This document shows, piece by piece, positions 1 through 44,925 of a DNA stretch of 44,925 bases. The translations under genes and the position numbers were made by a program. How positions within the stretch are numbered: the stretch's first letter is position 1; every line of letters starts with the position of its first letter. Below the pieces are notes generated by a model, which was not told where the DNA came from, searched no databases, and saw nothing but the letters and a program-made list of their open reading frames with translations. The stretch is from Magnetococcales bacterium WMHbinv6 (GTDB taxonomy: Bacteria; Pseudomonadota; Magnetococcia; Magnetococcales; Magnetaquicoccaceae): contig PDZV01000030.1 in the NCBI GenBank assembly GCA_002753135.1, positions 1 to 44,925 of the forward strand. The letters are read 5' to 3'.

Positions 1-219
1 TATGCCAGTGTTGGGGCGTCCATGGGCATGAGTCTGCCAGTCATCGGCAAGCTGTTGGGACACACCCAGACGCAGACAACGGCACGTTACGCGCACCTGT
101 CAGACGATCCATTGAAGAAGGCAACCCGCATGATCGGCGAACGAATCCAGGCCGCCATGGAGGGCAAAAGCAGTGACAACGTCATCCCATTATCATCACG
201 AGTCAGCACAGGAGGTTAA
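1..219 (+). CDS. Tyrosine recombinase/integrase, C-terminal part (5' end outside window)
   Basis: This is the last 72 residues of a phage-type integrase, open through the left edge in frame 1. The C-terminal catalytic signature is visible: LLGH (the conserved GH of the second histidine box) followed by TARYAHL, whose tyrosine is the predicted nucleophile. The tail after it (about 45 residues) is normal for the family. It would catalyse site-specific integration and excision of the element to its right. The stop is three bases before the downstream antitoxin gene, and an aggagg-like ribosome binding site for that gene lies in its last codons. Confidence 0.85.
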   Translation, partial: YASVGASMGMSLPVIGKLLGHTQTQTTARYAHLSDDPLKKATRMIGERIQAAMEGKSSDNVIPLSSRVSTGG

Positions 220-222
220 ACC

Positions 223-459
223 ATGGCCATCACCATCCCCGCAGACATGGAGCAGGCTTTTCAATCGGTTGCAGACGAGACCGGGCAACCGTTGCCTGAG
301 TTGATTCAGGAGGCGTTGACCCGCTTTCTGGAAGAGTTGGAGGATCGTCAAGACGTTATGGACGCGGACCGTGTTTATCGGGAGTTCAAAGAAAGCGGAG
401 AACCTGGTATTCCTTGGGAGCAAGTTAAATCCGCCATGGATGCCAAGCATGCCTTATAA
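223..459 (+). CDS. Ribbon-helix-helix/RelB-like antitoxin
   Basis: A 78-residue acidic protein, starting MAITIPADME with a helical stretch ending in RFLEELEDRQDVMDADR. This is the layout of small RHH/RelB-type antitoxins: an N-terminal beta strand and two helices for DNA binding, then an acidic toxin-binding tail containing a WEQVK motif. An aggagg-like ribosome binding site is just upstream. Its end overlaps the toxin gene by 11 bases (449-459), so the two are translationally coupled. It would neutralise the toxin and autorepress the operon. The exact antitoxin family is not certain from sequence reading; the pairing with a clear RelE-type partner is the main evidence. Confidence 0.75.
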   Translation: MAITIPADMEQAFQSVADETGQPLPELIQEALTRFLEELEDRQDVMDADRVYREFKESGEPGIPWEQVKSAMDAKHAL

Positions 460-706
460 GATCGTCATTTCCTCCCAGGTACAAAAACAGTTGGACGACC
501 TCCCCGCACCTTCCTGGCAGCGTGTAAAAGATGCCGTCGACCGGTTGGCCGCACAACCTCGCCCCCATGGTGCCATCAAGATGAAAGGCGCTTCTGAGTA
601 TTGGCGCATTCGTGCTGGTGATCACCGCATTATCTACACCATCGAGGATGACCGACTGGTTGTCCTGATCATCAAGATAGGTCACCGGGGCGACGTGTAC
701 CGCTAA
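449..706 (+). CDS. RelE/ParE-family toxin
   Basis: An 85-residue basic protein starting at ATG 449 (MPYKIVISS), which overlaps the antitoxin stop. A longer reading from 371 would only add antitoxin shadow sequence. The family pattern is clear: an N-terminal Y-x-I strand, helices around QVQKQLDDLP, then the C-terminal sheet EYWRIRAGDHRIIYTI and VGHR-like KIGHRGDVY. RelE proteins cleave mRNA on the ribosome while ParE relatives poison gyrase; the RIRAGDHRIIY and GHR elements fit the RelE side better. It probably stabilises the integrated element. No truncation is seen. Confidence 0.85.
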   Translation: MPYKIVISSQVQKQLDDLPAPSWQRVKDAVDRLAAQPRPHGAIKMKGASEYWRIRAGDHRIIYTIEDDRLVVLIIKIGHRGDVYR

Positions 707-836
707 CCAGACAAAATTCTCACCGGCCACCCGGTGATGCAGAAAACCCGGCATAGGCTGATCACCGAAAAGACAGACCTTCCTGTCCTGGTCGGGCTAA
801 CCACCGAAGGACAACCGTATCGAAGGAACGGAAGCG

Positions 837-1790
837 ATGACCGACACTGAAGCCAGTGCAGGGCAGGAATGGCCTGGCCTTGCAAAAAAAGTCAGGGCGT
901 CACACTGGATGACGCTGCACAAGGCGTGCAACCTGTTCCTTTTTGGGCAGCAAGAGGAAATGTCCCTGTTGTCTATCGGGCAAATCAATGACCTCATGCG
1001 GCACGTTGAGGACGAACCGAACAAGTCATGGTGCAAAGATGATGACAGCGGTGGCATCCGCAAGCGTCTGGTCGATCTGAGGCCGTTCATGCTGTGGGCC
1101 ATCCAGGGCGGACACGAGCCTTCCCCCGGCCTGCTTGAAACGCTTGAGGGGCACGGGATACGCTTTGGCGACGGGAACAGTGACGACCACCAGCATGGCC
1201 GGGAATGGGGTCTGGAGTTCAAGGCCAGAGTCCGACATGCCATTCTTGAGGCAGAAGAGCGGGGGCAGGAAGATACCCATCTGGTCAGCGAAAAACCGAC
1301 AGCACGACATCCCGTGCCGGAAGCTGATGAACACCGGCTAACCGTTGATCTGGCGGACATGGCGAGGCTTGTCTATCCAGGGCTTGGTGCTGTGGTGTCG
1401 GAATGGGATGACCCATCTGCACAGAAAAAAACAGCAGCGACGAATGGCATCGGCTGTAATGGCACTGACCGGAAAGGTTCGGCATCCCAAACGGGGCAGA
1501 AAGTCAAACGTGACCGTGCGCCATCGGCTTTGACACAATTGATCGAGAAAACTTTCACCAGTTTGAAAAAAGAGACCAAAGACCGCGAGATAACGCTTTC
1601 TGATATTTTGCTTGAGATGGAGGATCAGGACGACGACGGAGAAAGCATCATTCAAGAAATCGACCATGAAAACAAACATGTCTCATGGTGTGACCCCACA
1701 ACCAGGGCCGATCGTGGGCCTACCAGTTTCAAACGAATCCAGAACATTATGAGCGAAATCAGAAACAAAAAAGATCCCGCCAAGCCGTGA
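837..1790 (+). CDS. Hypothetical protein of mobile element
   Basis: A 317-residue protein that I do not recognise. It begins MTDTEASAGQEW after a ggaa-type ribosome binding site. The N-terminal ~100 residues look globular (HWMTLHKACNLFLFGQQEE, then a WCKDDDSGGIRKRL stretch). The middle around residues 175-200 (LTVDLADMARLVYPGL) is helical. The C-terminal third is highly charged, with an acidic run (MEDQDDDGES) and a basic tail. There is no signal peptide, membrane segment or nucleotide-binding motif. It sits between the toxin-antitoxin pair and the AlpA-like gene and is separated from the latter by an operator-like intergenic region. Confidence 0.6.
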   Translation: MTDTEASAGQEWPGLAKKVRASHWMTLHKACNLFLFGQQEEMSLLSIGQINDLMRHVEDEPNKSWCKDDDSGGIRKRLVDLRPFMLWAIQGGHEPSPGLLETLEGHGIRFGDGNSDDHQHGREWGLEFKARVRHAILEAEERGQEDTHLVSEKPTARHPVPEADEHRLTVDLADMARLVYPGLGAVVSEWDDPSAQKKTAATNGIGCNGTDRKGSASQTGQKVKRDRAPSALTQLIEKTFTSLKKETKDREITLSDILLEMEDQDDDGESIIQEIDHENKHVSWCDPTTRADRGPTSFKRIQNIMSEIRNKKDPAKP

Positions 1791-1856
1791 TCCCGGTTTA
1801 AGCATGCCTCATTCCCGGGATAACCCGGGCTATCCCGTTTTAAACTTAAATCGGGA
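1791..1856. promoter_or_regulatory. Repeated TCCCGnTTTAA half-sites (putative operator)
   Basis: The gap before the AlpA-like gene has a half-site TCCCGGTTTAA (1791-1801), a related TCCCGGGATAA (1813-1823) overlapping the palindrome cccgggataacccggg, and a near-perfect inverted repeat: TCCCGTTTTAA (1833-1843), a 2-base spacer, and TTAAATCGGGA (1846-1856) with one mismatch between arms. Dense inverted half-sites upstream of a regulator gene suggest a repressor or activator binding region. Which protein binds is unknown. Confidence 0.5.
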
Positions 1857-1947
1857 AAGTCGTCTGATAATCTTCCTTCAAGTTGGCCAGCCATTCCGGT
1901 TTCAGGAGTGATCACCCTGAAGCCTTCCAGACTTGGGAAGAGAAAAA

Positions 1948-2178
1948 ATGCAAACCTCAAATCAAAACAATCCCGTGAACTATCGCCAAGCACAAGCGGC
2001 AGAATACGTGCAACTGGCCGAGGCGACCCTTGAAAAAATGCGTGTGTACGGAAACGGGCCACGCTATGCCAAACTTGGCCGGAGTGTTATTTATCGTAAG
2101 TCAGACTTGGACCAATGGATTGCCGACCGGGTGATTGCCAGCACGTCGCAGACGCCTCCGGGCCGTCGGTCGAAGTGA
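1948..2178 (+). CDS. AlpA/excisionase-like helix-turn-helix protein
   Basis: A 76-residue protein. ATG 1948 is preferred over the in-frame TTG at 1933 because gggaag lies about 7 bases before it. It shows the MerR/AlpA-type winged-helix pattern: an N-terminal region ending QAAEYVQLAEATLEKMRVYGNGPRY, then YAKLGRSVIYRKSDLDQWI, the signature wing and final helix of this family (F/Y-x-K-x-G-x-x-V-x-Y-x-x-x-D-L-x-x-W). Such proteins act as excisionases or as activators of excision and replication in satellites and prophages. The primase-helicase gene starts 9 bases downstream, so the two are probably one operon. Confidence 0.8.
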   Translation: MQTSNQNNPVNYRQAQAAEYVQLAEATLEKMRVYGNGPRYAKLGRSVIYRKSDLDQWIADRVIASTSQTPPGRRSK

Positions 2179-2187
2179 GGGCTGACT

Positions 2188-4536
2188 GTGGCGCAAATAG
2201 AAACCCCTGGCGGCAACCAGGGGCGTGAGGCATTGCGAAAATTTGCCAACGATTATAACGGCATTGGCGCAGGGCGGCAAGCGGATTCAACGGTCTGGGC
2301 GCAGGCTGCGATGCGGGGCATTCTGGCAGAACTAGCGGCCACTACGGGCAACAGAAACGACAGTTTAAACCTGGCAAGTTTCCGTGCAGGGCAACTGGTC
2401 GGCGGCGGTTTGATCGAGCGGGGAGAGGCTGAACAGAGGCTTACCGAGGCCGGGCAGGCAATGGGCCTTTCGTCGGACGAGGTGCGATCAACCGTCAAAA
2501 GTGGCCTGAGCAAGGGCGTGGCACATCCACGCCAGCCTGATCAAACGTCCACCCGGCAAACCGCACCGCGACCGACCGCACCGGCACCAACCCTTGATCA
2601 AAAGCAGGCAGACGCAGCGGCGAAGTCGGCACATGTTCTAAGGTTGGCGCAACCGGCGCAGGCTGATCACCCGTACTTGTCCAGGAAAGGCATTGCTCCG
2701 ACCAGCACCATGCTGGAAATCCCGATGCAACTTTTCGTCGGTGCGACCGGTTGGCATCCGAAGGGCAAGAGCGGCCAGTTGACTGGCGACCGGTTGCTTG
2801 TCCTGCCGATTCACCAGCCGGATGAAAATCTTTCGAGCATCCAACTCATCGATGAGGATGGCAGGAAATCATTCCTTCCTGGCGGGCAAATCAAGGGCGG
2901 ATTCTGGGCTTCTGCTGAGCTTCCAGGCGGCGACGGTGCCGGATTGTCCATCTGGTTGGGCGAAGGCATGGCAACGGCTCTGAGCGCGCTACAGGCCACA
3001 GGAAAAGGCATTGCTGTTGCGGCGCTGTCGGACAGCAATTTGCCAACCGTCGCCATGGCCATGCGTGAACGCTACCCGGCGGCAGAGATTGCGTTGTTGG
3101 CGGATCTTCTCCCGGATGGGGCACCCAACCGGCATGCAGTACATGCGGCGCAAGCGGTCAACGGCATGCTGGCCGTGCCACGGTTCAACTCTGGCGAGAA
3201 CGGGAAAGACATCAATGATTTCCACCAGTTGAACGGCCTGGAAGCGACAAAGCAACTGATCGAGGCGGCAACCGCACCGGCGGCACCGGAACAGGCGGGA
3301 CAAACGGCACCGACAAAACCGGCTACCTATTCCATGCGGGAATTGATGACCCGGAATTTTGAGGATGTCCAATTCATTGTCGATGAACTTCTACCGCAAG
3401 GCGTGTTCATCCTGGGCGGTAAGCCGAAAGTGGGAAAAAGTTGGCTGGCGTTGCATTTGCTGTTGTCTGTTTCCTACGGACTACCGGTTTTCGGAACATT
3501 GGCAACCGACCAAGGGCGGTGTCTCTACCTGTCGCTTGAAGATCATGATCGGCGACTTTGGAAACGGGTGAGGCAAGTTTGCCGACAGATTCCAACCGAC
3601 GACCTTCATTTTACAACCCAATGGTCGCGGATCGGGCAGGGGTGTGCCGAGGATTTGGATAAATGGCTTGCAGACAATCCGGAAACAAAAATGGTTGTTG
3701 TCGATACGCTGGCCAGAGTGAAGCCGCCAAGAGGCCGGAACGCGGATTTGTACGCTGAGGATTATGCGGCAGTCGCGTCATTCAAAGAGCTTTCGGAGCG
3801 GCACGGAATCGCCGTCATCCTGATTCATCATCTGCGAAAGATGGGAAGCGACGACCCGGCGGATATGTTGTCCGGTACAACCGGCCTGGCGGGAGGTGTT
3901 GACGGAACGCTGATTCTGACGAAAAAAGCTGGCAGCGAAACATTGACCTTGCACCGATCCGGGCGCGACTTGGTAGACGACGAGCCATTAACGTTGAAAT
4001 GGGACCGTGAAGCTGGCGTTTGGTTGTCATTGGACAAGGCATCGGCTTCTGCGGCTGAAATATCTGAAGGCCAACAACAAATTCTGGACACGCTCAAATC
4101 GCATGGATACTCAATGAGTTGTGCAGACATTGCTGCGGCAACCAGTGGAAACGCTGAAAATGTCCGGAAAACTTTGTATCGCATGGTTGATCGAGGAATC
4201 CTTATCAAGAATGGGCCAAGCAACTCCCCTCGGTATTCCATCAATGCCAGTACGCAAAACATCGGTGTCCAGCCAGAAGATGGCAACAAAGCACGCTATC
4301 AAAACCCACGTCCACCCCATCCACCCCATCCACATGTATCCACCCCATCCACCCCATCCACCCCATCAAAAAATGGGGGGGTGGATGGTGGGTACACAGA
4401 TGTTGATGTCCAAACATCCACCCAACGTCCACCCCTGGCTGGAAATAATTTCAATGAGTTAGATACAGGGTGGACGGGGTGGACGGGGTGGACGCCACAT
4501 ATGCAATCTGACATTCCAGACGGCGAGGATTTCTGA
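2188..4536 (+). CDS. Primase-helicase (Toprim plus RepA/RecA-like AAA domain)
   Basis: A 782-residue replication protein with a GTG start. Around residues 145-335 it resembles the phage/plasmid Toprim primase family: the HPYLSRKGI motif, IWLGEGMATALS and ALLADLLPD-type metal-binding strands. Residues ~390-600 form a RepA/RecA-like helicase ATPase with Walker A GGKPKVGKS, Walker B KMVVVDTLARV and the IHHLRK sensor. A winged-helix stretch follows (~630-680: QQQILDTLKSHGYSMSCADI). The C-terminal tail is low complexity because the DNA carries 9-bp repeats (Pro/His/Ser/Thr then GWT repeats) that may be an origin. It probably initiates replication of the element. The Pri-Rep role is inference from domain content and the neighbouring AlpA and integrase genes. 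Confidence 0.85.
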   Translation: MAQIETPGGNQGREALRKFANDYNGIGAGRQADSTVWAQAAMRGILAELAATTGNRNDSLNLASFRAGQLVGGGLIERGEAEQRLTEAGQAMGLSSDEVRSTVKSGLSKGVAHPRQPDQTSTRQTAPRPTAPAPTLDQKQADAAAKSAHVLRLAQPAQADHPYLSRKGIAPTSTMLEIPMQLFVGATGWHPKGKSGQLTGDRLLVLPIHQPDENLSSIQLIDEDGRKSFLPGGQIKGGFWASAELPGGDGAGLSIWLGEGMATALSALQATGKGIAVAALSDSNLPTVAMAMRERYPAAEIALLADLLPDGAPNRHAVHAAQAVNGMLAVPRFNSGENGKDINDFHQLNGLEATKQLIEAATAPAAPEQAGQTAPTKPATYSMRELMTRNFEDVQFIVDELLPQGVFILGGKPKVGKSWLALHLLLSVSYGLPVFGTLATDQGRCLYLSLEDHDRRLWKRVRQVCRQIPTDDLHFTTQWSRIGQGCAEDLDKWLADNPETKMVVVDTLARVKPPRGRNADLYAEDYAAVASFKELSERHGIAVILIHHLRKMGSDDPADMLSGTTGLAGGVDGTLILTKKAGSETLTLHRSGRDLVDDEPLTLKWDREAGVWLSLDKASASAAEISEGQQQILDTLKSHGYSMSCADIAAATSGNAENVRKTLYRMVDRGILIKNGPSNSPRYSINASTQNIGVQPEDGNKARYQNPRPPHPPHPHVSTPSTPSTPSKNGGVDGGYTDVDVQTSTQRPPLAGNNFNELDTGWTGWTGWTPHMQSDIPDGEDF
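4311..4492. repeat. Iteron-like repeats flanking an AT-rich stretch (candidate replication origin)
   Basis: The unit TCCACCCCA occurs in direct orientation at 4311, 4320, 4339, 4348 and 4357 with a 9-bp period (a degenerate copy at 4329), plus variants at 4417 and 4428. The inverted form ggggtgga occurs at 4378, 4476 and 4485, with a shortened copy at 4468. Between the left and right groups is an AT-rich segment (about 4441-4465). Direct iterons on one side, inverted ones on the other and an AT-rich core at the 3' end of a rep gene resemble the origin layout described for SaPI-type islands. The repeats are also in frame within the coding sequence, so selection on protein sequence is an alternative. 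Confidence 0.6.
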
Positions 4537-4537
4537 C

Positions 4538-5191
4538 ATGGGCGCTCACCATATCGTGGAACGTTTGCAAGAAACCGGACTGAGTCTTTACCTTCTGGCT
4601 GGCGACACGATCCGAGCGGCACCGCCAGAAGCCATCACCGATGAGGCGCGCAACCTGATCCGGCAGAACAAGGTGGGACTGATCGAGTTGTTGCGGCATA
4701 GGTCATCACCGCATGAACCGGCACCGACACCGGCCACACCCGATCCGGCCACCACCCCAGCGGCACCGGCGGCACCAGATGACGATTTTGCCGAACGTGC
4801 AGCGATCATTGAGCATGATGGCGGCATCCCCAGTGAATGGGTCGAAGGCTTGGCGCTGATCTGCACCATGGTACGGCCAGAGGGCATTCCACCGGTTCGA
4901 TGGCGGCACATTATCCACGCGGCAGGGGTGTTTGCCGATCGGTGGGCAAAGCAGGCGGCGGCATTGGGCTGGAGTGCGGCGGAACTGTTCGGCGTCCATT
5001 CCTCTGGATCGCTGAAACGGTACGACAGTATGGGCTTGGTCGTCGGTATGACTGGTCAAGGGATCGAGCTGCAGTCGATCGCCGAGAATGAAGCCATTTT
5101 CCTGGCCGGACCAAGCAGGGCACGACAAAGATGGCATCGGCGGTTGTCGAATCTGGATGATGTGGTGCCTGCCTGGGAGTTGGTAGATTGA
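4538..5191 (+). CDS. TubC_N-like domain protein
   Basis: A 217-residue protein starting one base after the primase-helicase stop codon. The first ~55 residues match the TubC N-terminal docking-domain pattern: a helix (IVERLQETGLSLYLLAGDTIRA), a short strand pair, then a helix ending in LIELLRHR. This domain is known from NRPS docking, and similar N-termini also occur in mobile-element proteins. A Pro/Ala/Thr-rich linker follows (about 58-80). The second domain, about residues 85-215, contains WVEGLALICTM and ELFGVHSSGS. That second domain has no function I can name. It probably partners with the replication protein. Confidence 0.55.
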   Translation: MGAHHIVERLQETGLSLYLLAGDTIRAAPPEAITDEARNLIRQNKVGLIELLRHRSSPHEPAPTPATPDPATTPAAPAAPDDDFAERAAIIEHDGGIPSEWVEGLALICTMVRPEGIPPVRWRHIIHAAGVFADRWAKQAAALGWSAAELFGVHSSGSLKRYDSMGLVVGMTGQGIELQSIAENEAIFLAGPSRARQRWHRRLSNLDDVVPAWELVD

Positions 5192-5333
5192 CGCGCAAAC
5201 CGCACAGAACAGGTTCTGAGCCGTGTTCTTTGGGACGGCAATGGAAGGTAGCCACGCAGCATAACGGAGCTGAAACATGGTGTTGCGTGACAGTAAATGG
5301 TATATCAAAATTTTGACAGTATGAGGTTGCAAT

Positions 5334-5618
5334 ATGAACGAAAGCGTTTTACAAATTATCCCAACTTCCGGCGAGTGGTTTGCCGTAACTGATCTTCCCC
5401 CTGAAGGTGAAGAACTTTTTGAAACCGTAACTGAGCCAGTGGCATGCTTTGCTTTGATCGAAAATCGTGGCGTTCAATCTGTTGCCGGGATCGTGCCAGA
5501 TGGAACAGTTTTTCTTCTGGGAGACAGCTCTGTAACTTTTTGTCGCAAGGAGGGGCTGGAGCAAGCCAAAAATTCTCGCAAGTCTAATTTCAAGCTTTGG
5601 ACGGAGGTGGAGCGATGA
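5334..5618 (+). CDS. Hypothetical protein
   Basis: A 94-residue protein I do not recognise. It begins MNESVLQIIPTSGEW, after a gagg ribosome-binding sequence 7 bases upstream. The predicted fold is mostly beta: WFAVTDLP, ACFALIENRG, VQSVAGIVPDG and TVFLLGDSS look like successive strands. There are no membrane segments. Its stop overlaps the next gene's start (ATGA at 5615-5618), so it is translationally coupled to the terminase-small-subunit-like gene. The 142 bases before it hold no other convincing gene. Confidence 0.6.
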   Translation: MNESVLQIIPTSGEWFAVTDLPPEGEELFETVTEPVACFALIENRGVQSVAGIVPDGTVFLLGDSSVTFCRKEGLEQAKNSRKSNFKLWTEVER

Positions 5619-6133
5619 ACAGGCAAAACTTGCAATATCAACACGCGGGTGCGACGGGCAAGGGGAAATCTCGCCACCTGACCCCGGCACGAAAACGGGC
5701 GTTTCTTTTGGCGTTGGCAGAAACCGGCTGCCTTGGCCACGCTTGCCGGGCAGTGGGCGTATCGCGGCAAGCGGTTCACGAGTGGCGGCGTGACGACCAG
5801 GTTTTTGCGGGTGCGGTTGAGGAGGCGCTTGAACAGGCAGCCGACCAGTTGGAAATTGCCGCACGGAGGCGGGCAGTTGAAGGTGTTCAAGAGCCGGTTT
5901 ATCAAGGCGGCCAGCAGGTTGGTATCGTCCAGCGGTACAGTGACACTTTGCTGTTGGCGCTGCTGCGGGCGCACCGGCCAGCTTTCCGAACGGCGTACCA
6001 GCAAGCTGCTCCACCGGAACCGCCATCGACACCGGTTGACCCCGCCACGGCGGTTCGTGCCTTTGCTCTGGCGTTGGGTATGGCGGCAAAAGCGCAGCAA
6101 TCACAACGTGTTGATGAGGAATCCAAGCTATGA
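5615..6133 (+). CDS. Terminase small subunit-like protein (helix-turn-helix)
   Basis: A 172-residue protein; ATG 5615 is chosen for its 4-base coupling with the upstream stop and an ggaggtgg sequence before it. An N-terminal resolvase-like HTH is visible: ALAETGCLGHACRAVGVSRQAVHEWRR. After it comes the stretch EAADQLEIAARRRAVEG, and then a YSDTLLLALLRAHRP motif, which is typical of small terminase-like phage proteins. Such proteins recognise pac or cos DNA for packaging. In phage satellites a stand-alone TerS redirects the helper phage's packaging machinery to satellite DNA; no large terminase is seen here. The precise role is inference. Confidence 0.7.
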   Translation: MNRQNLQYQHAGATGKGKSRHLTPARKRAFLLALAETGCLGHACRAVGVSRQAVHEWRRDDQVFAGAVEEALEQAADQLEIAARRRAVEGVQEPVYQGGQQVGIVQRYSDTLLLALLRAHRPAFRTAYQQAAPPEPPSTPVDPATAVRAFALALGMAAKAQQSQRVDEESKL

Positions 6134-6306
6134 AAGACCTGACCGTAAGCCTGCCAGACGATGTTATTGAGATGCTGGATTCTTTTGCCAACCAGGGAGA
6201 GATCTCGGTTTCCGATTTGGTCACGGCCATTTTGTTGCTTTACACGGGCGGGGAGCTGGTCTTGATTGAGGAGCCTGAACCACCGCCACCTACTCCGTCG
6301 CAATGA
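6130..6306 (+). CDS. Small ribbon-helix-helix-like protein
   Basis: A 58-residue protein starting MKDLTVSLPDDVIEMLDSF. Its start overlaps the stop of the terminase-small-subunit-like gene (ATGA at 6130-6133). The N-terminal strand LTVSLPDDV and the following helices resemble the RHH fold, and it ends in a proline-rich tail (EPEPPPPTPSQ). It is the last gene of the element's operon, and a hairpin with a T-run follows 10 bases later. A DNA-binding or accessory packaging role is possible but not shown. Confidence 0.55.
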   Translation: MKDLTVSLPDDVIEMLDSFANQGEISVSDLVTAILLLYTGGELVLIEEPEPPPPTPSQ

Positions 6307-6316
6307 ACACCACGAA

Positions 6317-6341
6317 CCCCCGGCATTGTCCGGGGTTTTTT
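6317..6341 (+). terminator. Intrinsic terminator of the element's operon
   Basis: A GC stem (ccccgg paired with ccgggg, loop cattgt) is followed directly by a run of T residues. It lies 10 bases after the last + strand gene and would stop transcription before the tRNA-Lys gene on the opposite strand. Confidence 0.85.
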
Positions 6342-6420
6342 GTGGGCTGTTGTCCCTGGGCGGCCAATGGAAAAAAAGAGCCGACTTTCCTCCTGTTGCT
6401 TACTATTTGCTTACTGAAAC

Positions 6421-6447
6421 AAAAACGGCCACCTTGTGGGTGACCGT
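6421..6447 (-). terminator. Intrinsic terminator downstream of tRNA-Lys
   Basis: Read on the - strand, acggtcacc pairs with ggtggccgt (9 bp, one G-T pair, 5-base loop cacaa), followed by TTTTT. It lies 17 bases past the encoded CCA of tRNA-Lys and fits as its own terminator. Confidence 0.8.
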
Positions 6448-6463
6448 AAGTGCTTGTTTTGTA

Positions 6464-6539
6464 TGGTGAGCCGTGTTGGAGTCGAACCAACGGCCCGCAG
6501 ATTAAAAGTCTGCTGCTCTGCCATCTGAGCTAACGGCCC
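6464..6539 (-). tRNA. tRNA-Lys (anticodon TTT)
   Basis: A complete 76-nt cloverleaf including encoded CCA (6464-6466). The acceptor stem pairs gggccgt (6539-6533) with acggctc, with one G-U pair. The anticodon loop carries TTT (6504-6506) preceded by U33. The T arm has the standard GGTTCGA sequence. It is transcribed leftwards and has its own promoter and terminator. Its 3' side faces the integrated element, a common arrangement at tRNA attachment sites, although no duplicated tRNA fragment is seen in the window. Confidence 0.97.
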
Positions 6540-6565
6540 ATAGCGCTACCAAGTGAAACAGCGTT

Positions 6566-6593
6566 TATATATCAAACTGCACCACCTTGCCAA
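6566..6593 (-). promoter_or_regulatory. Promoter of tRNA-Lys
   Basis: On the - strand TTGGCA (6593-6588), a 16-base spacer and TATATA (6571-6566) form a sigma70-like promoter about 26 bases upstream of the mature tRNA 5' end. Confidence 0.6.
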
Positions 6594-6657
6594 GGAATTT
6601 CTTTTCGGCCCCCCTTTTTTTTGCAGGAGAGCCGTTGTAGCCTGCGGTGTGGGCGGC

Positions 6658-6852
6658 TTAATCGCGTTCTTCCAGCCAGGTCATCTGGATTGCTTCCAGT
6701 ATTTTTTCGTTGCAGCGCTCAGGGTTGTCGGCAAAACCAGGCAGTTCCATCACCCACTGCATCAAGTCGGTAAAGCGTACCGTCAGCGGATCCACATCCG
6801 CCTTGCTCTCGGCCAAGGCGATGGCAATTTCTCGTACATCGGTCCATTTCAT
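6658..6852 (-). CDS. iscX: IscX, small acidic ISC accessory protein
   Basis: A 64-residue acidic protein starting MKWTDVREIA at ATG 6852; upstream in-frame sequence is ferredoxin shadow. It shows the family hallmarks along its whole length: KWTD at the N-terminus, DPLTVRFTDLMQWV in the centre and NEKILEAIQMTWL near the C-terminus. IscX binds IscS and iron in the cytoplasm and modulates cluster synthesis, in competition with frataxin and ferredoxin. Its start overlaps the fdx stop (ATGA). It is the last gene of the cysE-isc operon, as in enterobacteria. Confidence 0.95.
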   Translation of the reverse strand: MKWTDVREIAIALAESKADVDPLTVRFTDLMQWVMELPGFADNPERCNEKILEAIQMTWLEERD

Positions 6853-7187
6853 TTTTTTTGTCCCTTGCCGAGCTGAATGTTGACTGAATATTCCGGTATC
6901 GTCACCTTTATACCATCCAACGCCTCGGTCAGGACAATTTGACACCCCAGACGACTGGTGTGGGTCAGACCAAAGGCCATGTCCAACAAATCCTCTTCAT
7001 CCTCCACCGCCGGGGGCAGCTGCTCATACCAGGCCGGGTCAACCACCACATGACAGGTCGAACAGGCCAACGATCCCTCACAGGCCCCCTCCAGCGGAAT
7101 ATCATACAAATGGGCCGCCTCCAGAACCGTCATCCCCTCTTCCACCTCCACCGTGCTGTTCATCGGCAAAAAGGTTATTCTTGGCAT
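6849..7187 (-). CDS. fdx: ISC-type [2Fe-2S] ferredoxin
   Basis: A 112-residue adrenodoxin-type ferredoxin that supplies electrons for cluster assembly on IscU. ATG 7187 (MPRITFLPMN) is chosen because aaggag lies just upstream. The cluster ligands are visible in ACEGSLACSTC (Cys-x5-Cys-x2-Cys) and in RLGCQI. The C-terminus ends in a basic KGQKK tail. It is placed between hscA (38 bases upstream) and iscX (overlapping), the usual ISC order. Confidence 0.96.
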   Translation of the reverse strand: MPRITFLPMNSTVEVEEGMTVLEAAHLYDIPLEGACEGSLACSTCHVVVDPAWYEQLPPAVEDEEDLLDMAFGLTHTSRLGCQIVLTEALDGIKVTIPEYSVNIQLGKGQKK

Positions 7188-7224
7188 CTTCTTTCTCCTT
7201 TTCGAGACCAAATGTCAACACGCC

Positions 7225-9123
7225 CTATGCAAACTCACCAATATGATGCCCTTGCATGGCCGCCTTGATCCCCCGATCCATGCGCCGTTGGGCAAAAAAG
7301 GTGGTCTCTTTGTCCATGCGGCTGACCTGCTGATTGATCTGCTCATGGTTGTCGCTCAACAGGCTCTGCAGCAGACGACCCGCCGAGGCTTCCACCTGTT
7401 GACGTTCGCTCTCGTTGAGCAGATCGCCATCCTGTTGCAGGGCGGCCCGCAAGGCGTTCAACACCCGTTCTGCCTCCACCTTGGCTTCATGCAACAAGCG
7501 CAAACGCATATCATCCACGCCATGGGTCAGGGCGTCGCGCAACATCTGCTCAATCTGTCCGTCGCTCAAACCATAGGAGGGTTTCACGGCAACCGATTGT
7601 TCCATACCGGTGGTCTCTTCGCTGGCCGAAACCGTCAACAGGCCATCGGCATCCACCCGAAAGGTCACCCGGATACGGGCTGCCCCGGCCACCATCGGCG
7701 GAATACCCCGCAACTCAAAACGGGCCAACGAGCGGCATTGGCTCACCAGCTCCCGTTCTCCCTGCAGCACATGAATGGCCATGGCCGTTTGGCCATCCTT
7801 GAAGGTCGTGAACTCCTGTGCCCGCGCCGTGGGAATGGGCGTGTTGCGCGGAATCACCTTTTCCACCAATTCGCCCATGGTCTCCAGACCCAGGGATAAC
7901 GGTGTCACATCCAGCAACAACAATTCACTCTCTTTGTTGCCCGCCAGCAGATCCGCCTGATAGGCCGCCCCCAAGGCCACCACTTGATCCGGATCCAAAT
8001 CCGACAGCGGTTCCTGCATAAACAGTTGCGCCACATAACGGCGAACCGCCGGAACCCGCGTCGAACCGCCCACCAGTACCACCCCCTGCAACTGCTCCGG
8101 GGTGACCCCGGCATCCTTCATCGCCCGGCGACAGACCAGGCCGGTGCTGCGCAGCAAATCATCAATCAAGGTTGCAAAACGGCTGCGCGTAATCGACAGC
8201 GGCACCTGGCTGCCATCGGCACGCGGCAGTGCAATGGTCACCTCTTCGGCTTCGGTCAGCGCCTCCTTGGCGGCACGCGCCGCCTGGCGAAAGGCTTGCA
8301 AACGATAGGGATCCGCCGTCTCTTCGCCGAGCAGGGAGAAAAATTCACGGCTCAGGCGCTGATCAAAATCATCCCCTCCCAGCCGGGAGTTGCCGCCGGT
8401 GGCCAACACCTGAAACACCCCCTGATCCAGGCGCAATATCGATATATCAAAGGTGCCACCGCCCAGATCATAAATGGCAAACAGCCCCTGCCGTTCGGCA
8501 GCCGCCTCGAAACGATCCAAACCGTAGGCCAGAGCGGCTGCCGTTGGTTCGTTGACCAGGCGCAACACCTGCAGTCCCGCCAGACGGGCGGCATCTTTGG
8601 TTGCTTGCCGTTGGGCATCATCAAAATAGGCCGGAACCGTGACCACCGCCCCCTGCAGGGGACCACCCAACGCCTCTTCTGCCCGCAGTTTGAGCGCCTT
8701 GAGAATTTCTGCCGAAACTTCCACCGGCGATACCACCCGCTCCGGCAAACCGATACAGACCATTCCCCCTTCGCCATCGAGAAGAGACCAGGGGGTTGCC
8801 TGCTGCTGACTATCACTCTGCAGCTCCTGCAAACCGCGTCCCATCAACCGTTTGACCGAGCTGATGGTTTGCTGCGGGTGGCTGAGCGCCTTGCCCTGCG
8901 CCGCCTCTCCAACCAGAACAGTGGATCTGTCGCCATAATGGACCACCGAAGGGAGCGAACATTTTCCCTCGCTGTCGGCAATGCACAACGGTTCCCCTTC
9001 GCTGCTGATTGCCGCGACCAATGAGAAAGTGGTGCCCAAATCGATGCCTACCACCCGTTGCGGGCGGCGGGAGTGCGGTGCTGCCGATTGTCCCGGTTCA
9101 GCAATATCCAGAAGAAAATCCAT
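7225..9123 (-). CDS. hscA: HscA, Hsp70-type chaperone for Fe-S cluster transfer
   Basis: A 632-residue specialised Hsp70. The ATPase domain shows VGIDLGTTFSLVA (about residue 25), the IYDLGGGTFDISIL phosphate-binding stretch and VVLVGGSTRVPAVR. The substrate-binding domain starts around residue 400 (LLLDVTPLSLGLETMG), followed by a helical lid. With HscB it binds the LPPVK motif of IscU and drives cluster release using ATP. Length and the shorter lid compared with DnaK fit HscA. Its start lies 9 bases after the hscB stop, so the two are coupled. Confidence 0.96.
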   Translation of the reverse strand: MDFLLDIAEPGQSAAPHSRRPQRVVGIDLGTTFSLVAAISSEGEPLCIADSEGKCSLPSVVHYGDRSTVLVGEAAQGKALSHPQQTISSVKRLMGRGLQELQSDSQQQATPWSLLDGEGGMVCIGLPERVVSPVEVSAEILKALKLRAEEALGGPLQGAVVTVPAYFDDAQRQATKDAARLAGLQVLRLVNEPTAAALAYGLDRFEAAAERQGLFAIYDLGGGTFDISILRLDQGVFQVLATGGNSRLGGDDFDQRLSREFFSLLGEETADPYRLQAFRQAARAAKEALTEAEEVTIALPRADGSQVPLSITRSRFATLIDDLLRSTGLVCRRAMKDAGVTPEQLQGVVLVGGSTRVPAVRRYVAQLFMQEPLSDLDPDQVVALGAAYQADLLAGNKESELLLLDVTPLSLGLETMGELVEKVIPRNTPIPTARAQEFTTFKDGQTAMAIHVLQGERELVSQCRSLARFELRGIPPMVAGAARIRVTFRVDADGLLTVSASEETTGMEQSVAVKPSYGLSDGQIEQMLRDALTHGVDDMRLRLLHEAKVEAERVLNALRAALQQDGDLLNESERQQVEASAGRLLQSLLSDNHEQINQQVSRMDKETTFFAQRRMDRGIKAAMQGHHIGEFA

Positions 9124-9132
9124 CTCGTGCTT

Positions 9133-9783
9133 TCACCCTTCCTGCTGCCAAATCTGCTCTTCAACCTGATCCAACGCCTGCACAAAGCGCTGGTGATAAC
9201 GTAACCGATGGTTGTGGCGGGCGATGGCGGCCCAATCGGGCTCTTGGACACCATGCAGGGTGTGCAGCACGGCGACCTCATGGGCGATACGCCCTTGGGC
9301 ATCGTCACGCAACACCTGCAACTGCTGCATCGCCCCCTTTTGCTGCACATCCACCTCTTCCAGGGCCTCCCGTTGTTCCATCACCTCCATCAAGAAGGTG
9401 GGATCCCGGTTAAGCGCTTTTTCATCGATCTCCGCGCCCAGACCTGCCTGTTCCAGCAGATATTCACTGCGCCGCAAAGGGTCGGCAAGGGTCTGATAGG
9501 CCCGGTTCAAATGGGTCACCTGCTCCAGCGATAAACGCCGCTCAGTGGCACCGCGTTGGGCAAAGCGGTCGGGATGGAACTGCCGTTGCAAGGCTTGATA
9601 GGGCTGTTGCAGCAGTGCGCCATCCAGCGCAAAGGCACGCGGCAGAGCAAACAAGGAAAAATAATCGGCATGGGGCGCGACCGGTTGAATCACCTGGCAG
9701 GTGGGACAAAAGGCCCCTTGCCCGACCCAAGCTTGACAGGACCAGCAGCTCCAGCCTCTCTCAGACTTTGAAGGATTCGCCAC
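9133..9783 (-). CDS. hscB: HscB co-chaperone with N-terminal tetracysteine domain
   Basis: A 216-residue J-domain co-chaperone that delivers IscU to HscA. The GTG start at 9783 lies inside the end of iscA and is the only good start that keeps the N-terminal CWSC (residues 13-16) and FCPTC (25-29) motifs. Then comes the J domain with DYFSLF, HPD (70-72) and the C-terminal three-helix IscU-binding domain (LLEQAGLGAE, DPTFLMEVMEQREAL). The CWxC-x8-FCxxC-xxx-Q pattern is close to that of human HSCB, which binds metal, whereas E. coli HscB lacks it. The start choice is inference; a shorter form from a later GTG would lose the four cysteines. Confidence 0.9.
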   Translation of the reverse strand: MANPSKSERGWSCWSCQAWVGQGAFCPTCQVIQPVAPHADYFSLFALPRAFALDGALLQQPYQALQRQFHPDRFAQRGATERRLSLEQVTHLNRAYQTLADPLRRSEYLLEQAGLGAEIDEKALNRDPTFLMEVMEQREALEEVDVQQKGAMQQLQVLRDDAQGRIAHEVAVLHTLHGVQEPDWAAIARHNHRLRYHQRFVQALDQVEEQIWQQEG

Positions 9784-10087
9784 AGCCGCACTGCTCTTTG
9801 ACTCGCGGATTGACAAACTTGAACCCCGACTTGAAAGCAGAGGATTCAAAATCGACCTCGGTGCCATCCAACACCAACAGCGATTTGCCATCAACGACGA
9901 TGCGAATGCCGAAACTTTCAAACTGCTGGTCCGACTCTTGCGGTTGATCGGCATATTCCAATTTGTAGGAGAGGCCGGAACAGCCCGCCGTGGAGATCCC
10001 GATGCGAATGGCGGCATCCGGCGTGCCCCGTTTCTGTAACATCTGCCGGGCTTTTTCGGCAGCCCGTTCCGTCATGCTGACAGCCAT
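9761..10087 (-). CDS. iscA: IscA, A-type iron-sulfur carrier
   Basis: A 108-residue A-type carrier. ATG 10087 (MAVSMTERA) has aaagga 9 bases upstream and is preferred over the TTG at 10096. The three conserved cysteines are present: C36 in AGCSG, and C100 and C102 in the CGCGESF tail. It receives or holds clusters before delivery to target proteins. Its last codons overlap the proposed hscB start. Confidence 0.96.
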   Translation of the reverse strand: MAVSMTERAAEKARQMLQKRGTPDAAIRIGISTAGCSGLSYKLEYADQPQESDQQFESFGIRIVVDGKSLLVLDGTEVDFESSAFKSGFKFVNPRVKEQCGCGESFKV

Positions 10088-10140
10088 GTTCTGCAATCCT
10101 TTACTCGACGTTGCAACAGAAAACCATGCAGCACCTCTTC

Positions 10141-10536
10141 TCAGGGCGCATCAACCCCTTTTTGCTTGCTGCGATAATCGGAAATTGCCGTTTTGATGGC
10201 ATCTTCCGCCAAAACGGAGCAGTGAATTTTGACCGGCGGCAGGGCCAGTTCATCGGCAATCTGCTGATTTTTAATCGACAGGGCCTCATCCAGACTTTTT
10301 CCTTTCAGCCACTCGGTCACCAGCGAAGAAGAAGCAATCGCCGAGCCGCAGCCGAACGTTTTAAATTTGGCGTCCGAGATAACACCCTGTTCGTCGACGC
10401 GAATCTGCAGTTTCATCACGTCGCCGCAGGCGGGAGCGCCGACCATGCCGGTACCCACCTGGGGATCGTTTTTGTCCAGGCTGCCCACATTGCGGGGATT
10501 TTCGTAGTGATCCAACACTTTGTCATTGTAAGCCAT
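10141..10536 (-). CDS. iscU: IscU, Fe-S cluster assembly scaffold
   Basis: A 131-residue scaffold on which [2Fe-2S] clusters are built from IscS-derived sulfur. The ligand cysteines are C37 (APACGD), C63 (TFGCGSA) and C106 (IHCSVLAED), and the HscA-recognition motif LPPVK is at 99-103. Length and the start MAYNDKVLDHYENPRN are standard. It lies 59 bases after iscS and 53 bases before iscA. Confidence 0.98.
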   Translation of the reverse strand: MAYNDKVLDHYENPRNVGSLDKNDPQVGTGMVGAPACGDVMKLQIRVDEQGVISDAKFKTFGCGSAIASSSLVTEWLKGKSLDEALSIKNQQIADELALPPVKIHCSVLAEDAIKTAISDYRSKQKGVDAP

Positions 10537-10595
10537 GATGTTACCTCTCTCAATCCTCTGACGACTCTATCAACAGGCTGTTATCCGAACACAAA

Positions 10596-11810
10596 TCAAT
10601 GGTGGCCGCTCCATTGAATGGAAGCGATATCGATTCCCTCCTGCACCATCTCCCACAACGGAGACATTTCCCGCAGGCGATTGACCGCCTCTACAACCAG
10701 ATTGGCGGTAAAATCGACCTCCTCTTCGGTGGTAAAACGACCGAGGCCAAAGCGAATCGAGGTGTGCGCCTGTTCTTCGCTGACCCCCAGAGCCCGCAAC
10801 ACGTAGGAAGGTTCCAGGGAGGCCGAAGTGCAGGCCGACCCGGAGGAGACGGCCACATCCTTGATGGCCATCATCATCGATTCCCCTTCAACAAAGCCGA
10901 AGGAAAGATTCAAATTGCCCGCCAAACGATGGACCAGGCTGCCGTTGACGTTGACATGGGTCAAACGGGAGCAGATGCCATCCAGAAGTCGTTGCCGCAG
11001 GGCAAGAAGTCGTTGATTTTCCGCAACCATTTCATCGGCGGCGATGGCGCAGGCCTTGCCGAATGCCACCAGCAGAGGGGTTGGCAAGGTGCCGGAGCGC
11101 ATGCCCCGTTCGTGACCGCCACCGTGTTGAATCGGTTTGAGACGGACACGGGGTCGCCGCCGCACATAGAGCGCCCCGATTCCTTTCGGCCCATACAGTT
11201 TATGCCCGGAAAGCGACAGCAGATCAATCTGCATCGACTCCACATCGATGGCAATTTTACCGGCCCCTTGTGCGGCATCACAATGAAACATAACCTTTTT
11301 TTGCCGACACAACTGGCCAATTGCCTGCAGGGGCTGCACGACACCAATCTCATTGTTGCCGGCCATCACCGAAACCAGAATGGTTTCCGGGGTCATGGCA
11401 GCTTCCAGGGCGGTCAGATCGATCAGACCGTCGGTTTGTACCGGCAGATAGGTGACGGAAAACCCTTCCGCCTCCAAATGGCGACAGGTATCCAGCACCG
11501 CTTTGTGTTCGGTGACCGGGGTGATGATATGGCGTCCTTTGTCCTGATAGAAACGGGCCACACCCTGAATCGCCAGATTGTTGGATTCGGTTGCCCCGGA
11601 GGTAAATACAATTTCCCGGGGGTCGGCATGGATCAAGGCCGCCACCTGCTCACGCGCCTTCTCCACCGCCTGTTCTGCTTCCCAACCGTAGGCATGCGAC
11701 CGGGAGGCCGGATTGCCGAATTTTTCCACAAACCAGGGTAACATCTCTTCCAGCACCCGTGGATCCATCGGGGTGGTGGCCTGGTAATCCATATAGATGG
11801 GTTTTTTCAT
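10596..11810 (-). CDS. iscS: IscS cysteine desulfurase
   Basis: A 404-residue PLP enzyme converting cysteine to alanine with transfer of sulfur as a persulfide. The PLP lysine is K204 in [12 protein letters not shown], the aspartate and histidine pocket is visible in EHKAVLDTC and HCDAAQ, and the catalytic cysteine is C327 in SSGSACTSA. The C-terminal IQWSGHH is like the IscU-docking tail of classical IscS. It follows a second desulfurase gene by 9 bases, so this operon carries two. Confidence 0.97.
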
Positions 11811-11819
11811 CCCGTTGCC

Positions 11820-12953
11820 TCACCAGTGCAGTAACCGTTTAATCCCTTTGATCAAACTCTTGGTAAACCGTTCCATCTCTTCTTGCGTATTATTCCATCC
11901 CATACTGACGCGGACCATACTGCTTGCCAGTTCCGGGTCATAGCCCATCTCCAGCATCACCGGCGATGGACGGCTGCGCCCGGAACCACAGGCCGAACCG
12001 CTGCTGATGGCGATCCCTTCCAGGTCCAGGCTCATCACCAAGGTCTCCCCGTGCAGGCCGGGAAGCAGAAGCGCACTGGTATTGGCCAGACGTTCGCTGG
12101 CTTGACCGGCAATCTGCAGTTCGGGCAGTGCCGTCTGCAGTTGTTGTTCAAGCTGCGCCTGCCAGCCTCGCCAGCGGGAGGTCATCTCCTGGCGCTGCTC
12201 TGCGGCCAGATGGGCTGCCACGCCGAAGCCGACGATGGCAGGCACATTTTCTGTGCCGGATCGTCGTCCTCGTTCTTGTCCACCTCCCGCGAGCAACGGC
12301 TCAATAGACAGTGATTTATCCACTACCAAAGCCCCTGCCCCTTTGGGTCCGCCCAATTTATGGGCCGACAAACTGAGCAGAGAAAGCTGCCACTCGGCAA
12401 AGGGAATTGCCACCTTGCCAAAAGATTGTACCGCGTCGCATAACAGGGGAATTCCTTTTTGCCGACACTGGGCGGCAATGGTTTCGATCGGTTGCAGCAC
12501 CCCGGTTTCGTTGTTGGCCTGCATCACCGCCACCAGAATGGTGTCTGAGCGCAGATGACCCAGCAACTCATCCGGGTTAATGACGCCGTTGGCGTCGACC
12601 GGAATCCGACTGATCTGGATGCCCAACCGTTGCAGCAGCGTGCAGCACTGCAAAACCGAAGGATGTTCGATGGCGCTGACCAGCAGATGACCATGAAAGG
12701 CGTGTCGGGCTGCCTGACTAAAGATGGCCAGATTGTTGGCTTCGGTACCACCGCTGGTAAAAACAATCTGACTGTCGTGTACACCGATCAATTCGGCCAG
12801 GCGACGCCGGGCCTCGTCGATCCCTTGCCGACAGGCACGACCTGCCGCATGCACCGAAGAGGGGTTGCCATATCGTTCGCTGAAAAAGGGCTGCATGGCT
12901 TGCAGTACCTCCGGCCTCAGCGGCGAGCTGGCATTATGATCCAGATAGATCAT
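11820..12953 (-). CDS. Second cysteine desulfurase (NifS/IscS-like paralog)
   Basis: A 377-residue PLP-dependent desulfurase. ATG 12953 overlaps the iscR stop (ATGA); upstream in-frame sequence is iscR shadow. It has [10 protein letters not shown], the PLP lysine K199 in LSLSAHKLGGPKG and the catalytic cysteine C322 in ISSGSACGSG. It differs from the neighbouring IscS: the active-site motif is ACGSG rather than ACTSA, it is shorter, and it lacks the IscS C-terminal tail. NifS-like enzymes of this branch often serve a different acceptor. It probably arose by old duplication or transfer; its specific partner is unknown. Confidence 0.93.
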   Translation of the reverse strand: MIYLDHNASSPLRPEVLQAMQPFFSERYGNPSSVHAAGRACRQGIDEARRRLAELIGVHDSQIVFTSGGTEANNLAIFSQAARHAFHGHLLVSAIEHPSVLQCCTLLQRLGIQISRIPVDANGVINPDELLGHLRSDTILVAVMQANNETGVLQPIETIAAQCRQKGIPLLCDAVQSFGKVAIPFAEWQLSLLSLSAHKLGGPKGAGALVVDKSLSIEPLLAGGGQERGRRSGTENVPAIVGFGVAAHLAAEQRQEMTSRWRGWQAQLEQQLQTALPELQIAGQASERLANTSALLLPGLHGETLVMSLDLEGIAISSGSACGSGRSRPSPVMLEMGYDPELASSMVRVSMGWNNTQEEMERFTKSLIKGIKRLLHW

Positions 12954-13405
12954 GACTGCCTCGTTGCCACAGGGTGCTGATTGTCGGCCAGCAAACGAGC
13001 CAGATCCAGCGATTCCAGATAGAGATTGAGATGTTCGCCAACCTGTTCCCACAGATGATGGGTGATACAACGGGAGGGATTTGCCGAATTGGTCAAACCG
13101 GGTCGACAGACTTTTTCCGTATCTCCATCGCACGAGGTGGCCCGAATCGGTTCATCGACGGCACGAATAATGGCGGCAATGGAGATTGCCTCCGGTTTTT
13201 CTCCCAGAACATAACCACCCCCAGGCCCGCGCACACTGCGTACCAGCCCCTGGCGCCGCAATTTGGCAAAGAGTTGTTCAAGATAGGAGAGCGAAATATC
13301 CTGTCGGTGCGAAATTTCTGCCAGGGAGATCGGCCCGCGTATGCCATGAAAAGAGAGATCCAACATGGCGGTCACGGCGTAACGGCCTCGCGTGGTCAAT
13401 CGCAT
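12950..13405 (-). CDS. iscR: IscR, Rrf2-family Fe-S-sensing regulator
   Basis: A 151-residue Rrf2 repressor/activator. It has a winged HTH ([17 protein letters not shown], then [19 protein letters not shown] and VRGPGGGY) and a cluster-binding loop with C92, C100, C113 and H116. The ligand spacing (x7, x12, x2) is wider than in the E. coli protein (x5, x5, x2). It senses Fe-S status and represses the isc operon through a [2Fe-2S] cluster. The start overlaps the cysE end by 10 bases. A type-1-like box lies upstream of cysE, consistent with autoregulation of the whole unit. Confidence 0.95.
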
Positions 13406-14127
13406 GTTTTTTCTCCTGCGACGGCAACAGGGTGCGGCAGGGTGGCATCCGGAGTTTTTTCCAGCTCTTCGTTGGTGCTTTCCAGCTCTTTGAGACGTTG
13501 ATCGATCTGTTTGACCTGATCCAGCACACAACTCACCGCCCGCGCCACCGGATCCGGCATTTCGCCACTCTGCCCATACACCGGAAAAATGAGCGGATGG
13601 TCGGCAACTGGACCATGGTTGACCACGATACGGCCCGGAATTCCCACCACCGTGCTGCCAGGGGGAACATCCTTGACCACCACCGCATTGGAACCAACAC
13701 GGGCGTTGGCTCCGATGGTGATCGGACCAAGAATTTTTGCCCCCGCACCGACAATCACGTTGTCTCCCAGGGTGGGATGCCTTTTGCCTTTATCCCAAGA
13801 GGTGCCGCCCAGGGTGACACCGTGGTACATGGTGACATTGTCACCAATTTCGGCAGTCTCTCCGATTACCACCCCCATGCCGTGATCGATAAAAAAACCC
13901 TTGCCGATCTTTGCCCCCGGATGAATTTCGATCCCCGAGATAAAGCGAAAAAATTGCGATAAAAAACGCGCCGTGAAACGAAAACGATGTTCCCACAGCC
14001 AATGGGTCAGCCGATACCCCAGCAAGGCGTGCATCCCCGGATAGCAGATCAATACTTCCAACACCGTGCGGGCAGCCGGGTCACGGTGAAAGACGGCTTG
14101 CAGATCTTCTCGGAATCGTTTGAACAT
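13396..14127 (-). CDS. cysE: Serine O-acetyltransferase
   Basis: A 243-residue left-handed beta-helix acetyltransferase making O-acetylserine from serine and acetyl-CoA, the first step of cysteine synthesis. It has an N-terminal helical part ([20 protein letters not shown]), then hexapeptide repeats with the active-site histidines in [15 protein letters not shown] and YHGVTLGG, and the motif [16 protein letters not shown]. The short N-terminus is of the EpsC type. The C-terminal tail is coiled ([20 protein letters not shown]). It is the first gene of the isc operon, so cysteine supply and its desulfuration are co-transcribed. Confidence 0.95.
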
Positions 14128-14204
14128 CGCTTCCTGCGCTTTTATCGTCGGCGGAACAACCCATCACCCCAGGCAAAGGGGCGATAAACGGTTGGCAGGG
14201 TGCA

Positions 14205-14229
14205 ATATCCTAGGCTTTTTGTCAACTAT
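14205..14229 (-). promoter_or_regulatory. Candidate IscR type-1 operator upstream of cysE-iscR-isc
   Basis: On the - strand this 25-base site starts ATAGTTGAC and ends TAT at the exact spacing of the E. coli IscR type-1 consensus. The left half-site matches all nine consensus positions and the right half-site matches in part (GG, TAT). It lies 77 bases upstream of the cysE start codon and contains a TTGACA hexamer (14225-14220), but no convincing -10 was found 16-18 bases further on. Confidence 0.5.
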
Positions 14230-14242
14230 TAACGCACACGCT

Positions 14243-14704
14243 TTACCTTTTTTTGCCCGATTTTTTGCTTTTTTGCCGATTTACGTAAAAATCTACCAAA
14301 CCTGCTTGGGGAATAAAGGGGGCAGGTGTTGCTGGCGGCGTCGGAGCAGGAGTGGTGGGTGGTGGCACCACCTCTGCGGTGGGGGCCGGGGGAGTTGCCA
14401 GCTGCAGATCTTCGTGCAACTTGCTGTGCAGAGCATTGGTCAGCTCTTTTTCCCTTTGCAGAGAAGCGGTCAACTGCAAACGGAAAATAGCCAATTGTGC
14501 TTCCCGTTGTCCCAGAAGGGTAAAACAGGCGCGCACCAGATCCAGTACAGAGAGGCTGCGCACGGCACCCAAGGTGGTTGAGGCCAAAAAGCGTTCCAAG
14601 GCATCGGCGGTGATGCCGGCCATCCAGGCCGCTTCCGACAAGGTCAACGGTGGCAAATTTTCCAGGCGGTTGTTATCTGTTGTTTCAGGCGTATCCAGTT
14701 TCAT
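14243..14704 (-). CDS. Hypothetical protein with HTH-like N-terminus and basic tail
   Basis: A 153-residue protein I do not recognise; ATG 14704 is preferred over a TTG upstream. The N-terminal ~55 residues (LPPLTLSEAAWMAGITADALERFL) look like a degenerate helix-turn-helix. A helical, coiled-coil-prone segment follows (REAQLAIFRLQLTASLQREKEL). Then there is a Pro/Ala/Thr-rich linker (residues ~105-130) and a strongly basic C-terminus (NRQKSKKSGKKR). It starts 8 bases after the pdxA stop, so it is probably co-transcribed with lptD-surA-pdxA, in the place where ksgA sits in E. coli. Function unknown. Confidence 0.65.
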   Translation of the reverse strand: MKLDTPETTDNNRLENLPPLTLSEAAWMAGITADALERFLASTTLGAVRSLSVLDLVRACFTLLGQREAQLAIFRLQLTASLQREKELTNALHSKLHEDLQLATPPAPTAEVVPPPTTPAPTPPATPAPFIPQAGLVDFYVNRQKSKKSGKKR

Positions 14705-14712
14705 GCGTATTC

Positions 14713-15729
14713 TCAAATCGGTTTGGAGCGAAGGCGATTATCCGCCAGTTGGCGAGCCAACTGTATGGCCAATTGAAAGGAAGTGGGATCCGCTTTTCCT
14801 TGACCGGCAATGGGATAAGCGGTGCCGTGATCCACACTGGTGCGCACAATCGGCAAGCCAAGGGTGATGTTGACGGCACGGCCAAAAGCCAACATTTTCA
14901 GCGGAATCAAGGCTTGATCGTGATACATGCACAAAATGGCATCATAGCCGAGGCGGGCTTGCGGATGGAACAGTGTATCAGCCGGTAACGGTCCCAACAC
15001 GACACCAGCTGGCATTTCTTGTGCCAGCTTGCGACATACGGGCAGGATGATCTCTTGCTCTTCGTGGCCAAAGGCCCCCTGTTCACCGGCATGGGGGTTG
15101 AGTCCGGCAACCATGATCCTCGGCGCGGCGATGGCAAAATCACGTTGCAACGCCTCGTAGGTAATAAGAAACGTTTTTTCCAGCAGATCAAAGGTCAGTG
15201 TTTCGGCCACCGAACGCAGCGATTGATGGATGGTTACCGGCACCACCCGCAGCCCTTCTCCGGCCAGCATCATCACCGGATAGGCGATTCCCGCACAATG
15301 GGCCAACAATTCGGTATGGCCAGGAACATCGTATCCGGCACTGTGCAGAACCGATTTATTGATCGGTGGTGTGACCACGCCGTCGACCCGTCCCGCCACC
15401 GCCATACGGCAGGCGCTGAGAATACTCTCCATGGTTGCCGCAGCATGGGCAGGTTGCGGACGCGCAAAGGGTATGGCACTCTTTTCCTCGGCAAATTGGC
15501 TGACCCTGTGTTCTGTGGGCAGAATCAAAAAATCATCACCATCGGCCTGCCGTGCCTCTTCAGGAGAGGCAACTTCACGCATCGGCACCGAGATCTGCAA
15601 ATGCTCGGCGGTTCGCCGATAAACCAGCGGGTCACCGATATGCAGTCGTTTTTGCCGATCGGCCAGAAACCCTTTCAAAGCCACCTCTGGACCAATTCCG
15701 ACCGGATCCCCCATCGTTACTGCAAGCAT
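14713..15729 (-). CDS. pdxA: 4-hydroxythreonine-4-phosphate dehydrogenase
   Basis: A 338-residue metal- and NAD-dependent enzyme of the DXP-dependent pyridoxal phosphate pathway. ATG 15729 (MLAVTMGDPVGIGPEV) is chosen; MGDPxGIGPE is the family signature. The metal-binding histidines are visible in PGHTELLAHCAG, AGLNPHAGE and CMYHDQALIPLK, and VRTSVDHGTAYPIAGQGKAD is the conserved C-terminal active-site segment. The gene follows surA by 30 bases, as in the surA-pdxA order of many proteobacteria. Confidence 0.96.
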   Translation of the reverse strand: MLAVTMGDPVGIGPEVALKGFLADRQKRLHIGDPLVYRRTAEHLQISVPMREVASPEEARQADGDDFLILPTEHRVSQFAEEKSAIPFARPQPAHAAATMESILSACRMAVAGRVDGVVTPPINKSVLHSAGYDVPGHTELLAHCAGIAYPVMMLAGEGLRVVPVTIHQSLRSVAETLTFDLLEKTFLITYEALQRDFAIAAPRIMVAGLNPHAGEQGAFGHEEQEIILPVCRKLAQEMPAGVVLGPLPADTLFHPQARLGYDAILCMYHDQALIPLKMLAFGRAVNITLGLPIVRTSVDHGTAYPIAGQGKADPTSFQLAIQLARQLADNRLRSKPI

Positions 15730-15759
15730 GTTTTCCTCAGAATCTGGCAAGTAAATGGT

Positions 15760-17082
15760 TCAACGCAGTTCCACAAAAGAGCGCTGCCGCAAATCCCGCA
15801 ACCACTGTTTGTAGCGGGCACGGGTTTTGGCTTCAACGACCCGTTCGGTCAACTCTTTGCGTTGCGCTTCCATGGAGTCGGGATCCAGCTGTTCTTTTTC
15901 ATCCACGCGAATCAAATGCCAGCCGAACGGAGTACGTACCGGGGCACTGATTTCACCTGGAGCCAGCGCAAAGGCCGCCTCCTCGAACGGGGCTACCATC
16001 AACCCTTCACCAAACCAACCCAAATCACCGCCATCCTTGGCCGTGCCATCCTGGGAATGTTTTTCCGCCAGAGATTTGAAGGCGGCCAACTGCTCGGTTT
16101 TGCCCTTTTGCGACAGCTCTTTGGCAATCTGCAGAATCTGTTGTCTGGCTTTGCTATTCTCTTCCGCTCCTGCCTCTGCCGCTGCTTTGATCAAAATATG
16201 CCGGGCATGGATTTTCATCTTGCTGGCTGTCATGGGGCGGCGAATGGCCCTTTTGTCCAACACCTTGAAGACATGAAAGCCTTGCGCCGAGCGCAACGGG
16301 CCGATCACATTGCCTTTTTCCCGGTCAAAAACCACCCGTTCCAACTCCGGCAACAATTCTCCCCGTTTGAACCAACCCATATCACCGCCACTCAAGCCAC
16401 TGGCATCACTGGAATATTGACCAGCCAATGACTCCAGCGAGGCCCCTTCACGCAGCTTTTCTGCCAACGATTCCGCTTGACGGAAGATCCGTTCAGCTGC
16501 GGCGGCGGAGGCGTCTCCCTCGATCTGCAGCACAATCTGTCCTAAACGAATCTCTTCGTTTTGAGGATTTTTTTTGATGTTGTCGTAGAGATCTTTGATC
16601 TCTTCGTCCGAAACCACAATCGAAGGACGAATGACGCGGGCGATTAAACGACTCTGCAGAATTTGATCTTTGACGCTCTGTCGATAGGTATCAAACTGAA
16701 CGCCCTGCGCAGCCAGAGTCTTGGGTAGCGCACCCGGCGGCAGATGGTTGTCTTTTTCCACCTGGCTGACCAGGGCATCAATATCCTGCTGTTCTACAGT
16801 AATATTCAATTGATTGGCTTTTTGTGCCCGGAGTGAGCGCAAAATCAACTCTTCCAGGCTGTGCGCCCGAATTTTTTCCGCATCGACATTTTCGCCCGAT
16901 TGGCGCAATTTGACCAAAACCGGTCTGGATACCTCATCCACTTCGCTGGCGGTAATGATGCTGGGCTTTGCCGACTTGTCCAACACATCCTGAAGCTCCA
17001 CCACAGCCGCAATACGATCCAATGGGCCGGCATCCAGGAGCGTGGGTGCCAGCAGTAACAGTATGCCAAGATATTTGTTCAA
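15760..17082 (-). CDS. surA: SurA periplasmic chaperone/peptidyl-prolyl isomerase
   Basis: A 440-residue outer-membrane-protein chaperone. It starts at TTG 17082, overlapping the lptD stop (TTGA); no ATG is better placed. A short signal peptide (MNKYLGILLLLAPTLLDAG) is followed by DRIAAVVE, a helical chaperone region (residues 25-185) and two parvulin domains. The first parvulin domain ends with GGDMGWFKRGELLPELE and GFHVFKVL, the second with KDGGDLGWFGEGLMVAPFE and GWHLIRV. A final helix (KELTERVVEAKTRARYKQWL) completes the chaperone module. It escorts proteins such as LptD to the outer membrane, which explains the gene order. Confidence 0.94.
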   Translation of the reverse strand: MNKYLGILLLLAPTLLDAGPLDRIAAVVELQDVLDKSAKPSIITASEVDEVSRPVLVKLRQSGENVDAEKIRAHSLEELILRSLRAQKANQLNITVEQQDIDALVSQVEKDNHLPPGALPKTLAAQGVQFDTYRQSVKDQILQSRLIARVIRPSIVVSDEEIKDLYDNIKKNPQNEEIRLGQIVLQIEGDASAAAAERIFRQAESLAEKLREGASLESLAGQYSSDASGLSGGDMGWFKRGELLPELERVVFDREKGNVIGPLRSAQGFHVFKVLDKRAIRRPMTASKMKIHARHILIKAAAEAGAEENSKARQQILQIAKELSQKGKTEQLAAFKSLAEKHSQDGTAKDGGDLGWFGEGLMVAPFEEAAFALAPGEISAPVRTPFGWHLIRVDEKEQLDPDSMEAQRKELTERVVEAKTRARYKQWLRDLRQRSFVELR

Positions 17083-19436
17083 ATTCCCACCCCGCCCAAT
17101 CCCTGCAGGTTGATAAAAACACCAATAAAATCACCGCTATGAGTTTTAGTTGAATTGGAAAGATCCCGTCCACCGGTGAGCAGCAGACTCCAGCATGAAT
17201 GGTCATAGACAAAACCGGTCCGCCAACTTTTCAAGCCGTTGGTTTCCAGGGAATAGGTCGCGCTCTGATTCCAGAACCAGTTGTCGTGGATGCGCGTTGA
17301 ACCGTTCAACATCATATCCTGGACCCGTTCCCGACTGCTTTCCAACAGGCTGACCGGCAGTCCGGTCAAGGTAGACCATCCCGCCAGATTGGGCACCCCC
17401 AAAGTGGGGGATCCGGTTACAGTCGGATCGCTGAAATGGTAGCCCAAACGAACATATTCGGTGTTGGCTCCCATTTGCATTTTACGATGCTCTTTGTCCG
17501 CCAAAGCCATGGTGAAGGAGAGATCCGAGGATTCCACCGTTTCCCGATAAGGGTTATACCCCAACGCCAGGGAGCTGGAAATGTCATCATTGATTTTGAT
17601 TTCCATGCCCGACACAATGGATGAAAAAGCGTGCCCGTCCTGAAATTCGCGACTACCCTCCGGTGCCCAACGCTGACCGATGGTCAGCAAAATATGATCC
17701 CAAAAGGTATTGCCCTCCTCCTGGTGGCGCAACAAGCGGGAGCGAAGACTGTAGTTGACCCATTGCGCATCGCTAATCCGGTCGGTGCCGGAATAGAGAT
17801 TTTGGGCAAAAATACCGGTGGTGGTAAAATTGCGCAGTGTCGCATCATAGTTGGGCAAACGGCTCTGATCGCTGACCTTGTTGGTAACATACTGTACGGA
17901 AGGTTCGATCGTATGCAGCATGCCGTTGCTGAAATGGCGACTCAAGATCGAATCCAGGCGCACGCTGGCCATGGCCGATTCCCGGTGCAGCGTTTCATTG
18001 CGGTCGATGCCGGTCTGGTTGGGATCCCCATTGAGCAGGTAGGCGGTCTCCCGTACACCAATCATGGCACTGGCTGTCCCGACCGGAACCGCTTTGCTGA
18101 AGTGCAGGGTGGGTGCCAGCTCCAATCGTTGCGTCATATCACCAGACAATTGATAAAAATTATCCAGACGCGCCTCACTGTCCAAACGCCAGCGTCCCCA
18201 ACTCATCGCGACCGACTCGTCCGACATGGGTATGTTTTTTAACACACGGCTGTCCGAGGCGTAAAAAAAGGGCAGATTTTGTACGGTATGGTCGTCATTT
18301 TTTTGTTCCAGATCCTGATACCAATTCACCCCGCTCTGCAACTGGGTAAAACTGTCGCCAGGACTCCAGTAACGCTGCACCGTGGCCGTTGATTCCAGAC
18401 GGCGACTGTGCGGGTCGATCAGTTTTTGCTCAAAGTCGTTGATAAAGTCACGAGTGCGGCTTCCTTCCAGGTGAACGTTCAACCGCCAATCATCCAGCTT
18501 CTGCTTGTGGTTGAGCAAAGCCAAACCCCGATACTCTTCATTGACTGTATCATAGAGACCTTTTACGTCGATCTGACCATGAAAATCGGGCTCCAGATAG
18601 CGAAATTGACCACTGCCCATCACCCCTCGCCGCGTCATTTCGCGCACGGCCAGGGTGGCATCCCGATTCGGGGCTATATTCCAGTAGTAGGGCAGTTCCA
18701 GCTCCATGCCGTTATGACTGGCGCGAAAATTGGGCATCAAAAAACCACTCTCGCGAATCGGCAACAACGGCTGCCGCCACCAGGGAACAGCCATCACCGG
18801 TACACCGCCAGCGTACAATCGGACATCGTTACCGGTAATGCGGTTGCTGGCCCGATCGATTTCAACAGCTGGGGAGGTAAAATGCCAGGGAGGATTGGCA
18901 CATTCACAATTGGTGAAAGTGGTATCGGTCAGATGGATAAAATCACGCCCCTCCCCCTCACTGCGAAATTCCGCCTTTTCGGCAGTGATCAAACCGCCGG
19001 GGCCGTTCAGATTGATGTCGGCCTTGTGCAGGCTGCCTGATTCCTTGTCCACATCATAGAAAAGATCTTCCGCTTTAAAGAGATCACCACGGCGCTGCAG
19101 CTGCACCTTGCCTTTGGCTTGAAACTGGTTGGTGTTGATACGGTATTGCGCCTGATCGGCGCGCAGTTCCATGACCCCGGTTTGTACCAGACGCACATTG
19201 CCTGTTGCCGACACCACCCGGTTTTCCTGATCCACATCCAGGCCGTCGGCCTCCACATCCACCGGAATGTTTTTTTCCTTTTTGCTGAGAGCCCTGCTGG
19301 ATTTGCCCGCAGCATCCACCCAATGGGGGAGTCCACTGCCGGCGAGCAGGCAAAGCATCGAAAGTATGCGCAACACAGGTTGCCTTGTTCCCGTTGCCCG
19401 GCAACCGGCAGGAGAATGACAGCGATTGAAAACCAT
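17079..19436 (-). CDS. lptD: LptD, LPS-assembly outer membrane protein
   Basis: A 785-residue outer-membrane protein that inserts lipopolysaccharide with LptE. ATG 19436 is preferred over the GTG at 19475 because aaagggtgg precedes it. A signal peptide (RILSMLCLLAGSGLPHWVDAAG) is followed by the OstA/beta-jellyroll domain (VEADGLDVDQENRVVSATGNV) and then the large barrel with many alternating aromatic strands. Cysteines occur in NCEC before the conserved PPWHF motif and in DHSCW near the C-terminus, a pattern compatible with the essential disulfides. It is the first gene of lptD-surA-pdxA. A 124-base gap to folC may hold its promoter. Confidence 0.95.
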   Translation of the reverse strand: MVFNRCHSPAGCRATGTRQPVLRILSMLCLLAGSGLPHWVDAAGKSSRALSKKEKNIPVDVEADGLDVDQENRVVSATGNVRLVQTGVMELRADQAQYRINTNQFQAKGKVQLQRRGDLFKAEDLFYDVDKESGSLHKADINLNGPGGLITAEKAEFRSEGEGRDFIHLTDTTFTNCECANPPWHFTSPAVEIDRASNRITGNDVRLYAGGVPVMAVPWWRQPLLPIRESGFLMPNFRASHNGMELELPYYWNIAPNRDATLAVREMTRRGVMGSGQFRYLEPDFHGQIDVKGLYDTVNEEYRGLALLNHKQKLDDWRLNVHLEGSRTRDFINDFEQKLIDPHSRRLESTATVQRYWSPGDSFTQLQSGVNWYQDLEQKNDDHTVQNLPFFYASDSRVLKNIPMSDESVAMSWGRWRLDSEARLDNFYQLSGDMTQRLELAPTLHFSKAVPVGTASAMIGVRETAYLLNGDPNQTGIDRNETLHRESAMASVRLDSILSRHFSNGMLHTIEPSVQYVTNKVSDQSRLPNYDATLRNFTTTGIFAQNLYSGTDRISDAQWVNYSLRSRLLRHQEEGNTFWDHILLTIGQRWAPEGSREFQDGHAFSSIVSGMEIKINDDISSSLALGYNPYRETVESSDLSFTMALADKEHRKMQMGANTEYVRLGYHFSDPTVTGSPTLGVPNLAGWSTLTGLPVSLLESSRERVQDMMLNGSTRIHDNWFWNQSATYSLETNGLKSWRTGFVYDHSCWSLLLTGGRDLSNSTKTHSGDFIGVFINLQGLGGVGI

Positions 19437-19560
19437 CAGCCCACCCTTTCTCGGATCGATGCAAACCGTACCCACGCAACACGAGAGCCCGATGCTTGCT
19501 CAGACTAACATTAACCATCGGCGAAGCGGCTACTCTAGCATACCCCCGCTGGCTATGTCA

Positions 19561-20877
19561 TTACTTGCCAGCAAGATTCTGCAAGAATTCCCGCAGTTGA
19601 CCGGCCAGATAGAGTGAGCCGCAGATGACAATTCGTGTCGACGCACAGGCCGCCGCCCGCTGCAACCCCTCTTCCGGAGAGGCACAGGCCGTGGCCGCAC
19701 ATCCGGCATCATGCCAAAAAGATGCCAACTGTTCTGCCGTCAGAGCCCGTTCACCGCCCACAGCCACCGTGTAAACCTGCTTGGCCAGAGGGGCAAGAAT
19801 GGTGACCATCTCCTGCACCGGTTTATCACGCAAGGCAGCAAAAAGAAAGAGGGAACGACCATCCAGACCCTGCAGATAATCCGCCAGCACCCGGCAGCCG
19901 GAAGGATTGTGCGCCCCATCCAAGAGAATGGCCAACTCCGGCTTGCCCGGCCAGTGCATCCATTCCAGGCGGGCAGGCCAATGGGTGGAGGCAATACCTG
20001 CCCTGATGGCCTGATCGCTGATCGGCCAATGCTGCCGCTGCAAATGGCGCAGCGCCGCCACCGCCAAGGTGGCATTATCATATTGGTGTACTCCAGGCAG
20101 CGACGGAGCAGGCAACAGAAACGTGCTATCCCCCTCCTGATACTGCCAATCCCCCTGCTCACTGCCCGTGGATAAACTACGGCAACAGGTAAAATCTCTT
20201 CCCTGCAGTGCCATCGGTACCGCCAGCCGTTCGGCCTGCAGGCGCAGCACCGCCACCACTTCCGGCAACTGCGCCATGACCAGCGCAGGTATCCCCGCTT
20301 TAAAAATACCCGCCTTTTCGCCCGCAATGGCCTGCAAACTGTGCCCCAGATAGTCGGTATGGTCCCAATCGATGCGCGTGATCAGCGTCAACAGCGGTTG
20401 CACCACATTGGTGGCATCCAGACGCCCCCCCAAACCGGTCTCCAGCAACACCACAGCAGGTGCCCCCCCTTTCCGGCAGCCCAGCCCCTGTTCACGAAAC
20501 AGACAAAAGGCCAACACCGTCAGCCATTCAAAAAAAGTTGCCTGTTGTTGGGGAAAACGGTGCAGCAGATCGGCCAGAAGGCGGCCCAGAATGGCATCAT
20601 CGACCGCTTGTCCCTGCAGGCGAAACCGTTCGTTGATTCGGTGCAGATGGGGTGAGGTATACAAGCCCACTCGAAAACCGGCCAACAACAACACCCGTTC
20701 CAGATAAGCCAGCACCGATCCTTTGCCGTTGGTGCCAGCCACGTGCAGGATGGGCAGTTGTCGCTCTGGATTGCCCAACGCCTGCAGCAGCGTTTCAACG
20801 CGCTGCAGGCCCAATTGTACCGCCACAGGGGTCTGTCGGCTGATCTGTTGCAACAGCTCAGGAAGGGAGGTGGACAT
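19561..20877 (-). CDS. folC: Bifunctional folylpolyglutamate/dihydrofolate synthase
   Basis: A 438-residue Mur-ligase-family enzyme. The P-loop is VAGTNGKGSVLAYLE (about residues 46-60), followed by YTSPHLHRINERF, VLLETGLGGRLDATN and ITRIDWDHTDYLG, then the C-terminal glutamate-ligase domain with ILLDGAHNPSGC. It adds glutamate to dihydropteroate and folates in the cytoplasm. It lies 49 bases after accD, a conserved neighbourhood in many proteobacteria. Confidence 0.95.
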   Translation of the reverse strand: MSTSLPELLQQISRQTPVAVQLGLQRVETLLQALGNPERQLPILHVAGTNGKGSVLAYLERVLLLAGFRVGLYTSPHLHRINERFRLQGQAVDDAILGRLLADLLHRFPQQQATFFEWLTVLAFCLFREQGLGCRKGGAPAVVLLETGLGGRLDATNVVQPLLTLITRIDWDHTDYLGHSLQAIAGEKAGIFKAGIPALVMAQLPEVVAVLRLQAERLAVPMALQGRDFTCCRSLSTGSEQGDWQYQEGDSTFLLPAPSLPGVHQYDNATLAVAALRHLQRQHWPISDQAIRAGIASTHWPARLEWMHWPGKPELAILLDGAHNPSGCRVLADYLQGLDGRSLFLFAALRDKPVQEMVTILAPLAKQVYTVAVGGERALTAEQLASFWHDAGCAATACASPEEGLQRAAACASTRIVICGSLYLAGQLREFLQNLAGK

Positions 20878-20926
20878 GCCTCGGCGTCATCCCACGGCGC
20901 TAAGCCGGGAAGCACGCAACCAAGAC

Positions 20927-21871
20927 TCACCCACCGCTGGCGCTACGTGCAGCCTCAATCTCTCCGGCTGACGTGGGGATGGGGGTGCGCGTCAGGCGGG
21001 AGAGAATATCAGCCAAGGTATCGCGCATCTCATGCCGGGAACAGATCAGGTCCAGAAAACCGTGTTCCAGCAGATATTCACTGCGTTGAAAACCTTCCGG
21101 CAACACTTCGCGCACGGTCTGTTCGATCACCCGTGGTCCGGCAAAACAGATCAGGGCGTTGGGTTCGGCGATGATGACATCCCCCAACATGGCAAACGAG
21201 GCGGTCACCCCACCGGTGGTCGGGTTGACCAACACCGAGATGAACGGCAAACGCGCCTCTTCCAGTTTGGTCAGCGCCGCAGAGGTTTTGGCCATCTGCA
21301 TCAGCGAGAGTATCCCTTCCTGCATACGGGCTCCGCCGGAGGTGGCAAACACCACATAGCTGCATCCGGCTTCCAGAGCAGCCAATGCTCCCTGTGCCAC
21401 CTTGGCCCCGGCTACCGAACCCATGGAGCCACCCAGAAAATTAAACTCAAACGCCGAAACCACCGCCGGAATGCCCTTGATGAACCCTTTGTAGACCCGC
21501 ACGGCATCGTTGGCCCCGGTCTCTTTTTGCGCCTCGCGAATGCGGTCCCGATAGCGTTTGATATCTTTGAATTTGAGCGGGTCGCTCGGATGCAGCCCGG
21601 AAAAAAGCTCCTGACGTCCCTCTTCATCAAGGGTGATTTCAATCCGCCGGGTGCCAGAGATGCGAAAATGGTGCTGACAATTGGGGCAAACCTCCATGTT
21701 GCGCGCCAGTTCGGTCTGGAACAACATTTTGCCGCACGAATCGCACTTGACCCACAACCCCTCCGGCGTCTGCGAACGACGCGGATTTTCTTTAATGCGC
21801 GGTTTGGTGATGCTGGTCAGCCAGTTGAGAGCCTTATCCAGTTTGTCGTTGATGTCGTTATCTCGGATCAT
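20927..21871 (-). CDS. accD: Acetyl-CoA carboxylase carboxyltransferase subunit beta
   Basis: A 314-residue subunit that, with AccA, transfers carboxyl from biotin to acetyl-CoA for fatty acid synthesis. The N-terminal zinc ribbon has C43, C46, C62 and C65 (CDSCGK and CPNC). The crotonase-like carboxyltransferase core shows FEFNFLGGSMGSVAG, FATSGGARMQEG, VLVNPTTGGVTASFAMLGD and FAGPRVIEQTVRE. Length is standard. It starts 9 bases after trpF, so it is in the trp transcription unit. Confidence 0.97.
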   Translation of the reverse strand: MIRDNDINDKLDKALNWLTSITKPRIKENPRRSQTPEGLWVKCDSCGKMLFQTELARNMEVCPNCQHHFRISGTRRIEITLDEEGRQELFSGLHPSDPLKFKDIKRYRDRIREAQKETGANDAVRVYKGFIKGIPAVVSAFEFNFLGGSMGSVAGAKVAQGALAALEAGCSYVVFATSGGARMQEGILSLMQMAKTSAALTKLEEARLPFISVLVNPTTGGVTASFAMLGDVIIAEPNALICFAGPRVIEQTVREVLPEGFQRSEYLLEHGFLDLICSRHEMRDTLADILSRLTRTPIPTSAGEIEAARSASGG

Positions 21872-21880
21872 GACTCCACC

Positions 21881-22555
21881 TCATAGATGAAAGGCATCGG
21901 CCCGACGTACCTGTCGGACCAGTTGCTCGATGGCTTTAGCCTCTTTGATACCCGGCGCACTCTCCACCCCGCTGGAAAGATCCACCGCATAAGGCCGAAC
22001 CTGGGCGATAGCCTCGGCCACACTCTCCGGCTTAAGCCCACCGGCCAGAATCAACGGTTTGCCTGCCGATGCTGCCATACTCTGCCAACGGTTGTCCAGC
22101 ACCGACCAGTCAAAAGTCTGCCCGCTGCCGCCGTAATGGCCGCTGACTTTGGCATCCAACAACAAGGCATCGACCGGCCAAAGCGCCGGATCCGGCAGAT
22201 CCGCCGCCGTGGCGATGCGCAGCGCTTTGATCAGAGCAGGAAACATCCCTGCCTGGCGCAAGGCCAGGCGCAGTTCGTGGCACTGCTCAACACTCTCATC
22301 ACCATGCAACTGCACCGCGTCGAGAAAACCCAGGGAGAGGGTGGCGATGATCTCCCGAATCGGCGCGTTGACAAACAGACCGACGCGGCTCAAAAAGGGA
22401 GGTAACCCGCTGGCCAGTTCAGCCGCCTGCGTCGGCGTCACCGCACGGGAAGAGCGAGGATAAAAAACCCAGCCCAACGCATCCACCCCCGCTGCCACCG
22501 CCGCCACGCCATCCTGCCGCCGGGTGATGCCACAGACTTTAATTCGGGTTGCCAT
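21881..22555 (-). CDS. trpF: Phosphoribosylanthranilate isomerase
   Basis: A 224-residue TIM-barrel enzyme of tryptophan synthesis. ATG 22555 (MATRIKVCGITRRQDG) is the family start; in-frame upstream sequence is trpC shadow. KVCGIT carries the catalytic cysteine, followed by GWVFYPRSSR, GLFVNAP, VQLHGDE and the phosphate-binding ILAGGLKPESV and DLSSGVESAPGIK motifs. It lies 7 bases after trpC. In many proteobacteria trpB and trpA follow trpF, but here accD follows directly. Confidence 0.96.
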   Translation of the reverse strand: MATRIKVCGITRRQDGVAAVAAGVDALGWVFYPRSSRAVTPTQAAELASGLPPFLSRVGLFVNAPIREIIATLSLGFLDAVQLHGDESVEQCHELRLALRQAGMFPALIKALRIATAADLPDPALWPVDALLLDAKVSGHYGGSGQTFDWSVLDNRWQSMAASAGKPLILAGGLKPESVAEAIAQVRPYAVDLSSGVESAPGIKEAKAIEQLVRQVRRADAFHL

Positions 22556-22562
22556 AACGCCT

Positions 22563-23414
22563 TCAGGCCGATTGTTGTGCCCGACAGGCGGCCAACAGAC
22601 GACCCAGGGCTTCGCCCGGTTGCCGGTCACGCATCAAGGCTTCGCCGATCAAAAAGGCGTGGATCGACTGCTGTTGCAGATAGAGCAGATCCTGGGCATC
22701 GAGTATGCCACTTTCCGAGACCACGCAACGCCCCTGCTCCACCCGTTTGGCCAGCCGGATTGAGGTTTCCAGAGAGGTGGCAAAAGTTTTCAGATCACGA
22801 TTGTTGATGCCCAGCAACGGTGTGCGCAGTTCATGGGCCCGTTCCAGTTCTGCCTCGTCATGCACCTCCACCAGCACATCCAGCGCCAACTCTCCGGCGG
22901 CGGCCTCCAGTTCCTGCGCCTGTGCGGTGGAAAGAACCGCCATGATCAAGAGAATGGCATCGGCTCCCAAAGCGCGGGATTGCACCACCTGATAGGGATC
23001 ATAGAGAAAATCTTTGCGCAGAACCGGCAGCTCGATACGCTCACGAATGCGCTGCAGATAACTGCCATCACCGAGAAAAAAATCCCGATCGGTCAAACAG
23101 GAGATACAGGTGGCCCCCTGCGCGGCATAGCCCTGGGCGATCACTTCGGGGGCAAACCCCTCCTCCCCTTCGGGGTGGATCACCCCTTTCGAGGGAGAAC
23201 CCCGCTTCACCTCCGCGATAATCGCCGCCACCGCCTGTTGTTGCCGACAACGTTGCACGCTCTCCTGTATCGCTCGGGCAAAGCCCCGTGGCGGGGCAAC
23301 CTCCGTGCATTGGCCAAGCAGGGAACTTGCGGAGCGCTCCCGACGGGCAACGGCAACCTCTTCCCGTTTGCGGGCCATGATGCGGTCCAGAATATGGTTG
23401 GGTGGCAAACTCAT
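22563..23414 (-). CDS. trpC: Indole-3-glycerol phosphate synthase
   Basis: A 283-residue TIM-barrel enzyme closing the indole ring. ATG 23414 ([13 protein letters not shown]) overlaps the trpD stop (ATGA). Hallmarks are AIIAEVKRGSPSKGVI with the active-site lysine, LPVLRKDFLYDPYQV, DVLVEVHDEAEL, LLGINNRDLKTF and VSESGI. Standard length for the monofunctional enzyme, separate from trpF. Confidence 0.97.
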   Translation of the reverse strand: MSLPPNHILDRIMARKREEVAVARRERSASSLLGQCTEVAPPRGFARAIQESVQRCRQQQAVAAIIAEVKRGSPSKGVIHPEGEEGFAPEVIAQGYAAQGATCISCLTDRDFFLGDGSYLQRIRERIELPVLRKDFLYDPYQVVQSRALGADAILLIMAVLSTAQAQELEAAAGELALDVLVEVHDEAELERAHELRTPLLGINNRDLKTFATSLETSIRLAKRVEQGRCVVSESGILDAQDLLYLQQQSIHAFLIGEALMRDRQPGEALGRLLAACRAQQSA

Positions 23415-24430
23415 GGGGTGTTGGAACACTCGATCAAACGTTGCAGGAGAGCGGCTGCCCGGCCAGAATCGAGGGCCTCTGCCGCCAGTTGCATCCCTTC
23501 GGCGATGGAAGGGGCTCGCCGTGCCGCATAGAGCGCCGCCGCTGCATTCAACACGACAATATCCCGTGCTGCCCCCTGTTCGCCTGCCAGTATGCGCCGT
23601 GTCAACGCGGCGTTGTGGGCGGCATCACCGCCAGCCAACGCCTCCGGGCGGGCATAGGGGATGCCGAACTGTTGCGGGTCCAAGGTGTAGGTATTAACCG
23701 AACCATCCTCAGACAGTTCTGCCACTTGTGTGGTGGTTGTGGTGGTGATCTCATCCAAACCATCATCGCCATGTACCACCAGGGCATGTTGCACCCCCAA
23801 ACGCCCCAGCACCTGAGCAATAGGGCGAATCCAGGCGGCAGAAAAGAGTCCCATCAACTGATACGGGGCCGAAGCCGGGTTGGTCAACGGACCCAACAGA
23901 TTGAACAGGGTACGCACCGCCAACTCCCGCCGTGGTCCGGCCACGTGACGCATGGCGCTGTGGTGTTTCGGGGCAAAAAGAAAACCGATTCCCACCTGTT
24001 GCAGGCAGTTTTGCACCACCTCCGGTGTGGCATCAATCTGCACCCCCAAAGCGGCCAGCAGATCGGCAGATCCGGATTTGGAAGAGAGGGCCCGGTTGCC
24101 ATGTTTGGCGACAATGACATCGTTGGCGGCCACCAGAAAGGCCGCCGTGGTGGAAATATTGAAGGTGCCCGCCCCATCACCGCCGGTGCCGCAGGTGTCA
24201 ACCACCCGGCCTGCAGGCGTTGCGATGGTCAGCGCCTTGCTGCGCATGGTCAGCGCCGAGCCGGTGATCTCCTCCACCGTCTCCCCTTTCATGCGCAGGG
24301 CGACCAGATAGGCACCAATTTGCGCCTCGCTGGCCTCGCCCGACATGATCTGTTCCATCACCAAACGGGCCTCCGTTTGGCTCAAATCCCGCCGTTCGAG
24401 CAACTGGGCAATCGCTTGTTGAATGTTCAT
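23411..24430 (-). CDS. trpD: Anthranilate phosphoribosyltransferase
   Basis: A 339-residue enzyme joining anthranilate to PRPP. The N-terminal helices include [26 protein letters not shown]. The PRPP-binding [21 protein letters not shown] loop region and [21 protein letters not shown] are present, as is [12 protein letters not shown]. Both ends overlap neighbours by 4 bases (trpG stop and trpC start), showing tight translational coupling. Confidence 0.97.
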
Positions 24431-25014
24431 GGCCCAACAATTTTCAGAAAGTTGGCCAACATGTCATGGCCCTGTTCGGTAAGAATCGATTCCGGGTGAA
24501 ACTGGACACCGTGAACCGGCAGATCTTTGTGGCGCACCCCCATCACCAACCGCCCCGATTCGCAAGCCGGATCGGTCCAGGCGTTGATCAGCAGAGAGTC
24601 CGGAATGGTCTCCTCTGCCACCACCAACGAGTGGTAACGGGTGGCGGTCAGCGGGTTGTTGAGCCCCTGAAACAGACCGCTCCGATCATGATAAATGGAG
24701 GAAGTTTTGCCGTGCATCAGTTTGGGGGCACGCACCACCTGACCGCCAAAGGCCTGCCCGATGGCCTGATGGCCCAGGCAGACGCCCAAAATGGGGATGC
24801 GCCCGGCAAAATGGCGGATCACATCAAGGGTAATTCCAGCCTGATCCGGATTGCCCGGACCGGGCGAAAGCACGATATGGCCGGGAGCCAGCGTTTCGAT
24901 ACCGCTCAAGGAGATGGCATCGTTGCGCACCACCCGCACCTCGGCACCCAACTCCCCCAGATATTGGGCCAGATTGTAGGTAAAGGAGTCGTAGTTGTCG
25001 ATCAGCAGCACCAT
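24427..25014 (-). CDS. trpG: Anthranilate synthase glutaminase component
   Basis: A 195-residue class I glutamine amidotransferase providing ammonia to TrpE. The triad is visible: C79 in [10 protein letters not shown], and H173 and E175 in QFHPES. It starts [19 protein letters not shown], the classical start, 6 bases after trpE, and its stop overlaps trpD. The same protein may also serve PabB for folate synthesis, as in some bacteria, but nothing here shows that. Confidence 0.97.
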
Positions 25015-25020
25015 AGCTGT

Positions 25021-26511
25021 TTACTCCAGCCCCTGTTGCACCCGCGCCACGGCACGAAAGATGGCACGGGCCTTTTCGCGGGTCTCTTCGTATTCCCGTT
25101 CCGGCAGAGAGTCGGCAACGATACCGGCCCCGGTTTGTACGTAGAGGGTATTCTCCTTGATGAGTGCGGTACGAATGGTGATGGCCAGGTCCATATTGCC
25201 GGAAAAAGAGAGATAGCCGACGGTTCCGGCATAGGGACCACGCCGGGAAACCTCCAGTTCGTCGATAATTTCCATGGCGCGAATTTTTGGTGCCCCGCTG
25301 ACCGTGCCCGCCGGAAAGGTGGCCGCCACCACCGCCAAAGGGTCGAGCCCCTCTTTGAGTCGCCCTTCGACGTTGGAGACAATGTGCATGACGTGCGAAT
25401 AGCGTTCGATGACAAACCGTTCGGTGACCCGCACGCTGCCGAACTGCGAGACACGCCCCAGATCGTTGCGCCCCAGATCGACCAGCATGATATGTTCTGC
25501 CAACTCTTTTGGGTCGGCAAGCAGCTCTTTTTCCAGGGCCAGATCCTGTTCCGGAGTCACACCCCGGCGGCGTGTGCCCGCGATGGGACGCACCGTTACC
25601 ACATCCCCCTCCTGCCGCACAAGAATTTCCGGGCTGGAGCCGACCAGGGAAAATTCACCCAGGCGCAGCAGAAAGAGATAAGGGGAGGGATTGCTGGCCC
25701 GCAAAGCCCGGTAGAGGGAGACAGGCGATTGATGAAACGGTGTCGAAAAACGTTGCGACAGCACCACCTGAAAAATATCCCCGGCGCGAATATACTCCTT
25801 GGCGGTTTCCACCGCCTGTTTGAACTGTTCGGCAGACATTTCGCAGTGAAATTCCTGCTCTTCCACCGCCTGCACCGGCACCAGAGGCTGTGCCGGCACC
25901 ACCCGCTGCAACCGTTGCACAATCTGCTGGATACGGGCGCAGGCCTGTTGGTAGAGGCTGTCGAGAGAAACCTCTGGATCGATAAAGGTATTGGCCACCA
26001 CCTTGAGCTTACCCAGCAGATTATCGAAGATCAGCACCAGATCGGCGAGCAGAAACAGTGCATCCGGGGTTTGCAGGGTATGGGGGTTGTTGTCTGGAAT
26101 AGTTTCAAAAGCGCGGATCATGTCGTAGCCGAAGTAGCCGACCGCCCCGCCATGAAAACGCGGCAAATCCCCCACCGCCACCGGCTGGTACTGCCCCATG
26201 AACTGGCGCAGGCGATCAATCGGGTCAACTTCGATACTGGTTTGGCTGGGTTGGTTCTGGTATTGGATGGTCACCTCTTTGCCGGTGATAGAAAAAATCG
26301 CCGAAGGTTGAATACCGAGAATACTGTACCGCCCCCACTTTTCCCCACCCTGGACCGACTCCAGCAGGAAAGCGTAGGGTTCATTTTCGGCCACCTTGAG
26401 GAAGGCGGAGACAGGGGTATCCAGGTCTGCCATGATCTCCTGGTAGACAGGAACCAGGTTGCCCTGTTCGGCCAACTGCCGGAATTCGGAAAGAGAAGGT
26501 GTCATCATCAT
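25021..26511 (-). CDS. trpE: Anthranilate synthase component I
   Basis: A 496-residue chorismate-utilising enzyme making anthranilate from chorismate. Three successive ATG codons lie at 26511, 26508 and 26505; I give the first, but no strong ribosome binding site decides between them. The N-terminal tryptophan-binding region has PYAFLLESVQGGEKWGRYS. The catalytic domain has IRAGDIFQVVLSQRF, PSPYLFLL, RPIAGTRRRG, DLGRNDLGRV and GTVSGAPKIRAME. It is the first gene of the trp unit, and the region upstream shares a divergent spacer with tRNA-Ala. No Trp-rich leader peptide was found. Confidence 0.96.
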   Translation of the reverse strand: MMMTPSLSEFRQLAEQGNLVPVYQEIMADLDTPVSAFLKVAENEPYAFLLESVQGGEKWGRYSILGIQPSAIFSITGKEVTIQYQNQPSQTSIEVDPIDRLRQFMGQYQPVAVGDLPRFHGGAVGYFGYDMIRAFETIPDNNPHTLQTPDALFLLADLVLIFDNLLGKLKVVANTFIDPEVSLDSLYQQACARIQQIVQRLQRVVPAQPLVPVQAVEEQEFHCEMSAEQFKQAVETAKEYIRAGDIFQVVLSQRFSTPFHQSPVSLYRALRASNPSPYLFLLRLGEFSLVGSSPEILVRQEGDVVTVRPIAGTRRRGVTPEQDLALEKELLADPKELAEHIMLVDLGRNDLGRVSQFGSVRVTERFVIERYSHVMHIVSNVEGRLKEGLDPLAVVAATFPAGTVSGAPKIRAMEIIDELEVSRRGPYAGTVGYLSFSGNMDLAITIRTALIKENTLYVQTGAGIVADSLPEREYEETREKARAIFRAVARVQQGLE

Positions 26512-26639
26512 GTACGTCACTTTAACACGCACCGGCCACAAAATCACCCCCTGCTATCGCGCCATCGATCAATTTTCACCCCCTCCGCCCCACACCGTTA
26601 AAAAAAGCTGCCGATCCACTCCCCCCTCAAAAAAAGCTC

Positions 26640-26668
26640 TTGACACAGCCCGGTCGCTTGGTTTAGAT
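26640..26668 (+). promoter_or_regulatory. Promoter of tRNA-Ala
   Basis: TTGACA (26640-26645), a 17-base spacer and TTAGAT (26663-26668) precede the tRNA by 13 bases. The GC-rich sequence after the -10 (tccgggcc) is the discriminator type typical of stringently controlled tRNA and rRNA promoters. Confidence 0.85.
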
Positions 26669-26681
26669 TCCGGGCCTTGTT

Positions 26682-26757
<76 letters not shown>

Positions 26758-26785
26758 ATCTTTAAGTTGTGAAATTGATATCTTC

Positions 26786-26814
26786 AAAGGCCGCCCTCCA
26801 CAGCGGCCTTTTTT
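26786..26814 (+). terminator. Intrinsic terminator after tRNA-Ala
   Basis: aaaggccgc (26786-26794) pairs with gcggccttt (26803-26811) around an 8-base loop, followed by a run of T. It lies 28 bases after the tRNA 3' end. Confidence 0.9.
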
Positions 26815-27325
26815 GTTGGAAATTCGTCAATATTTTCAAAGGTTACGGAGGAGTGTCTGTTTCCAACCCCTCCTCCGCGAGGTCGGCCAACGCATAACCC
26901 TGGCTAAATACCGACAAGTTTTCTCTCTCCCTATCACCTTCCGAGGACTTCTGCCGGTCCGTCCTCAGGGCCTGCCGAGGCCGTCCTCGTCATAGAAAAT
27001 CAATTGGTTACGCGATTGCGGGTTGTTGGCCCGTTTCGATCCCCATTCGCACCGTGTGGGGGGCGAGGATGACTGGGAGCGAAGTGGGCGACCTTGGACG
27101 TAGCATGAAAAAAAGTTCTTGAAAGAATCTTTTTGGTTGATATAGTTGAGGGTATCAACACTTTTACTGATGTGTGAGCAGCAAAATTTGGTGATTTATA
27201 ATTTAGTTGATTTTCATGGTAATCGGGGGAATTCGGGAGACACCCACCTTAAATTCTCTGCCATAATGAATTGAGTGGAGTATCCTCCAGTCCATCTACG
27301 GGAAAGCAAATGAAAGGATTACGAC
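26815..27325. other. Non-coding start of the right accessory region
   Basis: About 510 bases without a convincing gene on either strand. It holds a possible sigma70-like promoter: TTGAAA (27119-27124), 16-base spacer, TATAGT (27141-27146). There is a small palindrome (ttcttgaaagaa) at the promoter's -35, and the first copy of the gaattcggg repeat family begins near 27229. The rest shows no clear structure and may be decayed mobile DNA. Confidence 0.5.
27229..27280 (+). repeat. gaattcggg-family repeat, copy A
   Basis: It begins gaattcgggagacaccc and continues through ctctgccataatgaattg, closely matching copies B (30654) and C (31886) in the same orientation. It precedes the interrupted TIR-domain gene by about 45 bases. 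Similar sequences are, as far as I recall, associated with REP-type or IS200-like mobile elements. Confidence 0.75.
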
Positions 27326-27378
27326 ATGGCTAGATGCACAGCACCTGTAAAAGGCCATCGCACAGCCAGCGCTGCAGC
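27326..27378 (+). pseudogene. 5' fragment of TIR-domain gene, cut by IS21 element
   Basis: Starts at ATG 27326 after aagga (7 bases upstream) and encodes MARCTAPVKGHRTASAA before the IS begins. Removing the IS and one copy of the 5-base target duplication joins this reading frame, with no frameshift, to the TIR-domain ORF at 29973-30621. The restored N-terminus carries a cysteine pair (C4 and the DCPACG motif) like a small zinc ribbon. So this is the original beginning of that gene. Confidence 0.85.
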
Positions 27379-27530
27379 TGTCAATAGCCGCCCATACTGT
27401 ACCACTTGATGTTCACCCAATATGTACCACTGATGATCGGGCATAGTGTACCAACTCTGACTTTCCTTAATCTGACTCATGATTCAATCTGTTCTCTTGG
27501 AATTGACTCTTCTTTCCAGGAGGCAACATC

Positions 27531-29105
27531 ATGGCAGGAAAGGGAAAGACCGTGTTTGATATCAAGGAATTGGTTCGTCGACTGAGGTTGGGACAAACAG
27601 AACGAGCCATTGGTCGGCAGATGGGGTTTCATCGCGTAACAGTCAAGAAATACAGACAGTTGGCAGAAAGTCACGGTTGGCTTGAGAAGGATACAGGCTT
27701 GCCAGAACCGGAAGTGATTGCCAGAGTTATGCACAAACTGAAACCTGCTACGACTATGGTACATGAGGTTTCCAGCGTGGAACCGTACAGGGTGTTGGCT
27801 GAAGCGCTCTTGCAGGATGGCGAGATGTCTGCGAGCGTTGTTTATCAACGACTTGCTGATAATGGCTATCTTGGCAGCTATTCCAGTGTGCGCCGTTTTA
27901 TAGCCAAATTGCGCGGCCCGACAATTCCGGAAGGATTTTGCCGGATTGAAGTGGCGCCTGGCAGCGAAGCGCAGGTTGATTTTGGCTATGTTGGCAAACT
28001 GTTCGATCCGATCAAGCAGATTGAACGTTCTGGTTGGGTGTTTGTGATGACGCTATCACACAGTCGCCACATGTTTGTGAAGATCGTTTTTGACCAATCA
28101 TCCTGGAGTTGGTTGCAATTGCACCGGGAGGCGTTTGAATTTTTCGGCGGCGTACCGGGAAAAGTTGTTCTGGACAATCTGAAAGCAGCGATTGTCAAGG
28201 CTGCGATTCATGATCCCCAGATACAAAGAAGCTACCGGGATCAGGCGGAATATTATGGTTTTATCGTGGATCCGAATCGTCCTCGCACCCCACGTCACAA
28301 GGGCAAGGTTGAACGCAGCGTTCGCTATATCAAGCAGAATTTCATGCCTGGCCGCCGATTTCGTGATATTGACGATGCCAACGAACAGTTGCAGCAGTGG
28401 AACAATGAAAAAGCGGGATGTCGGGTGCATGGTACAACCGGTTGGAAACCGCAGGAACAGTTTGCATCCGTTGAGCAATCGGCCTTGCTGCCCTTGCCAT
28501 CGACACGCTGGGAACCAAGTCTGTGGAAAGAGGTCAAACTGCAGTCGGATTGCTATCTGAATGTTGAGAAGTCGTTTTATTCTGCACCATTTCGTCTGAT
28601 TGACCAGTCGCTGATGGTGCAGGTAACCCCTGATTCTGTGCGCATCTTCCATGGTCTGGAATTGGTGGCAACGCACCCTCGGGCACAGGTGCCCAGGAGT
28701 CGGGTTGCCAATCAGGATCACTTTCCACCCCACAAGGTGGCGCTGCTCAAGGCCACCCCGCAATGGTGTCTCAAGAAAGCGGAAGAGATCGGCCCGGCCT
28801 GCCTGGAATGGATGCAGAGATATTTGTCAGACCCGGTGATGGAGAAGGTTCGTTCCGGGTTTATCGCCTTGAGTCTGGCTGAAAAATTTACTTCCCAGCG
28901 TTTGGAAATGGCATGCCGACGCGCCTTGGACTTTGACGAGATCGGTTTTGCGACTCTCAAGCGCATTCTGGAACGTGGCCTGGATCAAGAACCTTGGGCA
29001 AATCTCCTGCATCCGGCACCGCTTGCCGCAATCATTCCAATACCGACACCGCGTTATACCAGGGATGTGAGCCACTATTTTGCGGATCGCCAGGAGGTGT
29101 TGTGA
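27531..29105 (+). CDS. istA: IS21 transposase IstA
   Basis: A 524-residue DDE transposase. An N-terminal HTH (RRLRLGQTERAIGRQMGFH) is followed by the RNase H-like core with D150 (AQVDFGY), D215 (VVLDNLKAA) and E261 (KGKVERSVRYIKQN). The C-terminal region binds DNA. ATG is preceded by aggag. It works with the ATPase IstB, whose ATG overlaps its stop codon. Confidence 0.96.
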   Translation: MAGKGKTVFDIKELVRRLRLGQTERAIGRQMGFHRVTVKKYRQLAESHGWLEKDTGLPEPEVIARVMHKLKPATTMVHEVSSVEPYRVLAEALLQDGEMSASVVYQRLADNGYLGSYSSVRRFIAKLRGPTIPEGFCRIEVAPGSEAQVDFGYVGKLFDPIKQIERSGWVFVMTLSHSRHMFVKIVFDQSSWSWLQLHREAFEFFGGVPGKVVLDNLKAAIVKAAIHDPQIQRSYRDQAEYYGFIVDPNRPRTPRHKGKVERSVRYIKQNFMPGRRFRDIDDANEQLQQWNNEKAGCRVHGTTGWKPQEQFASVEQSALLPLPSTRWEPSLWKEVKLQSDCYLNVEKSFYSAPFRLIDQSLMVQVTPDSVRIFHGLELVATHPRAQVPRSRVANQDHFPPHKVALLKATPQWCLKKAEEIGPACLEWMQRYLSDPVMEKVRSGFIALSLAEKFTSQRLEMACRRALDFDEIGFATLKRILERGLDQEPWANLLHPAPLAAIIPIPTPRYTRDVSHYFADRQEVL

Positions 29106-29881
29106 TGATACAGCAGCATCACCTGGAACCTAAACTCAAACGTCTACGATTGTCCGGCATGCTGGAAACGTTGGAAGATCGGACCGTTCAGGCCGTTGAC
29201 AGCAAGATTTCCTATACGGATTTTCTGGAGCGTTTGCTGGAAGATGAAATCGAGAGACGTGAACAGAAACAGTTGGCGCTGCGCCTGAGAAGAGCGGGAT
29301 TTGATCCGAGCAAGACATTGGAAACCTTTGACTTCTCTTTCAATCCTGGCATAAACCGGCAGGCAATTCAGGAACTGTCCACGTGTGGTTTTGTAGTCCG
29401 CAAAGAAAACGTTTTGATTTATGGCCAGACGGGTGTTGGCAAGTCGCACTTGGCAGTTGCCCTTGGTCACTCAGCATGCCGGAAAGGCATGGATGTACTT
29501 TTTCTCAACGTTCACCAGATGCTGGCACATCTCAATGCGGGTCGTGCCGATGGTTCGTACCAGAAAAGGCTGGCAGCCTACTTGCGAACAGATCTGCTGG
29601 TAATGGACGATTTGGGACTGCGTCCCATATCAGCAGTCGGTGCTGAAGATTTGTACGAGGTGATCAGGGGACGCTACGAACAGGGTGCAATCGTAGTAAC
29701 CAGCAATCGAGCGCCGGAAGAGTGGTCTGTTTGTTTCTCAGACCCCCTGCTGGCAAATGCCGCCTTGGATCGGATCAACCACCATGCCCATCATGTGGAG
29801 ATTACCGGTTCCAGTTATCGGGCACATGGCAAGCGGAAGCAGGAATTGATTAAAATGGGTGGACAACGCAAGACGCAGTAA
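29105..29881 (+). CDS. istB: IS21 helper ATPase IstB
   Basis: A 258-residue AAA+ ATPase that assembles at the target and activates IstA. Walker A is GQTGVGKSHLA, Walker B is LLVMDDLGLRP and the sensor region is VVTSNRAPEEW. ATG 29105 overlaps the istA stop (TGATG), with aggaggt just upstream; a GTG three bases earlier is an alternative. Length is standard for the family. Confidence 0.95.
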   Translation: MIQQHHLEPKLKRLRLSGMLETLEDRTVQAVDSKISYTDFLERLLEDEIERREQKQLALRLRRAGFDPSKTLETFDFSFNPGINRQAIQELSTCGFVVRKENVLIYGQTGVGKSHLAVALGHSACRKGMDVLFLNVHQMLAHLNAGRADGSYQKRLAAYLRTDLLVMDDLGLRPISAVGAEDLYEVIRGRYEQGAIVVTSNRAPEEWSVCFSDPLLANAALDRINHHAHHVEITGSSYRAHGKRKQELIKMGGQRKTQ

Positions 29882-29940
29882 CCGACGGGTCGGATTAGGG
29901 AAAAGTCAGTTGCCAAAGTGGTACAGTATGGCCGAACAGG

Positions 29941-30621
29941 GTGGTACAGTATGGGCGGCTATTGACAGCAGCGGACTGTCCTGCATGCGGTAGTCGCTAC
30001 GTCCGCACCAGCAGCTTCGAGCCGTATCCGCCCTCATTCTCCTACCCTTCCATGGGCAGCAGCAGTGGCGGCAGTGGTAGTGTTGGCAGGTCTAGCAGCA
30101 GTTCAAAACCTCGATGGTCGAGAGCGAGTTCGTTCGTGTCGTACACGTTTGCCCAAATCCAGTCACTCACTCCAATCCGCCAAACCGTTGAGACGCGAGC
30201 AGCGGAGCAACCTGACCTTCGCGACGTCTTCCTGTGCCACGCGTGGGACGACCGGCAGGGGCCAGCCAAAGAACTGCACGATTTGCTCGTGGCGGCTGGG
30301 GTCAAAGTGTGGTTCAGTGAGAAGGACCTTGGCCTCGGCGTGCCGATGATGCGTGCTATCGACAAGGGCTTAGCGAATTCGCGAATTGGGCTTGTGTTGG
30401 TTACCCCCGCGCTGCTAGCCCGCCTCCCAATAGAGAGCGTCGCCGACAAAGAGCTTTCGGCCCTCCTTGCTGGCAACAAGCTCGTTCCCATCGTGCACAA
30501 CACGACGTATGAATCTCTGCGCAATGTCAGCCCGTTGCTCGCCTCTCGAACTGGCCTTGACACTGCGGAAGATTCAATGGCGATGGTCGCGACAAAGATC
30601 GCCGAACTGGTTGCTATCTAG
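29941..30621 (+). CDS. TIR-domain protein, 3' part reopened by IS end
   Basis: The original gene was cut by the IS21 element, but a GTG at 29941 within the right inverted repeat opens the same frame, giving a 226-residue product. Contents: zinc-ribbon remnant DCPACGSRY; a Ser/Gly-rich linker; then from about residue 95 a TIR domain (LRDVFLCHAWDDR, VKVWFSEKDLGLGVPMMRAIDKGL, IGLVLVTPALL). VADKELSALL aligns by eye with the helix bearing the catalytic glutamate of TIR NADases. Stand-alone bacterial TIR proteins often deplete NAD or make signals in phage defence; that is inference here. No ribosome binding site is obvious for the new start, so it may be silent. Confidence 0.75.
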   Translation: MVQYGRLLTAADCPACGSRYVRTSSFEPYPPSFSYPSMGSSSGGSGSVGRSSSSSKPRWSRASSFVSYTFAQIQSLTPIRQTVETRAAEQPDLRDVFLCHAWDDRQGPAKELHDLLVAAGVKVWFSEKDLGLGVPMMRAIDKGLANSRIGLVLVTPALLARLPIESVADKELSALLAGNKLVPIVHNTTYESLRNVSPLLASRTGLDTAEDSMAMVATKIAELVAI

Positions 30622-30653
30622 CCTACACAGTCACTTTTTCTTCCTATGTGAGA

Positions 30654-30743
30654 GAATTCGGGGGGCAGCCACCTTAATTCCTCTGCCGTAATGAATTGGA
30701 ATTCGGGGGACACATAAGGGAATTCGGGAGACACATTACTCAA
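30654..30743 (+). repeat. gaattcggg-family repeats, copies B1-B3
   Basis: Three units in a row: gaattcggggggcagcc at 30654 continuing to about 30699, gaattcgggggacacat at 30699, and gaattcgggagacacatt at 30720. All run in the same direction as copies A and C. They start 33 bases after the TIR gene's stop and precede the membrane-protein gene. Confidence 0.8.
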
Positions 30744-30850
30744 TGTCTGACATCACCTTAGGTGAATCTGATGAGATGACAACGGAATTTCGCCATTTCT
30801 AAAGCCCACTACTTTGCCAGATCGCATTTACTATAATAGAGGAACAAAGA

Positions 30851-31876
30851 TTGGAAACACCAATACAACAAATTGACATTGACAAATTTCTAGGAAAATT
30901 TCCTGTGTATTTGGCCACCGCTTCATCAGTTATATATTTTTTAGGATATATAGTTATTACAAGTTATTTGTCGGCAAATGGCATCTATGAGCAACCATTG
31001 CTTGGCACAAAATATTTAACTACAGGGGTTCTTGCCATAATAATGCTTCTTTATTGTTATTTTTTTGTCATACGTAAATTTGCCAACAGATTAATACAAA
31101 GCAAACAAACATACAATAACAAAGGAAAATTATTTTCTTTATATATCTTTTTATTGCATGCAACTGAATTATTATTCTTATGCTATTCTGCTTCTTGTTT
31201 TATACTGATGCTTGTTGGTCATCATGAATATACAATCATAGTGGCGTCACTAATCAGCGTAAAATTAATGCTAATGCCTGATCCAAAATATACACTGACT
31301 AATAGATTTTCTCACATGCACAATTTTGTTTATATTGTTGTTTCAATATGGATTATTATTATTTGCACTGTCTATGGAATAAAATATAAGCCATTATTTT
31401 CGTTAGCCTCTGTATTTTTTACTATAACTCTTGTTTGGGTGGTGGTTGCTAATTCTGACACATGGAAAGCGAATGCTGATAAATTATATAATATATTCTT
31501 TATATTTATCTATATTATGTCAGGAATGATAGCGTTCGGCACAACTGTCTACGAATATATCAATCCGCAGTTTGGTGGCTCTTTACCGGCACAAGTTTCT
31601 GTAATTCTTGCTCAAGATGCCGACGAGAAAATTATACAATTATTTAAAAGAAACGAAGGCAATCTGTTTCTTGTGTTAGAGACTGAAACGCGAACTATTC
31701 TCAAGATAGGAGATTCAGAAGAATATATCGGTTACTATCAGATTGACAAGAAATTAATCAAAGGATTATTATTTCACCCTACCAAAAATTCACTTAATCA
31801 AGTAAAATCTTCATCAGGCTCTACTGGGCAATGGCAAAATGATTTTATTAATATAGTTAAATTTAATTTTCAATAA
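30851..31876 (+). CDS. AT-rich multi-pass membrane protein, unknown function
   Basis: A 341-residue protein with a TTG start at 30851, preceded by agagga. About seven hydrophobic segments are seen: around residues 20-38, 58-75, 95-125, 128-137, 155-172, 182-200 and 213-230. A ~110-residue soluble C-terminal domain follows (LPAQVSVILAQDADEKIIQLF...). The sequence is far richer in A and T than all neighbouring genes, so it is recently acquired. It resembles, from memory, unnamed membrane proteins of genomic islands that begin with a GYIVI-SYLS segment. It lies between two repeats of the same family. A sensor or effector role in a defence cassette is possible but unproven. Confidence 0.75.
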   Translation: METPIQQIDIDKFLGKFPVYLATASSVIYFLGYIVITSYLSANGIYEQPLLGTKYLTTGVLAIIMLLYCYFFVIRKFANRLIQSKQTYNNKGKLFSLYIFLLHATELLFLCYSASCFILMLVGHHEYTIIVASLISVKLMLMPDPKYTLTNRFSHMHNFVYIVVSIWIIIICTVYGIKYKPLFSLASVFFTITLVWVVVANSDTWKANADKLYNIFFIFIYIMSGMIAFGTTVYEYINPQFGGSLPAQVSVILAQDADEKIIQLFKRNEGNLFLVLETETRTILKIGDSEEYIGYYQIDKKLIKGLLFHPTKNSLNQVKSSSGSTGQWQNDFINIVKFNFQ

Positions 31877-31885
31877 AGTTCTCGC

Positions 31886-31935
31886 GAATTCGGGGGGCAG
31901 CCACCATAATTCCTCTGCCATAGTGAATCGAGTGG
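31886..31935 (+). repeat. gaattcggg-family repeat, copy C
   Basis: Starts gaattcggggggcagcc and contains cctctgccatagtgaatcg. It is nearly identical to copy B1 over its first 40 bases and begins 10 bases after the membrane-protein stop. Together B and C bracket that gene as direct repeats. Confidence 0.8.
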
Positions 31936-32066
31936 GCGGGTTCACTGCTCTCCCCTACGACGTCCAGCATCAAGCCCCGCTCAAGAAATGGACTGTTGAT
32001 GCCCCCTTCCGTCAGTGTCGGACTGGTTGATGGCTCTGGGTAACGGATCACCGGTTCCAGGCCGGC

Positions 32067-32093
32067 GTAATTCGGGTGACACCCTACTCAATT
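32067..32093 (+). repeat. gaattcggg-family repeat, short copy D
   Basis: A partial unit, gtaattcgggtgacaccc then tactcaatt. It is the last member of the repeat family and lies just before the recombinase module. Confidence 0.55.
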
Positions 32094-32130
32094 ATGCTCA
32101 TGGCTTTCGACAGACTGAGGTTGATGGTGC

Positions 32131-32544
32131 CTACGCCACGCCAACCCCGAACAACCGCTCCTGCTCCTCCCAATCCAGAGGAATCCCCGTCCGCAACTTC
32201 TCCAGGTTGATGGCGGGCGGATAGTTTCCGGCCAGAACCCGTTCGACGATCGACGGTGCCAGCACGTTCAGGCGCAGAATGCGGGCGAGGTAGGAGCGTT
32301 CTATCCCCTCCTCTTCCGCCAACTCCCGGATGGTGGCGTACTCGCCCGACTCCAGCATGCCCTGCCAGCACCGCGCCTTGACCAACGCCTTGACCATCGG
32401 ATCATCCGGCAGGGTAACGGTACTCGCCGGCGAGAACACCTCGCCATCGCCGGTGATGATCACCTTCCTGCCACCACGCCGCTTTAATTGCATGGGAATG
32501 TGAATGTGCAAAATCGTCCCGTCTTCAGAAAGACGTGCGCTCAT
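32131..32544 (-). CDS. HTH DNA-binding protein of recombinase module
   Basis: A 137-residue protein. ATG 32544 (MSARLSEDGTILHIHIP) has ggagga about 10 bases before it; longer in-frame readings overlap the recombinase gene. The C-terminal half has a ParB-like HTH: YATIRELAEEEGIERSYLARILRLNVLAP, then LDWEEQERLFG. Such genes commonly follow a DUF2924 gene and a serine recombinase in alphaproteobacterial genomes, and probably bind the module's recombination site or regulate it. Confidence 0.75.
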   Translation of the reverse strand: MSARLSEDGTILHIHIPMQLKRRGGRKVIITGDGEVFSPASTVTLPDDPMVKALVKARCWQGMLESGEYATIRELAEEEGIERSYLARILRLNVLAPSIVERVLAGNYPPAINLEKLRTGIPLDWEEQERLFGVGVA

Positions 32545-32566
32545 GATAGGCTTTTCCTCCATCCAT

Positions 32567-33910
32567 TCAATGGTTGGCCAGTTCATCCACCAGGACACCC
32601 AGCCCTTGTACCCGCAGTTGCAGATCAATACCGTTGACATGGACCTGCACCCTTTCCACCAACAGTTTCAGCAACCGGTTCTGTTCCAGCGGAAAAAGTT
32701 GCTCCCAAACCGGGTCCAGGCGGGCCAGCAAGGCGATGATCTCCCGTTCGGAGACCTCCGGGTCGGCCTTGTGCACCTGATGGATGCTCCTGGCGATCAC
32801 CTCCGGTGCTTTGAGCAAGCGATGCACCCGCTCCAACACCAACCGTTCCAGTTCAAGGGCCGGTACGCTGGGTAGCGGGCACTGGTCGTGGCTGGTGCGG
32901 GCGGCGTTCATGCAGAGATAGTAGCGGTACTGGACCTGCCCCCCTCTGCGCGTATGGCTCGGCCTCATCGCCATCCCGCAATGGCCGCAGCGCACCAGTC
33001 CTTTCAACGGAAACGGCGTCTGCCCACGCGGCAGGGTGGAGTTGGGTCGGTTGTGTTCGGCGATCAAGCCATGCACCCGATCCCACAGCTCCCGGCTCAC
33101 GATGGGCTGGTGCCGGCCAGGATAGGTGACATCCTGATAAACCACCTCGCCGAGGTAGACCTGGTTTTTGAGAATGTGGTAGAGGGAGGCCTTTTGGATC
33201 GGCTTGCCATCAAAAAAGACCCCCTCGGCAGTGGTCCAGGATTTGTTGCGAATGCCTGATGCCCGCAAATCCTTGATCACCTGGGTGGGTGAACCGCATT
33301 CGGCAAAGCGGCGGAAAATGTGCCGCACCTGCTCGGCCTCCCGTTCGTTGACCACCAACTCCCGGTTGCGCACGTCATACCCCAACGGTGGCCGGCCACC
33401 CATCCAGATCCCTTTCTTGCGCGAGGCGGCATATTTATCCCGGATCCGGTCGGCAGTCGTCTCCCTCTCAAATTGCGCAAAAGACAGCAATATGTTGAGG
33501 GTCAAGCGCCCCATGGAGGTCGTCGTCGCAAAAGACTGCGTGACGCTGACAAAGGTCACATGGTGTTGATCAAGCACTTCGATCAGTTTGGAAAAATCCA
33601 ACAGGGAGCGGGTCAGTCGATCCAGCTTGTAGGTGACGATGCAATCGATTTTGCCCGCCTTGATCTCCACTAACAGGCGTTGCAAAGCGGGTCGGTTGAG
33701 GGTACCGCCGGAATAACCGGGATCGTCAAACCGATCGGCCACCGGCAACCACCCTTCCGATTTTTGACTATTAATGTAAGCCAGACAGGCTTCGCGCTGG
33801 GCCTCCAGGCTGTTGAACTCCTGATCCAGCCCCTCCTCCGTCGATTTCCGGGTATAGACCGCGCAGCGCACCTTTGGCGTCACGGCAGTCGGCGTTTTTT
33901 TGCGGTTCAT
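32567..33910 (-). CDS. Serine recombinase (resolvase/recombinase family)
   Basis: A 447-residue recombinase. The N-terminal catalytic domain carries the nucleophile S23 in YTRKSTEEG, then SLEAQREAC, DPGYSGGTLNRPALQRLL, YKLDRLTRS and FERETTADRIRDKYAASRKKGIWMGG. The recombinase domain has GYDVRNRELVVNEREAEQVRHIF and a zinc ribbon with RCGHCG and two later cysteines. It catalyses DNA exchange through 5'-phosphoserine linkage. Its start overlaps the DUF2924 gene by 4 bases. It is longer than small resolvases and shorter than phage large serine integrases. Confidence 0.94.
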   Translation of the reverse strand: MNRKKTPTAVTPKVRCAVYTRKSTEEGLDQEFNSLEAQREACLAYINSQKSEGWLPVADRFDDPGYSGGTLNRPALQRLLVEIKAGKIDCIVTYKLDRLTRSLLDFSKLIEVLDQHHVTFVSVTQSFATTTSMGRLTLNILLSFAQFERETTADRIRDKYAASRKKGIWMGGRPPLGYDVRNRELVVNEREAEQVRHIFRRFAECGSPTQVIKDLRASGIRNKSWTTAEGVFFDGKPIQKASLYHILKNQVYLGEVVYQDVTYPGRHQPIVSRELWDRVHGLIAEHNRPNSTLPRGQTPFPLKGLVRCGHCGMAMRPSHTRRGGQVQYRYYLCMNAARTSHDQCPLPSVPALELERLVLERVHRLLKAPEVIARSIHQVHKADPEVSEREIIALLARLDPVWEQLFPLEQNRLLKLLVERVQVHVNGIDLQLRVQGLGVLVDELANH

Positions 33911-34338
33911 GCCTTGCCTCCTTTCCGCAGACCAAAAAACAGCGGTCCGGACCAGTGGGTGCCAGTAATGGCCTTGGCCACCGACGACAGGCTGGCATAT
34001 TTGCGCCCCTGGTACTCAAAACCGGCATCGAGAACGGTGACAACGTGTTCCACCCCCTGCCAAGTGCGAATCATCCGCGCACCCGGTGCAGGCGTGACAG
34101 CCTCCGCTTTGGTGGGTGCCTTGCCCGAAACCGGCCCCTGTTTCAGGCCATCCAGGAGGGTGACCGCTGCCCCCGTCAAACCACCAAAGGCCAATTCCTG
34201 GATCCGATAGGCCAACCGGCGCACCAGATAATCCTTCCCCGCCTGCGGCGGGTCGCTTGCAAACTGTTTCCGCCACATCTGGTTCAAATCCTGGATACTC
34301 TTCCCAGGCAGGGCGGTAATTTCAGAGAGTGTACTCAT
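33907..34338 (-). CDS. DUF2924 family protein
   Basis: A 143-residue protein. Family landmarks: LTEM-like start (MSTLSEITALPGKSIQDLNQMWRK), LVRRLAYRIQELAFGGL, then VEHVVTVLDAGFEYQGRKYASLSSVAKAITGTHWSGPLFFGL. DUF2924 proteins are usually encoded just upstream of serine recombinases and probably are DNA-binding partners. It overlaps the genes on both sides by 4 bases, which indicates a single transcript. Confidence 0.9.
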   Translation of the reverse strand: MSTLSEITALPGKSIQDLNQMWRKQFASDPPQAGKDYLVRRLAYRIQELAFGGLTGAAVTLLDGLKQGPVSGKAPTKAEAVTPAPGARMIRTWQGVEHVVTVLDAGFEYQGRKYASLSSVAKAITGTHWSGPLFFGLRKGGKA

Positions 34339-34541
34339 GGCTTTTCCCTTTCAAAATCAATAGGCTTGGGAGTGCCATCAGGCCTCATTCGGCAGCCGTT
34401 ATCAAGTGAAAAATTTTCTCTGTTTTCATGCTGTTGCACTGTTTTTAGACGCAACCTGAGAACGCCGTTGGCAAGAATGCCGGCAATCTCGTCCAGGCGT
34501 TGCTCTTGGCTCATGTGGCTGGGGTCTGTGCTGGTGATCAT
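34335..34541 (-). CDS. Small protein at the head of the recombinase module
   Basis: A 68-residue protein, MITSTDPSHMSQEQRLDEIAGILANGVLRLR..., preceded by gaggag 12 bases upstream. The MSQEQRLDEIAGILA-GVLRL core is a pattern I recall from small ORFs that head recombinase modules in alphaproteobacteria. Its stop overlaps the DUF2924 start. Role unknown. Confidence 0.65.
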   Translation of the reverse strand: MITSTDPSHMSQEQRLDEIAGILANGVLRLRLKTVQQHENRENFSLDNGCRMRPDGTPKPIDFEREKP

Positions 34542-34761
34542 GGGTACCCTGCTCTCCTCATCGACGGCGGTTCAATCTCTTGTGATGGGAGACAAGGATA
34601 GGCACAATCAAACGAAAAAGTAATTGTATTTAATAGGTTGATGAGTTACGGTGACCACAAATGTCTTTCCGTGAGGTGGCGTGAGTGGTGGTGATATGCC
34701 TGAAATTCGCCTATATCTGGAGTTCATTAATCATAAAAATGCATCAACGCCAGTTTCCTGC

Positions 34762-34792
34762 TTGACACGCGAAGCAGCGATCACTGTACAAT
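34762..34792 (+). promoter_or_regulatory. Promoter of the LexA-headed operon
   Basis: TTGACA (34762-34767) and TACAAT (34787-34792) with a 19-base spacer and a TG two bases before the -10. It lies about 30 bases before the LexA-like start codon. No classical SOS box (CTGT-N8-ACAG or GAAC-N7-GTTC) could be identified by eye. Confidence 0.5.
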
Positions 34793-34823
34793 CAATCATC
34801 CGAATATCATTTTAGGTAAAAAT

Positions 34824-35504
34824 ATGGAGAGCAAAACGACCATGGACACCCCGAACAAGCGAAGGGGGCGACCAGCCACGGAAGGGCCGACGCCGACCCA
34901 GTTGCGCATTCTCGCGGTGATCCGGGAGTTCATTGCCACGCATGGCGGCATCTCGCCGACACTCACCGAGGTGGGTGAAGCGCTTGATATCAAGGCCCCC
35001 AGCGTACATGAGCAGGTTGCCAGCATGATTCGGAAAGGGTTGGTTCGTCGCGCTCCCGGAAAAGCACGTACCCTGACCCCGGTGGAAGAGAATTTCCAGG
35101 TTCCCGGTTTGGTTTCTGTACCCGTATTCGGGGTTGTCCCCGCCGGGGTGCCTGTTTTTGCGGTGGAAAACCGCATTGGCGAAATTTGGGTGGAAGAGAG
35201 TGTGGTCCGGGGTTCCTGTTTTGCGTTGCGGGTCACGGGTGACAGCATGGTGGAGGCGAATATCAAGGATGGAGATTTCGTGATCGTCCGGCGTCAGCCC
35301 ATTGCGGAGAATGGTGAAATTGTTGTGGCCTTGCTGGGAGATGAAGCAACGGTCAAACGATTGTTCATATCAGATACGCTTCTCGAACTGAGACCGGCCA
35401 ATCCGGCCTACCGACCCATTCGGATCAGGCAGGATGACGAACTCAGAATTTTGGGGAAGGTTTTGGCTGTGCGCAGCACATCTCTACAGGAGGACGACCA
35501 ATGA
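34824..35504 (+). CDS. LexA/S24-family repressor (prophage-type)
   Basis: A 226-residue LexA-like protein. A basic N-terminus (NKRRGRPATEG) is followed by the winged HTH (PTPTQLRILAVIREFIATHGGISPTLTEVGEAL), then the S24 latent protease. The autocleavage site is A107-G108 (VVPAGVP), the catalytic serine S141 (TGDSM) and lysine K178 (EATVKRL). All needed residues are present. ATG 34824 or 34842 may start it. Its stop overlaps the next gene (ATGA), so it heads a three-gene operon with two unknown genes. Whether it is the host's LexA or an element-borne copy is unclear; the context favours an element-borne one. Confidence 0.88.
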   Translation: MESKTTMDTPNKRRGRPATEGPTPTQLRILAVIREFIATHGGISPTLTEVGEALDIKAPSVHEQVASMIRKGLVRRAPGKARTLTPVEENFQVPGLVSVPVFGVVPAGVPVFAVENRIGEIWVEESVVRGSCFALRVTGDSMVEANIKDGDFVIVRRQPIAENGEIVVALLGDEATVKRLFISDTLLELRPANPAYRPIRIRQDDELRILGKVLAVRSTSLQEDDQ

Positions 35505-36676
35505 CAACAATGGCACGGGTGATACGCAACACGCCGATACCGAGGTTGGTGGACTATTTCAAATGGCGCGGACTGGATATCGAGGGCCAGTTGCCGGGGG
35601 AGGTCAGCCAGCGAGGCTGGACGGCTACCACACTGCTCAAGACATTGGGTACAATGGCAGAAAGCAGTCAGGCGATGGTGCTTGCCGATTTTGAGCGCAT
35701 CCATGAGATGACCGACGAGGCGGGACAGTGGGCCATGTTGCATGTGGCGGCGAACCGGAAACCTTTGCAGGAGCTTGGCAGCCACTATGAGCGGGCCTTG
35801 TGGCTGTTCATGGATGATCCGGTGTTGTTTCGGCAGGCCGAAGAGGCCCGTTTTGCCGACACCCGTCGTCAGGGACGCATGTGGTCTGGTTTTGTTGGTC
35901 CTCGTGGCGTGGCTGTCAGCCAGGATCCGGAAGATCATCGGCGGTTTGAGGAAAAAGTGCGTCTGATTTTCGACACCCGCAATGCCCGCCTGGATCTTTT
36001 CGAGCGGTTGAGGGTTGAGGCCAAAGAGCAGGTGTCGCGGGTGCTCCAGGCGGTAATCTACCGGGAGGGGTTGCCCGACACGCAGTTGGCGTTCAATGAA
36101 ACCGGAGAGTTGGAACTGCATTCCCATCGTCCGGTTTATGAGGTGTCGATCGTCTACGAACCCGGCAGTGGCATCATCGAGGTGGTTGCCAATGGGACGG
36201 AGAACCGGGCACGGCTCGCCCGCTTGTTTGCCGAGATCATTTTGCGTCAGGGGATTTTGGGGATGCGGATTCCGCTGCGCCAGTATGACCTCTCCCCGTT
36301 GCTCCAGCCATACGACTTTCCCAGTGATCCTGATGACGGCATTGATGCGGTCAAAGTGCTGCGGTTGCAATTGCGTCGCAGGGAGGCAGAGCAGGCCCAT
36401 CTTGCGCTTCTGGCCAAGTGGGACAAGCGGGAGACGGTTTATGACCATGCGCGTCAATCGCTCATTTTTGCTGACGATATGCCGAATGAGTATGCCGTGG
36501 ATGAGGTATTGTTTTCCGTTCGTCTGCGACCGACACGGAAATCATCCTGGCGCAGGCGCACCATCAACATATCCATTGCCCTTCCGAACGGTTGCAACCT
36601 GAAGAGCAAGACCGAGCAGGAGCGCATGATCTGCGACAAATATCTCCCCCGTTGGGGGCTGGTAAAGGAGGTGTGA
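35501..36676 (+). CDS. Unknown protein, second gene of LexA-headed operon
   Basis: A 391-residue soluble protein that I cannot assign. It is preceded by aggagg and overlaps the LexA-like stop by 4 bases. Features: an N-terminal RNTPIPRLVDYFKWRGL, a helical centre (residues 60-210) including FADTRRQGRMWSGFVGPRGV, a beta-rich part (TQLAFNETGELELHSHRPVYEVSIVYEPGS) and a basic C-terminus (RKSSWRRRTINISIALPNGCNL). There is no signal peptide, membrane segment or P-loop. Control by a self-cleaving repressor implies induction by DNA damage. Confidence 0.7.
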   Translation: MTTMARVIRNTPIPRLVDYFKWRGLDIEGQLPGEVSQRGWTATTLLKTLGTMAESSQAMVLADFERIHEMTDEAGQWAMLHVAANRKPLQELGSHYERALWLFMDDPVLFRQAEEARFADTRRQGRMWSGFVGPRGVAVSQDPEDHRRFEEKVRLIFDTRNARLDLFERLRVEAKEQVSRVLQAVIYREGLPDTQLAFNETGELELHSHRPVYEVSIVYEPGSGIIEVVANGTENRARLARLFAEIILRQGILGMRIPLRQYDLSPLLQPYDFPSDPDDGIDAVKVLRLQLRRREAEQAHLALLAKWDKRETVYDHARQSLIFADDMPNEYAVDEVLFSVRLRPTRKSSWRRRTINISIALPNGCNLKSKTEQERMICDKYLPRWGLVKEV

Positions 36677-36678
36677 TC

Positions 36679-37620
36679 GTGGCGGATATGGTGATGCCAC
36701 ACAAGGCCTTCCAACTGGCCGTGGATATTTTCAATTTCACGGAACCAAAGATGCCCGGCTGCAACATCGCAGATTTTCACCCGAATGAGGGAAAAACGCT
36801 CATCGACTGCGGATTTCTGACGGAAGGTGAAATTCGCACGGTGGTACCCGACCGGCATAACGAGGGTGCCGGATTGGTGGAGCCCGTGTGGAACGAAGAG
36901 ACCCGAACCTACCAGTATCTCAGCTTTGATGACGGCTATTTCGTGGATGTCCCCGAGGAGGATTTGAAGACCTACAATCTGGATGTGGATCGTTTCGTGC
37001 GCTACATCCAGGAAATTGCCGGGTTGCGTGGCGAACGGCGTCCGATTCTCAAAAATTTTCTCTGGAATATTGGTTCGTTGAAGCTTGGTTCCAGAATAGC
37101 GACTGTTTTTCTAGCCAGACGGATGGCCGCGCACCAGAGTTTCGATAACATCTATGACGCGTTGAAGCGCCTCAGTGGCAAAACGCCGGGAGTAGTGCTG
37201 GCCAGGACCATTCCCACCGGGCGGCATGTCGAGTTGCCCCACGGATTCCGCATGCTCAGCCTGGCAGACACCATGATCGTAGAAGGTGGACGTTATCGCC
37301 TGGACATGGACTTGCTGGGAAGCATTTTGACTGGTGTGAAGGGACAGATGGTGGATGACCTGTCCCCGGTCTATGCCAGTCCCGATTACGGTTTGGTCCG
37401 GGTCAACGGGCGTGAATTTATCTTTACTGGCGCAAAGCACAAAGAAGCGATTGGCTTTCTGGTAAGAGCATGGGAGCGAGGAGAGCGGAAATATCGCACC
37501 CAGGATCTTCTGGAAAATGTCGAATCAACCGCTGACGCCCTCAGCCAGTTTTTTCGCGGACATATGGGTTGGCGGGACTTGATCGGCTATGGAGGAGGTT
37601 TTTGCTGGATTAAGGTATGA
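36679..37620 (+). CDS. Unknown protein with winged-helix-like C-terminus
   Basis: A 313-residue protein. GTG 36679 is chosen because aaaggagg ends 7 bases before it; ATG 36688 is the alternative. The middle has charged helices (LKTYNLDVDRFVRYIQEIAGL). The C-terminal ~70 residues (REFIFTGAKHKEAIGFLVRAWERGERKYRTQDLLENV) resemble the winged-helix seen at the end of several phage and island proteins. It begins 2 bases after the preceding stop codon and is followed by a hairpin terminator, so it is the last gene of the LexA-headed operon. No enzymatic motif is recognised. Confidence 0.7.
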   Translation: MADMVMPHKAFQLAVDIFNFTEPKMPGCNIADFHPNEGKTLIDCGFLTEGEIRTVVPDRHNEGAGLVEPVWNEETRTYQYLSFDDGYFVDVPEEDLKTYNLDVDRFVRYIQEIAGLRGERRPILKNFLWNIGSLKLGSRIATVFLARRMAAHQSFDNIYDALKRLSGKTPGVVLARTIPTGRHVELPHGFRMLSLADTMIVEGGRYRLDMDLLGSILTGVKGQMVDDLSPVYASPDYGLVRVNGREFIFTGAKHKEAIGFLVRAWERGERKYRTQDLLENVESTADALSQFFRGHMGWRDLIGYGGGFCWIKV

Positions 37621-37633
37621 CTCATCTTATAAT

Positions 37634-37674
37634 GGGGTGAACCGTCCGAGTTGGGGCAGTTCACCCTCTTTCTT
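37634..37674 (+). terminator. Intrinsic terminator of LexA-headed operon
   Basis: gggtgaac (37635-37642) pairs with gttcaccc (37659-37666) around a 16-base loop, followed by the T-rich tctttctt. It starts 14 bases after the last gene of the operon. Confidence 0.65.
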
Positions 37675-37751
37675 CCCATTGCTCGTCGATTGCCCGGTCG
37701 TCCCGTTCTCTTTCCCCACAGGGGGGCATCTTGCCAGCATTGAGGACTCCC

Positions 37752-37949
37752 CTCCTCAGTTCCTCCTCAGTTGCCCCCATTGATGAACCAGGATCCTCTC
37801 TGCGGCTGCATGTTTCAGTTAACATATTGAATAATAATATATTTTACTGTTTTCTGGCCGGTTTTGACTGAATGCCGTGCCCGCAAAAAAAATGCAAAAA
37901 TTTTTCCTCCTCAGTCATCTCCTCAGTTTCTCCTCAGCTTCTCCTCAGT
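37752..37949. repeat. CTCCTCAGT iterons around an AT-rich stretch
   Basis: Six copies of ctcctcagt (one ends in c) lie in the 385-base intergenic region: 37752, 37763, 37907, 37919, 37930 and 37941. Spacing within the two groups is 11, then 12, 11 and 11 bases, i.e. one DNA turn. Between the groups is an AT-rich segment (about 37812-37856, with aataataatatatttt). This fits a replication origin or a multi-site operator in front of the replication operon. The rest of the interval (37675-37750, 37950-38005) shows nothing else clear. Confidence 0.7.
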
Positions 37950-38005
37950 AACCCCCTGCTACCATCCTCCCCATGTTCAACACACAACCGGGAGGAAAGC
38001 ACGGC

Positions 38006-38209
38006 ATGGAAACCCGCCACATCAACCCGTTTCAGCTCGCACGCCGGTGGGGGATCAACCCCCGGACGCTGCAAAACTGGCGCTGCAAGAGCAAAGGGCC
38101 AGCCTACTTGAAGATAGGCGGCCACATCATGTACCGCGAAAATGACATTGAGCAGTACGAATCCGAACACCATTTTCATGCGAACAATACATCCAAACAG
38201 CACGGGTAA
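38006..38209 (+). CDS. Excisionase/AlpA-like helix-turn-helix protein
   Basis: A 67-residue protein. ATG 38006 has ggagg about 10 bases before it and is preferred over ATG 37973. The HTH is seen in INPFQLARRWGINPRTLQNWR, then the wing KGPAYLKIGGHIMYRENDIEQYE, typical of the excisionase/MerR-like fold (helix_turn_helix_17). It is the first gene after the iteron region and probably regulates the operon or element excision. Confidence 0.8.
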   Translation: METRHINPFQLARRWGINPRTLQNWRCKSKGPAYLKIGGHIMYRENDIEQYESEHHFHANNTSKQHG

Positions 38210-38247
38210 ACGGACAAGCAACGCATCAGATTTTAAGGAGACGAACC

Positions 38248-38307
38248 ATGCAGCAAAAAACAGTGAACACCTTTCCTGTCTGGCCCATCGGCCACGGAGG
38301 TGCATGA
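38248..38307 (+). CDS. Possible 19-residue coupling/leader peptide
   Basis: A short ORF, MQQKTVNTFPVWPIGHGGA, with a strong aaggag ribosome binding site 7 bases before its ATG. Its TGA overlaps the ATG of the downstream ATPase gene (38307). The spacing suggests translational coupling, though it could simply be a chance ORF or the remnant of a longer gene. Confidence 0.4.
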   Translation: MQQKTVNTFPVWPIGHGGA

Positions 38308-39074
38308 TGGCCATTTCACTCGCCTCATTACAACGTCGGCAGGTCAATCTGCCACCACGCATTCTGGTTTATGGCGTGGCCGGGATCGGCAAGACCACCC
38401 TGGCGGCCTGCTCTCCCGCACCCGTTTTTCTGCCCACCGAGGATGGTTTGGGCAAGCTGGATGTGGTGGCTTTTCCGCAGGCCAACTCCTATGCCGATGT
38501 GGTGGGAGCCATGGATGCCCTGCTCAACGAGCAGCACGATTTTGAATCCTTTGTCATCGACAGCCTCGATTGGCTGGAACCCCTGATCTGGGCCGAGGTC
38601 TGTGTGCGCCAGAAGGTGAACGCCATGGAGGATCTCACCTACGGCAAGGGCTATGTGTACGCCCTGGAGTTGTGGCGTGACTACATCGGTCGGTTAAACC
38701 GTCTCCGCTCCGAAAAGGGCATGCTGATCATTCAGATTGCTCATGCGGTGATCCGCCGTTTCGACTCGCCCGAACACGAGCCCTACGACCGCTACGACGT
38801 CAAGTTGCACCAAAAAGCTGCTGCCCTGCTGGTGGAGCACAGCGACTGTGTCCTGTTCTGCAACTACCGGATTTCGACGACCAAGAGCGATGTCGGCTTC
38901 AACAAAAAGGTGACACGGGCTGTGGGCGACTGCTCCCGGTTGCTGTTCACCAGCGAGCGTCCGGCCTTCCTGGCCAAAAACCGTTACAACCTGCCCGGCG
39001 AGCTGCCCATGGAGTGGCCCACACTCGAAGCGCATCTCGCCGGCACCATTCAAACAGACCACGTCAACGCATAG
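38307..39074 (+). CDS. Phage AAA_24 ATPase (Sak4-like RecA-fold protein)
   Basis: A 255-residue P-loop ATPase. ATG 38307 has ggagg 6 bases upstream. Walker A is GVAGIGKTTLA (residues 23-33), Walker B is SFVIDSLDWLEPLIW, and later LIIQIAHAVIRRF is the sensor strand. It belongs to the phage nucleotide-binding group (PF13479) that includes single-strand-annealing Sak4 proteins. Sak4 proteins pair complementary strands during phage recombination and replication, usually with an SSB-like partner. The next gene is a DUF669 protein, a typical partner. Confidence 0.85.
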   Translation: MAISLASLQRRQVNLPPRILVYGVAGIGKTTLAACSPAPVFLPTEDGLGKLDVVAFPQANSYADVVGAMDALLNEQHDFESFVIDSLDWLEPLIWAEVCVRQKVNAMEDLTYGKGYVYALELWRDYIGRLNRLRSEKGMLIIQIAHAVIRRFDSPEHEPYDRYDVKLHQKAAALLVEHSDCVLFCNYRISTTKSDVGFNKKVTRAVGDCSRLLFTSERPAFLAKNRYNLPGELPMEWPTLEAHLAGTIQTDHVNA

Positions 39075-39084
39075 GAGAACAATC

Positions 39085-39810
39085 ATGGCACAACTTGGCG
39101 CAACTTTCGATGCCTCCCAGGTGGACCCCTCGCAACCCTTTGAGACTTTGCCCCCCGGCGACTACCGGGTGCAGATCGTCGCTTCAGAGATGAGGCCCAC
39201 CAAAGCGGGTACTGGTCAGTATCTCTGGATGGAAATGGAGATTCTGGACGGTCCGTTTTCCGGGAAACGGGTGTTTGACCGGTTGAATCTGATCAACCCC
39301 AACCAGCAGGCCGCAGATATTGCCCAGCGGACCCTCTCTGCCATCTGTCACGCCGTTGGACGGATGCAGGTGAGCGATTCGGAGGAACTGCATTTTAAGC
39401 CGCTGCTGGTGAAGGTGGTGGTAGACAAGGAGGGTTACAACCAAACGAAGGGTTACAAACCCGTCGCCAATGCAATACCCGCTGCCCGCCCGGCGTTTCA
39501 GCCGCAGCAGGCGCGCTACCAACAATCGCCCCAGCAGCAACCGGCACAGTATCAACAGCCTGTTCAGCAGCAACCCGTTCAACAACAACCGGCGCAGTAC
39601 CAACAGCCGGTTCAACAGCAACCAGTTCAGCAACCGGCGCAGTACCAACAGCCGGTTCAACAGCAACCAGTTCAGCAGCAACCAGTTCAGCAACCGGCGC
39701 AGTACCAACAGCCGGTTCAGCAGCAACCGACCCAATACCAACAGCCGGTTCAGTCCACGCAGCCCGCTCCCGCCCCGGGTGGAGTTGGTCCGTGGAAAAG
39801 AACGGTATAA
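39085..39810 (+). CDS. DUF669 protein with Gln/Pro-rich repeat tail
   Basis: A 241-residue protein. Residues 1-130 match DUF669 (ATFDASQVDPSQPFETLPPGDYRVQI, GQYLWMEMEILDGPFSGKRVFDRLNL, LLVKVVVDKEGYNQTKGY), a family with single-strand-DNA-binding protein-like context in phages. Residues ~135-230 are repeats of QPAQYQQPVQQQP. The C-terminus is GVGPWKRTV, with no acidic SSB-type tip. It lies 10 bases after the Sak4-like gene with aggag upstream. It probably coats or organises single-stranded DNA; this is inference. Confidence 0.8.
   Translation: MAQLGATFDASQVDPSQPFETLPPGDYRVQIVASEMRPTKAGTGQYLWMEMEILDGPFSGKRVFDRLNLINPNQQAADIAQRTLSAICHAVGRMQVSDSEELHFKPLLVKVVVDKEGYNQTKGYKPVANAIPAARPAFQPQQARYQQSPQQQPAQYQQPVQQQPVQQQPAQYQQPVQQQPVQQPAQYQQPVQQQPVQQQPVQQPAQYQQPVQQQPTQYQQPVQSTQPAPAPGGVGPWKRTV
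39535..39755 (+). repeat. In-frame tandem repeats encoding a Gln/Pro-rich tail
   Basis: About four copies of a unit of 39-48 bases encoding QPAQYQQPVQQQP, plus partial copies. The number of units is probably variable by slippage or recombination because lengths stay multiples of three. Confidence 0.85.
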
Positions 39811-39899
39811 CAGCGCAGCGGGCGTTCGCCGTCACCACAGCCGCCAAGCACCGGTGACGGCGACGCCCTGTTCACGAGACAAGAAAGGAGGAATTGCCC

Positions 39900-40292
39900 A
39901 TGAACAGCAGCATGATGACGCAACAGGAGGGGCGTGGCAAGATCAACCTGCCCGCAAGCCGCGAGGCCAGCCGTGCCCGTACCATCCAGTTGCAGTCCGA
40001 GATTACCGCCATCCGCGACCAGATTGCGGCGAACGATTTGGCCAGACAGGCTAACGGTGAGCGCATGGATGCCCAATGGTACCACCGCGCCCGCACGGCG
40101 ATCCGCTTCAAGCGTGAGGAACTGGCCCACCTTCAGGAGCACTACCGCACGCTGCCCGGTAGCGCGAACGAACGCAAAGAGAAGCTCAAGGAGTGCATTA
40201 TCGCTGTTGTGCGGACCGACTACAGCGACGAGCAGTGGCGCGAGGTAATGGACGAGGCCCATCGCCTGCTGTTGAGCAAGGCAGGTGTGTGA
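39900..40292 (+). CDS. Small helical protein of the replication operon
   Basis: A 130-residue protein I do not recognise; ATG 39900 follows aaaggagg by 8 bases. It is largely helical: ASREASRARTIQLQSEITAIRDQIA and YHRARTAIRFKREELAHLQEHYRTL look like coiled coils. Its C-terminal part is RTDYSDEQWREVMDEAHRLL. Its TGA overlaps the start of the nuclease gene. It may be a structural partner of the nuclease or the ATPase. Confidence 0.7.
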   Translation: MNSSMMTQQEGRGKINLPASREASRARTIQLQSEITAIRDQIAANDLARQANGERMDAQWYHRARTAIRFKREELAHLQEHYRTLPGSANERKEKLKECIIAVVRTDYSDEQWREVMDEAHRLLLSKAGV

Positions 40293-41230
40293 TGGCACTC
40301 CTTCCGAAACCCCACTCTCCCACGGTGGAGGCGATCCTTACCGCCTACGAGGCGGACGCCGGGAGCGGATTTCGTCCCCATCTGGGTGCATCCTTGATCG
40401 GCAAGGAGTGCGAACGCTCCTTGTGGCTTGATTTCCGCTGGACCGTCCGTGCCAGTTTCGGTGGCCGCATGCTGCGACTCTTCGAAACCGGCCAACTGGA
40501 GGAAACCCGCCTCATCCGCAACCTGCGCCGTATCGGTGTCACCGTCCTGGATGTGGATCCCCACACCGGTCGGCAATGGCGGGTGGAATCGTGCAACGGC
40601 CATTTCGGCGGCTCCCTGGATGCCGCCGCCGTGGGGGTGCCCGAAGCTCCCAAAACCTGGCATGTCTGCGAATTCAAGACCCACAATGCTGCCTCCTTTG
40701 CCGAACTGCGCAAGGAGGGGGTGAAAAAGTCTAAACCGCAGCACTATGCCCAGATGCAAATCTACATGCACCTGACTGGCATGAGCAGAGCCTTGTATCT
40801 GGCAGTCAACAAGGACACGGACCACCTTTACAGCGAACGTCTCCATGCCGACGAGGCCGATGGGTTGAGGCTGATCGCCAAAGCCGAACGGATTATTCGT
40901 GCCGACCGGCCACCGGCAAGGATCAGCTCCGACCCTTCCTGGTACCAGTGCCGCATGTGCCATCACTACCCCCTTTGTCACGAGGATTTCCCCGCGCAGC
41001 GCAATTGCCGCACCTGCCTGCACGCCACCCCGGCGGAAATTGGTCTGTGGCTTTGTGCGCCAGCCGAACGGCTGATGGCAATCGACGCCCAGAAAGAAGG
41101 GTGTAGCAGACATCTCTTCATTCCCGATCTGGTGGACGGGGAACAGATCGATGCTGACCCTGCTGCAGGCTGGGTGGAATACCGCTTGCCGGACGGCTCT
41201 CTCTGGCGGGATGGAGGTGCCGCATGCTGA
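40292..41230 (+). CDS. PD-(D/E)XK nuclease of Cas4/RecB type with Fe-S cysteines
   Basis: A 312-residue nuclease. The catalytic core has D110 (GGSLDAA), E127 and K129 (WHVCEFKTH) and Q156 (HYAQMQIYMHL). A single early cysteine C40 (IGKECERSLW) plus C220, C223 and C229 (CRMCHHYPLC) reproduce the four [4Fe-4S] ligands of Cas4 and AddB. An extra pair C239 and C242 follows. It is expected to resect DNA ends (5'-3') during recombination. It starts within the stop of the upstream gene and its end overlaps the helicase start by 7 bases. Confidence 0.85.
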   Translation: MALLPKPHSPTVEAILTAYEADAGSGFRPHLGASLIGKECERSLWLDFRWTVRASFGGRMLRLFETGQLEETRLIRNLRRIGVTVLDVDPHTGRQWRVESCNGHFGGSLDAAAVGVPEAPKTWHVCEFKTHNAASFAELRKEGVKKSKPQHYAQMQIYMHLTGMSRALYLAVNKDTDHLYSERLHADEADGLRLIAKAERIIRADRPPARISSDPSWYQCRMCHHYPLCHEDFPAQRNCRTCLHATPAEIGLWLCAPAERLMAIDAQKEGCSRHLFIPDLVDGEQIDADPAAGWVEYRLPDGSLWRDGGAAC

Positions 41231-42819
41231 CCCTGCGACCTTACCAGCGAGAATCGATCAACGCCATCTACCACTATTTCGAGAGCAACGCCGGCAACCC
41301 CCTGGTGATCATCCCAACCGCCGGGGGCAAATCGCTGGTGATGGCCACCTTCATCCAGGAGGCAATCCAGTTCTATCCGGATACGCGCATCCTGGTGGTA
41401 ACCCACGTCCGCGAGTTGATCAGCCAGAATTTTTCCGAGTTGATCAACCTCTGGCCGGAGGCTCCGGCAGGCATCTACAGTGCCGGGTTGAACCAGCGGG
41501 ATACCGAGGCCCAGGTGCTCTTTTGTGGCATTCAGTCGGTTCACAAACGGGCGTATGACATTCAGCGGGCCGATCTGGTGATGGTCGATGAGGCTCATCT
41601 TATCCCGCGCAAGTCGGACACCATGTACCAGCGTTTCCTGGGCGATCTGCAACATATCAACCCCCATCTCAAAATCATTGGCCTGACTGCCACGCCCTAC
41701 CGGCTGGACAGCGGACTGCTGCATGAGGGTGAAAACGCCTTGTTCGATGATATCGCCTTTGAGGTGTCGGTGCGAGATCTGGTGGATCAGGGATTTCTCT
41801 CTCCTTTGATCAGCAAACGGACCGATACCCAGTTGGATGTCTCCGGAGTTGGTTCACGGGGCGGCGAATTCATCCCCGGCCAACTGGAAGCGGCGGTGGA
41901 CCTGGATCCGATCACCCAGGCGGCGGTGGAGGAAATTCTGCGCCTTGGCTGCGACCGTCGCTCCTGGTTGTTGTTTTGTTCAGGCGTTTCCCATGCCAGT
42001 CATGTGCGGGATGCGGTTCTGGAACGAGGTATCTCCTGTGCCTGCATCTTTGGCGACACCCCCAAGGGCGAACGGGATCAGATCGTGGCCGCTTTCAAAC
42101 GGGGGGAGATTCGGGCTCTGGCCTCCATGGGGGTGTTGACCACCGGTTTCAACGCGCCGGCAGTGGATCTCATTGCCATGCTGCGTCCCACCAAGTCTAC
42201 CGGCCTGTACGTCCAGATTGCTGGACGAGGCATGCGTCTGGCCCCTGGCAAAACAGACTGCCTCGTGCTGGATTTTGCCGGCAATGTCCAGCGACACGGC
42301 CCCATCGACAAGGTCAAACCCAAAAAACCGGGTGAAGGGGATGGAGAGGCTCCCAGCAAGGTTTGTCCAGAGTGCCATACCATCAACCATGCAGCGGTAC
42401 GGCACTGTATCCAGTGCCACCATGAATTTCCCCCGGTGGTGAGCGAGCAGTTGGAAGCAACGGCCACCACCCAGGTGATTCTCACCGCCAGCAGGGCGGA
42501 ATGGGTAAAAGTATACGATATCGCCTACCAAAGGCACCAGAAGGAGGGCAAAAAACCCTCTTTGCGGGTGGAATACCTCTGTGGCTGCAACTGGCATCGG
42601 GAGTGGGTCTGCTTCGAGCATACCGGCTACCCGCGCCAAAAGGCGGCTGCCTGGTGGGCGCGACACGCGCCGATGGGCCTGCGTCTGCCGGATACGGTCT
42701 CCGAGGCCCTGACTCTGGTCAACCAACTGCGCATTCCGGACGAAATTGCCGTCCGCGCCAATGACCGTTTCGTAGAGGTGGTGGGCGCACGTTTCGGTGA
42801 GGAGATAAACCATGATTGA
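41224..42819 (+). CDS. DEAH-box (SF2) helicase with zinc-ribbon
   Basis: A 531-residue SF2 helicase. Motifs: RPYQRESI (Q-like), Walker A PTAGGKS (31-37), DEAH (122-125), LTATPYRLD (motif III), TTGFNAPAVDLI (motif V) and QIAGRGMR (motif VI). After the helicase core comes a zinc ribbon CPECHTINHAAVRHCIQCHHEF and a C-terminal domain (EYLCGCNWHREWVCFEHTGYPRQKAAAWW). It belongs to the UvsW/SSL2-like family of phage helicases that process replication and recombination intermediates. Its partner is the Cas4-like nuclease just upstream. Confidence 0.9.
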   Translation: MLTLRPYQRESINAIYHYFESNAGNPLVIIPTAGGKSLVMATFIQEAIQFYPDTRILVVTHVRELISQNFSELINLWPEAPAGIYSAGLNQRDTEAQVLFCGIQSVHKRAYDIQRADLVMVDEAHLIPRKSDTMYQRFLGDLQHINPHLKIIGLTATPYRLDSGLLHEGENALFDDIAFEVSVRDLVDQGFLSPLISKRTDTQLDVSGVGSRGGEFIPGQLEAAVDLDPITQAAVEEILRLGCDRRSWLLFCSGVSHASHVRDAVLERGISCACIFGDTPKGERDQIVAAFKRGEIRALASMGVLTTGFNAPAVDLIAMLRPTKSTGLYVQIAGRGMRLAPGKTDCLVLDFAGNVQRHGPIDKVKPKKPGEGDGEAPSKVCPECHTINHAAVRHCIQCHHEFPPVVSEQLEATATTQVILTASRAEWVKVYDIAYQRHQKEGKKPSLRVEYLCGCNWHREWVCFEHTGYPRQKAAAWWARHAPMGLRLPDTVSEALTLVNQLRIPDEIAVRANDRFVEVVGARFGEEINHD

Positions 42820-43018
42820 TCCGACCGAACGTGAACTGGCGGCCATCACTGCCGCAAGTCCTGTGGCCGGGGAGTACATCGAGAGCCTGGGAAAAACCGA
42901 TTTGCTCCATTTTTCGGTGCAGGAGTTTCTCACCCTGATCCAGGTGATCGTGTCGGCCTATCTGGAGGCCAAGGCCGGATTTGACATCAACAATACCTGG
43001 GATGACGTCCCGTTTTGA
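42812..43018 (+). CDS. Small protein with SSB-like C-terminal tip
   Basis: A 68-residue protein that overlaps the helicase stop by 8 bases. It resembles the DUF6511-type small phage/island proteins (ERELAAITAASPVAGEYIESLGKTDLLHFSVQEFLTLI). It ends in NNTWDDVPF, close to the DDDIPF tip by which bacterial SSB recruits RecQ, PriA, ExoI and other partners. The family number is from memory. The tip suggests a role in docking host replication proteins. Confidence 0.65.
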   Translation: MIDPTERELAAITAASPVAGEYIESLGKTDLLHFSVQEFLTLIQVIVSAYLEAKAGFDINNTWDDVPF

Positions 43019-43029
43019 AGGAGCCATTC

Positions 43030-44925
43030 ATGGGCGAAAATTTTATGACCCTGTACGGTGACCGGTTGCAGACCGGCGGCTTTCCATTCCTGCCCATCGT
43101 GCCCGGCGAAAAATATCCTGGCCGCTTCGAGCGTGGCAAATGGCTGCCCTACAAAGGCTGGACCAGACATGCCAGTCGCACCACCACGGTGCATGAGTTG
43201 GCCATCTGGAAACAGTGGCCGGATGCGGGGATCGGCATCCCGGGCGGTATGGTAGCCGGGGTGGACATCGATATTGCCGACGATGCCGACCTCGCTGAGC
43301 GTCTCCAATCCCTGGCTTTCGAACTGCTGGGTGAGACCCCGGCGGTACGGATCGGCCAAGCCCCCAAGCGGATGCTGGTCTACCGCACGGCGGTTCCGTT
43401 CAAGGGGATCAAGGCGCATCCCCTGGAGGTACTCTGCCAGGGGCAGCAGTTTGTTTTGTACGCCATCCATCCCGGCACCGGCAGACCTTACGAATGGCCG
43501 GTCTCTTCCCTGGCCGATCTGACCTTGGCGGATTTGCCGGTCATCACTGAGGCACAGGCGCACGCCTTCATTGAGCAGGGATTGGCACTCCTGCCGGAGG
43601 GGATGCGTCCGGTACGACTGGAGCACAATCATCCGGCAATGCCGACGAGCCTACCAGTTGTGCATCCTGCCGCCCACACGCAGGAGGGGACTCCCGAAGC
43701 GATCCAGGATGCCCTGCGCCATATCATCAACGCTGATCTGCCCTACGATGAGTGGGTGCGTGTCGGCATGGCGATCAAGGGTGCGCTGGGTGATGCGGGT
43801 GTGAGCCTGTTCGCCGACTGGTCTGCCTCGTCCGCCAAAAACGTCTCTGACACCACGGCCCGTGCCTGGGCCAGCTTTCGTCCCACGGTTATCGGTGCCG
43901 GAACCATCTACCATCTGGCGCAAAAGTTTGGCTGGAAGCCGGATGCCGCCATTACCCTGAACCCGGCCAACAAGCATTCCGGCCCGCATCCGGCAGAGGA
44001 ACTGTTGCGTAGGATGCCGCACGTCACGACTCATCTCCCGGCAGAAGAGGCACCGCCGTTTCTGGAAGGGCCGGAGTGGAACATTACCGATGTCGATGGC
44101 GTGCTGGGCTGGCTGTTGGAGTACATGGTGACCACCGCCACCCGTCCTCAACCCATCCTCGCCGTGGGCAATACCCTGTGTGCTTTGGGTGCCTTGATGG
44201 GGCGGCGCTACCGTACCGAGACGGATATCCGCAGCAACCTTTACGTGGTGGGTATCGCCGACAGCGGTTCCGGTAAAAACCACAGCCGCGAAGTGATCAC
44301 CGATCTGCTGTTCCGGGCCGGGTTGAAAAAATTTCTGGGTGGCAACCGCATCGCGTCGGGTGCGGGTCTGTTGCGGGCAATCCACGAACATCCGGCCATC
44401 CTTTTCCAGCAGGATGAGTTTGGCATGTTCCTGCAGGCCGCTGCCGACCGCAAGCGCAGTCCGAAGCACATCACCGACATTCTGGACTTGATGACGGAGT
44501 TGTACTCCTCGTCTGCCACCGTATTTCTGGGACCTGAATACGCCGTGCCGGACAAAAAAGGCCGTCAGGATATCAACCAGCCCTGCCTGTGTCTCTACGG
44601 CACCACCACGCCCACCCTGTTCTGGTCGGCGTTGAAGAGCGCCAACGTCGCCGACGGTTCGCTGGCCCGCTTCCTGATTCTCAAGACTCAGGACGATTAT
44701 CCAGAGGCAAGTGGCACGGATGTGTTGGGCGAACCGCCAGAGGATCTGGTGGCTGCACTGGCAGCCATCGCCCGAAACGGCAGCGCCGGCGATGGCAATC
44801 TGGCAAACGCAACCACAGGCCCGGAGACTGCCGTGCATCCGCAGGTGGTGCCAATGTTGCCGGAAGCACGGGAGCGGTTCGCCGATCTGAACCGGCAGGT
44901 TACCCATCTTCTGCGCCGGACGAAA
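43030..44925 (+). CDS. PrimPol primase-helicase (3' end outside window)
   Basis: At least 632 residues, still open at the right edge, starting ATG 43030 with aaggag 6 bases upstream. Residues ~1-170 are a bifunctional primase/polymerase domain with the catalytic GVDIDIAD (D79, D81). Around residues 220-290 a PriCT_2-like domain is seen (DLPYDEWVRVGMAIKGALGD). The helicase domain starts near residue 345, with Walker A SGSGKN (~412-417) and ILFQQDEFG (~457). It would synthesise primers and unwind the element's DNA. It overlaps no other gene and is presumably the major replicase of this prophage-like region. Confidence 0.88.
   Translation, partial: MGENFMTLYGDRLQTGGFPFLPIVPGEKYPGRFERGKWLPYKGWTRHASRTTTVHELAIWKQWPDAGIGIPGGMVAGVDIDIADDADLAERLQSLAFELLGETPAVRIGQAPKRMLVYRTAVPFKGIKAHPLEVLCQGQQFVLYAIHPGTGRPYEWPVSSLADLTLADLPVITEAQAHAFIEQGLALLPEGMRPVRLEHNHPAMPTSLPVVHPAAHTQEGTPEAIQDALRHIINADLPYDEWVRVGMAIKGALGDAGVSLFADWSASSAKNVSDTTARAWASFRPTVIGAGTIYHLAQKFGWKPDAAITLNPANKHSGPHPAEELLRRMPHVTTHLPAEEAPPFLEGPEWNITDVDGVLGWLLEYMVTTATRPQPILAVGNTLCALGALMGRRYRTETDIRSNLYVVGIADSGSGKNHSREVITDLLFRAGLKKFLGGNRIASGAGLLRAIHEHPAILFQQDEFGMFLQAAADRKRSPKHITDILDLMTELYSSSATVFLGPEYAVPDKKGRQDINQPCLCLYGTTTPTLFWSALKSANVADGSLARFLILKTQDDYPEASGTDVLGEPPEDLVAALAAIARNGSAGDGNLANATTGPETAVHPQVVPMLPEARERFADLNRQVTHLLRRTK

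Follow-up and report, generated by a model that had tools for sequence, protein, structure and literature searches.

Six short direct repeats stand directly in front of the replication genes of a prophage in Magnetococcales bacterium WMHbinv6, and their arrangement raises two questions: (i) which protein reads the repeats and (ii) what does that protein do once it is bound. We addressed both in the window, by which we mean the whole 44,925-nt stretch of contig PDZV01000030.1 analysed here, and in related loci from other genomes.

A phased array in front of a prophage replication operon

The sequence-only reading had described six phased copies of CTCCTCAGT, two to the left and four to the right of an AT-rich core, and they are indeed present, one of them with a mismatch. 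All six lie on the + strand. The left pair (37752–37771) consists of copies at 37752–37760 and 37763–37771, and the right array (37907–37949) of copies at 37907–37915, 37919–37927, 37930–37938 and 37941–37949, where the third reads CTCCTCAGC and its single mismatch is terminal. The start-to-start steps are 11 bp within the left pair, 144 bp across the gap and 12, 11 and 11 bp within the right array. The exact 9-mer is unique to the array in the whole window, and paired copies 2–3 nt apart have no second occurrence in the 3.84-Mb genome. Mutual identity of the four right copies is 48/48, the maximum self-similarity score, whereas no more than 37 was reached when the stretch was resampled 60 times with a first-order Markov model. 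The gap between the two groups includes an AT-rich segment with A/T tracts that adjoins the right array (37800–37906; GC 28–30% at 37800–37874). Rfam gave zero matches around the locus.

The genes on either side are those of a prophage. From its integrase end, the order is a serine integrase (32567–33910, − strand, phrog_95), a LexA/S24-like protein that is likely the prophage repressor (34824–35504, +), a phrog_37634 protein without an assigned function (35501–36676, +), an unannotated 310-aa protein (36688–37620, +), the iterons and then the small excisionase-like HTH_17 protein (38006–38209, +), the first gene of the operon. The remainder of the operon (38307–44925, +) encodes a Sak4-like AAA_24 ATPase, an SSB-like DUF669 protein, a small ORF, a Cas4-type exonuclease, a DEAD helicase and a PrimPol-PriCT2-DUF3987 protein. 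The gene for the 310-aa protein, which we refer to as the regulator, lies 5′ of the iterons together with a hairpin and T-rich run (37635–37666, +), an inverted repeat that is likely its terminator. The repeats do precede a replication operon, as had been noted, but that operon seemed to end at the PrimPol because the window stops there; it runs beyond the window, and the contig continues through more genes to an M15 peptidase. Nine PrimPol codons just beyond the window end are masked in the record.

Several neighbouring features may be recorded here. The SSB-like DUF669 protein (39085–39810) has a long PVQQQPAQYQQ repeat tail, and a DUF2924 protein (33907–34338, −) adjoins the serine integrase. 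At the integrase end, an IS21-like transposase and ATP-binding helper pair was identified by eye (27531–29881). A TIR-domain protein (Pfam TIR_2, 29941–30621) lies beside an uncharacterised, apparently membrane protein (30851–31876), possibly as anti-phage defence cargo.

Array and −10 element keep a fixed geometry in relatives

Homologues of the HTH_17 gene were taken from related genomes and 80 genome contigs, spanning Magnetococcales and Alphaproteobacteria. In raw counts that ignore kinship, 50 of these loci have both regulator and array, 26 have neither, five have the regulator only and two the array only. The array is thus absent from 26 loci lacking the regulator, and for the two array-bearing loci no regulator was found within the stretch searched. 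The phrog_37634 protein is the usual upstream partner of the regulator in these relatives. The array keeps its place before the HTH_17 gene and its geometry, either 12-11-11 or, where the third copy is degenerate, 12-23; L186, L187 and G021 form one group with 11-11-11 spacing. The repeat sequence itself varies and includes CTCCTCAG, CTCCTACC, TTCCTCAC, TTCCTCCC, TGCCTAAC, TGCCTCCC, CAACTACC and others. Absence of binding by the element's proteins and of conservation in related elements had been named in advance as grounds for discarding that reading. Conservation was found, in a form that had not been foreseen: the geometry is conserved and the sequence co-varies with the regulator.

Downstream of the fourth right copy (copy 4) lies an extended −10 element, TGC-TACCAT (37957–37965, +), 11 nt beyond the copy-4 8-mer, or 8 nt beyond its 11-bp repeat unit, with its hexamer at 37960–37965. 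The register of each array was set from the repeats alone, and the −10 was not used in the choice. Past copy 4, exactly two columns are invariant in 34 non-redundant loci, and these are the second-position A and final T of a sigma70-type nAnnnT hexamer whose first base falls exactly 11 nt past the copy-4 8-mer (34/34 for both). The Magnetococcales elements are mostly extended (TGnTAnnnT), and many relatives have weak −10s such as CAGTCT and GATGGT. There is no −35 hexamer, and copies 3 and 4 occupy that region. Since these promoters have no −35 and many have weak −10s, they should need help, and the four right copies are most likely, on this comparative evidence, a promoter operator rather than an origin.

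The left copies and the AT-rich segment are less constant. Several Magnetococcales relatives have from two to many left copies, so that the number is variable; L191, L197 and the alphaproteobacterial loci showed none. An AT-rich region beside the iterons is likewise present in several Magnetococcales loci and missing from the alphaproteobacterial ones. We propose an accessory role for the left copies.

Close relatives of two homologous regulators occur on contigs classed as viral in IMG/VR. Viral-contig scans with the L209 and L252 regulators as queries returned 17 loci, and those with the HTH and window regulator returned zero relatives. Array and −10 are arranged as in the genome loci in 15 of the 17, but several duplicate the genome set and this agreement does not amount to 15 independent cases; the exceptions are L281, which is off the fixed spacing, and L273, where the array is lost. 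A viral-contig scan for TCCTCAGT pairs was set aside, since most of its hits were in-frame coding repeats spaced by multiples of 3 and the others were unrelated arrays. A premature stop lies just upstream of the recognition helix of the regulator in L229, L269 and L273, the first two of which retain the array.

Some related loci differ more. In L200, L205, L226, L256 and L257, a related winged-helix tail is found with ATCCCC repeats that do not have the 12-11-11 type of geometry. These five loci, with L195, L221 and L223, encode shorter regulators of about 230–250 aa with similar starts (..YFTLEEVEERW.. / ..HYSLIELAERW..) and two types of C-terminal domain, one accompanied by the ATCCCC repeats and the other by CCCGAAACC-like repeats, a second set of modular tips and repeats. 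At another group of alphaproteobacterial loci, a QueC-like protein is encoded upstream of the HTH_17 gene (Pfam QueC, L253:3743–5602; also L255, L258, L259 and L245). These proteins end in a winged-helix-like tail (..ERSGYRLNP) and GTCACA repeats are intergenic, possibly representing another regulator/operator type.

The upstream protein has a predicted winged-helix C-terminus

The 310-aa protein matched no Pfam, NCBIfam or PHROG family. Its 25 family members show no meaningful Pfam match, and neither BTAD, Trans_reg_C nor Response_reg was matched at E ≤ 1. Searches of the PDB by sequence gave chance matches only, phages and plasmids yielded nothing in tblastn with the regulator, nor phages with the phrog_37634 protein, and Foldseek against viral models gave nothing significant.

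An AlphaFold model built on a 25-sequence alignment has a mean pLDDT of 87. Residues 226–310 have the strand-helix order of OmpR/PhoB DNA-binding domains, and nearly all of their top structural matches belong to that family, at Z-scores of 5 to 6.7 (under 8). The alignments with the VanR, CovR, NsrR, YycF and PhoB domains are moderate (Z 5.3–6.7, rmsd 3.1–3.7 Å), and the best Foldseek E-value for the winged helix is 0.016. For the N-terminal domain (1–216), only weak and scattered fold matches were found (FokI, ACC and Can2; Z about 5). The C-terminus of the regulator is accordingly predicted to be an OmpR/PhoB-like winged helix, a fold compatible with tandem occupation of direct repeats that are spaced by one helical turn.

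Recognition helix and iterons change together

Iteron distance tracks the distance between predicted recognition helices when N-terminal divergence is controlled (partial Mantel r = 0.36, p = 0.0004), and the reverse test, N-terminus against iterons with the helix controlled, gives r = 0.02 and p = 0.42. The association is evident between helix position 6 and iteron base 7, where Gln accompanies A in 5/5 cases and Lys accompanies C in 13/13; the L198 lineage has A at base 7 but Arg, not Gln, in the helix. On the N-terminal tree this iteron base changes four times. Three independent pairs are informative, a number too small for significance, and in all of them the helix changes with the iteron in the predicted direction (p = 0.25).

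Two loci from different genomes, L189 and L190, provide a view of how such changes may arise. Their upstream DNA is about 96% identical for 3.5 kb, up to a point 34 codons before the regulator stop, and 96% identity resumes just past copy 4. The block in between, from regulator tip to copy-4 end, has been replaced, and the iterons change with it from CTCCTACC to CTCCTCAG. In the record, the reading frame of the L190 regulator is broken in the N-terminal part and open in the C-terminal part. The L185/L186 and window/G021 comparisons show breakpoints of this kind too. In window coordinates, the block replaced between relatives corresponds to 37513–37949 (+) and comprises the last ~34–35 regulator codons, with the predicted recognition helix and wing, and the intergenic DNA up to and including copy 4. 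It seems that the DNA-reading tip of the regulator and the strip where it would dock pass between related phages as a single cassette.

Identity of the reader and function of the array

The proteins named earlier as candidate binders, the HTH_17, LexA-like and PrimPol proteins, are all DNA-binding or encoded near the site, and the upstream protein could in principle only hitch-hike with the repeats that one of them reads. None co-varies with iteron sequence. HTH_17 is rejected since the L189 and L190 proteins are identical over the 63 residues compared and the iterons differ. The LexA-like protein is 67% identical to that of L185, which has the same iterons, and 67–69% identical to those of different-iteron relatives (69% for L186). 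A window-type PrimPol module (G018, 84% identical) sits behind other iterons, which argues against PrimPol or another replicase, and we consider a reader among these proteins very improbable. Co-variation, natural cassette replacement and these exclusions together make the upstream protein at 36688–37620, which the sequence-only reading had left unnamed, the most likely reader of the iterons. Such a protein, or one from the operon, could act as an initiator that melts the AT-rich segment of a replication origin. The repeats flank that segment before replication genes, left copies and spacer recur in several Magnetococcales relatives, and the putative sites lie beside the gene for their reader, as is often the case at origins. 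Most loci, however, have neither left copies nor AT-rich core and keep the right array at its fixed distance from the −10, to which copy 4 is locked to the base. Repeat type and replication module are also uncoupled: L186 and L187, in one genome, have common iterons before unrelated modules (AAA_24/DEAD and D5 primase, respectively), and the G018 module shows the converse. An origin with an AT-rich core is therefore disfavoured, and we regard this part of the earlier proposal as unlikely; what stands of it is a phased, protein-binding type of array before a replication operon.

The regulator might instead be a repressor of the replication operon, its bound repeats occluding the −35/−10 region in the lysogen. 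The repeats lie over the −35 region, the regulator is encoded in one block with the LexA-like repressor, and a repressor would be expected to co-vary and swap with its sites just as an activator would. Against this are the missing −35 and the many weak −10s, features of promoters that should need assistance, and a repeat-to-−10 distance that is exact across sequence types, which is the activator signature of SARP and PhoB boxes (PMC10936776). With these three features favouring activation, we think repression improbable.

A model for activation, and comparison with known systems

The reading that we favour, with a probability of roughly 70%, is that the right array serves as operator in an activated promoter of class-II type, and that the regulator, a SARP/PhoB-like activator, switches on the prophage replication operon and has a swappable specificity cassette. 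The regulator would bind the four direct repeats in tandem through its C-terminal winged helix, with each ~11-bp helical turn occupied by one protomer, and would substitute for the missing −35 by recruiting RNA polymerase to the −10 at 37960–37965. The HTH_17-Sak4-SSB-exonuclease-helicase-PrimPol operon would then be transcribed, with induction probably following loss of the LexA-like repressor. The recognition helix would set the iteron sequence, and recombination of C-terminal tip and operator as one cassette would give related phages separate specificities.

Two groups of regulators are useful for comparison. SARP boxes, such as the afs box bound by AfsR of Streptomyces, are 11-bp direct repeats with 8 contacted bp that overlap the −35 of promoters with a poor −10; the last repeat ends 8 bp from the −10, and the protein binds with an OmpR-like winged helix (PMC10936776). 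If the unit here is likewise 11 bp, with 8 contacted and 3 uncontacted, the final one of the array also ends 8 bp from the −10. The array differs from a SARP box in having four repeats, and the predicted winged helix is C-terminal, unlike the SARP order of an N-terminal OmpR-like domain followed by a BTA domain. The host elements differ as well, being proteobacterial prophages in which the operator sequence diversifies and is swapped. In the OmpR/PhoB family (PhoB on the pho box; PhoP), proteins bind in tandem to 7-bp motifs separated by 4-bp spacers, in rows of up to four, and PhoP of Mycobacterium tuberculosis binds 3–4 repeats in this way (PMC4832192). The predicted C-terminal fold moderately resembles that of these response regulators, but a receiver domain is not detected by sequence, a Trans_reg_C match is absent and the paired repeats here are found at a single genomic target.

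Exchange of a binding protein together with its sites has a precedent in lambdoid phages, where immunity and O/ori swaps of this kind give phage specificity groups. The regulator tip and its putative sites likewise seem to be exchanged jointly. Unlike the lambdoid swaps, the breakpoint here lies inside a gene, immediately upstream of the predicted recognition helix, and a regulator tip and a putative promoter operator make up the unit.

We suggest, tentatively and as a possibility that we rate somewhat below even, that this prophage family controls replication via an undescribed activator with a hot-swappable cassette, in which recombination inside the gene, before the recognition helix, swaps tip and operator and thereby creates activator-based specificity groups between co-resident or superinfecting phages. 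If so, activator specificity groups would be the counterpart of repressor immunity groups. Natural pairs, almost identical except for a joint change of helix and operator, offer a ready test of a protein-DNA recognition code for winged helices of the OmpR/PhoB type and of the way in which phages diversify regulatory specificity while keeping function. The regulator, whose family is missing from Pfam, NCBIfam and PHROGs, is a probable master switch for prophage replication in two proteobacterial lineages.
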